Assembly: GCF_001661265.1 (NCBI RefSeq)
Contig: NW_017566995.1
Location: 310,001 to 374,000 of the forward strand
Source of the DNA: Saitoella complicata NRRL Y-17804
Lineage: Eukaryota > Ascomycota > Saitoellomycetes > Saitoellales > Saitoellaceae
Length of the DNA stretch: 64,000 nt
Direction: 5' to 3'
A program made the translations under genes and the position numbers. The notes below the pieces were generated by a model that did no database searches, was not told the origin of the DNA, and saw only the letters and a program-made list of their open reading frames with translations. This document shows, piece by piece, positions 1 to 64,000 of the stretch (position 1 is the stretch's first letter; every line of letters starts with the position of its first letter).

Positions 1-333
1 GATTGAGAATGAAGGTGGTCCGGGTGGGTATTTGTGTTGATGAGGTAGAAGGGAAGACGTGATGTGAGGAGTCCAGAATAATGTAATGTTTAACAGCAAA
101 TATATGAAGGTCCGACAATTCCCTTGTTCAATCGTTAGCGAGCAACACATTCCGAGACGGTGCCCTAGTTTTGTACTCAGCCTGTCTGACTGTAGACATC
201 GGTAACATGAAGATACGGCGGTCTTGTTTCCCTAACCATACCCGGCTCACACTTTGAATGTAGCCCGTGAGAAATGAGTCCCGCTCGCATCAATGGTATA
301 TGGTTGTTTCCAATAAAACTCGTCATCTGTCCA

Positions 334-415
334 GTCAGCGTGTCCGAGTGGTTAAGGAGAGAGATTAGAAATCTCTTACGGTCTCCGTGCGCAGGTTCGA
401 GTCCTGTCGCTGACG
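334..415 (+). tRNA. tRNA-Ser (anticodon AGA), copy 1
   Basis: An 82-nt cloverleaf can be folded by eye. The acceptor GTCAGCG pairs with CGCTGAC, a class II variable arm is present as in serine tRNAs, and the T-arm carries GGTTCGAGTCC. The anticodon loop TTAGAAA gives AGA at 367-369, reading UCU/UCC. There is no intron. A T-rich Pol III terminator follows within about 10 nt. The body matches two minus-strand copies at 2129-2210 and 3760-3841, and the 5' flank (AACTCGTCATCTGTCCA) is nearly shared with the first of these. Confidence 0.96.
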
Positions 416-571
416 TCAATCTTTTTCTCTTTCCCCCCTCTCGCAAGCAATGACTTGGGATCAATGCACCATCGGCCGCCGCAGTAAGAATACCGTGTCC
501 TCTATTGCCATTAGGCTAAATCAATACCAATACCACACCTATCCTATCCTCTCCTCCTCCTCCTTATCAGC

Positions 572-2008
572 TCACATCCCACCCAACCCCCTCCCCTCCT
601 CAGCCCCCACCCTCTCCCTCGCCATCTCCGCAAACGTCTTCTCCCCACCTTTACCCCCTTTGTTCTCATCACCGGTACCCTCCCTCTCCTTAATCTCCTT
701 CACAGTCTCAATACCCTTCGTATCACCCTCAACATCCTCCTCCTTTTTCGAACTCTTCCTGTTAGAGTTGGGGGCGTTGTAGGCGACAGCATTCATCTCC
801 CGAATCCCCTTCACGACTTCCTCGTTTCGCGTCGTTGCGTCTCCCCAGGCTGGGGATGCGGCTGTGACGGGATCGGCGGATGCTGTGCCGCGTTCTTTGC
901 CGCGTTCTTCGATGGTAGTTGTGGAGGCGATACCGGAGTCAGCATCGCCGGCGCGGGTTTCGTGGGAAGAGGCGAGGATCTTATCTCCCTCCTTTACGGC
1001 TTTCTCGTCCTTATTCCTCTCCGACTCGCCTTCGCGAACGGGTTTGGATTCTTCGAGGACTTTCTCGCCGGCTTTCGCTTGTTTACTCGCTGCCAAATCT
1101 TCCCAAACCCTGTCCCCACCCGGCCCCATCCGTCCCTCCTGAATCGCCCTCTCCTCTTTAAGGGGAATCTGATGCCCCCCCGGCACAACCCTCTTCCACG
1201 CCCCCCACACCCCCCTCATCTGCCGCGGATTAAAGATATCCGACACATAAAACCCCTTCTTCCACGGCTCTTGGGTTCGATTCTGCCCAGCGATCGTATA
1301 AAAGAGCGTCCCATCGTAGATTCGGCGCAGGTCTTCTTTCTCAATATACCCGTCACGCGCAATGAGCACGATCGTCGCATACCACTCGAAAATCGCTGCT
1401 CCCCAGCCGAAGGGGTCGAGGACTACGCGTTGACCTTTTAGCATGCTAAACACTTCGCGGATGGAGAGTTTGGTGGGGGTTGCGGGGTTGGCATATTTCG
1501 CGAAGATGTCTTCGAATTGTTGGGGGCGGAAACGGCCTTCGGGGTCGTAGGTGTTTGTGTCGGAGCCGTGTTTCGCCTTATGTATCCCATCCAGGTAGAC
1601 ACGGAAGAGAGGATCGGGAATATAGGAGTGGTGGAGACGAGTGGGGTAGGAGAAGCCGGAATGGATGATGACCACCGCGATCACACACAACAACAAATTA
1701 TACCCCAACGCACGGAATCCGATAAACGTATCCCACGGGTTCACGATCCCATCGTTATCTGGGTCCCAGAATGCGCAATGGAGCTGCATGACGGACATCT
1801 CGGACACATCGCGGCGGGGACGGTGTTGGGAGATGTGGTAGTTGAATTTCTCGGTGCCGTTGGGGGCGGAGGGAGTTGATGCCTTGTGGGCACGGGCGGT
1901 ACCGGGGTAGGGGAGGGAGGAGGGGGGGATGAGGGCTGGTTGGCGGGAGGCGGTGATGGGGGCGTGGTGGGCGATTACCTTTGGCTGGTCGCCTGTTGTG
2001 AATGACAT
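572..2008 (-). CDS. Caleosin-family protein (lipid-droplet peroxygenase)
   Basis: The 478-aa product is encoded in one uninterrupted frame, starting at the ATG at 2008; the frame is open for seven more codons but has no earlier ATG. Residues ~77-95 carry the caleosin signature: a histidine (HCAFWD, the kind that ligates heme in plant caleosins) followed by an EF-hand DPDNDG. A hydrophobic hairpin segment follows at ~100-120. Known members insert in lipid droplets or ER and use Ca2+ and heme to oxidise unsaturated lipids with hydroperoxides. The domain ends near residue 285. The remaining ~190 residues are Lys/Glu-rich, low complexity and probably disordered, which makes the protein about twice the usual length. 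The gene lies between two inverted tRNA-Ser copies. Confidence 0.88.
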   Translation of the reverse strand: MSFTTGDQPKVIAHHAPITASRQPALIPPSSLPYPGTARAHKASTPSAPNGTEKFNYHISQHRPRRDVSEMSVMQLHCAFWDPDNDGIVNPWDTFIGFRALGYNLLLCVIAVVIIHSGFSYPTRLHHSYIPDPLFRVYLDGIHKAKHGSDTNTYDPEGRFRPQQFEDIFAKYANPATPTKLSIREVFSMLKGQRVVLDPFGWGAAIFEWYATIVLIARDGYIEKEDLRRIYDGTLFYTIAGQNRTQEPWKKGFYVSDIFNPRQMRGVWGAWKRVVPGGHQIPLKEERAIQEGRMGPGGDRVWEDLAASKQAKAGEKVLEESKPVREGESERNKDEKAVKEGDKILASSHETRAGDADSGIASTTTIEERGKERGTASADPVTAASPAWGDATTRNEEVVKGIREMNAVAYNAPNSNRKSSKKEEDVEGDTKGIETVKEIKEREGTGDENKGGKGGEKTFAEMARERVGAEEGRGLGGM

Positions 2009-2128
2009 GGTTGCTGTTGTTCGTTGCAATTGAAGGAGGACGGTCTTCTTCCCTCTTCTTTCAGTCCGGCAATGATGACCTCATCCGCCGCATGTCGCCA
2101 ATCGCTGTCCAAGAGAAAAAAGTTTTGA

Positions 2129-2210
2129 CGTCAGCGACAGGACTCGAACCTGCGCACGGAGACCGTAAGAGATTTCTAATCTCTCTCCTTAACCACTCGG
2201 ACACGCTGAC
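2129..2210 (-). tRNA. tRNA-Ser (anticodon AGA), copy 2
   Basis: This 82-nt copy has the same acceptor, anticodon loop, variable arm and T-arm as copy 1, in the opposite orientation. Some flank is shared with copy 1: AACTCGTCATCTATCCA upstream, and GACGTCAA followed by a CTTTTTTCTCTT-like tract downstream. This indicates duplication of the gene together with its flanks. Confidence 0.96.
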
Positions 2211-3759
2211 TGGATAGATGACGAGTTTCATCAATACCATCCCTGTACGGTGGCACAAATGAATTCCCACGCACTTCGAGCTTTTGCGCCGCTGAAGTTT
2301 TGCCTGAGAACGGACGGGAGGACATCGTTGATGGAAGTCTGGCTGAACGGTATTGACTTGGAGCTGAGATGGGCTGCATGGATACGCCCACTGTATTTAT
2401 CGACGTCGAGTTAACGGAACTTTCACCGTTTTTCTTCTGCTTTGCTATGATCGACTTCAGTTCAGACTTTCGTTCCCTACGAGCCCCCCGAATTCGACTA
2501 TCACGAATACCAGATTCGTGATTCCACAAATATGGAATAACATATTCCACTTTCAGCAAAAGCACTCGAATAAGTCATTCGACTGTACGAAAAACACGAA
2601 TAAAGTGGGAAAGTATTCAAGTAGAGTGGAATTCCAATTCATGGTACACGAATACCTTATTTGACCTGGAATGATATTCGTTCCAGGAGAATAAGATATC
2701 CCACATCAATAAAAAAGAGATTGAGGATCAATGATTGAGGGTCTTCGAGGATCAATGGTCTTTGGTGGCGGTTCTTCGGCCTGCACCTCTCGAGAGTGAC
2801 ATGTGAGCACAAGCGCTGATGCGCTGGCAAATTTTACCAAGTCCTCAGCATCAACCAGGACCCAACGCACCACCATCAACGTCTCAATCTCCTCGTCTCA
2901 ATCTCCCTGGATGTCTCACGACTGATTGACGAAAGCATCGAATCCTACACCTCCCTGGTCCTCTCCCATCTGTTCTCCCGATGCTATGGCTTGTATCGTG
3001 TCAACCCAAACTGGGCACATGATCGCTGTTGCTGAAAGGTTAACATGATGGTTGTTTAATCTCGACACTCTTGCTTGATGTCTCCTCTTATTCTGGTGAG
3101 TCCCGCACTTTGTCGACAGCAACAGCAAAACGACTACTCATCAGGTTTTACTAACCCGCTCTGACCCAATGGCAATGAAGGTTCATGGTAGAAACCAGCC
3201 CGGAAAGAAGATTTTGCGCACTTCAGGAGCATCAAATTGATACACGTCCAATCGCAGTTTCCAAGATGATCCAGAGTTTCACGTTGACGATGATGATGAA
3301 GACGGTGATGATGATGATGATGAAGACATGAATGTCACGTCTGTGCATTGTGCAGTCATGAGGTAGAATAGTATAACAGTGTAGTGTTGGTAAATCGTAT
3401 AAAAAATTCTACTTTCAAGACGAATTAACAATCCAGATTGTGCCCAGAATATCCCACTAACTCGAATAACTCTATTCGTGATACTGGATAATTTTATTCG
3501 GGTTTTATAATCGTGTTTGGTAGAATTTGGGGGTCTCGTAGGGGTTGTCATGGGCGCGTTGCACAGAAAGCTCACCAAGACTTTTCCAGAACGAATTCGG
3601 GAGTCTACAACTTACTCAGCAGATTAATTCTGACCTTATGTTGGCATGTGAGCCATCGTATCGGCCTTCCCGGAAGGAGGATGAATGCAGGGAACACCGT
3701 GAGAGGCCCAATACTCTGCAGTTTGCTACACGCGCAACACGGGAAAGCAAAAAGTTTGA
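2211..3759. other. AT-rich gene-free interval between tRNA-Ser copies 2 and 3
   Basis: I see no coding signal over about 1.5 kb. The DNA is AT-richer than its surroundings. The short motif CACGAATA or its complement recurs (about 2500-2660 and 3470-3490), and a small GATGAT microsatellite lies at about 3286-3330. The recurrence suggests decayed repeat DNA, but I could not define ends or a family. Confidence 0.4.
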
Positions 3760-3841
3760 CGTCAGCGACAGGACTCGAACCTGCGCACGGAGACCGTAAG
3801 AGATTTCTAATCTCTCTCCTTAACCACTCGGACACGCTGAC
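3760..3841 (-). tRNA. tRNA-Ser (anticodon AGA), copy 3
   Basis: This is a third 82-nt copy with the same body as copies 1 and 2. It shares the 3' flank GACGTCAAACTTTTT with copy 2 but not the 5' flank. It is intronless, and a T-run terminator follows the gene in its own orientation. Confidence 0.96.
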
Positions 3842-4638
3842 TGAATTGATGTAAAATTGATCATATGTATCATATGATCAATGTCTACAAATGCAGCATT
3901 CTCAGCAAACATCTATGCTCCCCCGCAAGAATTATCTGCCCACAATCCTCGGTGGCGTCCTCAATGCTCTTGACGAACCTTTCCAGGCTGTCTGAAGTTG
4001 ATTTGCAGGTTGATGAAGAGGTCGCGGGTCGTATGATGTCACCCTCCTCGGTTATCGATTCCCCGCGTCTACCGATCGTTACGATATCCGCGGTTCAAGA
4101 CGGGGGACGTGAAGGTTACGGTGATTGAGGGGGCGGGGAGGTTGCGCAGGGTGCGAATGGGAAGGCTGGCGGGTACGTCCAGTGGTGAGCGGGGTGGAGT
4201 TCGGTGGCTGATCTGTTGCACAGGTTCTTGGCATTGGACCGGATACGGCATCCTTAGCTGCAGTATCGTATCGATTGCATAGGGAGTTAGCGGATGAGCA
4301 CGGTGGACGTGAGGAATGGTCATATCGTGGAGTCGATTCCCTCTCCGTTTCAACATATCGCTCCTCCAACCCCTCGAAGTCGGAGCCGAACAGAAGCAAA
4401 TATGGCGCTGGCGCTGATCCTGAAGGAGACGCACTGGATGATCTGTTAGGGAGCGATCTTGATCGACAGCGGAGGAGGAAAGGTGGGAAAGAGGGATGGG
4501 CCGGGATTGATTGGTTGGATGAAGGGGGTCAGTGTTATGGGGGATCAGAAGAGTACGGCGCAGGTGTTAGTCTTCCCCGTTTTTATTCGTGCTGTTGCGC
4601 GAGGTTTCGCGAAAGTGCGATGGCTAACAGTGATGTTA
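3842..4638. other. Gene-free or decayed interval
   Basis: Only short overlapping frames are present, none with a recognisable domain or credible splice structure. It precedes a flavoprotein-like exon fragment and may contain its eroded 5' part, but I cannot show that. Confidence 0.3.
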
Positions 4639-4787
4639 GGGAACCGTATCGGTTTACGAAATCAATTGCGAGGTTGGCGGATGAGGGTGGGGTTGAGATT
4701 CTTACTAATACGCGTGCGGAAGCGTTCTCGTCGACGGAGAAGGTGCTGCTGAACGAGAAGAGGATTGAGGAAGTGGAGGGGGTTTGA
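4639..4787 (+). pseudogene. Fragment resembling a DAO-type FAD-dependent oxidoreductase
   Basis: A splice-acceptor-like sequence (GCTAACAGTGATGTTAG) precedes a 49-codon frame beginning EPYRFTKSIARLADEGGVEI. This resembles the segment of DAO-family flavoproteins where the substrate domain returns to the FAD fold ('DPYRFTKSIARLAEE-GVEI-TNT'). The frame ends at a stop after ERIEEVEGV-like residues. There is no GxGxxG nucleotide-binding motif upstream and no C-terminal FAD motif downstream. I infer a truncated relic of a flavoprotein gene. The match rests on about 30 residues, so the family is tentative. Confidence 0.3.
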
Positions 4788-5006
4788 TTTATAGGGATAG
4801 GCTTATAGTAAAGTCTGGACTGAGCTTCTTGAGCAGCCAGAACAGACGTCGCAACAGGCAAATGGTCATAACAAAACTTCAATTTGCACGGCGGATCCTC
4901 GACCCCTCGCTGCACACCGCTGCAACCGCCAGCTGGCGCCAAATCCATCACATCACGTCGAGGTCCAACAGACAACACGAACGGACAAACAACACCAACA
5001 GCAAAA

Positions 5007-6174
5007 ATGAGCGACGCTTTAGACAGATCATTGGACGAGATCATCGGGGAACGCCGTCCGGTGAGATATACCCATCGTGGTACACGCAACGTGAATCAAG
5101 GCTGACATATGCTTACAGGCTCGTGGACCCCGCCGTGGACCTGGTCCGGACCGCTCGAGGGGTGGTGGAAGGTCGACTCCGTATGACAAGGTGTGTTCCG
5201 ATTGTCATTCCGAACTATGTCTCGATGCTGACATTCAAGACACAGGCATGAACTCACCCATCCCCGCTTGCGCAAACAGCTGCAGCTTTCGAATCCATAG
5301 AAACGTGAAAACTAATAAACGACTTTTTTACGACATACAGCCCGACCGCGCTCCTCGTGATGGTGATAGGTGGAGTCATGATCGGTATGAGGGACGGGAG
5401 AGGAGGGGCGGAGGCGGTGGTGAGAGGACGTTTGCGGATAGGATTGGTGGAGGGTATGTTTCTTTTGATCCCGGTTAAGGGAGATGAGCGGAAGAGAAGA
5501 GGAGGACAAGGCTGACGTGTGTGTGTGTGGAATGTAGTGAGAGGAGAGATCGCGACGCGCCCGCTCGTTTGAGGGTGAGCAACATCCACTACGATCTTAA
5601 CCAAGACGATCTCACGGTACGCGCACCCCCCTCATCACCCACTTCTTCCATGACTGACGAGATGTTACAGCAACTCTTCTCCCGTATTGCACCCCCGATC
5701 TTGGTCCGCTTGACCTACGACAACGCCGGCCGCAGTACCGGAATCGCGTATGTCGTGTATGAATCCATCGCGGACGCACGTGATGCGATTAGACAGTTCG
5801 ATGGACAGAAAGCGGCTGGACAGCCTCTTGCGATCTCGATGGATGGTTCGGGTGTACCGAGTGGCAGGGGTCGCTCGCGTTCGCCGCCTAGACGTGGGCA
5901 TGGAGATAGCTATAGGCCGGGAGCCGGTGATAGGGCGCCCAGCGCACCCAGGGGACGGGGAAGGGGTAGGGGTGCAAGTGGAAGGGGAAGGGAGAGGGGC
6001 GAGAGGAGGGAGGTGAGGCCGGCGAAGACGCAGGATGATTTGGATAGGGAGTTGGAGGAATATCTCAATGGACGTGGTCATGGGGAGGGGGGCAAGGCGG
6101 CGGCCGATGGTGGAACCAACAATGTGGAGGCTGCTTTGGATTTGGATGAAATTATGGCGACTGATAATATTTGA
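5007..6174 (+). CDS. Aly/REF-type mRNA export factor (Yra1/Mlo3-like)
   Basis: Five exons fit well: 5007-5060, 5119-5190, 5341-5453, 5538-5616 and 5671-6174, with GT-AG introns keeping phase. The N-terminus MSDALDRSLDEIIGERRP is a classic UAP56/Sub2-binding motif. It is followed by an Arg/Gly-rich stretch, then an RRM (LRVSNIHYDL... with RNP1-like TGIAYVVYES), an RGG region, and a C-terminal DDLDRELEEYLN helix like the second UAP56-binding motif. Family members couple transcription and splicing to export through TREX in the nucleus. The third exon boundary depends on a 150-nt second intron and is the least certain part. Confidence 0.88.
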
Positions 6175-6573
6175 GTAAACGGAGACGAAGAGAGAAGGAG
6201 TGATATATATATTTCTTGTTTCACACAGCATGACACGGGCTGTTCTTTCCTTCCTGAGCTTCCCAGGATGAATGTTCCCCGCTGCAGCCAACCTGCGCTC
6301 TTCCGCGGCGCACCGAAGCTCCGGCGAAAGCGCCCCCGGACCGAGGAGCCCACCGAGATTGATCCGATCCTTAGGTTACTGGAGGAGAGATAAACCGAAA
6401 TGGAGATCTGAGTGGGCGAGATATCGTGCTGATTTGTTTTGATCGGATCTGACAAAGGTGGGGTAAGGCCTAGGTAGCTAGAAACCTAAAAGTGTGGACG
6501 CTCGCTGCTTGTGTCTGTGCTCGGGTATTTTGCAGGGCATCTGAGGTTTGTTGAGTTTCTTGAGGAAGGAAAG
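6175..6573. promoter_or_regulatory. Intergenic region upstream of the GH32 gene
   Basis: About 400 nt between the Aly/REF stop and the first ATG of the fructosidase. The fructosidase frame is open for at least 21 codons upstream of that ATG but contains no ATG. I see no signal peptide and no other gene here. Confidence 0.35.
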
Positions 6574-8571
6574 ATGCCTATTGAGTTTGATTTGAGATCG
6601 GAGAAGGCGGGGGTGGATATGTGTAATGGTGATCATGAATCGGTCTTTGATCATGACGGCAAGGAGCTCGAGGATGAGGTTGCGACTTTTCAGAATGGGC
6701 ATGGGTGGAGAGAGGTGAGTGGACATCACCAGCATGATACACACGATACACCCTTCCCGATCCCGCTGAAACGACGTACATCGTCCATGTCCAACAAACT
6801 CCTTCTCAACCCTGCACCGCTCCCGGCACATCCAACACCCTCCCTGACATCTGCCTGGCGACCACAATACCACCTCGCCGCACCCTGGGGCTGGATGAAC
6901 GACCCATGCGCACCATACTATGACGAGGAGACGGGGTTGTATCATGTCTTTTATCAGTGGAATCCGTGGGGTGTGGAGTGGGGAAACATGTCCTGGGGAC
7001 ACGCTTGGTCGAAGGATTTGGTGAGGTGGGAGAACGCAAAGGAACCGGTGTTAGTGCCGGTGAAGGAGGGGGGTGGGTGGGATGGGGAGGGGGTGTTTAC
7101 CGGGTGTGCCATACCCCGTGGAGGAGAAGAGGGGGTGATGACGGCTGCGTATACGAGTGTGAGTGCGTTACCGATTCATTATACGTTGCCGTATTTGAGG
7201 GGATGCGAGACGTTGAGTATCGCGACTTCGCGGGATTCGGGACGGACGTGGGTTAGGGATGAGGGGAATCCGATATTGATGGGTCCGCCGGAGGGGGTGG
7301 ATGTTACGGGGTGGAGGGATCCGTTTGTGAGTGAGTGGGGGAGTATGGATCGGGCGTTGGGGAGGGGGGATGGAGGGGGTGGGTTTTTGTATGGGATTGT
7401 GTGCGGTGGGATTCGGGATGTTGGACCGAACTTGTTTGCGTATTCGATACCGAAGGGGGATGTGAGGGATTGGACATATTTGGGGACCTTGATGGATGAT
7501 GAATCGCTACCGGTAGGAGAGGGGTTGCCGGACATTGGGCAGAACTGGGAGGTGTGCAATTTCTTCGAGTTGGAGGGGGAGTGCTTCATCATCGCTGGTG
7601 CGGAAGGCTCGACAACGCCTTCCCCTCCACCATCAAGGTCGTCATCAGTCAACGGCGATGCGGAGGGCGGGATGCCTGAACGGCCTGTACGACGTGCATT
7701 ATGGATATCGGGATCGCTCGTCTGGACCCCGGCTGGACACAAGTGGAGAACGAAGGCAATGGGATTCCTAGACCACGGACTTCTGTACGCCGCGAACTCT
7801 TTCCCTGATTCTCGACAAAATAGAAGAATTTTGTGGGGCTGGGCACCGGAGGATGATTGTCATCCTAAGCGGAGGGTGAATGAAGGGTTTGCCGGGTGTT
7901 TGGCGGTGCCGAGGGAGTTGTTTGTGAAGGAGGTTGAGGGTGTGAGCGGGACTATTGGTATCTGGATAGGTAGCGATGGAAAGACGAGAACGCTGGGAGT
8001 TAGGCCGGTGAAGGAGACTGAGGATCTTCGTTGTAACGCGAAGCTTACGAAGGTGCGAGACGTGATCGTCGCTACAGGAGATAGCACAAAGGTAGCCGAA
8101 GCGAGAACGAGGCAGTGGGAGCTTGACGCTAAGATTGTCATCGGAAAGGGATGCGGAAAAGTCGGAGTTAGAATCTGTCATACGCCCGACAACGCGGTGG
8201 GGATGGATGTCGTGTATGACGTGGAGAAGGGTGTTCTCTTCGTTCAACGGGAGCGCTCGACATCCTCGCCTGAAGGTATCATTACTTCACCTGATATCGG
8301 ACAGTTGACACTCTCTACGGCAGAAGACGGAGCAGTGGAGCCTCTGGAGCTAAGAATACTTTTCGATGGCAGTGTGATGGAAGTTTACGCAAATGAGAGG
8401 TTCGCGTTGACTACGAGGGTTTACCATGCTGAGCGCGACGTGAAGGCAGCAACCGCAGTATCTGTGTTCGCTGAGCCCGCCGGAATGGCCAATGGAGTCC
8501 ATGGAGACGGAGAATTTGAGGGGTCAGTCAAGATCGGAGAGTTGAATATCTGGGATGGAACTGGGATGTGA
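6574..8571 (+). CDS. GH32 beta-fructofuranosidase (invertase/inulinase type), apparently intracellular
   Basis: The product is 665 aa from the first ATG, in a single exon. All three GH32 catalytic motifs are visible: WMNDPC at ~107 (nucleophile Asp110), WRDP at ~247 (transition-state Asp249) and WEVC at ~325 (acid/base Glu326). A C-terminal beta-sandwich region contains VMEVYANERFALTTR. Known enzymes release fructose from sucrose or fructans. No hydrophobic signal peptide precedes the domain; the first ~90 residues are polar. An internal ATG at 6787 would place the domain near the N-terminus. The next gene, same strand, is a Zn2Cys6 regulator, so a sugar-responsive pair is plausible but inferred only from proximity. 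Confidence 0.92.
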   Translation: MPIEFDLRSEKAGVDMCNGDHESVFDHDGKELEDEVATFQNGHGWREVSGHHQHDTHDTPFPIPLKRRTSSMSNKLLLNPAPLPAHPTPSLTSAWRPQYHLAAPWGWMNDPCAPYYDEETGLYHVFYQWNPWGVEWGNMSWGHAWSKDLVRWENAKEPVLVPVKEGGGWDGEGVFTGCAIPRGGEEGVMTAAYTSVSALPIHYTLPYLRGCETLSIATSRDSGRTWVRDEGNPILMGPPEGVDVTGWRDPFVSEWGSMDRALGRGDGGGGFLYGIVCGGIRDVGPNLFAYSIPKGDVRDWTYLGTLMDDESLPVGEGLPDIGQNWEVCNFFELEGECFIIAGAEGSTTPSPPPSRSSSVNGDAEGGMPERPVRRALWISGSLVWTPAGHKWRTKAMGFLDHGLLYAANSFPDSRQNRRILWGWAPEDDCHPKRRVNEGFAGCLAVPRELFVKEVEGVSGTIGIWIGSDGKTRTLGVRPVKETEDLRCNAKLTKVRDVIVATGDSTKVAEARTRQWELDAKIVIGKGCGKVGVRICHTPDNAVGMDVVYDVEKGVLFVQRERSTSSPEGIITSPDIGQLTLSTAEDGAVEPLELRILFDGSVMEVYANERFALTTRVYHAERDVKAATAVSVFAEPAGMANGVHGDGEFEGSVKIGELNIWDGTGM

Positions 8572-8865
8572 CGACGTCGTGGAAGAACATCAAGACTACA
8601 GACGAGGAAGAGAGAAGAACAAACAGAAGGAAGAGATAGCATAGACATGGAGATACCTCGATATACCAATTCAAAGTTGCTTACGTATCTGATCGGCCGC
8701 GGAGTTAAAGTGACTGCACCCCGCGCTCTCGCTATAGAGCTTCGCCTCCTCCGCGCGGCTTGGCTGGATTGCGAGGCTCGAGAACGTCAGGTAGCGCGAA
8801 ACCTTATTAAATCTGAAAATCCTCAGAAGCTGAAAAAAACTGGAAGAGGAGAAGATCATGCGATC

Positions 8866-11037
8866 ATGGGGAAAGCGGAGCCTACAGACCAAAAGGAACA
8901 GGACAAACCGCAGCGAAATCGCGTCAAGAAGGCATGCGATCAGTGCAACTTTCGTCGCGTCAAGTGCGATGGGGAGAATCCGTGCAACGTGTGCACGAGA
9001 ACGGAGGTGGAGTGTACGTATACTGTGAAGAGGACCACAAGGGCAGGAGTTGGAAGTCGGCTGGACAAGTTGAGAGGCGGTGACACGAACGGTACGTCTG
9101 GATCGGGGAGGACAGGCAGTGCTGGGGGAAACGGGAGCACCGGTGATGAGTCACGATCTATCAGTCCTATGGCTGTAAATGGCCTCGTTCGTGCGGAAAT
9201 ACCTTATCCACAGGCAGTTGGAACGCCTACGAGGGCTTATGTGTCGGCTTATCTACCTTCACAGCAAATACCAGCACCACCACAGCAAGTTGGGGTACCG
9301 GCATATGGCGCACAACTACCGCCACCAATACCAGTATCATCGGCCGTGGGTTTGAGTCCGAGAACGGCGGCAGCTGTACAACCTATGCCACCACCAGGCA
9401 TGACGCACTCCGTTCTCCCCCCTCCGGCCAGTCTGCCAGTACCATTCCAACCCGAGCCACAACCTGATCTGTCGACCGAATGGCGACAGGCCGAGCAAGC
9501 ACTTGCCGTCCCGACATTGCCATCACCTGACTCTTTCTTTACTTCTCTGCCGGCATTCCCGAACATTGCACCTTTCGATACGCCGAGCCCACCTTTCTTC
9601 AACGCATCCGTACCGCCGAATGTGAGCGCGCTACAACACCCATCTTTCCGATCCTCCCCCGCCCTCTCAGAAACGCGTGAGAACCCACTGTCGGAACATG
9701 TACTTATCCCAAGACTGAAGACATTCTTTGAGAGGATGAGTCCGATCATGCCAGTATACACGCGCAGTTGGATCTTCGGACGGATAGAGAATGGGGAGCA
9801 CCGAACTCATCGACAGTTCGCGGCGATGCTGTTAGCGTTGTGCGCGTTTACTCTCGTTCAACCGCTTCAGGCTGGAGATCCCGGAACGCCGGAAGACCGA
9901 AAACGCGAAGCGGAGAAGCTGCTGGAGGAGTGCGTGCGGATCAAGTCTGGTGCGTTTTTTCCATGTGATCGACGGCTGAATGAGAATGAGGTTGGGTCAT
10001 CACCATGGGGTCTAGAAGGGTGCTTGACGTCTTTCTATCACTTTGGATGTTTGTTTGGAATGAGTCAGGATGATGCCGCGTGGTTCCGGTTGAGAGAGGC
10101 GGTCACGTTGGGTCAGTTGCTGAAAATCGACGACCCGACTGCGTACGATGCGCTACCACTTGACGAACAGGAGAGAAGAATCAGAACGTATTGGTTGCTG
10201 AGTATTACGGAACGAGCGTACGCGTTACAAAGAGGGCACCCGATCGGCTTTGATGGACGGCCTGGAACAAGGATGGAGACTGTGCATCAAAAGCTCAGAC
10301 AACTACAGGCGGAACGGAACCATCGACGACGAAGTTCGGTTGCAACGGATGTTTCGACAGCGGAAGAGTTTCCGGTCAGTCATCTCGACTTGTTCGGAGC
10401 TGTCGACCAAGACTTCTTGGACTGCTGGAATGGCAAGTGCAGTGGGGATAAGCAGTGTAGTCGAATGAACGCAGCAAAGGCGTTGAGTCTCTTCGCCGAG
10501 TTCAACAACAGCCTGAACAAACTCGCTCCATCATCGACGAACCCGAAGTTACAGCGAGACGACTCGGAATGGCAAAGTGACGATATTCAACGCGCGGATT
10601 TGCTAGTCACACAACAATGGCTACTTAACCGTCTATGGCGACTATGTCTGTCACACGGTTTGGTATTCCCGGATGAACCGAACCCTCCTCTGCGGACGGA
10701 GCATGCTATCCATATTGCAGCACGGACACTCAGCGTTTGCGATGCGCTCTCTATGTCATCCATCGAAGCCCATGGAATCGGGTTCGTGGAGAAGTTGTAC
10801 GACATAGCGACGTCCTTGACGCCGATGTATGTACACCATGATGCATTGATCCGGGATGGTGTTGAGGTCGAGAGGTATTCCGAGTTGAACCGGGAAACGG
10901 TGGCGATCCTGGAGAGATTCTTGGGTATATTCAGGAGGTTTAGGGGTGGTGATCATTCCTTTTTGCCGGCATTGGTGGCGAGCGTGGCGAGCGTGGAGGG
11001 GGTGGTTCCGGGCTTTAATCGGAGCAGTCGGTCATGA
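8866..11037 (+). CDS. Zn2Cys6 fungal-specific transcription factor
   Basis: This nuclear regulator has a binuclear zinc cluster at residues 24-50 (C-x2-C-x6-C-x5-C-x2-C-x6-C, ACDQCNFRRVKC) followed by basic residues. A long Pro/Gly/Ser-rich linker leads to a fungal-specific middle homology region (~270-560, e.g. FAAMLLALCAFT). Length from the 8866 ATG is 723 aa. An in-frame ATG at 8647 would add 73 residues of unconvincing sequence, so I prefer 8866. It starts about 300 bp after the GH32 fructosidase on the same strand. Regulators of sucrose, inulin or maltose use (InuR, Suc1, Mal13 types) belong to this class and often sit beside their targets. The target is inference. Confidence 0.88.
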   Translation: MGKAEPTDQKEQDKPQRNRVKKACDQCNFRRVKCDGENPCNVCTRTEVECTYTVKRTTRAGVGSRLDKLRGGDTNGTSGSGRTGSAGGNGSTGDESRSISPMAVNGLVRAEIPYPQAVGTPTRAYVSAYLPSQQIPAPPQQVGVPAYGAQLPPPIPVSSAVGLSPRTAAAVQPMPPPGMTHSVLPPPASLPVPFQPEPQPDLSTEWRQAEQALAVPTLPSPDSFFTSLPAFPNIAPFDTPSPPFFNASVPPNVSALQHPSFRSSPALSETRENPLSEHVLIPRLKTFFERMSPIMPVYTRSWIFGRIENGEHRTHRQFAAMLLALCAFTLVQPLQAGDPGTPEDRKREAEKLLEECVRIKSGAFFPCDRRLNENEVGSSPWGLEGCLTSFYHFGCLFGMSQDDAAWFRLREAVTLGQLLKIDDPTAYDALPLDEQERRIRTYWLLSITERAYALQRGHPIGFDGRPGTRMETVHQKLRQLQAERNHRRRSSVATDVSTAEEFPVSHLDLFGAVDQDFLDCWNGKCSGDKQCSRMNAAKALSLFAEFNNSLNKLAPSSTNPKLQRDDSEWQSDDIQRADLLVTQQWLLNRLWRLCLSHGLVFPDEPNPPLRTEHAIHIAARTLSVCDALSMSSIEAHGIGFVEKLYDIATSLTPMYVHHDALIRDGVEVERYSELNRETVAILERFLGIFRRFRGGDHSFLPALVASVASVEGVVPGFNRSSRS

Positions 11038-11277
11038 TGAACATGTGCGAAGAGAAAATGGAGCGATTTGTACGATGCGATTACGATGAGTGTAGGTTCG
11101 AAGGTCTGGACGGTCGGCGTTTCATTGTTATTATTGGTACCCTTCCAATTCAAAAGTTAAGGCTTAATAGGGAAAAAGAAAAGGATTTGCGATTCTGCGT
11201 CCCGCAAAAGCTTTGTAATAATCTGTCTAAAATTGTCTACGGTCAAAGAACTCCAGAAATCAAAAAAGAAAAACAGC

Positions 11278-13761
11278 TCAGGCATACCCAGGGCCCGGGA
11301 AGATGTCCCTGCCGTTCATATCAAGCCCGTACGACAACATCTCCCTCACTCTCCTCCTCATCGCCATCGCTAGGGTATCCGCATCCTCATTCAGACAGTC
11401 ATCCTTCCGCGCTCCAAGACGATTATGCCACGTCCACAACCCATGCAAACTCGCCGGCAACGGCTTCCCCTGCTCAACCTCCTGCCCACTCTCAAAACTA
11501 GGACAAGCCTCCGTCGCCTCCTGATTCGGCCCCGTGAAATACCGTCCATCGGTAAACATAATCGGATGCCGATTCACACCACAATTCTCGAGTTTCTGAC
11601 AGATTTTGAAGAGTCCGTCGTTGTAGAGCCAGTACCACATGTTGGGGTTGATGGTTGGGTAGCGTTCGTGGAAGAGGGTCTCGTTGAATGACATCGTGCA
11701 GGTTGTTTCGAGGATTTTGGAGCCGATGCCGGCTTCGGTTGGGCCGAAGATGAGGATGTTGTTGTTGGATTCGCTGTTGCCGATGTACGGGGCCGAGGGT
11801 CCACTCCTGATGAGAGGCGTGAGATCGCGAAGAGGGATGGTGTCAGCATCGAGCCAGATTCCACCGTATTTTGCGAGGAGGAGGTTCCGGACGATATCGC
11901 TGAGAGTGGACTGCTTCATCTTGAGAGATCGCTGGTATTCCTCGTCATAGTACTCCGGCATCGTCTCGACACAAAATCCCTTTCCTTCCTCAAGACGGTC
12001 GAATTTGCGGAATTCGACGTATTTTCCATACTCGCCCGTCGCGAACCTCTCCCTCGTCTCCGCACTAGGTTCACCGTTCTCGTACCAGTAAATGAGTTTA
12101 TGTCCGTCACCCAACCGCTGTGTCGCTAACCACGCTTCGATCGCGACCTCATTGAACGAACGCCAATTCCCGCTCCAGTATTGGTGGAAGATCATACCGC
12201 CTTCGGGAACGGGGTACACCGGGCATCCGGAATCGAGGAAAGCGAGTTCCCAGTCAACGAGTTTGTGTGATCTGGGCCAGATTTCTTCGCGTTGGACGAA
12301 TTCTCGGACGCAGTCGACGGGGTTTTCGGTTCTGCCCCATACCGCTGGCTGAACATTATGGGGCTTGAAGAAGCGTTCGACGTCTGTCCTGCCATATATA
12401 ACACCAGAAGGTGCCGACGAGGTGGGGTACGCGTAGAAGGAGGTAACGTAAGTCAAAATCGCGACGATAAATGATGCGACCGTGACTTTCCTCCAATTCG
12501 GGGTCGTCGCGCCGCAGTCCTTCCCGTTCATATCCCCCGCACCAACTAGCGTCGTCGTAGATGAAGAGGCCTGAGAGCGTGGGCACCTCGACGTGCGATC
12601 CCCCGAATCCCGATGTTCACCCTCATCCTCCGAATCGACACCCAAATCAAACTGTTCCACATCTTTCGCACTTACCCGCGATGGCTGAACGGTCTTGTGG
12701 TGGTTATACGTCCATGTCGAGATAGCGATGATTCCGGCGCCGAGGGTGGTCGGGACTTGAATCGTCTTTTCGCGGAGATCGGGGAAGAGGGCGACTTGGG
12801 CTGCGATGATGGTTACGATTGAGGCGGAGGAGCCGACGAGTTTGACGAGGTTGTCGGCTTTGCGGAGGATGTTTGCGACGACGAGGCCGGTTGCTGTCGT
12901 AGCCAAAATCACGGCGGCGTTGACGAAAATGGCCCAGGATGTGGAGGGGTCGGAATCGGAGGATGGTGTGGAGGTCGAGGAGAAAGAGTGAAGGCGACCG
13001 TCCCAGAAGAGGAGGATGGTGCCGGCGAAGAGGGTACCGTAGAAGTAGAGCCAGACCTGCGCAACCCAGAACGCGACTTTTTGCTTCATGATGACTTCGG
13101 TAAAGATACTCGCAAACCCACTCAAGGTCGCAATAACCAGCCCCACTATCGGACCGATGAACACCCCGATCTGGAAGGCGGGGGTGGTGGTGTTGGTGTT
13201 AGAGGTGGAGGTAGCCGTGAGAGGATCCTCCACGCCGCGAATCCAGTCGAGGAATTCGATGGGTGCGTTGAAAATGAGGAGGCCGGTACAGATTAGAGCG
13301 AGAGAAAGCCATGCGTAGAGGTTTCGTTGGCGTTTGACGAGGAGGTGGTGGAGGATACCCGTGAAGGGCAACTTGGCCAGAACTGCAACGTGGAGGAGGG
13401 AGGGGGTGGTTAGTTGGAGACCGAGGAGATAGAGGAGGTTGTTGATGAGATATAACGCGGCAGGGACGGCGTATGGTCCGTACGCTCTCCATCCGGCTTG
13501 GTCGCTGCTCGCGAAGAGGATCGCGGACTTGAGACTCCTCGCGTTGACTCCATTCCCGGTCTTGCCCAGAAATCGACAGAGGAAGATGAGCGCAAAGACG
13601 AGCTTGAGGAGCTCGGAAGAGAACGCGATGAAGGTCGATGAAATACGGACTTGGGAGTGTACCGCGGCGAACGAGAGGATTGCGCGCGTTGTTTCGAAGG
13701 TAATGTATGCTGGGAGGAGGAAGTACTTGAAGAGCGAGTTGGCGGGGATCATCGGACTCAT
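11278..13761 (-). CDS. Fused nucleotide-sugar transporter and DXD glycosyltransferase
   Basis: The 827-aa product lies in one intronless frame. Residues ~9-354 are a multi-spanning SLC35A/UDP-galactose-transporter-like domain, with LLHVAVLAKLPFTGILHHLL and GLVVANILRKADNLVKLVG resembling the conserved helices of that family. A Ser/acidic linker (~355-425) leads to one more membrane segment (~426-445). A lumenal glycosyltransferase domain follows, with the sugar-binding DXD motif in GGIWLDADTIPL (DAD at ~638-640) and a C-terminal GLWTWHNRLG region, as in GT32/alpha-1,4-galactosyltransferase relatives. I infer a Golgi protein that imports a nucleotide sugar and transfers it. The first ATG is at 13761; the codon before it is GTG. 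Donor and acceptor are unknown. Confidence 0.85.
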   Translation of the reverse strand: MSPMIPANSLFKYFLLPAYITFETTRAILSFAAVHSQVRISSTFIAFSSELLKLVFALIFLCRFLGKTGNGVNARSLKSAILFASSDQAGWRAYGPYAVPAALYLINNLLYLLGLQLTTPSLLHVAVLAKLPFTGILHHLLVKRQRNLYAWLSLALICTGLLIFNAPIEFLDWIRGVEDPLTATSTSNTNTTTPAFQIGVFIGPIVGLVIATLSGFASIFTEVIMKQKVAFWVAQVWLYFYGTLFAGTILLFWDGRLHSFSSTSTPSSDSDPSTSWAIFVNAAVILATTATGLVVANILRKADNLVKLVGSSASIVTIIAAQVALFPDLREKTIQVPTTLGAGIIAISTWTYNHHKTVQPSRVSAKDVEQFDLGVDSEDEGEHRDSGDRTSRCPRSQASSSTTTLVGAGDMNGKDCGATTPNWRKVTVASFIVAILTYVTSFYAYPTSSAPSGVIYGRTDVERFFKPHNVQPAVWGRTENPVDCVREFVQREEIWPRSHKLVDWELAFLDSGCPVYPVPEGGMIFHQYWSGNWRSFNEVAIEAWLATQRLGDGHKLIYWYENGEPSAETRERFATGEYGKYVEFRKFDRLEEGKGFCVETMPEYYDEEYQRSLKMKQSTLSDIVRNLLLAKYGGIWLDADTIPLRDLTPLIRSGPSAPYIGNSESNNNILIFGPTEAGIGSKILETTCTMSFNETLFHERYPTINPNMWYWLYNDGLFKICQKLENCGVNRHPIMFTDGRYFTGPNQEATEACPSFESGQEVEQGKPLPASLHGLWTWHNRLGARKDDCLNEDADTLAMAMRRRVREMLSYGLDMNGRDIFPGPGYA

Positions 13762-14560
13762 CACGGCTATGTACCTCTATCCTTGTCCGGGGTGGCGATG
13801 GTGATGGAGTGGTATACAAGAGAAAGAGGGAGCCGATGGAGTACAAACGGGAGAGGAGCGGGAAGTACGACGAGGCTGGGGTAGCCAGGGGGTCTCTACG
13901 GACAAGCTCGTACATGGTGCACTCTAGGTAAGCAGCAGCCAGTCAAGGTCGGCTCAGGCTGGGGACGGCCCCTGACTCTTGAGCTCGGCTTTTCGTCGCT
14001 GTCGCGGAGATGGCATGCAAACGCGGCTTATCGCAGGGTGTCGGAATGCACCAGTTGCACTGGCGTGGTGCGGATTCAGAATTTGGGTGAGGCTTGGGAT
14101 GCTTTCGACGACGCCGTGCCGGTACCGGTCGATAGTAGAGGAAGATCAAGGCAGCTGCTTCTTCTCTACGACCAACGCAATCCAACTTTTTTTCTCGCTC
14201 GGATCGCGCGAAGTCGTCAGCATATGAATTTCATCGGGTGCGCTGATTATGTCATTACTGCAGTGTGCAAGATTTATGTCACGAAAGATGAGCGAGCGCG
14301 CGAGTGGCAATACCCAGTTTCACAAATACCCCGTAAACAAGGCAGATAAAGGCCTAGGAGGTCAAGTAAGGGTTCAAAATGATCATATGGATCCTTAGCA
14401 ATCACGCAGTGGCTCCACTTTTCGGTCTCAAGGCTTCAATCTATCAGATCATACTGGGAGGTTGCTTGAGGTTATAACAACACAACTCGCTCTGGAAGCC
14501 TATTCCTAGCACATCGACAGATTCAGGCTGAATCCATCCGGGCACAGCCACACCCTCACC
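13762..14560. other. Gene-free interval
   Basis: Beyond the promoter side of the fusion gene, only short overlapping frames without recognisable domains are present. I see no RNA gene. It leads into the minisatellite and telomeric junction and may be old subtelomeric DNA. Confidence 0.35.
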
Positions 14561-14584
14561 CAAGAATGGGTGACACAGCAGTTG

Positions 14585-14860
14585 CTGGGGACGGATTCAG
14601 CCTACTCCCTCGTCATCGCCTAAGTCCCTACAGCCTACAGCTACAGCCTACTCTCTCGTCAATCAGCTTACAGCTTACAGCCTCGTCGTTGTACTCAGGT
14701 CGTTCTACTCTTGTCTCGTACTCTCGCACTCCCTCATCATTGTGCTCCCTCATCATTGTGCTCCCCTGTTGTTGTCCTCTCTCGTTGTTGTACACCCGTC
14801 ATCGTACTCTCTCGTTGTTGTACTCTCGTCATAGTACTCGCTCGTCGTCGTAATCCTATT
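14585..14860. repeat. Degenerate pyrimidine-rich minisatellite
   Basis: Short units recur imperfectly: CCCTCATCATTGTGCTC twice in tandem near 14735-14765, then variants of CTCTCGTTGTTGTAC and CTCGTCATAGTACTCG to 14850. The upstream part repeats CTACAGCCTACAG and TTACAGC. Such unstable arrays are common in subtelomeres, and this one ends about 110 bp before the telomeric repeats. Confidence 0.65.
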
Positions 14861-14970
14861 ACTAGTACATGGAGGTATTATGGCGTAATACCTCTGTTTT
14901 GGGCAAGACTAGACCATAAGCGGTAGGGATCGCCGGGTCTGGGGAGGGGCCACGGTATCAAGAAATACCA

Positions 14971-15007
14971 GGGGTTAGGGTAACCCTAACCCTAACCCTA
15001 ACCCTAA
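14971..15007. repeat. Interstitial telomeric repeat, head-to-head
   Basis: One TTAGGG unit preceded by GGGG (14971-14980) is followed immediately by four and a half TAACCC units (14981-15007). The strand switches from G-rich to C-rich at 14980/14981. This is the polarity expected where a right chromosome end meets a left chromosome end. It also confirms TTAGGG-type telomere sequence for this fungus. Confidence 0.93.
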
Positions 15008-15712
15008 GATCCTGACGCCGCCGGCTCAAGCTCCGCATCTGACACATCTGTTACCACGTCTGGCGGCCGCTTCACAATGCCGTCCAATGTTGCCACTGTC
15101 ACGGCTACCACTGCCGCGACCGTGCCTTCCGCAAGTGAAACTTCTTGCGGATCCAGCGCGTCGACAGTCGATGGTGACGGCGGTGATTTACTCGCTACCG
15201 AACGCTCGACGGCAACGTCTGTGGGATCCTCGACGACGTTTGACCGCTCAACCACAAAGACGACCGGAACGAATGGGTTAACCTCCTCTTCGGCAGGCGC
15301 TGCAGCCGCGGAGGACCGAACCGGCGCCGGAACTGACTTCAATTCGGTTAGCAGTAGTGTCACCCGTGTTAACGGCGGTCTGGCGGCATCCAGCCCCGGC
15401 CTCGCCAGTGCCGAGGGTACAGCGCAGGCCCTCACTTCTAGTGTTGCAACGACGAGCGTGAGCACGGTTGCAGCTGTGCCGGAGAATTCGGACAAGTCCG
15501 GAGATGGCGGAGCGGGCATGATTGCCACAACAGACATGAGTGGATCGAGCGCGTCTTCTGGAATTCCCACTGCATCCAGGTGTACCAGCGCAACTGCCGG
15601 GTGTTCAACTGGTCAAACCATGGCCGTTTGGACAGGCGCAGCGTTATCCGTGAAGTCTCAGCTAAGCATAGTTATCGGCGCTGTTTTGATCGGGTCCATG
15701 ATGGTCATCTGA
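15008..15712 (+). pseudogene. Ser/Thr-rich GPI-type protein, 5' end missing at telomeric junction
   Basis: A Ser/Thr/Ala-rich frame of about 211 codons from the first ATG (15077) ends in a hydrophobic tail (LSIVIGAVLIGSMMVI), the hallmark of a GPI-attachment signal preceded by a mucin-like stalk. The frame has no secretion signal. It is open upstream of the ATG with the same Ser/Thr-rich composition, to the codon just after the telomeric repeats at 15007. A cell-surface GPI protein should begin with a signal peptide and usually a structured domain; both are absent. I infer the 3' half of such a gene, cut at the junction. Expression is unknown. Confidence 0.6.
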
Positions 15713-16104
15713 GTTGATCTTCGACGGGTATAGACAGGCATAGGCTAGATGATTAGAACCGTACAGATGCCATTCATATTTATAGACATTTCTTTTTGAC
15801 TTATGTTCTCGAGACTGCAGCTAGCACCTTGCAGTCGATACGCTGCGGCCGTGGGAATTTCGACATGCGCAACGGTCATAGTTGTGACAGGCTGGCAAAG
15901 ATTGATAGCGGCCAGCACTCGGTACCCTACAGCTTTCATGCTGATTGCTGCCCATCGAAATTGTACATGCTATGCTCTGAGTCTGCTGCGGTCAGTCGGC
16001 ACCAACTTCGGCAGTGATGGAGTCATGTAAAACAGGCCGTGTATTTGTATATGGTCCAGTCCAGCCCAGATCCCTTACCAGTTGACCATCACTCATGACC
16101 CATC
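15713..16104. other. Intergenic, nothing recognised
   Basis: About 390 nt between the GPI-type frame and the 3' end of the monooxygenase gene. No domain, RNA gene or repeat was recognised. Confidence 0.3.
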
Positions 16105-17430
16105 TCACTCCGCCCCACTCCCCTTCATCATAAACTCAACCCCCCTCCTAACCTCCCCCTCTAAATCCACCCTCCAAATCCAATCATACCTCCCCACAAT
16201 CGCATCCCTCACCTTTTCCACATCACTCCCCGCCCCCTCTCCCTCAAAATCATAAATCATCCCCGCTTCACGCGAGGTAGTGACGACCTTCTGGCTTCTG
16301 TGTCGCCTAACATGGTCGTAAGCCGTAAAGACCTTTTCCAGATCATCCCCCGTCACGGACTCAGTGCACCACCCCTCCTGTGCTTTAAGAACAGAAAGCC
16401 TGTGACCAAACATTTCCGAAAGTATATACGCATCCTCAACAGCCTGTCCAGCCCCCGCACCCTGATGCGGCGTACTCGCATGCGCCGCATCCCCAATAAC
16501 ACACAACCGTCCTCTCCAATACCTCTCCACACCCGGATGATCAAAAAGTGCCCACACATCCGGCTCTCTCATCATCCCCACGATCTTCCTCACCGGTTCG
16601 CCCCACCCCTCGAAATCTTTGTGGTGAGTATAGGTACCAGAAGAGGAGGAGGGAGAGGGGAGGACCCATTTGGTGTGTGGCCAGCTGGGGGAGGAGTGGA
16701 ATGCGACCACGTTCATTGTGCGGCCTTTTTCGATTGGGAAGGTGAGGATGTGCCCGTGGGGGCCGAGGTACATTTGGGAGTTGCGGGCGAGTTCGTCGCC
16801 GAGGGACGAAGCTGCTTCGGACATGGAGATGAGGGCGCGGTAGGCGTATTTGCCTGTGAAGGTTGGTGCGTAGTTGGGATAGTCTTGGGGGCCGAGGAGG
16901 ATCTCGCGGGTTCGGGAGCGGACGCCGTCGCAGCCGATGATGGCAGTATGTCTCACTGTCGTGCCATCCGCAAAATGAAGCTCCACGCAATCGTCGTGTG
17001 GTGTGATATCCGTCAACCGTTTTCCGAAGTGTGCGACGTCGTCTGGGATCAATTTGACCAAGGCATCCAAAAAATGCGCCCGATGAACAGAACTCTGACC
17101 AACCTCCTCACTCCTCACCTCGCAAATAACATCCGGCTCACCCGTCCCCCTCCGAAAATCAAACCACGTATCGTGCTTTTCTGGAGATGCGTTCCGAGTG
17201 TCGATGTTCTCGTATCCGTCCCTGATCCGAGGATCGATGAGTGCCATTGCGCGTTGGGCGTTCACACCGAAGGAGACACCTGCGCCGATTTCCGCGAATG
17301 CTGGGGCGGCTTCGTAGATGTGGATTGGGATTTGTTTGTTGAGGAGGGCGATGGCTAATGTGAGGCCGGCTATGCCGCCGCCGACGATTGCGATGGAGAA
17401 GTCTTGGTGCGCTTGGTCAGTGGAGGTCAT
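16105..17430 (-). CDS. FAD-dependent monooxygenase (salicylate-hydroxylase-like)
   Basis: The product is about 441 aa from the ATG at 17430, in one exon. It has the class A flavoprotein monooxygenase motifs in order: N-terminal GGGIAGLTLA (Rossmann GxGxxG), GCDGVRSRTR in the middle (DG motif) and CVIGDAAHASTPHQGAG (GD motif) near residue 310. Family members hydroxylate aromatic substrates with NAD(P)H and O2, e.g. salicylate to catechol. The substrate here is unknown. A 23-nt piece of the coding region (near 17099-17121) is repeated just upstream of the start (near 17471-17493). Confidence 0.9.
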   Translation of the reverse strand: MTSTDQAHQDFSIAIVGGGIAGLTLAIALLNKQIPIHIYEAAPAFAEIGAGVSFGVNAQRAMALIDPRIRDGYENIDTRNASPEKHDTWFDFRRGTGEPDVICEVRSEEVGQSSVHRAHFLDALVKLIPDDVAHFGKRLTDITPHDDCVELHFADGTTVRHTAIIGCDGVRSRTREILLGPQDYPNYAPTFTGKYAYRALISMSEAASSLGDELARNSQMYLGPHGHILTFPIEKGRTMNVVAFHSSPSWPHTKWVLPSPSSSSGTYTHHKDFEGWGEPVRKIVGMMREPDVWALFDHPGVERYWRGRLCVIGDAAHASTPHQGAGAGQAVEDAYILSEMFGHRLSVLKAQEGWCTESVTGDDLEKVFTAYDHVRRHRSQKVVTTSREAGMIYDFEGEGAGSDVEKVRDAIVGRYDWIWRVDLEGEVRRGVEFMMKGSGAE

Positions 17431-17795
17431 TGTTGTTGAGTATGATGGTGGTGAGGTTGGGAGAGGTCTGTCCAACCTCCTCACTCCTCACCTCAAAACG
17501 AAATGAGATGACCTGATCTTCATTCATTTCGCATGTTCGAGCGGGGAACTGCCGCAGCTGTCGGGTATACGGTATACCGGCAAGCAAACCACGACTGACG
17601 TAGACAAGCTCGCAGTTCTGGTTGAAATCAACAGAGAAGATCAGTCCCATTGAATGTTCATTGAATCGTGAGGTTACTTGCGACCGAGTCTGCCATGACG
17701 TCATGCTGCCCCGGTCCTCGCCTCACCACACCGCGCACTTCCTCGACCCTCCTGGCCTCGCCGCGCCGCCTCGCCGCCATACTTAAACTCCATCC

Positions 17796-18427
17796 ATGAT
17801 CCGCTCCATCACCGCCCTCACAACCGCAACTCGCTCAGCGATCAGATCAAGAGCAACAACACCAACACTCCGCAGCCAGATCAGAACAATGGCCGTCTCA
17901 AAGAACGTCGTGGGCTCCCTCCCGCCCTCCTACGAAAGCGCCCCCGAGGAAGGCAAGATGCAACACTACAACATCGCCAAACTCGCTGAATCGTCGGGCA
18001 AGTTCCGTCGTGTGATTTGGACTGGGACGCATTCGCAGTTGGTTATCATGACCGTTCCCGTCGGTGTAAGTCAATACCCCTTCCTCTCTTCTTCGAGCAT
18101 GTTCTAATGTCTTCTTTGCACCAGGGCGACATCGGCCAAGAAGTCCACCACGTAGACCAACACCTCTCCTTCCTCTCCGGCGTCGGAAAGGCCATCATCA
18201 ACGGCGAATCCCGCCCCGTGTCACCCGGAGACCTCGTCGTTGTCCCCGCCGGCTCCGAACACAATTTCATTAATACAGGAGAGACGCCGATGGTGTTGTA
18301 CACTGTTTACGCGCCGGCTGAGCATATGGAGAAAACGGTGCATGAGACGAAGGAGGAGGGGGATGAGTTGGAGGAGGCGGGGAAGGATGAGCCCCCGGAG
18401 TGGGCGCAGCCGGAGAAGAAGGAGTAG
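17796..18427 (+). CDS. Small cupin-domain protein, probably mitochondrial
   Basis: Two exons, 17796-18065 and 18125-18427, are joined by a 59-nt GT-AG intron that keeps the frame, giving 190 aa. The first ~35 residues are rich in Arg, Ser and Thr without acidic residues, like a mitochondrial presequence. A cupin barrel follows with a metal-site motif (GQEVHHVDQHLSFL... and PAGSEHNFIN) and PVSPGDLVVVPAG. Single-domain cupins of this type bind a divalent metal. The reaction is not known. The tail is Glu/Lys-rich. Confidence 0.82.
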
Positions 18428-18489
18428 ACTGACTATGAAAGATGTACGATAAGATAAGATAATACAACGTGAATGAGATACTCATGGGC

Positions 18490-19878
18490 TTACTTTGAAG
18501 CATCCTCGAGCTCCCCACACGCCCCCTTAACCAACTCCTCCACACTCCACCCCGCCATCTCCCCAAACCCCTCCATAACATAATCCAAATCCTTATCCCC
18601 CCTCCCACTCAAATTCACAAGCACACTCTCCCCAGCCCCACACCCCCTCGCCAACTTAACAGCATGCGCAACAGCATGCGCACTCTCCAACGCCGGAATA
18701 ATCCCGTCACACCGACTCAACAAGAAGAACGCAGCGAGAGCTTGTTTATCCGTGGCTGTACTAACGGTCGTTTTGGAGATAGATTGGAGGATAGCGTGTT
18801 CGGGCCCGACAGAGGGATAATCCAACGCGGAAGCGATGGAGTGTACAGGCGCTGGCGAACCCTCAGCGGTCGTGAGCAAGATGGAGTTGAAATCGTGCAT
18901 GACGCCCTCTTTCCCATACGTCAACGAACTCGCATGCTCGCCCAACCCCGTTCTCCGACCGGCGGGCTCGACGGCATGGAGCGTAACCCTCTCCGGCGCC
19001 TCATCCAGGAATCCGGAGAAGATTCCCATGGCATTCGATTCGCCCCCCACACACGCCACCACAGGATCCGGTAACCCACTGTGGGAGCTGGAATCAGAAT
19101 GCTCGGCGAATTGCACCCTCGCTTCCTCACCAACAACCCTCTGAAAATCCCTCACCATCATCGGAAACGGATCTGGTCCAACCACGCTCCCAATCGCATA
19201 CATACTCTCCCCCGTCTCATTCCCAACCCATGCCGCAAACGCCGAATCAACAACTTCCTTCAGCGTTTTGGCGCCTTCGTTGACGACCACGACCGTGGCG
19301 CCGAGGATTCGCATACGTGTTACGTTGGGAAACTCTTTCGCAACGTCAATTGCGCCCATGTGGATTTCGCAGGCGAGGGAGAAGTAGGCGCAGGTGGTTG
19401 CGAGGGCGACGCCGTGTTGTCCCGCTCCAGTCTCCGCAATCAATTTCTTCTTTCCGGGGTTTTGCCAGGAGCGCTTCGGCCATACTATCCCCTCTATCAT
19501 CAGCCCACGCAGGTCGGAGAGAGGAGTGGGGAAGGAGGAGGGGTGAGCGTACCAATGATTAATTTTATGCGCCCCAGTATGATTCAAATCCTCCCTCTTC
19601 GAAAAAAGCCTCGAAAAAAGCCTCCCATCACCAACCCTCTCGCTCAAACTCCTACAATAACTCACCGGCGTCTGTCGACCCTAGTAATCCCTCCATATCG
19701 ACGCGAGTTCGGCGATGAAGTCGGAGGAGGAACGGGATTTATGGTATTCGGTTGTTATGGTGTCCATTTGGGCTTGGAGGGGTGGAGGGGAGGAAGGAGC
19801 CGCCGAAGGGGCCGAAGAGGCCGGTGGAGGGGTTGGGTGGGAGGAGAGGTAGGTGGATGATTCGGTTGTTGAGGGCAT
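18490..19878 (-). pseudogene. Tryptophan synthase beta-like gene, apparently decayed
   Basis: The beta-subunit fold is clear: KREDLNHTGAHKIN with the PLP lysine, AETGAGQHGVA, GSVVGPDPFP and LSGRGDKDLDY near the end. Fungal enzymes normally fuse alpha and beta; this is beta only. The N-terminal stretch (from ATG 19878) runs in frame into a TAG at 19681-19683, directly before GRQTPVSYC. An intron-like segment after HKINH is followed by ALLAK in one frame and GKKKLIAETG in another, a one-base disagreement at a C-run near 19456-19460. The PLP phosphate loop reads GGESNA instead of GGGSNA. Together these point to a pseudogene; assembly error could explain the first two. A 391-codon frame (18490-19665) still stays open. 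Confidence 0.68.
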
Positions 19879-20359
19879 CTTGATCAGTTGCAAGGGATCG
19901 AGGGTGTACTGGATGGTCGGCGTTGTTATATAAAGCTCAGGGTATTTGTACTGATCAAGGAGTCGCTCCCAACGGACTCGCGCTATCGCACGCTAAGGTC
20001 ACATAGGGTCTCCAGCCGTCCCGTCCCTGCTCCAGTGGGGTCATGTAATATGCCGCTCACTCTAATCCTCGCGGCAATCTCCGGGGAATTATTAAGCTTA
20101 AGCTTCGCCATTTTATTCTATATAGAGTGAATGCAAAATGAAGGAAATGATGTCCGTAAAGATGCCTTGGTCATCTGGTGCTGGCAACGCGCCGGTACGA
20201 GGGATAAGTGTCGTTAATGATATGACCGGTGAGGCGCCTGGTAGCCAATACAGCAGACACGAACGCGTGCGAACATTCATAGCAAGCAAAGCTTTATCCA
20301 ACCATATCATCAAGTCCACTTAGCACTTGCCCAATTTATTTCGCCAACATCTGATGACT
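19879..20359. other. Intergenic, nothing recognised
   Basis: About 480 nt containing only short frames without recognisable domains. It separates the 5' end of the trpB-like gene from the 3' end of the RdRP gene. Confidence 0.3.
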
Positions 20360-23300
20360 TCAACACTTCACAAAATGCAAGTCGAGACTGCTGTCAGTAT
20401 CTCTTTTCTCACCGACGTACAAGCAGCAATCTCTGCCAAGCCTTAACAGCTGCTGCACGATGACCCACGTCGCACTTCTCCTCCCTTCTCTCTTAAACAT
20501 CACCGCCGCGTGATAAAACGCCGCAGCCCTTTGGAATGCCGTCCAATTAACCACAACGGGCAACGACCTTCCGTCATCCACCCCTTCGATCGCCCCCAAT
20601 AACCTGCTCACCAACAACCCGTACGCCATCTTGATAGATTGCCTGAACTCCCTGTGTCGCCGCCCGTGAAAGTTGGGGATGTACGCCACGACAACACCCA
20701 TAAAGATCTCTTCTTCCGACAAGGGCGAATCCCGCGTCAACGGCGACATCACCCGCGAGATAAGATCAACCTCATTGTAGTACTCAAACAACACCCCTTC
20801 AACCTCCTTCTCATACGTCCTCCACTCATTCCCACCCTCCTCCAACATCGACGCAATCATTCCCCAAATCGGATCCGTCTCCAACATCCTCCACGGGTCT
20901 TCCACGGCAGGTTCTTCGACCTGCAAAGCCTCCAAATGCAATATCGATTCGTCGGAACATCCTCCCCAGCGTCTTCTCACTCTGCACGAACCGGATCCGA
21001 TCGCGTCCCATTCTCGCACGACGTCTGTCGGCTTTTTTGGTTTGTAATCGGTATTCTTGCATCATGAAATCTGGTTTGATACGGGTGTTGACGGGTGGGA
21101 TGTCCCGGACCGGGTTACCACTCTTGAAGAAATCGACCGCAACGGAGTGGCATTCTGCCAGTTGTACGCAAATCTCATCCTTCGCTCCCTCTGGACTGCG
21201 ATCAGCGTGGATCAGGTGCGCCGTCGCGATTCCACCGATTTTGTCCTCCTGCATGAATCGCACAAAGAAGTCTGTGACGTCGTTGATGGTGCACTTCCTT
21301 CCCAGCTCTTTCAACATCACAGGGGGATAATCGGCGGGTGCAACCATTATTTCCTCTTTGGGAAAGATCTCGCGGTACTTGGTAACGTGGTAGTGATCCC
21401 CATCCAAATCGCCTCCAGCCAGCATCGATGGCATATCACGGAATCCCTTCTGCGAAAACACAACACAGTTATGTAAAGCTTCAAGCGGGGACCCCGCCGG
21501 TGGCTTCCCGATGCAAGTAGCGAAACGTACATCACCGGGTGCGATAGCAGGGGATCTTGCCACCAACACCTTGCCTTCGACATACGTCGTGTTCTCCCCA
21601 TCTCGGAGACAAATATAGATTTCTTCCTCGCCGAGCGTATCCGTCTCGTCAATGGTACCATACAACGTCCATGAATCCGGAACCAGGACGCGTCCGTGGT
21701 ATTTAAGCTGTCGAAGGATATGGTGAATAGCGACCGTATGACAATCATTCAGGAACTGCGCGTCTCGCAATTGGTTCTTAACGCCCAACTGGTGCAATAT
21801 TTTCAAGGTCATATCCAGTCTCGACTCTCCTGCTACTCCGTAATGATGATATAACGAGACAGCTTGCATTGTATCCGCCCATGACGATTTCAATTCCTCG
21901 AGTACACGATCCTGCAGCGCGAGGAAGTTCCAGCACGGCACGCCTAACGTCTCCAGTAGCGTGATCAGCTGTCGGTTGAGATAGAATTTCATCGCATGAT
22001 CCGCTTGTCCAGCGATTTCTAGCGTACACTCCGCATCCGGCTTCGCAATGAACTTGATCATCGACTTCCTCAAACAAATCTTCCGTCCCGGCAGGGTAGA
22101 ATCGAGGGCTAAAATACCCTTCGCACCAGCCATGCGGATCTGAAAGAGAGATGGTGAAGGGTTCATCTGTTTATGCGCAATTGCATGCAGTTCCTTCACC
22201 AGCTCCCATGAAATCTTGCCAACACCGTCAGTAAACACCCGTCCACACCTCTCAACGTCCGGAATAACTGTGATTTCGTACCGCTGTATCGGTAGTGAAA
22301 GAATGGTCGAAGTAAACGCTTGACCCATACGCGCAGCATAACGCGGGGCGTTGGTGATAGTCTCCAACTCTCCGATCTCACTCCGGACCAAGTCACCATC
22401 GATCCACCTATCATTCAACGCGAAAGGGTTGATAAACCAGCACGAGAGTTCACGTAGTCCAGAAGACGAATACGCCAAGAACTCAAACATCCGTCCGGCG
22501 ACCCTGATACCCCTCCGTAGTACATCCTCCTTGAACCTCGTCTGCAGAATCGGATAGGGATCCACGCCCTTGTTATAACCGACCTTAGCAAAATCCTCCT
22601 CCGTAAAGCCGACTCTGAGGAAGTGGTCTTCGTAACCACTGTAAAGCCTAGTGATCCGATTTCCGTGATCCAACCATGGACCATTGAGGTACATCCCCGA
22701 CGGCGTGATATGGACATGATGAACCGCAATACTTCGATCGTTAGCCCATTTCGCGAATCTACTGAGCCGAAGACTCATCTCCGTATAGTCGTTCTCTTCG
22801 GCGCGCCTCAATGCCTCTTCGATTTCCTTAACGCCCATCGACAGGTCGCGTGAAGTTTCCGGATTTCGATCCGGGATCAGTGTTTTGAGGCTTTCGACGA
22901 TGGGCGTGGTGACCTTGGATCCTTTGATATCGACGAGCCTCTCGATTGTTCTGCGCATTTCAATCATTTCCCCGGGTAGGATGTATCCGTCGCTGACCAA
23001 CGATTGACACTGAAACGCCAGTTTGAAATCAAGTGTTAGGTACCACAGGTGCAGCTGATTGAGTTTATCCTTGGTGAACTGAAACCCACGGGAAACTTTC
23101 ACAAACTTGCACATTGGCGTAGGCAAGCGCTTTTGCTCGTTCCTCAACCAGAAAGACAAGAGACCCGCGTCTGTACAACCAATGCAATAAACGCGAGAAT
23201 ATTGGGCAATCCGACGGTGATTGGAGTCCAACCCGGTACGCGTCGAAACCGAGCTTCGCGATCATTTACATGTTCTGCGATCGTCGGCGATGATCTGCCG

Positions 23301-24016
23301 AGCCCCGAATCTTTACGTCCAGTTTGCCGGCCTCGACCGCGTCCACGACCTCGGTCGTCGGCATTCCCTCGCTTGATCTTGTCTTCCGTTTTGACCTCGA
23401 GGAACTTGGGGACGATGTCGAAAGTAAGATAAACAGTTTGGTGACCCGCACCGCGATCCACGACCACACTCAGGACGTTGTATAGCGAGACCTTGATCAT
23501 CTTGTCGTTCATCACAACCGCCAAATCTCCATCATCAGGCAAGATCTTCATGACACCCGGCTTCGTCATGGCAGGCGCCCACTCTGGCGAAAAGGCTCCA
23601 TGGGCATCCCACGCACCGCACGAAACCCCATCAATCGGTAAGTCCTTTCCGGCAAGATCCTCCGCCTCGTATTCCGAGCCCGAATCATCCGCCGCATCCT
23701 CCATCTGCGCAAGAAGCGACCTCTCCAGGTCGGGCGGCGTTGCGCCATGATGCGTCACGACCAACTTCTTGTTCCATATCTTCAAGCCACCTCGTTTACC
23801 GTACGCGCGGTACTCGAGGAGGAAGTCTTCGCCGATATCGAGCAGGGGAAGGCTGAGGATCACGTCGCCGCTCTTGCCGCGTCCGGTAACACGCTCCCAT
23901 TCTAGCTCGAAGGGAATGCGTTCGAAAGGGCGGATATGTGCGAGAGCACCAATGATAGACTTGCGGAATTGACGCTCGGTCATTGCCGGCGGAACTTTTT
24001 CGATGCGCAGATCCAT
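20360..24016 (-). CDS. RNA-dependent RNA polymerase of the RNA-silencing (QDE-1/RdRP) family
   Basis: The catalytic loop AGGDLDGDHYHV (DLDGD at about 21397-21411) is the invariant double-psi-barrel signature of cellular RdRPs, which copy aberrant RNA into dsRNA for Dicer. The gene spans about 1,200 codons, a normal length. The N-terminal piece (ATG at 24016; MDLRIEKVPP... to RFRRVPGW) and the main catalytic piece (to ~20980) are in different frames, with the switch between ~23215 and ~23060. The C-terminal piece (LEALQVEEPAVEDPW...) is in another frame, with the switch near 20950. Introns may explain the first switch; I found no good intron for the second. Exon limits are unresolved. Confidence 0.85.
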
Positions 24017-24337
24017 GATGGGCCGACCTGTGTGTAGGACAACGTTGGAATGACCTTTGTCGGAGTTTCTGCGAGGGACAGCGATGGAGTACTCTTTATA
24101 TCTGTAAACATATCCTGTTCAGTTTTACCGTTCGCTCCCCGGCCATTCACACCGGACCGTACGCGTGAGCACAGGCCTTATTCGCGTCGTCGCATTTTCA
24201 AGGGCGTATGGAATTCTACGACACGCGCCGTCGGTAAAGCTGGCAGGGAGTCTTGAGGAAGTCAAGTCAAACCAGTACATACTTAGATAGTCACGTATAA
24301 TCTTGATCTGTCTTTCTACTCTTTCATCAACAACCGT
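24017..24337. promoter_or_regulatory. Upstream region of the RdRP gene
   Basis: About 320 nt between the RdRP start codon and the stop of the convergently read alcohol oxidase gene. No gene was recognised. Confidence 0.3.
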
Positions 24338-26473
24338 CTAAAGCCTCGCCAATTGCAACCCTTTACCATCTCTACCCCCCTCCATCTCCTCCAAAACCTT
24401 CCCAGCAATATAATACGCTGTCGCCATCGTCGTAACCATCGGATTCACCCCACTCGCACTCGAAAACACACTCGCATCCGAAACCCACAGTCCCTCCACT
24501 CCCCACACCTTCCCCTTCGTATCACACACACCCTTGGACGGATCACGACTCATCCTGCACGTACCCATCTGATGCGCAGACCCGACCCCATCGCGTTGCG
24601 GAACGACGCCCATACGCCTAACTTCCTCGACCCACTTGACATAGTTTGGATCAGCGATTCCGAGTGCAGAGGCGTGGTCAACTCGGAAAGTTGGGGCAGC
24701 GGTGGAGAGCACGATTTCATCAACCCCACCCGCAACAAGACAATCCGCAATCTTGATCGCCCCCTCGAGCATATTCCCCCTATCAAACGCACTCGGCGTA
24801 TACTCAAGCCTCACTATCCCCGTCTTCTCATCCTCAAACACGCGTCCCGAATCGCGATCCCTCGTTAACGAGATATACCCCACGCACTGATCATACCGCG
24901 TCCAGAGGCGTTTGTATTCTTTTGCGCCTTTCCAGGGAAATACGGCGGCAGCGAGAGCGGGTTGCATGGAGAGACACTCGAGTTTGGGGCCGTGGCCTTG
25001 ATGGTCGAGGTTTTCGACGATGGGGGAGACGGCGGTCATGATCCCGCCTTTATAGGGTTCTGTACGCTTTGAGTCCCAGAAACCCGCAACGCAAATAACT
25101 GGGTGTAAATGAAGGTTTCGACCGATATGTAGGTTCCTCAACCCCGACCTCCTCAAGATGAGCGGCGAATTGAGAGATCCACCCGCGACAACGACAGTCT
25201 TTGCGTTCACCTTCAACACCACCTCCTTCCCATCCTCCCTCTTCACTCTACAAACAACACCCTTCGCCCTCCCCTTCTCAATAACGACCTTCTCCACCTC
25301 AGCCTCGCACACAAACTCCGCCCCCGCATCCGCCGCATCCTTCAACCACGTCATGACTCCCCCAGCTTTTTCCCCAAACCTACACCCATGTCCACAATAC
25401 CCACACCAATGTTCCGTCCCCATCGTATTCTGGGGGATATTGGCGACGGGGTATCCGAGTCTTCTCGCTCCCTCCACTAAGGTCTGGTTTGCGGGATTGT
25501 GCCGAATATGCTTATCGGACACGCCCATACGGTGACACACGTGGTCCAACGCTTCCTGGTAGAGGGGCTCACGATAAAACGTACATCCCTCCCTCGCCCA
25601 TTCTTCTCGCACATATGCCTGCGTCTGTAGTGACCCACTCCAGTTAACCGTACTCCCACCACCGAACGTGGATCCCGCCAACGTGAACGTACTCGCATCA
25701 TCCGAAAACAAAGTTCCCCTGGATTGATACATTTTGTCGTGTGCTTCGGCTTCGGATAGGGTGAGTTTGTCATACGGGAAGAACTGGCCTTTTTCGAGGA
25801 CGAGGACGCGATGGCCGGATTGAGCGAGGCGGGCGGCTGTTACGCCGCCGCCGGAGCCGGAGCCGATAATTACGGCGTCGTAGGTGAGTTCGACGTCGTC
25901 GCCGTCGCCGTCGAGGGAGAGGAATTTGTAGGTTGGGAATGTCTTGGCTGTATACCGCTCCGGATGATCAGCGTCTGCGTCGCGTGCTTCATAGCCAAGA
26001 GCCTTCAAGGTCTCATTCGCACTCTTGACGAACGTATTCGTAGCTAAGCCCTTTACAGTCGCGTAGAGTCCCCTAATCTTCGCGAAGCGGCTGTTCGACC
26101 ATTGCAGTAGGATCTTCTCCCGCTCGTGGCGCGTACGGAGGTGGATGGGTGTTGTTGAGCCGGTGAGGATGAGTGATCCTGGTATCGTGCGTAGAATCGA
26201 GAACGTACGGGCTGCTTCGGCGATTGCGTCCGGCGCGATGCAGTCTCGAAAGACACCCTCGATGCGCTGACGGAACCCAGGCGCCGACGTCGCGGATTGA
26301 CGAAGAAAGGCAGTGACAGCCTCCGTGTCACGCTCAGACGCGATTGACCTTGCTGTCGTATCCGATTTGAGGGAATTGATTTCCTCATCGGTGAGAGGAG
26401 CGATAATCGTGTCGAGGAGGGCATCGAGAACTTCCCATTGAGCGGGTGTAAAGACTGACTTTGCAGCTGTCAT
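24338..26473 (-). CDS. Long-chain fatty alcohol oxidase (GMC-type flavoenzyme)
   Basis: The product is 711 aa in one exon, ATG at 26473. The FAD-binding signature VIIGSGSGGGVTAARLA lies near residue 205. It is followed by GGGSTVNWSGSLQ and a C-terminal block AHQMGTCRM...SDASVFSSASGVNPM, which holds the active-site residues of this family. Length and N-terminal helical region (TPAQWEVLDALLDTI) match FAO-type enzymes of yeasts and plants, which oxidise long-chain alcohols to aldehydes during alkane or wax use, on peroxisomal or ER membranes. A short copy of its start region lies upstream at about 26694-26735. Confidence 0.92.
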   Translation of the reverse strand: MTAAKSVFTPAQWEVLDALLDTIIAPLTDEEINSLKSDTTARSIASERDTEAVTAFLRQSATSAPGFRQRIEGVFRDCIAPDAIAEAARTFSILRTIPGSLILTGSTTPIHLRTRHEREKILLQWSNSRFAKIRGLYATVKGLATNTFVKSANETLKALGYEARDADADHPERYTAKTFPTYKFLSLDGDGDDVELTYDAVIIGSGSGGGVTAARLAQSGHRVLVLEKGQFFPYDKLTLSEAEAHDKMYQSRGTLFSDDASTFTLAGSTFGGGSTVNWSGSLQTQAYVREEWAREGCTFYREPLYQEALDHVCHRMGVSDKHIRHNPANQTLVEGARRLGYPVANIPQNTMGTEHWCGYCGHGCRFGEKAGGVMTWLKDAADAGAEFVCEAEVEKVVIEKGRAKGVVCRVKREDGKEVVLKVNAKTVVVAGGSLNSPLILRRSGLRNLHIGRNLHLHPVICVAGFWDSKRTEPYKGGIMTAVSPIVENLDHQGHGPKLECLSMQPALAAAVFPWKGAKEYKRLWTRYDQCVGYISLTRDRDSGRVFEDEKTGIVRLEYTPSAFDRGNMLEGAIKIADCLVAGGVDEIVLSTAAPTFRVDHASALGIADPNYVKWVEEVRRMGVVPQRDGVGSAHQMGTCRMSRDPSKGVCDTKGKVWGVEGLWVSDASVFSSASGVNPMVTTMATAYYIAGKVLEEMEGGRDGKGLQLARL

Positions 26474-27127
26474 GGTCGGATCTGGTTACGGAGAGAGCAG
26501 GCATCGATCGACGGGTAAGCGATCTTTATAGAGGTCCTCGGTGCTTCGGGGTATCATCTGATCTCTGAGATCCGGAGCGGAGAAGCGTGCAGATCAGATA
26601 TGAAAGTGCGGCAGAGACCAATCCCAGTTGTAGCTACTAGATAGCGACCCATTTTATTGTGATTCTCGATAGTATATAGCCTCGACATAGCAATTGAGCG
26701 GTTGTAAAGACTGACTTTGCGGCTGTCACGTCGAAATTGCAAGCGGTAAAGAAGCGGGAAGTCCAAGCGCGGAACTCGACTTTGAGAGCAGCTTTGAGGG
26801 CGAAGCTGAATTGAGGCAGATAACAGTTCATTCTAGGAGCATTCTCTGGATGATTTGGTTTTCTGACAAGTACCAGGGACAACCTGAAACGTCGCTTTGT
26901 CTTAAGCACCGCCCCGAGTTCACGTCCCTTCCGAGGTCGCAATTAGAGCACTCCAACAACCAAACCACCTTTTCATCAAGCTTTGACCATGAAACCCGCC
27001 CGCTCTAAATATATACTTCCTCCCCCTCCTCACATCTCGATCACTGTCATTCCTTCACTCCTTCGTGTTTGTTCATCATCTTATCCCGTCATTCTCTACA
27101 AACTTCAAGTCACTCTCTTTCTACACC
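26474..27127. other. Upstream region of FAO gene with a relic of its own 5' end
   Basis: About 650 nt. Near 26694-26735 the minus strand encodes DVTAAKSVFTTAQ, closely matching the FAO N-terminus MTAAKSVFTPAQ; the DNA (GTAAAGACTGACTTTGC) is shared. The rest of the gene is not seen, so this is a fragment from a partial tandem duplication. The stretch from about 26940 serves as promoter of the GPI-protein gene. Confidence 0.6.
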
Positions 27128-27954
27128 ATGAAGTTTTCCATTTGTATCATCGCCGCTCTCACCTCCGTCATCTCCTCGGTCGCGGAGTACACCACACCCG
27201 TCGGTGACCCGTCCGGTAATCCCATCTACACCCCCTCTCTCGGCGAAATCGTCCCCGTCGGCACGCCCTACAACATCACTTGGAAGGTCCCTTCTCCCTT
27301 TCCCTCCCTCTTCCCCTTTTCGTACTAACCCTTATGCCGCAGCCCACCACAACCGGCACAATAACCCTCCTCCTCCTCCGCGGTCCCTCCACAAACTGCG
27401 TCCCAATCGCCACACTCACGACCGGCTTGCAGAATAAAGGCTGGTACGAATGGGCCCCGAGTACGGATTTAGAGGCGGATACGAGTCGGTATGGGATCGA
27501 GTTGATTGTGGATGAGACGGGCCAGTATCAGTATTCGGTGCAGTTTGGGGTTGGGAATGATGGGGAAGGAGAGAGTTCTTCTTCGAGTGTTGTGGTTTCG
27601 TCCAGGGCTATGAAAGCGTCGAGCTCGAGCTCTTTGAGTACGGTTGCTGCCACGCTCGATGTGGCCGCCTCTACGACCTCACCCACGAGCGCGACCCACC
27701 ATTCGCATTCGAAATCCACCCTCATCACCCTCTCCACAACCTTATCAAAGATTTCAGCCTCCTCGATTTCTTCCGCTACGGCCGCCGTCTCCTTCGACTA
27801 TCCCACCCCTCAAGTCGCTTACCTCAATACCACCGTCTCCGAATACAATCTTACCGCAACTAACATTACTGGTTCAACATCAGGCGCGTATCAGTCCATC
27901 GACGCAAGGAAGGTGGGCGTGACGGTGATTGTTTTGTTTGCGATGGTTCTCTAA
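27128..27954 (+). CDS. Secreted GPI-anchored Ser/Thr-rich protein (Kre9/Knh1-type N-domain)
   Basis: Two exons, 27128-27286 and 27343-27954, are separated by a 56-nt intron with a TACTAAC branch site, giving 256 aa. A signal peptide (MKFSICIIAALTSVISS) is followed by a domain beginning TPSLGEIVPVGTPYNITW, typical of the fungal Ser-Thr-rich GPI-anchored family (PF10342). A Ser/Thr-rich stalk and a hydrophobic GPI-type tail (VGVTVIVLFAMVL) follow. Such proteins sit on the plasma membrane or cell wall. Biochemical role is unknown; some relatives affect beta-1,6-glucan. Confidence 0.85.
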
Positions 27955-28110
27955 GTTCTTATTGCTCTTGAGAATGATTCTATGGTAATTGAACTTTTCA
28001 GCTACAACAAAGCTGTGCGGGTAGACCGTGAGAAAATACATTCCTTCATTCGACCCTTGGTACATACTGTCTAGATGAATAATTGATTTTCAAACATACA
28101 ACAACGTATC

Positions 28111-28182
28111 GGGGGGCTGGCGCAACGGTAGCGCGTACGACTCCAGATCGTAAGGTTATCCGTTCAAATCGGGTGTCCCTCA
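28111..28182 (+). tRNA. tRNA-Trp (anticodon CCA), copy 1
   Basis: A 72-nt cloverleaf without an intron. Acceptor GGGGGGC pairs with GTCCCTC (two G-U pairs). Anticodon stem TACGA/TCGTA encloses loop CTCCAGA, anticodon at 28143-28145. The T-stem is ATCCG/CGGGT. A TTTTTT terminator follows at once. It differs from the other two copies by a C-G pair in the T-stem where they have T-A, plus changes in the T-loop and D-loop. Confidence 0.95.
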
Positions 28183-28512
28183 CCTTTTTTGGCTTTTATG
28201 CCGTCCATTGGACATCATAAAACTTACTTCTGCCTCAACAAATATAAAAAAGCTCATGACTGTACGACTGGTTGATACAGCCAATATATTATGCTGCCAA
28301 AGATCTCTGATGCTTCTCCGTACTATACACCAGCCGCCAAATTCTCGAGCTCATCCGCGTACAAAGCTATATGTTCTCTCTTCAAACCTCCCTGATCCTG
28401 TATTTTTGACCTTTCACTTACTTCCCATCCTCGCAAGCGCTTCTTACTCCGCCTTTCTCGCGCAGACTTTCCCCTTTTCAATCATTTTCGACACATGTCC
28501 CCGAACCTCCAT
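28183..28512. other. Intergenic, nothing recognised
   Basis: About 330 nt between tRNA-Trp and the 3' end of the mL67 gene. Short frames only. Confidence 0.3.
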
Positions 28513-29227
28513 CTACATAGGCACAGCCGACATGATCTCACCATCCTGCATCACAAACTCCGCACGCTTCCCATCCAGATACACCTCCGGCTCCGGAATC
28601 CACTCATGCCCCCTCGCCAACAAAATCTCCTTCTCCAAATGCTCGCACTTCTCCCCCCACGCCCCCTCCTCAACCCACGCCTTGAACTCCTTCTTCCCCC
28701 ACTGCACAACAGCACCCTTGGGATCCTTCTTAATCGCCGCCGCTAAATCAGCGACAGATTCGCCGATTTGGTCCATATGGATGATTTTGCGGGCTTTTTT
28801 GGTGGTTTTGAATTCGGCGGGGTCGAGGGGGGCGGAGGCGCGGAGTTGTTTGTAGTGTTTGAGGAGGGTTTCGGCTGCTTGGGCGGATTTGCAGGATTTG
28901 AAGGTGGCCATGGCGAGGGGGAGCCAGATATCTTTTCGCATCTGGAGTTTTTGGGGGGCGAGGTGTTTGGTGCCGACGGGTAGTTGCTTGAGCGCACGTT
29001 CGTTCTGTTATTGATCTTGTCAGCACACAGTTCTGTAAGACGGTCGCGTCACACTCAATCACGCCCGGCATCAACGACATTGTGTGATAGATGTGCCAAG
29101 CGTGATCAGTGTATGGTGGAGGACGTACGTTGATTTGCCGTGTCAGCGAGGAAACGACCTGCTTGGTCTGGATGTTGCGGAAGAGGTAGACCGTCTTAGA
29201 CGAGAGCATATGCTTTCTGCTCGACAT
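28513..29227 (-). CDS. Mitochondrial large-subunit ribosomal protein mL67 (Mhr1 family)
   Basis: Two exons, 29227-29129 and 29004-28513, with a 124-nt intron (GTACGT donor, AACAG acceptor), give 196 aa. The sequence KTVYLFRNIQTKQVVSSLTRQIN then ERALKQLPVGTKHLAPQKLQMRKDIW is the characteristic mL67/Mhr1 start. In yeast the protein is part of the mitoribosome large subunit and has also been linked to mtDNA recombination. The first 33 residues are a separate exon. The long intron relative to neighbours could hide a second small exon, but the frame joins cleanly. Confidence 0.82.
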
Positions 29228-29574
29228 CCTGGGCTATTTTTATGACGAAGAAGATGGACGGGAAAGAGGGAAGGCCGGGGGAGGGAAGCTGGACTTTTTT
29301 CGATTTCCCGGAGTCGTCGGTATCGTAGACATGGCCTGCAAGGTCAAAAATGGCCAGGGGGGTGGATGAGGTTATGTGATTGAAGATCGTCGAGACTTGG
29401 ATTGGCTTTATAAGATAAGAACAAGATGAACATAGTTATCTCTGTCCATTCACATATCCATCTTCCCATGACGCTCCCCACATGCAATCCGTGCTCACCG
29501 GTACCGACATCAGGACCAACTAAACCCAAGAGAACTCCAATTGAACGATCAATACCCGGCAATGCCACCAGGCA
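29228..29574. promoter_or_regulatory. Divergent promoter between mL67 and UVRAG genes
   Basis: About 350 nt between two divergent start codons, so it should hold both promoters. An out-of-frame ATG at 29562, 13 nt before the UVRAG start, would be met first by a scanning ribosome if it lies in the mRNA. Confidence 0.5.
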
Positions 29575-31366
29575 ATGCCTCAAGATCAATCCTCAAGTCG
29601 GCACAGGATCAATGGAGATGACGATGTCCCTGACGGCTCCGGTTCTGGATCCAAGAAACCGCCGAAGGGCGTACCGGTATTGCCGGCTTCTCAGGTGCGT
29701 TTGCAAACGTGGGGTGACTGCGGTGATAGAGATACTGATCTGGTTGTGTAGAGGAAGTTGAGACATCTCACTGGTATCACGATCAGAAATATCTCCGTGC
29801 CGGATACTACACCGTCCAAAGCGCGAACGCGGCCGTCATTCTCGACAATAACATCTTCCAGCACCGTCACCTCACCAATGCGTCCAGGCCTCGGCTCACT
29901 CAGACGACGCTCCACACGGGTCGGTATGAGCGTGGATGACTTAGCCGACTCGGTCGTGAGACAGGCGAAGCTAGAAGATGCAATGAAGGGAAGATTGGTG
30001 GATGCGTTCTTTTCCATCTCTGTGAAGGTGGAGGAAGGGACGGAGGAGGTGGTGTACGTGAGTGAGAAGGTCGAGCGTACAATGAATCCTACGTTCTCGG
30101 CATTCGATCTGTCATCGGCCTCGATCCCCACAGCCCTATCACGCGCAACAACGGTACTACTTCGCATATTCACCCGACTCTCGACAGGTGCGAGCAGGTG
30201 GTCGATCCTGATGGATCTGAAGTTGTCCCTATGCTGCTTGAAGTATCTCGGAAAGAATGTAACAGTAACCGTGGAGATCTTGCCTTGGGTTTGTGCTGAC
30301 AGTTGGCTTACAGCTCACTTCACTGTCATCACCATTACCGCCGAATACTCTGGTTTTCACGTTACGACCCGATGAAGGCGTATATACCCTCCCAGCCTCG
30401 AACGCAATTTCAGACGTACACGACGACATGGTCGGACCAACCAAAGGCATTGCGAAGCACAAATCATATTCGTCTTCATCGCTTCTCAATCTTCTTACAC
30501 TCGATCACTGCCTCGTGGACGCATGTGCTTCACTCGATACCTTCCGGAATCAGATCGCCACTGATGTGCATGAACCGTCGCATACTTTGCCATTGGAGAT
30601 TTCCGAGCGTGCGGCGGCGTTGGAAGATTTACAATGGGCGGTCGCGAGGGAGAAGACGAAGGTGAAGGAGATGAAATCGCGGGTCGCAAGCCTACGGGCG
30701 AATATCGCCGAACGACGATGCACGCTCGCGGCAGCTTATGAGAAAGACGCAAAAGATCGCTCAGAGCTACAATCAATACACAGCACCCTCGCCGAACGAC
30801 GACTCCCCATCTCAGAAATCCACCGCCTCATCACCAAACGCCGCGCAGACCTCATCCGCGGTCTCTGTGCAATATACCCAATCGCCCCCATCCCAAACGC
30901 AGTCCTCTCCTTCGCAATCCGCGGCCTCCTCCTCCCCGACGCAGAATCCGCCCTCGCTGAAACCCTCCCCGACGAGAACCTCGACACAGCCTACGGCCAC
31001 GTCGCACACTTCCTCCACCTCCTCTCCCGCTACCTCTCCATCCCGCTCCGCTACCCCCTCGACCCCCTCGGCTCTCGCTCCAGAATCCGTGACAACACCG
31101 GCATATATAATATCTCGGCTCTGAGATGGTTTCCGCTGCATAGAGGTGGAGCGAATAGTGTCGAGAGGGACCGATGGGATTATGGAGTTTTTCTGTTGGG
31201 GAAGGATGTGGAGCAGGTTATGGGGGAGGTTGGGTTGTTGGTTGTGGATTTGAGGCATATGGGGGCGAATTTGAGGTGGTTGGCGTTGTGGGTGCAGAGT
31301 ATGGTTGAGGAGAGGGTGGAGGAGGATGGAGAGGGAGAGGGTGTAAGGCAGGCTGAGGTAGGGTAG
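29575..31366 (+). CDS. UVRAG/Vps38-like subunit of the Vps34 PI3-kinase complex II
   Basis: Three exons, 29575-29694, 29752-30258 and 30314-31366, join in phase and give 559 aa. RKLRHLTGITIRNIS and a C2-like segment come first. The signature LPPNTLVFTL follows, then a coiled coil (~235-320, AALEDLQWAVAREK...) and the C-terminal membrane-binding domain with RYPLDPLGSRSRIRD, ending in a helical region. UVRAG/Vps38 partners Beclin/Atg6 and Vps34/Vps15 for endosomal sorting and autophagosome maturation. Atg14 shares the PF10186 family, but the PLRYPLDPLGSRS motif favours UVRAG. Confidence 0.85.
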
Positions 31367-31646
31367 CATCTAAAGTATAGCCGCTATGGTACGTCATGAT
31401 CAGAGCATAGTACTCGAACATTCGAATCCTGGATCTCGTTGTGCTCGTTGTTATATCTGTTCAGTTTGCCAGTCCATGTTTGCCCACGAACGTCTTGCTC
31501 CCCCGCGCCTGTCCTGGCTGCAGCGCTGCATCACCGGTCACCGCGCACCGCCGTATATATCGATACACCAACTCATCCTGGATCGCGATTATTTCCAATT
31601 CCCAATCTCAATTAATCCTCTCAAACACTCCATCATCAATCCTCAA

Positions 31647-32309
31647 ATGCCTCCAAACCCAACCTCCCCCTCCTCCCTCCTCTCCCTCTCCGACCAATTC
31701 ACCTTCTACGGCCAATACCACACCCACCGCACAAACATCCTCATCCACATCCTCTGCGTCCCCACAATCTTCTGGACCTCACTCGTCCTACTAAACAAAA
31801 TCCCGGGGGCGCGGTTTGGGATCGAGGCGCCGTGGGTGTTGGGAGGTGGGGAGGTGAGTTTGGGGTGGGGGATTGGGGTGGGGTATGCGCTGTATTTCGT
31901 GTTGTTGGAGCCTGTTGCTGGGGTACGCTTTCCCACTTATCCCCCCATTTATAGCATGATACTGATGAGTGAATGTACATAGGGCATCTACTTTCCCCTC
32001 CTCCTCACCCTCGGCCAAACAGCAACCTCATTCTCCCACTCCCCTCACTCAACCCCCATAGCATCCACCCTCTTCATTCTCGCCTGGGTCGCGCAATTCA
32101 TCGGGCACGGCGCATTCGAGGGTCGGGCGCCCGCGTTGCTGGATAGTTTGTTTCAAAGTTTGGTGTTGGCTGTGTTTTTTGTGTGGATGGAGGTGTTGTT
32201 TGCGCTTGGGTATCGGAGGGAGTTTAGGAAGGGGTTGGAGGAGAGGATCCAAGGTGCGGTGGAGAGGTATAGGGCGGAGAAGGGGAGTAGGGGGAAGAAG
32301 GTGGAGTGA
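31647..32309 (+). CDS. Mpo1-like 2-hydroxy fatty acid dioxygenase (DUF962)
   Basis: Two exons, 31647-31922 and 31983-32309, with a 60-nt intron, give 200 aa. It shows the family's conserved His motifs, FYGQYHTHRTNILIHILCVP and FIGHGAFEGRAPAL, and several membrane segments. In yeast, Mpo1 is an ER Fe2+-dependent dioxygenase that shortens 2-hydroxy fatty acids in phytosphingosine breakdown. The tail is basic. The sequence fits the usual length. Confidence 0.9.
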
Positions 32310-32407
32310 ATTACGAGTGGGGCTTGATGCAAGACGAGTGTACGATTAGCGAATGACGGACAATAGCTATGCAACTTCACTGGCCATGGTATATCTGGTA
32401 TCCCCTC

Positions 32408-33665
32408 CTAAATCCCAACCCCGACCCCCCACACCACCCCCTCCCCAACCCACCCCCCCCTCCTCCCCCTCCCCCCATAGCCATCCCTCCACACCACAAC
32501 CTCCTCAATCCTCCTCCTCGTATCCTCCCTCACAGTCAACCCCTTCATAACCCAAACCAAATACCACTCCACCTCTCTCCGTGTCCGCTTATCTTCTCTG
32601 GCTGTGCGAGGCGTGGGGAAGAGGGTGAGGATGTGGGTGCAGATCTCGTCGTGGGTTCCGGGTTTGTGTTTGTACGCGCGGAGGAGGGTGAGTGCGAGGC
32701 GTGCGAGGTCGATACGGAGGTCGTCTACACCGAGCGTCTCCTTCGTAGGGGACTTGTAAAGTGCGTTGAGGATGTTTCGGGCGTTGACAAAGAGTAAATC
32801 CAGGCAGACACTGACGAGATCGACGATGACAAGTGCGCAGTCTGCGGATGCCTTAGAGGCGATTGCGCAAGCCATTGTGGTTAAATTAGACATGAGGTGC
32901 GGCTGCTTGTTGATGTTTGGAAACGAGACGTGGGCTTTGAGAGACGTCGATATGATTTTGAGGGCGTGTGAGACGGATTCGGCGTACATCCCCACCGGCA
33001 ATCCGGGTGTGTGTAGGACTCGGAGAGAGGTGAGGAGGGTACTCGTCGAGGATGTAGCGGAAGGGAAGAGCGTGCTAGGAAGAGTTGGGGGTGTGTAGTG
33101 CGAGAGGAGGTTGACCGTGGTCGCAGCCGGCTTTGTTTTTCGCTTCTTGGAGGTAGGGAGGGGATTTGTCGAAGGGTTGGTGAACTCATAGTCGTCATCA
33201 CCACCAGCACCAGCTGAGGACGAAGAAGCCAATTGTTTCAGCCGGCGACGCGTATTATCCAAATCTGTCTTTTTCCTGCGTCAGCTCACTCCATATACAG
33301 CCAGTTAAGGAAGAGAACCTTGTTTCGCAATCACGAGGTCTGCTTTATTCCTCATCGACTCCTCTTCGGCTGCCTCATATTTGCGTTTCCAGAAATTGGC
33401 GGCATCGAGGTGGTGTTGTTGCTCTTTCTCCTCGGGTAGAGGGCCAGTGACGATGAGGCCTTCCTTTAGGGATTGTATGTAATCTTGTCCGCAGACGTGT
33501 GTCAGTACCGTAATTGTGTTGAAGGGGAGGAAAAGACGCACCTTTGATGGGAACGCCTGGGGGTTTGGAGCGAAGTAAAGTCACCGCCAACGCAACCTGG
33601 AACGGGAACAGAGCTGGCTGTTTATCAGTACTCTTTACAATCGTATTTGCGGGTCTTGGAGGCAT
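32408..33665 (-). CDS. Unknown coiled-coil protein
   Basis: Three exons fit: 33665-33542, a middle exon (~33474 to ~33321) and 33264-32408, with in-phase joins. The product is about 378 aa. The N-terminal part (FPFQVALAVTLLRSKPPG) leads to a predicted coiled coil (HLDAANFWKRKYEAAEEES... DLDNTRRRLKQL). A Ser/Lys-rich basic stretch (KKRKTKP, possible nuclear signal) follows, then a helical C-terminal region (~150-320, VGMYAESVSHALKIIS and CALVIVDLVSVCLDLLF). I do not recognise the family. It is divergent from the BRCT gene with about 155 bp between starts, so they may share a promoter. Confidence 0.65.
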
Positions 33666-33820
33666 CGTAATGAACAAGAAGGGAGAAAAAGAGGAGGAGT
33701 TCGGTTCGCGGGTTGTCGGCGTGATGCTTCGTACGTGTTCCGCCACCTTGAACTGCAGCTTACAAACAAACGCGTACACTGAAGATATCGACCAGTTAGC
33801 CAGCACATGCCAAAGCAGCG

Positions 33821-36469
33821 ATGAGAGACCGAGCAGCAGAGTATGACTTGACGCGTTCAGCGCGTCCTCTCGCTCGCGTCGTCTTATGCTGTACCTCCGT
33901 TCCCTCCGACATTCGATCCCTCGTTGTGCAACAAGCGACGAAGATGGGGGCATCGTACAAGGCGGATCTTACCTCGGATGTGACGCATCTCATTGCGGGA
34001 GATATCATGACGCCAAAGTACAAATTCTCCACGAAACATCGGCTGGATGTAAAGTTGATGAAGGTGGAATGGATTGGGGCGATGTATGAGAGGTGGTTGG
34101 AAGGGGAGGATATCAACGTTGAAGAGGTGTGAACAAAGAGACTCTTATCTTGCTGAAGATAACTGACCACTGTTTCACAGTATTCCGAGAAATTCCTGTT
34201 ACCGCCGTTTCTCAACCTCCGAATTTGCGTCACCTCGCTACCTCCGTCTGATCGCCAGAAACTTCATTCTCTCATTACGTCGAACGGCGGCCATTACTCT
34301 CCAGACCTGTCAAAGACCTGCACACATCTCATCGCTGCCTCAAAAGAAGGCAAGAAATACGAATATGCTGTCAAGTGGGGTATCAGGATCGTCGGGCAGG
34401 AGTGGGTACGCGACAGTCTTGTGAGAGGAGCTGCCTTGAGCGAGGAACTGTACAGTCTTGATCTGCCAGAGGAGGAGAGGGGACGCGGTGCATGGGACAA
34501 GGCTATCGAGAAAGCGGAAGGATTGGCGCCTGCAAAGAAGAGAAAGCAGGTCTCGAGAGTGGACGAGGACGAAGACGACAAACCGGTTCTCAAGAAAAAA
34601 CGGTCGCAGTTATCGCAAAGTTTTCTTGGTTCTGCGCCCACTTCGAACAAAACCACCCCAGCAGGAGCTGCTCCTGTGGACGACCTCTGGAAGGACATTT
34701 TCCACATGAAGCCCCTGGCCGCTTCAACACCCATCAAACCCCAGGCTGACGCCGCATGGCATTCCGATGACGAAGAAGAGCTCGATCTATCCAAAGTACA
34801 TCCGCCACCAGCATACGATGAATCCGGAACTCCAGCACTCGACGAGCCAGAAGAAGAGAAGCAAAAGGAAAAAGGTATCTGGTCTGGTGTGTACTTCTAC
34901 CCATGGGGCTTCAGCGAAGAGAAGGCCAACATCCTCTACATCTACCTCACGTCACATGGCGGACATTGCGTCGACACGTTATCCGCTCTTCCACATGACA
35001 AGCCCGAGCGTTCGTTTGTGGTGGTCTCGCATAGCGTACCAATTGTCGATTGCCCGAATGTACCGTCAGAACGAGCGACGTTGGTTACGGAACAGTGGTT
35101 GGAGCGGTGTGTGCACTTCGGACGGAGGGTGGAGATTGACGACTGGGTTGTATCTAGACCGTTGGTACGGACGCACATTCCGGGAATGAAGGGACTCACG
35201 ATAGCCATGACAGGGTTTACTGGGGTTGATCTCTTGCACATGTCGAAACTCATTAACATTCTCGGCGCAAGCTACAGCGAGACATTGAGGCGTGACACGA
35301 GTGCGTTGATTGCGCTGAAAGCTGAGGGAAGGAAGTGGAAGATGGCCGGAGAGTGGGGTGTTCGGATTCTTTCGCGCGAGTGGGTGGAGGACGTGGCAAG
35401 GAAAGGGGAGGTTCTGGGTGTAGGTCGATATGCGATGGATGGGTTAGGCGGAGGAGAACTTCCGAAGCGTGAAGGTGAGTGCCGTATGCAACAGGTCGTG
35501 GAGAAGATGGTTAATGACAGTGCAGTACAGCCGATGGGACCCCCCCTAATGACGAGGGAGAAGCAGAAGGAGAGGGGATCAGAACGACGCCTGGAGGAGG
35601 GACACAGCAGCAGGAGACTCTCGATGAGAATGAGTGATGAAGATGATGAGGTGATTGACAAGAAGAAAGTACGAAATGCAACTCGTGCGCGAGTGTTGGA
35701 GGGATGCACGGTTTGCGTGAGCTCCAAGTTGTCCGACATGACGTCAGAATACCTCGCCATTGCCGTATCCCTGGGAGCTAACACGGTGCAAACTTTCTCT
35801 GCTGGAGCTGGGATTACGCACCTGGTGCATGAGAGTTCGCGGCATGCCGATGCACATCCAGACTTTCGGGCTGCCAAAGAAGCAGGATGCAAGATCATTT
35901 CTCCGTCATGGCTGTTCGAGTGCCGGAAGAAGGCGACAAAGGTGGACGAGGCTATATTTCCTCACACTCACGCTTTTGAGACGGATGCGAAGGAACGGGT
36001 ACTGGCGGATGTTGGTGCGAAAAGGGCATATTCGGCACCATCTGCACCAGTACAAGATCCTCGTGTTGCCTCCGGGATCGGTAACCTCGCAAAGCTACTC
36101 CAGAGAAACGTGACAGCTGGTGTCCTTTTCGACACCGCCCCAAAACGCGTCCGAGGCAAACTTCAAGGTCGTGCAACTGCGTCCATCACAACACATCGCT
36201 CCACCTCCGATCCCGCACCTTTTGACGCGGCGCCTAACCCATTGGCTGACGAAGATGCGAGACCAAGTCAGGATGGAGTCAAGTATGATGATCCTGATGC
36301 GCAAAGGGAAAAGAGGAGGATTCTGATGAAGCTAAATGGTGGCGTTGTTGATTTAACCGAGCATGATGATGCAGGCGAGCGAGGGAGGAGTACGAGGGAG
36401 ATGAGTCCGGTTAGTGATTTGAAGCCCTTGAGAACTCGGGCGGCGAGGGCCGCAAGACATATTGGATGA
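33821..36469 (+). CDS. Multi-BRCT replication/checkpoint scaffold (Dpb11/Rad4/TopBP1-like)
   Basis: Two exons, 33821-34126 and 34181-36469, with a 54-nt intron, give 864 aa. I count five BRCT-like repeats: ~20-100 (VVLCCTSV...DVTHLIAG), ~108-180 (LRICVTSL...CTHLIAAS), ~330-410 (GVYFYPWGF...), ~435-510 (GLTIAMTGF...WVEDVARKG) and ~607-690 (LEGCTVCVSS...SWLFECRKK). The Trp of the third BRCT helix is visible in several. Between repeats 2 and 3 lies a Lys/Asp-rich linker. In known fungi this scaffold binds phosphorylated Sld3/Sld2 and Rad9 to start replication and activate ATR. Yeast forms have four BRCTs, so five resembles a more animal-like layout. Confidence 0.85.
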
Positions 36470-36734
36470 GTGTCTGATTATGCACGGTCGCTGCGTCGGT
36501 GGCCTTGTGGTACGTATTCGAGATAGAATATATCCAATGTTCGTCTTACTCGGGTACTGTAAGTTGCCATACGCCGTGAATGCCGAATGAGGAAGTTCGA
36601 CTGTCTACGTTACCTCGCAGCCGCCACAATACCAACCGTAACCTTATTCTTCTCCCAAACAACATCGTACCCAATAAGCAAACACTCAGGAAACATCTAG
36701 TACGCGTACTGACGTTCCGAATATCTACACCAGC

Positions 36735-37177
36735 ATGACAGCAAGAAGAGAAGGCACCGTCATTCCAGAAAACGCGGCCGTAGTCGACCTCACAGAATCT
36801 CCCGGCCTCGCCGCCCTGTTACAAGCAGCGAATGACGTTGCACATATCGATCTATCAAACGAATCAACAGAAGCGTCACCACAGCTCCTACGGCATCCAC
36901 CGCCAGAACCGCCGTCGAATAAGTTGTCACATATCAAATGCGTGATCTGTTTGGAGTCGCCGACTGATCTCGCTGCAACGCCGTGTGGTAAGTTATCCAT
37001 GGATTTTCATGAGAGACAGGTAGAACTGACATGAGTGTAGGGCATTTGTTCTGCGATTTGTGTATTCGGTCAGCGATTCAGACGACGGCAGGGAGTGGGG
37101 GGAAGTGTCCGGTATGCAGGAGAAAGTTGACGGTGAAGCAGATCATACCACTCGAGATCAAGCTTGGTCGGACGTGA
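36735..37177 (+). CDS. RING-finger protein, SUMO-targeted ubiquitin ligase-like (Slx8/RNF4 type)
   Basis: Two exons, 36735-36987 and 37041-37177, join in phase for 129 aa. Residues ~75-118 form a C3HC4 RING (CVICLESP, TPCGHLFCDLC, KCPVCRRKL). Upstream are two SUMO-interaction-like motifs flanked by acidic residues, AVVDLTES (~16-23) and HIDLSNES (~37-44). The small size, C-terminal RING and N-terminal SIMs match STUbLs such as Slx8 or RNF4, which ubiquitinate SUMOylated proteins in DNA repair. It lies beside the BRCT scaffold gene. The SIM reading is by eye. Confidence 0.78.
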
Positions 37178-37225
37178 TTGGATGGTATGATATATCAAGG
37201 ATGTTATTGAGGCCATGCTATGCTA

Positions 37226-38773
37226 CTATGACGCTGGAGCAGCCGAAGCATCCGCGCTGGCCGCGGTCTTTCGCTTCTTCTTCTTCTTCTTCTTGTTCTT
37301 CTTCTTTTTGGGTTTGGCTACTCCATCATCTGCGTCTTCAGTCTGCTCCTCAATATCGTCATCTTCATCCTCGTTCTCGTCTTCTCCCTCCTCTTCCGCT
37401 TGTCTCTTCTTCCCTGTACTTGCCTCATCATCGCGTTCGAACAAACACACAAAGAACCCAATGGTTCCGTCCTTTCCTGGCGTACATCTCACAGCTCCTT
37501 CTGCAATGTCAACGTCTCCACCTGCTTCTTCCGGGATACTTCTGCTATCCCAAGTGGGAAGACAGTGCGCACGCTTCGCAACCCTCCATTGCCTCTGCTT
37601 CGCAACTTTCGACGCAAGGATCCTCAGCACGACATGCTCATTCTCAATCGCATGAATCGAGCACGTAGAATACGTAATCCTCCCGGCTTTAGGAAACGCC
37701 ATAGCATGCTGAACAAGCGTATTCTGGAAATCCGCCAAAGACGCAAGACGCTCGTCATCCTTCACCTTCTCCTCCGCTTCCTCCTCTTCCGTGGCGGCAG
37801 CTTTGTTGTCTAAGAGGTAATCAAGACGATTCACGATTCCTGAGCCCGAGCAGGAGGGGTCGAGGAGGATGTGCGTTACGTCCTTGTATTTCGGATCCAT
37901 TGGCTTGACTTGTGTGAAATCACCAAGCACGGTTTCGATGACTTTATCCGCACCAGCTTCCTTCGTTCGTCGACTCAAGATCCCATACCGGCGCTCATCT
38001 CTCTCGAACGCAAAGATCGTCCCTTTACCCTCCATCACAGCAGCCAAATGCGTCGTCTTGTTTCCGGGTGCGGCACAAGCGTCGATACAGACCTCCCCTG
38101 GCGGCGGATTCAGAATCGCAGCTGGGAAGCAAGAAGCCTTATCTTGTAGGATAAGGGTGTGATTCACGTACAGCGGATGCTGCGAGAAATCCGTAGCGGG
38201 AGGGAAAGCGAGAAGTGACGGCACATGCGGGTCGATATAGAACGGTGGTCTCGCAGGATCCGCAAATGGAGGCGACAAATCCGTAAGCATCTGCACTTGC
38301 GTATGCGTCTTCTTGAACTCCGCCATAATTTTATCCAGTTGCGCCAGAAGCGTGTTAACACGCACCCACCGCGGCAGGAAGACATCCTCCTTCTTCGCCA
38401 ATGCCGTGATATCCTTGACGCCGAGCCTCACCTTCGCCTTCACAAACTCTGCATTCAATCGTGCTTTATTCCGCATCACCGCATCCTTGATCGGTCCCTT
38501 TCCAGTCGTGATACCCTTTTTCGTACACAGAAGGTCATGAACGAGCAACACCACCAACTCCTTCTCCTTTCCCAACTTCCTCTCCAAGTCGTAGAGCTTT
38601 GAGCGGGAGATAACGTCGGTCAACACATCCCTGTATTTGAGAGTCTCGAGAAGGAGGGCGTACGTCCGTTTCGGATCGGCGAGCTTCGAATTAGACAGCG
38701 TCAACGACTTGATGGAGCCTTTCCTTGCGTCGAGGTCTTTGAGGACCTTTGCGGCCTCCATGTAGAAGTTCAT
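37226..38773 (-). CDS. 25S rRNA m5C methyltransferase, Rcm1/NSUN5 family
   Basis: A single exon encodes 515 aa. The RsmB/NOP2/Sun architecture is clear: an N-terminal helical region, an SAM-binding motif DACAAPGNKTTHLA near 230, DPSCSGSG (~308, the release cysteine motif) and TYSTCSIHAIENEHVV (~370, catalytic Cys in TCS). Positive lysine-rich C-terminus (PKKKKNKKKKKKKRK) is a nucleolar-type signal. Rcm1 methylates a single cytosine in helix 70 of large-subunit rRNA. The N-terminal FYMEAAKVLKDLDARKGSIKSL matches the NSUN5 branch rather than NOP2. Confidence 0.92.
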   Translation of the reverse strand: MNFYMEAAKVLKDLDARKGSIKSLTLSNSKLADPKRTYALLLETLKYRDVLTDVISRSKLYDLERKLGKEKELVVLLVHDLLCTKKGITTGKGPIKDAVMRNKARLNAEFVKAKVRLGVKDITALAKKEDVFLPRWVRVNTLLAQLDKIMAEFKKTHTQVQMLTDLSPPFADPARPPFYIDPHVPSLLAFPPATDFSQHPLYVNHTLILQDKASCFPAAILNPPPGEVCIDACAAPGNKTTHLAAVMEGKGTIFAFERDERRYGILSRRTKEAGADKVIETVLGDFTQVKPMDPKYKDVTHILLDPSCSGSGIVNRLDYLLDNKAAATEEEEAEEKVKDDERLASLADFQNTLVQHAMAFPKAGRITYSTCSIHAIENEHVVLRILASKVAKQRQWRVAKRAHCLPTWDSRSIPEEAGGDVDIAEGAVRCTPGKDGTIGFFVCLFERDDEASTGKKRQAEEEGEDENEDEDDDIEEQTEDADDGVAKPKKKKNKKKKKKKRKTAASADASAAPAS

Positions 38774-39184
38774 CTTGGCCGGAGATCACCCGAGGCCGTG
38801 GTTATGGGTTCGGGGTGTATGTGGTTGCTTACGGTATCGATGTGGGGATGCAGGACTTTTCGGGGCCGCAGCATCACGGATACCACCCCCGGTGAAATTT
38901 ATGGGTTGTACAAAGGTTACGAGTGTGGATGGGATTACGGACATAGGGGTGGGATTGCACAGTGTCAATGGGTATATTTTATCACTTTTACTATCCGTCC
39001 TGAAGAACAATCAACTTTCCGGGGTTCGCAACATGCAATGAATTCTCATCATGTGCTCTCAAGCCTCGACAACTGGCCTTCAACGGTCGTTCTTAGCATA
39101 TCACTTTCCGTCATCATCGCCAAGTCTCGCCCTCCATGGTACCACTCTCAGACAACCCTCATGTGATGCTAGGCCCCTCCTCCA
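38774..39184. promoter_or_regulatory. Intergenic, upstream of Rcm1 and downstream of Csl4
   Basis: About 410 nt with short frames only; no recognisable gene or repeat. Confidence 0.3.
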
Positions 39185-39833
39185 TCAAACAGGCTTCGCA
39201 CACTTCCTCTCCTCAACAACCCCCGTCTTCGGACACCTCATCTCACCATAACTAACCGGATACATCATCTCCCCACTCTCCTCACACATCGCAAAAACAA
39301 CCCCCAAATCATTCCGTGCCGTACTCAGAAAGTAGGAATATTGGTCGCCGAGGGAGATGATTTGGGCGCGGATGATGTCGTTGGGGCGGAAGGAGGAGTA
39401 GATTTTTGTGTGGGAGGTTTGGGTTAGACGGATGTCTTGTTGGCTGTGGCAGGAACGTAAGTGAGTACCACTCAGGTAAATGGGGGGGAGAGACATACCG
39501 AATGATCCCCTGGAACTCTTCTCTACACGCAACATCCCCCACAACCAAGATATTCACCACAGCCTGCTTGGGACTAATCCTCACCACCCGTCCCAACACA
39601 ATATTCCCCTCGCCTGGTACCACATTGCCCTCACCGCTCTCTTCCTCGCCGGTGACGACAGAGAGTATTGGTAATGAGTTTGAATCTGAGGAGGAGGGGA
39701 TGGTTGTGGTGTAGCCTGATAGCGAGGCGTGGATTTGGTCGTGTGAGGCGTAGGTGCCCGGGCCGGGGATGAAGGCGGAGGTGGGGGCGAGGGGTTGGCC
39801 TGTGATTGCTATTGAAGGTGGTGCTGTTGACAT
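39185..39833 (-). CDS. Exosome cap subunit Csl4
   Basis: Two exons, 39833-39499 and 39443-39185, with a 55-nt intron (GTATGT donor), give 197 aa. The ATG at 39833 is the first; a TTG lies two codons upstream in frame. The N-terminal domain has PGPGTY, as in Csl4. An S1-type barrel follows (GRVVRISPKQAVVNILVVG... IIRAQIISLGDQYSYFLST). The tail holds the C-terminal zinc-ribbon-like motif (MMYPVSYGEMRCPKTGVVEERKC). Csl4 caps the RNA exosome ring and recruits Rrp6/Rrp44 substrates in nucleus and cytoplasm. Confidence 0.88.
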
Positions 39834-40061
39834 ATTCAAGCGGATCGAGGGTGTTCCAAGGAGGGTTTGCTGTGGGTAACTTTCTGCGGCCTCGATACCG
39901 GTAAGGTAACGTGCACCTGCAGCGCGATATATACGGTACGGTACCGAACGACGTCAAATTGCAGGTGAGCGACAAATGGCAATTAAAACAGAAAGCACAA
40001 ATATGAGTCCTTCCCGTGGTCTGGTTTAATGACGAGCACAATCTCAAAAATATGTCAAAAA

Positions 40062-40133
40062 TGAGGGACACCTGACTTGAACAGATAACCTTACGATCTG
40101 GAGTCGTACGCGCTACCATTGCGCCAGCCCCCC
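40062..40133 (-). tRNA. tRNA-Trp (anticodon CCA), copy 2
   Basis: A 72-nt intronless gene in minus orientation. It is identical in body to the copy at 51032-51103, with T-stem ATCTG/CAGGT and T-loop TTCAAGT. A TTTTTG tract follows on the minus strand. Confidence 0.95.
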
Positions 40134-40458
40134 GAATTTGTGTTCCTCGATGCCCTTAACAAATAGACTACCTCTAACTTGGGCAGGTCGATCGCTCATT
40201 ATGGATCCTTAGGCAGCTTACGATAACCTTACGAAGCGACGTCCTATAAAATTCAAGTAAATTCAACCTGATCCCTCATCTTCCGCCAGTTGATCAACGA
40301 CCGCAACCGTGGCTCGACTCTTCCTCGCTCTATCCGTCCTCGTCCTCTCAGTTCTCCTGGCTCTCTTCTACTCGCCCTCCACGCTCCGCTCCGTCCTCCG
40401 TCGCGTACCCTCAAACCTCGCCAAGACCGCATCTTTCAGTACTTCGTCCATCACCAGA

Positions 40459-41244
40459 ATGCAAATCATCCCCCGCCGCTCCGCAGACCGCGGCCACGCC
40501 GACCACGACTGGCTAAAATCCTACCACACATTCTCCTTCGCTTCCTACTTCGACCACGCCTTCACCGGCTTCTCCTCTCTCCGCGTCATCAATGAAGACC
40601 GCGTCCACCCAAGCACAGGCTTCGGCACGCACTCTCATCGCGAATACGAGATTTTCTCATACATCATCGACGGCGAACTCCAACACAAAGACTCGATGGG
40701 GAATGTGGAGATTTTGAAGAGAGGTGATGTACAGTTCACGAGTACGGGGACTGGGATCGCGCATTCGGAGTATAACATCAACCGTACCCATCCCGTACAT
40801 TTCTTGCAGATCTGGGCAAAGCCGAGTGAGAGTGGACTTCAACCTTCATACTACACGGAGACATTCTCGGATGAGGCGAAGAAGGCGGGGTTGGTGAGGT
40901 TGATCGCGCCGAGTGGGAAGACGGGAAAGGGTGAGATTCCCATCGTGCAGGATTTCTATATGTATGCTTCGATCCTTGGTCCTGATGCGGTGAGGACGCA
41001 TGTGTTGCAGGGTGAGGAGGGGAAGGAGAGGAAGGCGTATGTTCATGTTACTATGCGCTCTGGCTATGTTACGCCCAAGGAGGGCAATGTCGATGGTGGA
41101 GCGATGGTTAGGGTGAATGGTGATGTTGTCCTCAAGGAGGGCGATGGTGCTTTCATCGTTGGAAAGGCGGGTGAGAAGATCGAGTTGGCTACCCTTGGCG
41201 CCGCCGGAAAGGATGCCGAGATCGTGTTGTTTGATTTGGCATAA
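40459..41244 (+). CDS. Pirin family protein (cupin; quercetin-dioxygenase-like)
   Basis: From the first ATG (40459) the product is 261 aa. Motifs of pirins are present: DRGHADHDWLKSYHTFSFA, the metal-binding GFGTHSHREYEIFSYIIDGEL, HSEYN and a second cupin half. Pirins bind Fe and act as nuclear co-regulators or as quercetin dioxygenases. The frame is open for 50 codons before the ATG, back to a GTG at 40309. It encodes a Leu-rich hydrophobic stretch, then RRVPSNLAKTASFSTSSITR, which looks like a mitochondrial presequence with an F-S-T-S-S cleavage site. No ATG precedes it and a TGA lies in frame at about 40292, so a longer form would need non-AUG initiation. Confidence 0.88.
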   Translation: MQIIPRRSADRGHADHDWLKSYHTFSFASYFDHAFTGFSSLRVINEDRVHPSTGFGTHSHREYEIFSYIIDGELQHKDSMGNVEILKRGDVQFTSTGTGIAHSEYNINRTHPVHFLQIWAKPSESGLQPSYYTETFSDEAKKAGLVRLIAPSGKTGKGEIPIVQDFYMYASILGPDAVRTHVLQGEEGKERKAYVHVTMRSGYVTPKEGNVDGGAMVRVNGDVVLKEGDGAFIVGKAGEKIELATLGAAGKDAEIVLFDLA

Positions 41245-41350
41245 TTGATATCAACACCCACGATACACGAAATATAACATACACCCACTAATACTAACAC
41301 GTACACTCCAATATATCGTACACCTCCCTTTCCAATCATCTTACACTCAC

Positions 41351-42354
41351 TTAAGCAACAGCCCTCCAAGCCTTAGCCAACTGCCCAACCGCCGCCACTG
41401 TCCCAAACAACCCCACCCCCTCATCCCCCAACCCCCTCAACCCCCCCTCCAAACTCCAATGCACAGTCAACGGCGCATACCCAGCATTAACCATAACCTC
41501 CCTCTTCCACCCCCTCTCCTCCTCCTCCGTTGCCGCCGTCTTCCGTTGCTGGAAAAGTCGATAAAGATCGAGAATCACGTACGCGGCCCAGAAACGGCAG
41601 GCGTAGAGCCAGAGTTTGGATTGTGTGCGCGGGGAGATCGGGAGAATGTTGTGCGAGGCGAGGAAAGCGGTGTGTTCGAGGGGGTAGTAGCATAGATTCG
41701 CGATGGATTGGATGAATGTCAAGGGTGTGTGGTCATCCGCCAAGACCCACTGTACCGCGCTCGGGAAATCGAGGAGACGGAGAAAGATGCGATAATCGGA
41801 GGTGAGGTCTGATAGTTTGCGGAGACGGACGGCGAGGGGGGTTGGTGCGTCGACTTTGACAAGGGTTGGGGCGGAGTTGAGGAGGAGCATGATGATACGT
41901 TGGGGGCGGTGGAGGTGTGGGATGATTAGTTTTAGGGAGTATTGGATGAGCATGAGGAGTTTGTCGTGGCCAGACAAAGTCGATAGCATCCTATGTTCGG
42001 AACATCAGCTAAAAAGTCGATGGAGTCATTTGCGGAAGTTGGAACATACCTTACGAGGTGGTTCAGCTTCGCTTTGAACGTGTCCGGAACCCTGCTCCTC
42101 AACCCCGCCGCGAAATTCTCGACTTTCTTACCCGCTACCTCCGATCCCGCATTAATCTTCTCACTCGCAACCCCGACTTCTTCTCTAACCTTCTCCACCG
42201 CCGCCTCCGCCTGCTCCCTCGCGCCATCGATCGCTGCGCCAGCTTTCTCCTTGATCTCGGACATGTCGATCGTGGACCCGGAGATTGACTGGACTTGTTC
42301 GGAGAGGGAGTCTGCGACTTCTTGGAAGTTGGTTTCTTGGTCTGGAGAGGACAT
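41351..42354 (-). CDS. Pex11-like peroxisomal membrane protein
   Basis: Two exons, 42354-42050 and 41990-41351, with a 59-nt intron, give about 314 aa. After an N-terminal coiled, Ala/Glu/Lys-rich region (EKAGAAIDGAREQAEAAVEKV), the Pex11 pattern begins: MLSTLSGHDKLLMLIQYSLKL, R-x-FRLL-like YRIFLRLLDFPSAVQW, and hydrophobic segments at the C-terminus (LFGTVAAVGQLAKAWRA). Pex11 proteins elongate peroxisomes before fission. The N-terminal extension is longer than in yeast Pex11 and resembles the Pex11C branch. Confidence 0.78.
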
Positions 42355-42803
42355 TGGAGGTGAGTTGGTGGTGAGGTTTGGGGAGGTGCGGTTGGGCGGG
42401 CGGGTTGCGTTTCGGCCCCGCACAAGTTCAGTCGGTGCACCGCGCGAGGTAAACGTCGGTAATAACTGTAGAAAGCTTGATACTGCAAATTCATCTCAAT
42501 TCAAGCAGGATAGCGGACATTCGTATTCTCCATACATCTACACATCCGGTATCTTGCCGTGATACTTTATGGGAGATTGCAGCGGCTCGAACGCTCGGAA
42601 ATCCTGACGTTCGGCCCTGGAGCACGGCGATAAAGTGTGTTGGAGTCTTGTCGGCTATGTCCCTGGTATGTTTAAAGGGCCCGGGTTCTTGGTTCGCGGT
42701 CTTGTGAACGCGTTCACAGCTGCTACTCAAGCGTCGATAGTTGGTTCGAATCAAGGCCGTTGATACAGTGTCCTCATCCGATCACAAGAGTGGACGTATC
42801 AGG
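42355..42803. promoter_or_regulatory. Intergenic between divergent genes
   Basis: About 450 nt between the Pex11 start and the next gene's first ATG. The next gene's frame is open for 21 codons upstream of its ATG but has no ATG there. No RNA or repeat was seen. Confidence 0.3.
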
Positions 42804-43906
42804 ATGGGGCTGTTGTCTAAAATAACGTGGTGCGCGAACTTGCTTTGCTGTTTGCAGCCGTCAGCGATGCAGATCCGCGTCAAGCAAGCAATTGACGAAG
42901 CTGTTCCTCCCCCCTATGAAGAGAAAGAGCGGATTTTAGTTGGAACAGCCCAATGTACAGGTATCGCAGGTGCACCGACCTTATTGGCCCCGATACGCAC
43001 AGACTTGCAACGGGAAAGGCAATGGTTGAAAGAAGAGCAGCAGCGACTGGAAGGGGCACAGACAGAGCTGAACGAACAGCAATGCAATCTAGATCAAGGC
43101 ATACGTAAATTTGAGCAACGACAAGGATCAGAGAAACGGCCACTGACTGAGGAAGTGCACCATGCTCTAGAGAAAGGGCGACAGGATCTAGAGAACCGGC
43201 GAAAGGCTGTAAAGAACCGGGAAAAGGAAGTAATGAACAGGAGACAGGCTCGGGAAAACCGGCGACAAGCTCTACAGCGAGCAGAGCGAGACGCAATCGC
43301 TGCGGCGTTGGGCAAATTCCGTGATAGCCAGGTGGATGACTGGAAAAATCAAAACACTGTTGTAAGTGCCAATGCGCGAGCCCCGAGCTCTCTACTGGAA
43401 CAAACTGTCTGACTCATCTATAGGCTGCTCTGCTTTTTTCCGGTGCACTGGGCTTTCTTTCTGGGTCAACTGTCGGACATAATACACGGGCTCTTATGTT
43501 GCTCGGTAGCGTTGTTGCATTATTCAGTGTTATGACCGGAACTGCGATCGTCAGTCGATTTTCAACCGAGCAGGAGAGTGCCTTGGCGAAAACAGTCAAC
43601 TTTGGCACGACGGGTTTGTGGGAGCGCTGGAAATTGGGCCGCACGCAGGAGGCGAGAAGCGCGAAATCGGAATATATCACCGTGGAGGAGTTGAAGGAGA
43701 AGCATGAAGACCTATCTGCACTGCACTTTATGCTTTGCTTCAACACGTTCTGCCTTATTTGGAGTGGGTTTCTTTTCTTCGTGGGTCTGTTGCTCTTTGT
43801 CATATACGACATCATGAGGACGAAATTGATGTTGGGATGGTTCACCGCGGTCTTGGGATTTCTGAGTTTCCTGTACGTTTCTCTCTTCCTTCCAGCGATC
43901 TTATGA
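42804..43906 (+). CDS. Unknown protein with coiled coil and membrane segments
   Basis: Two exons, 42804-43361 and 43424-43906, with a 62-nt intron, give 346 aa. The first ~60 residues include a cysteine-rich hydrophobic part (WCANLLCCLQP). A long charged coiled coil of Glu/Arg/Gln repeats follows (~75-175). Exon 2 encodes a hydrophobic region of about three or four spanning segments (LFSGALGFLSGS, ALMLLGSVVALFSVMTG, LIWSGFLFFVGLLLFVIYD, AVLGFLSFLYVSLFLP). I do not recognise the family. The architecture suggests a membrane-tethered coiled-coil protein. Confidence 0.65.
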
Positions 43907-44770
43907 TTATTCGGAAGATGTGGGTGCCCGGCTAGCCATCTTACATCACGGGAGACAGCCTATTTGCGAGGACTGGAGCATTGTACGATTAGGGTAGCCA
44001 ATGAAAGAGTCAGAGGACCTTGCAATGAAACTTTAAAAAGCCTGCGGAAAAACAGCGGCGGACATTTCATCACATATGACAGTATTGAGCAGCTACTGTT
44101 TGCGTTTTTGTCATGTTGAATGGTCGTGAGAGTTTGATGATGGGAGGTCGGTCTGCGAGGATTGTGTGTGAATGGGGTGTCTTGTTTGGGTGCCGCACCC
44201 TGGACAATGACGGCGTTCTCGCGGCGGAACATTCAATTGACTTAGCTGCAAAGCTTAAGGAAAACGTCATATTCCTCAACTTTAGCGAAGTCCTCTACAC
44301 CTGTTACAGTAGATCGCGATGAAGGCAGCGAACGTGCTCCGTGTTTAAGCGGCTCATCCAAGGTCGCGTCGATCCCGAGTACGTAGTTCATCTTGGGTAA
44401 ATCTTGCACACCCGCCTTACCGTCACCGCCAACCGACTCTTCGCGGCAAATGAACCCCGCGTCAACCGCGGCTGGGCTCCTAAATCCTACGCGTTCTCCG
44501 CTCGGGAAAAGCCAATGAGCTGGAGATCAAGGCAGCATATGAATCACGCGACTACGCAGTTCAAGAGGATGATCCTCCTCGGGAAAGATAGCCTCTACGT
44601 TGGGTTGATTTGATCAGATGCTCGAAGAATATCGTATGTTCAGATGAGGGGTACTTAACCGGGACACATTGTGGGGCTGCGGAGCTCTGAATGCTGTCGT
44701 TGCTGAAGCTATAAATTGTGGTCATCGCCGTACCCGTCGGATCTTTTTCTGTAGTAGATTCAACTCCAGG
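43907..44770. other. Gene-free interval
   Basis: About 860 nt with short frames only. It carries no recognisable RNA or repeat. Confidence 0.3.
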
Positions 44771-46896
44771 ATGCAGATCATACTGGCATTAGCAGCTCTC
44801 CTCGGTGTCGCAGCTGCTGCGCCGGGACACGACAAGTCGCACGGCGGAAGCGCATGGATCGCGTCCTCGACGACGTCCAACGTCAACGACCTCGAAATGA
44901 CTCTCCTATATCAGAATGAGTTGGACGAAAGGTTTCCAAACATGCGCTTGAGCACCAATGGACTAACTCTGCGCAGTCTTCACTCAAGCCGAGCACAAAT
45001 CCGTCCTCCTCCTCACTCCTCGGACGGCTTCCGGAGGTGCAGCAGCCTGCTCCCAACTCAACGAGGCCCTACTCCCGGTGAACACGACTTTCTTCAGTAC
45101 CGACCTTCCGCCCCTTCTCGAGTACCGGGCTTACCAAGGCAACTATCCCAAGAACCAGCAATACTGGATCGCGTCCGATGGATCTACATGTCAGGCTGTC
45201 GACGCAACGGCCAAGGTCTGCACAGCAAACTGCAACCAGAGACTTCCAGTCCTATGTTCACAGAGTGCACCATTCGTCTACCCACCCGGCCCCTCCAACT
45301 CCTCCAAATGGGAGATCGCGGTTCAATCTGAGGACTTGACCGTCACGGGTTTCCGTGATCAGCTATCCTTCCGCTTCCTTGGAATCCCGTACGCGAACCC
45401 GGCACAGCGATGGGCGTATCCAGAGCCCATATCGGATCTTCGTCTATTAACGCTACCAACTATGGAGCAACCTGTGTTCAGACCGGTTCAGGCGATATGA
45501 GCGAAGACTGCCTCTTTCTCAACATCTTCACACCATACATCCCCGCCTCCAACTATCCCAGCGAGAAGTTGAAACCAGTCATGTTCTGGATTCACGGTGG
45601 TGCCTTCACCGGCGGCTCTGGCTCTGACCCAACCTTCGACGGTGGAAACATGGCGTCCCGAGGCGACGTCGTTCTCGTGACCATCAATTACCGTCTCTCA
45701 ACCTTAGGGTTCCTTTCACTTCCAGGACCAACATCACAGGAAACTACGGTATCGCTGATCAAATTGCCGCACTCGATTGGGTAAGGGAACACATCAAGGC
45801 TTTCGGAGGTGATCCAGAGAGGATCACGATTTTTGGACAATCGGCTGGTGCAGCTAGTGTCCGTGCACTCATGGGCTCGCCCAAAGCGATTGGGAAATAT
45901 GCGGTGGCTGTTCAGATGAGTAATCTTGCTGGGTCCAACTACGCCACAACTTACTCTCTCTACAATACTACGGAGGAGAGCTACGGGACTGTCGTCGTGC
46001 CAATCTTGGAAGAGACAGGGTGTGCCAACGTTACGGATCAGGTGGCGTGTTTGAAGGCGTACGACGCGACTGAGTTAGTCAATCTTGAAGATGTTGCAAG
46101 ATATGTGCTCGTGGATGGGGCGTACATCACACAGCGTGAGTTACCTCTTGACGGGTCTGCTCCCGTCGCGGACGTTCATTTCATGATGGGATTTATGAGA
46201 GATGACGGTGCCGCGTTCATTGGATACCCTACCAGCACGAACGAGACCGCGGCTCTCGAAGCTCAGAGTCTCCCGGTTGTTCCAGGTAACTCTCTCTTCG
46301 CAATCCCGTCTGGACCGAACGCGACTCTTGATGTCTTTAACGTCACAGCCCGCGTCACGACTGACATCGAGTTCCGCTGCTTGGATCAAGCTACAGCCTA
46401 CGCCGGTGTCGTCCACGACCTCTTCCAGGACGTCTGGTTCTACGAGTTCAACCGTAGTTACCAAACGCCAGGTTTCGACCCCAACTATCCCGTCTGCGAG
46501 GCTCCCATCACTGAGGATTTCCCGTACGGTGATCCAAATCAGGAGTACTTCAAATGTCATTCCGGCGAATTGTACTACGTATTCGGCAACCTTCCCACGA
46601 ACCGTCCTCCGCGAGATCAGCACGACATCCCCTTCGAGCAGGAAATGGTCGATATCTGGACCTCATTTGCACGGACCTACAACCCCAATCCTGATCCAAA
46701 TTATTTGACTGCGAGACGCTACACGAGTACGAAGGAGGAGTTGAAGGCGGAGGGAGCGTGGACGCCTGTTACGAAGAGGAGTTTGGCGCAGGGGGGGATG
46801 CCGGTGAGGGAGTTGATGCGGCCTAGTTATCAGACGGGATGGGGAGATATGGAACAGTGTGCGTCTTTGGGATACCCAATTGATTACTATGCGTGA
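44771..46896 (+). pseudogene. Secreted type-B carboxylesterase/cholinesterase-like gene with frame breaks
   Basis: A signal peptide (MQIILALAALLGVAAAA) is followed by a Cys-containing ~130-residue N-terminal region, then the PF00135 hydrolase: IHGGAFTGGSG oxyanion loop, nucleophile elbow GQSAGAASV, and a C-terminal CHSGELYYVFGN with the probable catalytic His. Neighbouring segments lie in different frames at about 45430-45445 (EPI to SSINATNYG) and about 45725 (GFLSLPG to TNITGNYG). Neither has room for an intron; each fits a one-base change. The first intron-exon join near 44930-44990 also fails to hold frame. The gene may be inactive, or the assembly may contain indels. The 45871-46896 part is intact. 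Confidence 0.75.
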
Positions 46897-46991
46897 TGAA
46901 AGGAGGACGGGGGAGTGGTGTGATCAACATGTAAGATTATAGCGGATTATGAACAATGAGTGGACGTTGAAGGTATTGCCTTCCAATAAAC

Positions 46992-47205
46992 CATATTCGT
47001 GTCCTCCTCCGCTTCCACTGAAGCTGGTTACATGTCGTGTCGTTTGATGAAGTCGCTCGAGGAATTGTCCGCGCAATACGATGAAACTGTTCGAAACACC
47101 GTTAACGGGATCGTTCAGTTTGTTTACGGTGATAATGGTTTGGATCCTACCTATCTCGAAGGTGATGGCGAGCCTGTTGAGTTCAAGAGGACCTGCCTGA
47201 TCCGC
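46992..47205 (+). pseudogene. Orphan fragment of RNA polymerase III largest subunit
   Basis: About 65 codons read STEAGYMSCRLMKSLEELSA then QYDETVRNTVNGIVQFVYGD and GLDPTYLEGDGEPVEFKRT. This is the bridge-helix-distal segment of Rpc1/Rpc160; the phrases DPTYLEGD and PVEF belong to the Pol III, not Pol II, subunit. The usual MSRR reads MSCR. No other part of this ~1,400-residue protein is nearby, so it is a displaced gene fragment. Confidence 0.75.
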
Positions 47206-47218
47206 ATAGTAGCATCCT

Positions 47219-47840
47219 TCATTTCTTGTACGCTTGGAGCAGCGTCTTCATCATCGGCCCTTTCCAATGACTCTTATAGCTGTTGGCCGACCTCTTATTT
47301 TCCAATGCCTTAGCCATGGCATTAAAGTCGACCTTCTCAAATGCAAAATCGAGCATTCCTTCAATATCGTCCGCACCGAAAATGTTCTCAGCTGTGCGCC
47401 CTCCGCGCTTCTTGGCGCCGGCAGCTGGTTTCGCCTTCGCAATTTTGGAGAGTGAAGGCTTGAAGTCATCGTCGGAAGATGATTCCTTCATTTCCTTCTT
47501 CGGGATGATCTTCTAGATATTGGAATGAGTAATCGAAGAGCGCGTAATGCCTGAAGGCTGTTCTTACCCTTTTCCTGCTCAGCTTGGGAGACTCCGGCGT
47601 CGGGGGGCGATATTCAGGGTCTTCGGTGTCGTAATCCTCGTCAATGTTGACATCCACATCCGATTCTGCCTTGACATTGTCTTTCGTTCCCCTATAGGGC
47701 TTCACTTTCTCCTCCCTCTCCTCTGATGAGTCGAAACCGGTGAGATCAACGTAGCTGAGCGCCCTTTCGAATGCGTTTTTGACGATGTCTTGGGCAGAAG
47801 GGAACTCCATCTCATAATCAGATGTTATGCAAGAATTCAT
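47219..47840 (-). CDS. Small basic/acidic protein, probably nuclear, unknown family
   Basis: Two exons, 47840-47568 and 47512-47219, with a 55-nt intron, join in phase for 188 aa; an ATG at 47810 is an alternative start. The middle is acidic (DVNIDEDYDTEDPEYRPPTPE) and is followed by basic stretches (KLSRKR, KIIPKKE, KKRGGRT). The C-terminal ~50 residues are helical, with W and basic residues (ANSYKSHWKGPMMKTLLQAYKK) vaguely recalling SANT/Myb-like helices. I do not recognise it. It ends about 15 bp from the Pol III fragment. Confidence 0.6.
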
Positions 47841-48365
47841 GATATGTACGGTTAATGAACAGTTGTCACAATTGGGCGATGAAAGGATGATTTGACTGCA
47901 GTTTCGTATGGCAGGTCTTGTCGCGACGTGCGATAACAGATGCGGACCGGTACCCGTGGGTAACTTCCGTTCAGGGTGGGAAATGGTCACCAGCTGATTT
48001 GTCTGAACCCTGGAAGTCAAAAAATAAAGTTGTTGGGTATTTCTTCTCCTTGCTCTTCACCGTCCTTAGTAGTGTCCTACCCAGAGCATTTGGGGACGCA
48101 GTCGTATCGTACAGCGTCGAATGCCGTTCGGTTCCCCGCGTGTCATGCAACGGACCGCTCCCGCTACGTCCACCTCCACGCTGGACTGAATTGAACAGTC
48201 CAAAAACCTACTAATCGCAATCCCTACAATCGGCCATAGCCATGTCAAAAGAACAGACAGCCAGAAACGGTAGCGGTCGGGGAGAGGCTCGAGTACATGG
48301 GCTGAGAGACAGGAGGGGCCGAGGGTGCTCAAAGAGTTACGTCGAGTGTGAGTGAAACCATGCGC
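47841..48365. other. Intergenic, nothing recognised
   Basis: About 525 nt before the degenerate repeats. No recognisable gene. Confidence 0.3.
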
Positions 48366-48660
48366 CGAAGTACGTTGAATCGAAGTCGCATCTACGTCTA
48401 ATTCGCCGACCCGTGAAGTACGTCAGGTCGTCTGCTTTGTACCCATGAAGTACGCAGTCGAATACGTGAAGTACGTCTACTGTCTACTGTCAACACGTGA
48501 AGTCGTGAAGCCATATATACGCTCTGTACCCGTGAAGTACGAAGTCGCTAATCGCCTACTCTGTCGATTACGTGAAGTGCGTCTACTCTGCCGACCCGTG
48601 AAGTACTTCGGTACAACTGCCCACTCTATCGAAGCACGAGAAGTACGTCTACGACCCGTG
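48366..48660. repeat. Degenerate direct repeats with core CGTGAAGTACG
   Basis: At least eight imperfect copies of CGTGAAGTACG, often followed by TCTAC or AGTCG, occur at irregular 20-40 nt spacing (about 48412, 48443, 48465, 48507, 48531, 48570, 48594, 48630). Weaker copies lie upstream from 48366. The array stops just before the coding block that begins at 48668. Confidence 0.75.
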
Positions 48661-48667
48661 ACTCGCA

Positions 48668-51000
48668 ATGGGTTCGAAGAGACCGAGCTCCGGACCAGGT
48701 GTCTGTCCACCACAGCAGAATGCCAAGCGCAGGCGCATGGCTTCACCAACACCAGGCCCATGTGCAATCAATACCAGCAAAGTGGAGATGGTAATCAGAG
48801 GAAAACTGAAGGATGACTCTGTTGACACTGCGGATTTAACTTCTCAAATGATGTGCTTTCTCTTTGACAAGGCATTGAAGGATCAGACTAAGGCTGGGAT
48901 GGATGCCTATGACAAAATTTTGACCTGTCCGATCCATGTCACTGATGATGAGTTGAAGTTGGTGTTTTCCTTGTTGGAATCCAACCAGACTTCTCTTACA
49001 CCTCATGAAAACTGCCAGATCTTCTACCTCCGGTCTTTCAATGTGGAGGTAAAGGGTTTGAAGAAGGTCATGGAGGATTGGTGTGCAAAAGGCCTTCATG
49101 TTGCAGAAATAAAGCTTTGGTCTGAGTATATTCAGGACCATAAGATGATGGATGAGGAGAGGATGTATATTCGGTGTATTGAAACTTGCGGAGAAGGGAA
49201 GAGGGCTTGGGACCACCATATGGAGGATGTGAAGAGGCGGAGGACTGGTAATTTTGCTGCATTCTTGAATTGTGTGGAGTTGAAGTATGGTTCTGAGGCT
49301 GAGAGTAATGTGGGCGCACCTAACACCTTGCTTGAAGGTTCTTCTGGTGCAATTGCGGAACTCTTTCAACAGCTTGACCTGGAGGATGATATGGAAGAGG
49401 CAAGTGTGAGGATTTGGGTTCAGACAACAATTTATGAGTTTTCTTCAGTCCGGTCACGCTTCAACAAAAACCAGCACCACCAGGTCCATGTCTATCACAG
49501 AGAGCAAGTCTTGATTGCCCTGTTCAATAAATCTCTGCTGCTCAATTGCCAAGCTGGTGGCGCCTATGCCAGTCATCTCTCGCATGATGAGGATCAAAAT
49601 CAGTTTCTTCAACTTAAGACTACCTTCTTTGCTCAACTTTCTCAACTGGAGCACAAGACAGAAGTACCTGGTGAGATTTGGAAGCTTTTTGAGGAGATGT
49701 CTGAGTTTGCGGAAAGGAATGGTCATCCTGCGGGCTGGTCTTCAGAGTTGCTAGAGGTCTTGGTTGATGAAAGTACTCCCGTTTCGACACACACCAAACA
49801 TCTTATCCTTCATTGGTAAGGATATCCCAAAAAGTGATCTGGAACATGCGCGCTGTTTCTGGACTGGGGGTTGCTGGGCAGATCGGCTGGTTAAAAGGGC
49901 CATGTTGCAATTGCAGACCTGGGAGGGGGAAGTGCTTGCGCAAACAAACCCTCCATTCCAGCAGCACCCATTCTATGACCTCTACCCATGGTTGTGGCAT
50001 AGATGGTTGATGGCATGCATCATATTTCTTGTGCGGTACCTACTTATCACCCGACCCCTCATACTGGTAACCTACTCAAGGTTGGTATCGTCGATCGCTC
50101 TGGGAAACTTTCTACACACCTATGCTATTGGTGAATCGAAGTTCCATGAGCATATTGGCGTTCCGCATCTCGTGTTCTATGATGTTGATTGGGTGGAGAG
50201 TGAGAAGGAGAGTGCACATCCCTCTAATGAGCTGGTCACAATTGTTGTTTCATGCTATCATCCTGGCAGGGACAGGTATGACTCTGGTCCTGTTGAGTTC
50301 AAACGACTCACTGAGATGGTTCATATGGTGGCTATTAAGCTTGGGGATATTGGCATCAAGCTCTTGTCAAAACAAAGTCCAACACCATCACGAAAAGCAT
50401 TCTGTGAGAAAGTACTTCAGCTCTACCGCAAAGATCCTCAAGCAAGGGTTTTAGCACAAGAAATTTGATCTTCACAGATGCAACCCGGCGGGTGTGGAGG
50501 GAGAACCGGAACTTCACCACTGGTAAGCTAAGTGAAGAAGAACGGAGAGAAAATTGCAGAAGCAGCAGTGCTGAGGGTGTCTCAATCTGAGCTGGCGGAG
50601 GGTGAGCCCAGCAGTGAAACTCGTACCAAGCAAACATTACGACTCTGGCAATTGAATCTGCCAGACCTTCACAAGCACATTCCTCGTGAGTCTCTTGATT
50701 AATGGTTCTCATGGGATACCCGGGGAGAAGGTGTGACCTATGCCATGCCATCCATTGGGTCATGCGCAGTTGCGAGGGTGAATGGTTCCGCTGCTCTTTA
50801 CCGCCTACTTCGGCAGTTCACCCCAGCAGGGTCTTCGAATTCGAACGATAGTTGGATGGAAGACCAGGAGAAGCGGGAATTGGCCTGCAAAGAGGCTGGC
50901 AGACGGATGCGGCCTCAGCTTCCTGTGGATTATTTGGTGGTAAGGGAGAGGGCCGGTAGTGCAGTAAGTAGTTTACCTGATTTCCTGAAATCAGTATGAG
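48668..51000 (+). other. Unclassified coding block of different composition, apparently broken
   Basis: The block begins with a 383-codon frame from an ATG directly after the repeats (starting MGSKRPSSGPGVCPPQQNAK, with a basic KRRR stretch like a nuclear signal). Further coding-like stretches downstream share its AT-richer, intron-free, T-ending codon style. One contains a hydrophobic segment around 50005-50095. I recognise no domain: no reverse transcriptase, integrase, DDE transposase, capsid or other hallmark. Composition differs from the GC-rich, intron-bearing host genes on both sides, so an acquired or repetitive element is likely. It looks broken, with perhaps two or three interruptions. 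The block ends about 30 bp before a tRNA-Trp gene. Confidence 0.5.
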
Positions 51001-51031
51001 TTTTGAAAGCTTTGAGCAACAACACTAACTT

Positions 51032-51103
51032 GGGGGGCTGGCGCAATGGTAGCGCGTACGACTCCAGATCGTAAGGTTATCTGTTCAAGTCAGGTGTCCC
51101 TCA
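51032..51103 (+). tRNA. tRNA-Trp (anticodon CCA), copy 3
   Basis: A 72-nt intronless gene, same body as copy 2 (T-stem ATCTG/CAGGT, anticodon loop CTCCAGA). It stands just beyond the unclassified coding block. The nearest T-run terminator, CCTTTTGG, lies about 15 nt downstream. Confidence 0.95.
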
Positions 51104-51319
51104 TATGCATTTATGCCTTTTGGAAAATGCGTGAGAATATGAATGACGGACTCTTTAACCAGAGAATGACTAAAACGAGTGACAAGGAAATAGATTTCAG
51201 CTCCTCGTTCCGGGATCTTACGCAGCCAGTTGGGGATAGTGATTGGCCGAACATCTGCACGGCAATCCTCTGCAGCGCGAGAGCCAATATTATAAGCCAA
51301 TTTCACCCATGACGAAGAA

Positions 51320-51835
51320 CTAATCCAAAGAATGGTCGGACGGAGTAGAAGGTGTGCTTGTGCCACTCGATCCCACTTCCTCCTCTATACGAGGCTCCGG
51401 CTCCGGCGGCTGGGACCTCGTCGCCGCTGCAGCAGCTGCCTTCTCCTTCAACATCACTAACGCTGCACCAACATACGGCAATGCCATCAAACCCCACGTC
51501 AACACCTGACTATGCTTCTTCGCCCACTCCTCTGCCATTCCAATGAGACTTGGCTCCGCAAACACCACGCTCATCAACTCCTTCCCACTCGGCGCGCGTC
51601 CAAACACTTCGGCTTCGCGAAGGACGTCGGGATGGAAGGATTTAGTGTTCATATCATAGATGGCCATATCATCATGTGCATTGTGAGAGACGCGGAAGAT
51701 GCGGGTTTGTGTGGTAACGCCAAGGCTTTGGTTGAATTCGGTATCGTGTAGGACACCGCGAGCGGGATCGTAGCGGACCGAGCCTGAGTCGTAGCGAGTT
51801 CGCCAGGTCAGTCCAGCGCCCGTTGAAGAGTCCAT
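51320..51835 (-). CDS. Unknown small single-pass membrane protein
   Basis: The 171-aa frame has an ATG at 51835 and no intron. The N-terminal ~110 residues are soluble and polar (WRTRYDSGSVRYDPARGVLHD). One hydrophobic segment (~118-137, LTWGLMALPYVGAALVML) is followed by an Ala-rich stretch and a Ser/Pro/Glu tail. I do not recognise the family. Balanced composition and a plausible topology support a real gene. Confidence 0.55.
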   Translation of the reverse strand: MDSSTGAGLTWRTRYDSGSVRYDPARGVLHDTEFNQSLGVTTQTRIFRVSHNAHDDMAIYDMNTKSFHPDVLREAEVFGRAPSGKELMSVVFAEPSLIGMAEEWAKKHSQVLTWGLMALPYVGAALVMLKEKAAAAAATRSQPPEPEPRIEEEVGSSGTSTPSTPSDHSLD

Positions 51836-52402
51836 CGTTTCAATGGTATAAATATCCGGGGTGAAGAGATGATTCGTGCTGTGATGTATGACCGAAATCC
51901 TTGGCTACCGGTGCAGCGTCGTGCTCAAGTGGTGTCGGAAGCGGGCCGCGCGGTTGCACTGCTCCTCCAACCTCCAAAATTTGTCAACGGCGAGGACGAG
52001 GTCTATGTTTGGCTATCGTACTAATAGCTTCCTACGCGTAACCTACGCATCAAGATATCACAGTCCTACCTAAGGTCATACCGATTGCAACATCACATTC
52101 CACCGGATTTGTCTCAACTGCATACATACCGTGGGAGACAACAGCTGAGCGCATGCAGCTGGCCTCGTCCAGTGAAACGTTTTCCAGCAAGAATCACGTT
52201 TGTTAGTCTCGTTGCCTCAGAATGATCTTCCAACACTGGAATGGCGGCGTTCCAGTATGGGGCAGAACACATCTCCAAAGTGGCTGAACTGCCGCGCCGG
52301 TATGGGTGTCGTTAGAAACCAACACTTACTCAAACAAAGACCGAAGCATCAAGAGGAGCCCAAAGTAACATAATCTGTATTGATCTGTTCCGTAAGTCCT
52401 CC
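51836..52402. other. Intergenic, nothing recognised
   Basis: About 570 nt; short frames only. Confidence 0.3.
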
Positions 52403-54533
52403 TCACTGACGCACAATCTCCGCCGTACCGCTTCTCAACCGCAACGTCTTCTTGCTTAGATGATGCCTCAAGTCATCTGCATCTCCTGTGGTGGAGCAAG
52501 CCTTCATCTCTCTCTTCAAATCGTCTCCACAAGCAGCCATGCTTATCAAAACATCCTCGCCACGCAATACACCATTCGTTTCCCAGCATATCACAAGGGC
52601 AGCAGCCATAGTCACTAAACAGACTAACAGAAGCCCGCAAGAAAGCCCTAGCGTCAGCGCAATATCAACACAAAACATCTTAAGCTTGTCTCATAGTTAG
52701 TGACACTCACGCCTTTTGTTCCGTAATACCCATAGCCCAGCATAGTCTTTCCAGCTCCCTCAATGAACGTGATGAACAATCGAGTGACATTCAGTGGATG
52801 CGCTGCAGACGTGTTCATCACCACCATGGTTGGCATGAGTAGCCAACCGTCGTAAATATGAGAGAAGAGTTGCGCGGTGCTATCGACTTGCTCAGAAATC
52901 GACATCGATGTTACATAATTAAGCCCTTCATTTTTGCCTCGAAGAACGCTTGGCCTATTCGTGACGAGCCGCGGCTCCTGGATTGAGTTACTGCAATCAA
53001 ACTGCGACCCTTTTAGTATGCAAACTTGAGTTGCAAGATTTGCTGTCAAGTGACAGACGAGCCCCAAACGCCAAGCATTCAGGGTCTGGTTAAACTGTCC
53101 ACCGGCCGTCGCCACATCCGGTAAGGAACCATTCATTTCTGGTTCAGTCGCCGCCCTTTCGTATATAATGCCGTACATAGTGGTAGACGACTCCGAAGTG
53201 CTGCTTGGTTTGCAGCGCCTGAAGATGGTATGTATTACCGTTTCCCCAAGACACATTAAGGAGGATCGAGTCGCTCTGGCGACAGACGACAGAACCCTGC
53301 AGGGTGGGAATGTCGTTATAAGTCTCGTTCTGGGTTAAGTTGAATATACCTAAGCTAGGGGCTGCCGGGACTGTGATATTGACATGGAAATCTGTATCGT
53401 TGGCGTGGTCAAGAAAGCGAGTGGTGCTGTACGTGCCAACATCTCCTGTCATGACGTTGGTTAAGACGTTTGCGTAAACTTTAGATAGGTAAAGCTACGG
53501 TGGTTTGGTCCTTGTTTAAGTGGGGTGTCAGACTAGGTGCTTCTTAGTATGTATATGGATTGTCACTCACGAATAGTCCGCGCCAAAATCAAAATTTGTC
53601 CTCCGTTCGGGAGGCCATGTCCCCACGGGAAGTAACGTATCGTCTTCTGAAGCGTTGCGGACAATATCTCCTACCGTTATCATTCGCCGCTGCAAGTTAG
53701 GAGCGTAGCCATCAGAATCCACTGCGACGCGGTGGGGTCTATATTCTCCGTACACAACGTTGTTCCCAAGCGCATGCAGCACTATGAGTACAGTTTGAAC
53801 GATAATGACGGTTGTTGCCAGAAACACAGCACTGCCTGAAGGGCTTTGCAACACCCCTCTTAGGTAGCCCCAAGATGAAAGTTTTGATAGATACGAGAAC
53901 GAGGCAGCGTCAATACCTTTCCCAGCAGAGACCCACTTGGTTTCGGTTTGTATCTTGACGGCGGTGTAAAGCAGAAAGATCCCTAGTATGGACGACGCTA
54001 CCGAAACAATGAAAGCGATTTCACCTTGGCTGACAGACGTGGTCGTAGTAAAGGTGCGGTTGTTCGGGTCGGACATGTATACGATTGAAGACCAGATAAG
54101 CCCAACAGAAGCAAATACCATAACGAGCAGGAGTGGCCACGTCAGTTCGAAAAAACAGCTTTTTAGAGTAGCCTCTTTTCCGATTGCCTAACAACACCTG
54201 TCAGCGTACTGAACCTGATCTCATGCCTCGCATTGCGTACACTCATCGTGCCAGGTGCAAGCCGAAATTGATCGTCATCGTACGGTAACTGGTATTCAAA
54301 GTGACCAGACTGTTGCACAGAAGCACGACGGTTCGCTTGTTGGTAGCTCGAGGGATGAAGTTTGTAACGAGGAGAAAGAAGCTGCTCCGGTGACGCGGAC
54401 GGACTGGGGTGAAGAAGCGTATCCGTATCGTCGAACGTAAGATCCGCATACGCGGATGAAAGGGGCTATTCGAAATTCAGCATTGTTAAGCAGAGATCAA
54501 ACGTAAGGAACTTACCCTCAGTCGGTAAGCCAT
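52403..54533 (-). CDS. Multi-exon membrane protein with extracytoplasmic domain, unknown family
   Basis: Coding pieces on the minus strand follow each other: a six-codon first exon (54533-54516), a polar exon from 54465 (SSAYADLTFDDTDTLLHPSP), then an exon from about 54188 with several spanning segments (MVFASVGLIWSSIVYMSD, AFIVSVASSILGIFLLYTA, AVFLATTVIIVQTVLIVLHAL). A glycosylation-site-rich outer region follows (NVTRLF, NLTQNETY), and a last spanning segment lies at 52600-52678 (LGLSCGLLLVCLVTMAAALVI). The layout resembles large fungal membrane proteins of unknown function. Introns between the middle exons were not all placed, so the stated limits are safer than the internal structure. Confidence 0.55.
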
Positions 54534-55622
54534 TCCCAAACTAAGCGGAACTCGAATGTGATGGTCGCGAGGTTCCTGTAGCTTACAAAGAACAAGCTAC
54601 AGCCACGAACTTACCAAGCTCCTTATACCGTTCAGGATTTTGATGAGCCTGTGGAACTCGGCCGAGACGCACACGTGCATCATCTGACAACTTGGGGGTC
54701 TGGTATCACATCGCCATCCCCCGTAATTGCGATAACAGATTTCCGAGCACGAAGGTTCACCCATACACAAATCTTCGGAGGCGCCTAGGAGGCGGTATCT
54801 GACCGCCAACTCGATCAACGCAAGGACGGGGTAAGGCCCGCAACCCCGGCGGTAGCCCGGATCGACATGTAGCACAGCTGAGCCGTCCAGTTCCAGTCAG
54901 ATATTTTCCCTCGTTTAGGCTCTTGCCGGTCTGTCCCTTGAAATTGATGCAAATTTATGTACCGAAGTAGGACTCCCAGGTGCATTCAATTCACTACCGA
55001 CCCTTCTGACTGAAAGTGGGCCTGAACCGAGCAATGCCCTATCTATGATAGAGTTGCAACACACATTTGATTGCAGAGAGTTGATATCCATACGGGTTGC
55101 GTGGCATCTTAGATACGCATTCTTTGTCGCACTTGAGCCTGCAGTTGAACCGAGTTGTGGGAGCTCATGAGAACGCCTCATCCAAGCGCGGTGCACTCTG
55201 ATGGATGATATGGAAGGATCTATAGCAACAGGGTTTGTATGGTATCCCTGGTTCGAGTGGTCATCCGTCGCCCAATGGCCGCCTATCCAAAGTTAGCGTT
55301 AGAGCCGTCAGTAAAGTCCATCAACTCACCTCCCTCTTGCACCTCACTTCACCAATTACCCGACAAACCTGTTATCTGCATAGCCTCGGAGGGCGAATGC
55401 GCTGTTTGTATTGTGGAAGATATTGACTGAGCTGTGGAGATCGTGATTGGGAATTCACCCTTGGCGCATTTTTCATGGGTAATTTGCAGTTTCAATTGCA
55501 AGGGGTGTGTATGGTATCCTAGGCGAACGTCTTTGTCGCGTCTCTCTCACTCGACAGTCATCTGTTCAAAGTCAGTAACAATAACTCCACTGAAGTTCAT
55601 CAACTCACCTCTTCCATCACAT
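54534..55622. other. Gene-free interval with a short duplicated segment
   Basis: No convincing gene. Sequences near 55230-55345 and 55500-55620 are alike: both contain GTATGGTATCC and end with CATCAACTCACCTC. On the minus strand the latter contains GAGGTGAGTTGATG, a good splice donor, so this may be a duplicated 3' UTR (with intron) of the esterase gene that ends at 55623. Confidence 0.4.
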
Positions 55623-56689
55623 TTATTTCCCCCACTCCCCAACAAACTCCTTGCACCTCCTCACAACCTCCCTCTTCATCCTCTCATACCCCTCATTCCT
55701 CTCCGACAAAAACATCGAACAATGCGCATCAACCTCATCTTTCGCCCCCTCATTCCTCGCCGGTAAATACCTCTCCATAATTGCTCCTCCATCCGGCATC
55801 AAACAGAACGTTTTGTTGTTTTGGAGTTCGGTGTACCATTGTGCCCAACCGATGTTGTGGGAGTAGGAGAGATGGATGAGGTCGTGGACGCGTGATTGGA
55901 GGGACTTGGACTCGAATAGGACGGAGACGAATGCAAGGTGGGATTGGACCCACCCAAGGGCATCTAGCCCCGTTTTCTGCAACACATCTTTATTCTGATA
56001 CGCCGCTGTCCCGGCAGCGACCGCACCCGCCGCAGCCAATGCTCCTCCCGCAAGCAACCCCCACCTTCCCCAGCCTCCACCTTTGTTGGCGGAAGAAGCA
56101 GTGGCTTTAACAGCGGCTTGTTTGAATGACGGGGTTTCTTTTGATCCGAAGAGGCCGGAGGCGACTTGGTAGATTTTTTGTGCGTTATCGTAGACAGCCT
56201 GACCTTGTCCCGCAAACACCGTCGGATGAACCCCGACATACGGCGTATCGAACGCCAACAATCCCTTGACGTGTGGCCACTTGACACCCTCCTCGAGGTC
56301 TTTGAGACCGTGCAGTATTGCGTCTGCGCCCAGGATCCCACCCATCGAGTGTCCAAAAATCAAGACAGCGACATTTGGGTCACCGGTGGGATTGGAGCGG
56401 TGGTATCCGGATTCGATGTCGATGACTTGTTCTTCGAGCCAGGAGGTGAATTTTGTTACGGCTGTTGGGAGGTCGCCGCGAGTTTCGTATTTGGGGTAGA
56501 CGGCGATTTCGGTCTCGAGGTGGGGAATTGAGTCGGTTAAGTCTTTTTGGAGGGTCTGTCGGTGTATGCGTCAGTACAGAATCGTGCAAAGTTGAGGCAT
56601 TCACTGACCTCTGGGAATGTTCCGAATGTATCGTCACCGCCCTTGAAACCGTGAATGAAGACAAGCAGAAGGGTCTTCTTGCCAGGCAT
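55623..56689 (-). CDS. DUF676-type serine esterase/lipase
   Basis: Two or more exons; the first (from ATG 56689, MPGKKTLLLVFIHGFKGG) contains the oxyanion-type FIHGF. The second holds the nucleophile elbow GHSMGG and GLLAFDTPYVG. Between them lies DIESGYHRSNPTGDPN. A Gly/Ala-rich hydrophobic segment (LLAGGALAAAGAVAAGTAAY) suggests membrane association. The C-terminal His candidate is in DAHCSMF. Relatives in fungi (Rog1/YOR059C-like) hydrolyse lipids. The substrate is unknown. Confidence 0.78.
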
Positions 56690-56875
56690 GTCGCTTGTAG
56701 TTGATGTCGCAGCTGGATGTGGTGATGCTTGGAGGTGGGAAATGGATTACCGCGTTGGGATGTCGCGGCGTGTAACGTTGACTCCGCCAGTGCGCGTCCT
56801 GCATGTATGTAGCACCACCCGCATTCTCCGCTGACCTCGCCGCCAAATTCAGCATTTATCCCCCGGAACATCACC

Positions 56876-57648
56876 ATGGTGCTCCTCCTGCGCTCTGCCT
56901 TCTACGCTTGCTGACTGTCTCCAGTCCTCTCGCGGCCGCTCCTCAGCTTCCCGAACCGTCCCTTCGAGCACACGCCGCACCCCCCCCTCCGTCTCCCTCG
57001 CATCCCTCGACGCAATCTTCTCCTCGTTCGCCTCCCCAACCGACCCCTCCGAAACCGACATCGACGGCACAATCCGCTACTGCCAAGCCCTCAGCCTCGA
57101 CCCCGAAGACCCCGTAACCCTCGTCCTCTCCTATCAGTTGAATGCACCCTCAATGGGAATCTTCTCAAGGAGTCGGTTTGTGGATGGGTGGAGTCAGTTA
57201 CGGGTGGATACGATTGAGGGGATGAGGAGTGTTGTCGAGGGGTTGAGGGCGACGTGGGAGAGTGGGGATGAGCAGTTGTTTAAGAGGGTGTATATGTTCA
57301 CATACAACTACGCCCGAACACCAGGCCAGAAATCCATTTGTATGGTTACCCTCCCCTTCTCTTCTAACTCACAGCTAACGATTATGCATAGCCCTCGAAG
57401 TCGCGATAGCATACTGGACCCTCCTCCTCTCACCCCCGCGCTTCCACCATTTGGATTTTTGGATCCAATTCCTCCAAGAAACGCGACCAGAAAAGACGGT
57501 ACCGAAGGATACGTGGAATTTGTTGTATGATTTTGCCAAGAATGTTGATGCGGATTTTGGGAATTATGATGAGGATGGGGCGTGGCCGGTTACGTTGGAT
57601 GAATTTGTGGAGTGGATGAGGGGGAGGGGAAATAAGATGGCGGAGTGA
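56876..57648 (+). CDS. DCN1-like cullin neddylation factor
   Basis: Three exons fit: 56876-56878 (only the ATG), 56925-57339 and 57392-57648, with introns of 46 and 52 nt; all phases agree, giving 224 aa. The potentiating-neddylation (PONY) domain is seen as FASPTDPSETDIDGTIRYCQALSLDPEDP and ending EVAIAYWTLLLSP... WNLLYDFAKNVDADFGNYDEDGAWPVTLDEFVEW, with the conserved acidic DAD and W residues. Dcn1 promotes Nedd8 transfer to cullins together with Rbx1 and Ubc12. The start-codon-only exon is inferred from splice signals; no ATG lies in frame in exon 2 before the domain. Confidence 0.8.
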
Positions 57649-58057
57649 ACTGTCTAAGGCGTTGAGATCATTGGATTGGGATACTGTGGGAGGGCTATAT
57701 GCTGGCAGTGGGATGAATGCCACACAACATGAATGCCTATGAGGAGGCAAGAGAAGGAACCACCTACCAGACACGCGTAATACCAAACGAACGCGTCAAC
57801 GATGTGTTGAAAATAGCTAGAGAAAAGACTTCACGACCTTCCCGTTACCATTTGAATTCTTTCATCACACGTCTCCCGGGCGTCGCTTACCTCATCGGTT
57901 GGCCTGCGTTGGGGCGATTCCGCGCCTCGGGCCGACACAGGACCCGGCACGGCAGAAAAGATTGACTGCAAGTCAACAACAATCGACAAGGGACGGCATA
58001 TAGACCAAGGCCCCCGTAGAGTCTGTTATAGAGGGAGCATACATTCGGTCAATCGAG
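57649..58057. promoter_or_regulatory. Intergenic between DCN1 and the Sec14-like gene
   Basis: About 410 nt; short frames only, no recognisable gene. Confidence 0.3.
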
Positions 58058-59521
58058 ATGTCAGGTCACCAACGCCGCGCCTCCAATGCTTCAAGCTGGC
58101 GTAACTCCCTGTCCCTCCATCGGAGTACGTCCAACACCCCCTCCACCTCCGCCAAATCTCCTCCATCGCTTTCTGCCGCCAACAACGGCGGCGGTCATCG
58201 TACAACACCCTTCGAGAATGCGCATCCCTCTATCACACCAATGCGTGAACCCGCTCCCGTCTCGGACCAGGAAAATAAAGTGCAGGCTCTTATCAAGCAC
58301 TTTTCGCAATTGCGGGATTTGCCAGTCAGTTCGGATAGAAGAGCAGGGATGCAGGCGTTAAGTGATGAGGAGAAGTGTTGGTTGAGTCGGGAGTGTATGC
58401 TGCGCTACCTCCGCGCCACAAAAGGTGACCTCGCGGAAGCTCAAAAGAGGTTGGAAGGATCGATTGTGTGGAGGAGAGGGTGGGGGCTGGGGCAGGATAT
58501 GACAGGACATGTCGAGCCTGAGGCGACGACTGGGAAGCAGGTGTTGCTGGGATTCGATAGTTCGGGTCGACCGTGTCTGTATCTCTACCCGTCACGACAG
58601 AACACGAAGCCATCACAGCGACAGATTGAGTATCTGGTGTGGGGCTTGGAGAGGGCGATTGACATGATGCCCCGCGGAGTCGAAAACCTGGCGTTATTGA
58701 TCAACTTCAAGGGCTCAGGCTCCTCCACCACCCCCTCCCTCAGCCAAGGAAAACAGGTAATGTCAATCCTCCAAACCCACTACCCCGAACGCCTCGGCCG
58801 CGCCCTCATCATCAACGTCCCCTTCTTCGTCAACGGCTTCTTCAAACTCATCACACCCTTCATCGACCCCAACACGCGTGAAAAAATGGTTTTCAACGCG
58901 GATTTGAGAAATCATGTTCCACCGAGTCAGCTTGATCGGAATTTTGGGGGGGATTGTGAGTTTGAGTATGTGCATGGGGATTATTGGCCGGAATTGTCTA
59001 GGTTGGCGAGGGAGAGGAGGGAGAGGAATATGAGGAATTGGAGGGTGGCTGGGGGTGGGGTTGGAATTTCTGAGGATGTGATAAAGAGTGAGGTTGCGCC
59101 GGAACAAGAGAAGCCTGCTACAGCTCAGCAGGCTGTGACAGAGCCCAGTCGCTCTCCCGCTCCGGCATTTTCGCCGGCACCGACTGCGGCGACCGCACCT
59201 GCCCCTATCATTAACCATACTACCCCTACACCCCCCACCACCTCTGCACTACCCATCGAATCCGTCCCTGTGGCAATCGATGGCACGGCCGATACACAGT
59301 ACCGTGCACCCCTCCAAGCTCAAGTCGAGCAAGCATGGTCCCAGGAGGCTGCTACGAACGTTGCTCCACAGCAGGACTTGGCTGCGGGAAGTATGGGACC
59401 TCCACTGGATATTCCCAAGAGGAAAGCAGTACCGGAGGAGAGGAATGATGGGATGGTTGTTGGGAGTGTTGCCAGTGCGATTAGTGATGCGGATAGCTTT
59501 ATGACCGCCAGGGAGTTTTGA
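58058..59521 (+). CDS. CRAL-TRIO (Sec14-like) lipid-transfer protein
   Basis: A single exon encodes 487 aa. A Ser-rich N-terminus (~1-75) is followed by a CRAL-TRIO N-helix region (SRECMLRYLRATKGDLAEAQKRLEGSIVWRR) and the lipid-binding domain (~170-325): GFDSSGRPCLYLYPSRQN, LINFKGSG, IQTHYPERLGRALIINVPFFVNGFF and DRNFGGD. Sec14 relatives exchange phosphatidylinositol and other lipids between membranes. The C-terminal ~150 residues are Pro/Ala/Thr-rich and probably disordered. It resembles the Pdr16/Csr1 branch rather than Sec14 itself. Confidence 0.88.
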   Translation: MSGHQRRASNASSWRNSLSLHRSTSNTPSTSAKSPPSLSAANNGGGHRTTPFENAHPSITPMREPAPVSDQENKVQALIKHFSQLRDLPVSSDRRAGMQALSDEEKCWLSRECMLRYLRATKGDLAEAQKRLEGSIVWRRGWGLGQDMTGHVEPEATTGKQVLLGFDSSGRPCLYLYPSRQNTKPSQRQIEYLVWGLERAIDMMPRGVENLALLINFKGSGSSTTPSLSQGKQVMSILQTHYPERLGRALIINVPFFVNGFFKLITPFIDPNTREKMVFNADLRNHVPPSQLDRNFGGDCEFEYVHGDYWPELSRLARERRERNMRNWRVAGGGVGISEDVIKSEVAPEQEKPATAQQAVTEPSRSPAPAFSPAPTAATAPAPIINHTTPTPPTTSALPIESVPVAIDGTADTQYRAPLQAQVEQAWSQEAATNVAPQQDLAAGSMGPPLDIPKRKAVPEERNDGMVVGSVASAISDADSFMTAREF

Positions 59522-59930
59522 TAGAATGGAGTGAAAGAGAGGGAATAGGAAGAATGGGCGTAACGCCTTTTGATGCTATTGCTATTGCTAATGGATATAG
59601 GCAAGATGAAGGACTTTGAAATGGTTATTTTAGGGTAATAAACTAGCTTTTCTGGCACTTCTTCTTGGTTTAACTTCCGATCATGTTCCGGCCGTGAGAA
59701 AGGGGCATTCAAGGACATCCCTAGTGCGATCAACCGCAGCGGCATTCTCTGACTTGGAAAGGTGACCGGATCATGCAGAAGAAACACTGGTATTCGATTG
59801 CTATGAATAATTAGACAAACATTCTATAGACGAAAAATGATAGCGCTAAAGCTAAACATAAGTAAACAACAGTACCAGGTATCAATCTTCACGATTCATG
59901 ATCATATCATACACCAACACTCCACCCCCA
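59522..59930. other. Convergent 3' ends, nothing recognised
   Basis: About 410 nt between the stop codons of two convergent genes; holds 3' UTRs at most. Confidence 0.4.
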
Positions 59931-62900
59931 TCACCAAGCAATCCTCGCCAAGAAGGACTGCGGGAACCTCCTGACGATGAGTTTACGGATCTCATCGAGG
60001 ATCAACAACCCTGTACCAAAGCCAAGCGGAATGAACCAGTACTCAACCTGAACGGGCCTGGTACCGAACGCGTGGTGGAAAGCAGGCACGTAAAGGAAGA
60101 AGAACAAGATGCAGAGGTTAATAGCCATGGCACCGAAGAGGTAGTAGTTTGACGTAGCCGGGTTGAGGATAGGAGACTGTTGGAAAATGGACAAACGACG
60201 GGTACGGGTGGCCAACAAGTTGAACCACTGCATCAAAACCAAGGTAACGAAGTAGGTCGACTGGGCCTCGTACGTGATATCTTGGTAGAACTGAGCATCG
60301 ATCTCCACGCCGTTCACCTTGGGTGTACCGAAGGACAACCAGAGCGCACTAAAGGGGATACCGTTCTTGCGGTAGACACGAAAAGCCATGGACATGGCAC
60401 AAACCAACATGGACAACCCCAAGAAACCATACGCCTGACCAAGCAACTTGGAGTTGGCCAAGCGGTCTTTCTTCAGGTTACGGGGCTTGCGGGTCAACAG
60501 ATCAGCTTCGGGCTTTTCCATCATCAAACTCATGGACGCGATACAGTCCGTCAAGATGGAGATGATAATCATCTGAATCGAGGAGATAGCCTGGGGCATA
60601 CCGAAGAAGATAGTGACAAGAACGGCCCAGAGCTCAGAGAACGAACCAGCAGGAAGCAAGTAAATGATGACCTTCTTCAGGTTGTCAAACACAAGACGAC
60701 CATACTCGATAGCCACAACCATCGACGCGAAAGAATCGAGCAAGACCATGTCGGCAGCTTCCATAGCAACATCAGATCCACCACCCATGGCGATACCGAT
60801 ATCAGCAGCCTTGAGAGAAGGAGCGTCGTTGACACCATCACCAGTCATACCGACAACGTTATCACGAGCCTGGAACTCCTTGACAATCTTCAGCTTTTGC
60901 TCAGGGGTGGTACGGGCAAAGACGATCTCATCATACTGACAGAGCTGCTCCCACTGGGCCTCGTTCATGGTTTCCAGATCCTTACCACTGAGGACGATAG
61001 ACTTCATCCTCTTCTCCTCTTCAGGCATATCGGGGTCATACTTGACAACGGACTCGAAGCTAGCACCAGCATCAAGAGCGGAAAGATCATCGGGGTTATC
61101 GACGGTGATGATACCACACTGCCTTGCGATGGCAGCAGCAGTCAATGCAAAGTCACCAGTAACCATGAAGAATCGAATACCAGCTCTCCTCATGATGGCA
61201 ACGACATCAGGAATCTCCGTACGGGGAGGATCAACGATACCAACCAAGCCGACAATAACCAACTCCGTGTTTGCCTCCATAATGATATCAGCAAACTCGG
61301 TGTCCTCAGGTTGAACATTCTGCGGAACAATCTTCGACTTCAAGACCTTCCTGGCAAGAAGAAGAACACGCTGACCACGGGAAGCCCAAGTCTGCTGCAA
61401 CTGCGCAATCCTCTCCTTTGCAGCCTCATCGAGCTCCAAGACCTCTGCGGTATCCGGGTGAACATACGAAGCGCAACGAGGCATCAAAACATCCGGAGCA
61501 CCCTTGACGAACAGAATCATATCACCACCCTCGATATCGAAATCCTTGGTTTCGCCGGCAGACATCGCACGCGCCACATCACGCGTGGGATCTTCACCAC
61601 CCTGCGGACGGAATACACGGAGCATGAACTTGTTGCGAGAGTTGAACGGGATCTCGAAGAGTTTGTGGAAGGACTTGTAAAGATCGGCAACGTAAGAACC
61701 AGGTCCACCAAGCTGTTCGGCAAAACGGAGGATGGCGGTGTCGGTGGCATCACCATTGATCTTTCTCTCGAGCAATGGAAGGGTCATAGTTGCTGCATCG
61801 AACTGAGCGGCGTCGTTAAGAGCAGCAACGTGTTGGAGCTGCACGATGGCCTTGCCAAGAGGCTGGTCCTCGACAACAACCTCCCTCGCACGATCACTGT
61901 GAACCTCATGATCCAAGATAGCCGTGTTCTGAACAAACATCCGATTCTGCGTCAACGTACCAGTCTTATCAGAGCAAAGCACATTGACGGCACCCAACGT
62001 CTCGACAGTCGTCAAACTCTTACACAGAACCATGTTCCTCTTCATCGCATTCGCAATGATGGTCAAGGACAACGTGACAGAAACCGGCAATCCCTCGGGA
62101 ATGAAAGCGACAGCGACAGTGATGATATCGATGAGGATAGCAGAAGTGTTGAGGTAATTGGGGTAATCCCTCTTCAACCACGCACCCCAAAGAATCGCAA
62201 CAAGAGCTGCTGTGAACACGGCCAACGAAGCGATGATGATAACGAACCGCAGAATTTCCTTCTGGAGCGTAGTCATGGCACCGCCACCAGACGAAGACAA
62301 CTTGGCAATACGTCCAAAGACGGTCATATCACCAGTCTGAATGACGACACCGAGACCAGAACCAGAAACACAGTGCGTACCCTGCATCCCAACGTTCTTC
62401 GTCTCCATAAAGTTCGGATCAGTACACTCAACAGTCCCCGCAATCGCATCCGATTCACCCGTTAGCACAGACCGATCGAACTTCAAATCAGACGAAACCT
62501 CGAGCATCCTAATATCAGCCGGAATCTTGTTTCCAAGGTTGACATAAATCAAATCACCGACGACCAACTCCGCCGCAGCGATACGAGTCTGCTGACCATC
62601 ACGCAAGACAAGAGCTTCAGCCGGCAAGAGGTTTCCGATGGACGACATAACACGCGTCGTACTCCAATCCTGATAAGCGTTAAACCCAGCCTGGATACAA
62701 ATAACAACCAACAAAATCACACCCAACGCCAAATTGGGCACCTCAGGCGGATCACCCAACGGCCTCCACGAGATAATGGAGACGATGGCAGCGATGAACA
62801 ACAAGGACCCAAAGCCTCCGAAGAAATACTCGAGCCATTTCTTGACGAGGTTGGGGCGGTGAGGGGTGATTTCGTTACGGCCGCCTTCCTTGAGACGGGT

Positions 62901-63533
62901 AGCAGCGGAGGAGGCGGAGAGACCGGTGGGGCGGGAAGCGAGGCCGACGCGGGCGAGGAGTTCGGGTTCGGGGATTGTGTGCCAGTCGAGGGAGGCGACG
63001 TCGCCGGCGGCTTTGGTGGGGGGTTTTACCTCGGGGCGGGCGACAGAGTTGGAGACTTGGATGGAGAGGGTGCGGTAGACTATGTAATGTTAGCAGAGGT
63101 GGCATGGAGGAAAGAGCACAAGGAACATACTGGGAGGAATTCTAAGTTCCGCCGGAACCTCCTCACGTCCGAAACTTCCACGACGAGAGATCCTCGCACT
63201 TATTCCACTCGCCGTAGACATCCCACTCATAGACGTCCTGGTCCTACTCAACGGAATCCCAGGCTCGGCGAACTTGATCATACGGATGTAATCATCTTCA
63301 TCGCGGCCACCACCACGGGCGGAAGAACCAACAGGCTCGACCTCGGTGGTGAGGGTGCGGGAGAATGCGACACCGGGGATGGGGACACCGCTGATGGGAG
63401 GGGGAAGAGTGAATTGACGACGAACGGGGCCGGCATCGCGGTCAGGAGAGCCAGCACGGATTTCTGCGCCATGAATGCGGATGCGGCGGGCTTCCTTCTT
63501 AGGAGTTTCGATGTCAATGGAGGAGTCCGACAT
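59931..63533 (-). CDS. Na+/K+-ATPase-like type IIC P-type ATPase
   Basis: Two exons, 63533-63131 and 63079-59931, with a 51-nt intron, give about 1,182 aa. An N-terminal ~150-residue Ser/Arg-rich extension precedes the pump. Then come TGES (actuator), VAFIPEGLPV (M4), CSDKTGTLTQNRM (phosphorylation Asp), KGAPDVL (nucleotide domain), TGDFALTA and TGDGVNDAPSLKAADIGIAMG, followed by six C-terminal spanning segments. PEGL in M4 and the ETLGAVNVLCSDKTGT context resemble animal Na+/K+- and H+/K+-ATPases rather than fungal ENA pumps. Ion specificity is inference. A 761-codon antisense frame is a composition shadow. Confidence 0.9.
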
Positions 63534-64000
63534 TGTTGACGCGTGCGATATTCGACGACAACGAGACGAGCTCTTTTTAAGACGATCGACTCGAATAAAT
63601 GCTGAGACAACAGACGGCTGAAACGGACCGAGAGAAGGTGAGGACGGGAAACGGACCGCGATGAGATGAGATGAGCTCGATGGGGCGAAGGGTATAGGAC
63701 CCTGTAACAGAGAAGCGACGATTGTCTACCCGAAGGTATTGACGAATCAAGCGGGATGTATGCGCAGGCTGGGAGTGGACGGTACGGCGATGGACGAACG
63801 AGGAGCAGAAAGCATTGTTGGATGATTTATATCCTACTCAACCCAACCGCAACCCCTACCCCTATCGATCAAACCGGGATCGCCTCTGCCCAATGGCAAC
63901 CCTGGGCGCAAAGACGGCGGCCAGCCCTTGCCCTCTTTTTTTCTCGCTTCCCATGGTTAAGTGGAGTGTTGACGTTTCAGGCAGCGGCGTCCAATCCCAT
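63534..64000. promoter_or_regulatory. Upstream region of the P-type ATPase gene
   Basis: About 470 nt to the window edge. It contains GGACCGCGATGAGATGAGATGAG-type short direct repeats (GATGA at 63660-63674) and no recognisable gene. Confidence 0.4.

Follow-up and report, generated by a model that had tools for sequence, protein, structure and literature searches.

The window, the whole stretch of 64,000 nucleotides that was analysed (C4:310001-374000; GC content 52.8%), contains a short head-to-head array of telomeric repeats, which most likely marks the point where two chromosome ends with short telomeres fused end to end. At this site, two unmutated arrays of opposite polarities, much shorter than the telomeric arrays at native ends, adjoin a subtelomere on the left side within a contig that carries telomeres at its outer ends. 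A chromosome-end fusion had already been proposed by an earlier sequence-only reading of this DNA, and it is now supported by the polarity of the repeats, the double capping of contig C4 and the subtelomeric left flank.

The letters of the array at positions 14971-15007 are GGGGTTAGGG TAACCCTAACCCTAACCCTAACCCTAA, in which GGGGTTAGGG (14971-14980) is followed directly by 4.5 units of TAACCC (14981-15007). The earlier description of one TTAGGG unit followed by four and a half TAACCC units was thus exact in letters and coordinates, and TRF, when run on the window, identified 14981-15007 as a repeat of period 6 with 4.5 copies at 100% match. The G-rich run (14972-14981) and the C-rich run (14981-15007) have one T in common; the two make up a perfect inverted repeat of 10 bp that is centred on a single A. 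With up to one mismatch allowed, TTAGGGTTAGGG matched at three positions in the window, all of them within the array, and three matches were reached in none of 100 window shuffles; the telomeric array therefore exceeds chance. On one strand the G-rich repeat precedes the C-rich repeats, and the array lacks the single polarity that is usual for arrays inserted at breaks. The sequence-only reading had taken this order for the polarity of joined ends, which fits a telomere-telomere fusion with C4 being capped at both ends.

The genome comprises 14,122,262 bp in 34 contigs, and the outermost 1 kb (for some up to 9 kb) was sampled at all 68 contig ends. Terminal TTAGGG arrays were present at 56 of the 68 ends and absent from the other 12, the last perfect telomeric run consisting of 18-23 units in 49 of the 56 capped ends. 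Both ends are capped in 22 contigs, and the number of capped ends suggests that there are perhaps about 28 chromosomes. C4, 635,874 bp in length, has its own telomeres of 20 units at the left and 21 units at the right outer end. The head-to-head site (C4:324971-325007) splits this contig into about 325.0 and 310.9 kb, and both halves would be of ordinary chromosome size for this genome, as doubly capped contigs span 175.5 kb to 1.48 Mb (median 424 kb). A block within the outer 1 kb was common to another end at 39 of the 68 contig ends; among the capped ends, 30 of 56 shared such a block and 26 did not. In 162 cases the best match per end pair retained the outward orientation, and in 28 it did not, with pairs counted from both sides and assembly overlaps included. 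Taken together, the outer 2 kb of the 68 ends represent 1.0% of the genome.

Several contig ends displayed features of their own. At the right end of C9, a small tail-to-tail palindrome (GGGTAACCCTAGGGTTAGGG; 868-1000) is located exactly on the telomere boundary. The left ends of C15 and C33 have an identical overlap of 937 bp with opposite outward orientations, and the two contigs probably represent a single chromosome. In addition, 485 bp are identical at the left end of C26 and the right ends of C29 and C34, preceded in C26 by a 24-bp telomeric array, and two chromosomes may be capped by the C34 segment of 20.8 kb, which in one of them would have been captured onto a short telomere.

The strongest link of the left flank to chromosome ends is the module directly adjoining the array, here termed module A (Table 1). 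At least nine other copies with 90-98% identity occur in the genome; as the genome DNA searches scored best candidates only, all genome copy counts are lower bounds. Eight of the nine scored copies are located no more than 1.8 kb from a contig end, and all eight point outward (left ends of C3, C13, C6, C5, C21 and C23; right ends of C7 and C11). Seven of these ends are capped, and the left end of C3 is without a telomere in the assembly. In the window, module A points at TTAGGG and so has the same orientation as at the contig ends. The sequence beyond the module ends at varying points before the telomere at the left ends of C21, C23 and C6, and earlier still in the window. An interior copy is present at C12:396218-396326, 37 kb from the right end, with no adjoining telomeric repeats.

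Table 1. Features at and around the head-to-head array (positions within the window)
Feature	Position	Strand	Details
Dispersed repeat, ~245 bp	14244..14501	.	28 other genome matches, 70-86%, none within ~15 kb of a contig end
End-related block	14499..14611	+	matches left end of C8 (76%, 114 bp) and right end of C7 (83%, 63 bp) in contig-end comparison
Minisatellite	14603..14852	+	CTACAGCCTACTCCCTCG-like and CTCGTTGTTGTAC-like units; TRF, contig-end comparison
Subtelomeric module A	14851..14973	+	~120 bp adjoining the array; cut off here by the telomeric array
Left telomere remnant	14971..14981	+	G-rich strand, GGGGTTAGGGT; sequence read
Right telomere remnant	14981..15007	-	C-rich strand, 27 bp, 4.5 units, unmutated; sequence read, TRF
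Ser/Thr-rich open frame	15008..15712	+	234 aa, 36% S+T, hydrophobic C-terminus by eye; opens at the array

The two blocks further left, 14499-14611 and 14603-14852, were compared with the contig ends, which they match more weakly than does the mostly end-located, outward-pointing module A; together these matches speak for a fusion. Units related to the minisatellite directly abut the telomeres at the left ends of C22 and C24 in weak matches (66 bp, 80%; 29 bp, 93%). A relative of block 14499-14611 also occurs about 60-120 bp left of an interior array at C5:233k and appeared only in a separate comparison, and blocks like those at the left end of C24 are likewise found in the interior at C18:355k, C23:106k and C5:233k. 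The dispersed repeat still further left is background and not subtelomeric, and it gave no Rfam match at the gathering threshold. Thus, the earlier assignment of the left side to a subtelomere holds, as module A is common to contig ends in outward orientation.

Across the window, the Rfam search at gathering thresholds identified six tRNAs, all located away from the junction, by which a structural RNA at this position was dismissed. Three of the tRNA genes (334-415, 2129-2210 and 3760-3841) are 82 nt long, have an equal Rfam score of 54.3 and lie within 3.5 kb; they are probably copies. A single open frame on the minus strand (11278-13776; 831 aa scanned) combines a nucleotide-sugar transporter domain with a DXD glycosyltransferase domain.

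On the right side of the array, a genome-wide DNA search with the adjoining 1,097 bp matched only the sequence itself, on which ground a copied subtelomere was rejected, and region 15008-19000 gave no match to the contig ends. Only the left side is therefore established as a chromosome end; a real end without a shared block is not unusual, as seen at 26 of the 56 capped ends. The Ser/Thr-rich frame, for which no Pfam match was obtained, may represent what is left of the 3' portion of a truncated gene for a surface protein. A frame of at least 234 aa adjoins 26.6% of 2,000 random points (window positions 16000-63000) versus 4 of the 56 capped ends, so that the long frame is no better an argument for a chromosome end than for the interior and, if anything, leans to interior DNA. 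Hence, from the earlier view of the right side as a truncated, subtelomeric surface-protein gene, the frame opening at the array was retained, and the subtelomeric status was not established by a flank that matched only itself.

These properties of the right flank would also suit the repair of an interior double-strand break by a patch of telomeric and subtelomeric DNA, without any joining of chromosomes. In that case the flanks would have adjoined each other from the outset, and the patch could have been made by telomerase at the two broken ends or copied from a chromosome end. Mammalian breaks gain telomeric repeats, and in one horse insertion an accompanying inversion produced two head-to-head stretches (PMC7215372); the module A copy in the interior of C12 could likewise be accounted for by a patch. 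However, a single repair event would have to provide a subtelomere-like mosaic of about 500 bp together with arrays of opposite polarity, whereas plain insertion by telomerase is expected to result in a single polarity and no subtelomeric flank. In addition, no frame left of the junction resembles, by eye, the 5' half that the Ser/Thr-rich gene lacks, which is a weak argument given that the reading of the minisatellite is itself rich in Ser (14470-14853). We therefore regard a repair patch as unlikely.

A false joining of two chromosome ends during assembly appears less likely still. Unresolved spots do exist, as illustrated by the 937-bp overlap of C15 and C33 and the 485 bp common to C26, C29 and C34, but the whole array of 37 bp is probably shorter than a single read, and, given the 18-23 units at 49 of the 56 capped ends, long arrays should have been retained in a false join. 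A mixed population, in turn, should have interrupted the contig at the junction. Fold-back (sister-chromatid) fusion was rejected, since the inverted matches between the left and right sides are only short and scattered.

The head-to-head arrangement is not restricted to the window. A genome-wide search for GGGTTAGGG-N(0-30)-CCCTAACCC identified two sites, on C4 and C1, versus none for the reversed-pattern control, and the tail-to-tail order, searched genome-wide with identical arm and gap settings, gave no site. The second site (C1:492046-492088; 23+20 bp) is located on the largest contig, both ends of which are capped. On the right of this site, the first 300 bp matched C29, C14, C27 and C16, in every case no more than 1.6 kb from a contig end and in three of the four in the expected orientation; judged by these sequence matches, the C1 right flank is subtelomeric. 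A fifth match (C12:419715; 78%), about 0.9 kb from the junction, falls inside or near a transporter frame. The C1 left flank gave no match to the contig ends, and a telomere-linked gene on this side was discarded, as only a sub-threshold OrsD match was obtained (E 0.0067; 17.3 bits, cut-off 26.6). The junctions on C4 and C1 are thus each demonstrably subtelomeric on one side only.

A third site, (TTAGGG)3-T-AACCCTAAC at C27:134849-134876, was met on reading the array loci and has a shorter right arm. It has a 15-nt core, TTAGGGTAACCCTAA, identical to that of the window site, and C27 is capped at both ends. No clear subtelomeric flank was found at this site, where one 33-bp match to the left end of C8 was obtained, and the halves of about 135 kb are below the size of the smallest doubly capped contig (175.5 kb). 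The site is positioned about 50 bp or less from the contig midpoint in a region with a local GC content of 41-48%, and a weak direct repeat (36 bp, 75%, E 0.08) spans it.

Arrays of at least two units, counted in all six end registers, numbered 55 versus 44 for the reversed patterns, with one register at 15 versus 6; a general use of telomeric motifs was rejected, as the arrays are little commoner than the controls. The census comprised perfect arrays with a minimum length of 12-13 bp and misses mutated scars and head-to-head sites with a shorter longer arm, so that the lack of mutation in the arrays is partly an artefact of selection. Among the loci read, single-polarity runs of at least 19 bp occurred at C5:232998-233027 (30 bp), C18:355657-355676 (20 bp), the right end of C18 (19 bp) and the left end of C26 (24 bp). 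The array on C5 is C-rich, its left block is 97% like the right end of C7, and the frame on its right is, by eye, a truncated Ty3/gypsy-type integrase. At the right end of C18, (TTAGGG)3 stands directly before a sequence that by eye resembles the antisense 5' part of 18S rDNA, and an rDNA array may be joined to the telomere here.

TTAGGG-binding Myb-type proteins are a class with telobox binding sites. A functional palindromic telobox, as a putative site for such a protein and not a scar, would fit the identical core at the window and C27 sites, but it is highly improbable, as only three sites were seen in a search incomplete for short arms, two of them have a chromosome-end repeat as one flank, and arrays of two or more units hardly outnumber their reversed controls, apart from the one register at 15 versus 6.

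For an end-to-end fusion, finally, speaks the occurrence of head-to-head sites on three contigs, C4, C1 and C27, each doubly capped, together with the absence of tail-to-tail sites at the arm and gap settings used. Counting against it are the self-only right flank, the long frame at the array, the copy of module A inside C12, the presence of some end sequences also in the interior, and C27 with its small halves and without a clear subtelomeric flank. In such a fusion, the left partner would have ended in a subtelomere (blocks 14499-14973) with no more than about 1.5 telomeric units remaining, and the right partner would have been a chromosome of about 311 kb with some 4.5 units directly on a gene, an end that may have arisen from an earlier break healed by telomerase within the gene. 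Critically short or uncapped telomeres would then have been joined, as in non-homologous end joining, with a join that may have been blunt or made via one shared T in the window (GGG-T-AACCC) and blunt on C1 (GGGT-ACCC). The product would be C4, a single 636-kb chromosome with normal telomeres outside, in which one of the two centromeres would have been lost or silenced. We infer the former end position of the right flank, the joining pathway and the fate of the second centromere from this arrangement.

Apart from the head-to-head joins on C1, C4 and C27, at least three joins of telomeres to other DNA were recognized by eye, namely to the Ty3-type integrase fragment on C5, to ribosomal DNA at the right end of C18 and to the 20.8-kb end segment common with C29 at the left end of C26. 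With their short intact arrays, these joins might reflect a recent telomere crisis, a possibility that we put forward tentatively and consider rather doubtful. Under this reading, the common core GGGT(A)ACCC hints that processing of the ends determined the register in which they were joined.

Interstitial telomeres of the fusion type are an already known kind, with human chromosome 2 as the classic case, and 2q13 is given as the only human 'fusion' interstitial telomere in the part of PMC7215372 considered. The site described here has, like 2q13 (PMC7215372), head-to-head telomeric units inside a chromosome. It differs in its total length of 37 bp, its unmutated state and a subtelomere demonstrated on one side only. 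The genus Taphrina possibly belongs to the same subphylum as the fungus studied here. According to the relevant portion of PMC7036362, Taphrina has more than 17 gel bands, and end-to-end fusions were inferred from breakpoints at another strain's telomere-bearing ends; the large number of chromosomes is a common feature, but the Taphrina fusions rest on synteny, and that portion describes no retained head-to-head telomeric scar. The fusions that led to the giant chromosome of Kwoniella and those in Cryptococcus deuterogattii have, in the sections of PMC11185503 concerned, junctions without interstitial telomeric repeats; they resemble the present case as repeated fungal chromosome fusions, but here the telomeric repeats are kept. 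The same sections name telomere-telomere style fusions for Fusarium graminearum and for C. deneoformans crosses (PMC11185503), and ancient fusion sites have been proposed for F. graminearum in a passage of PMC4511438. Pyricularia, as covered by the text portion drawn from PMC8381367, is likewise a TTAGGG fungus and has truncated and healed ends as well as internal telomeric tracts, which were linked to telomere failure and one cluster of which was suggested to be the footprint of an ancestral fusion; these tracts are largely tied to telomere-targeting retrotransposons, and the term 'head-to-head' does not appear in that paper.

Chromosome number is frequently altered by fusion, and the junctions are apparently kept here at base level beside most of the native ends. 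Therefore, the length of the fused telomeres, the chemistry of their joining and the fate of the second centromere may be directly studied in a small genome.
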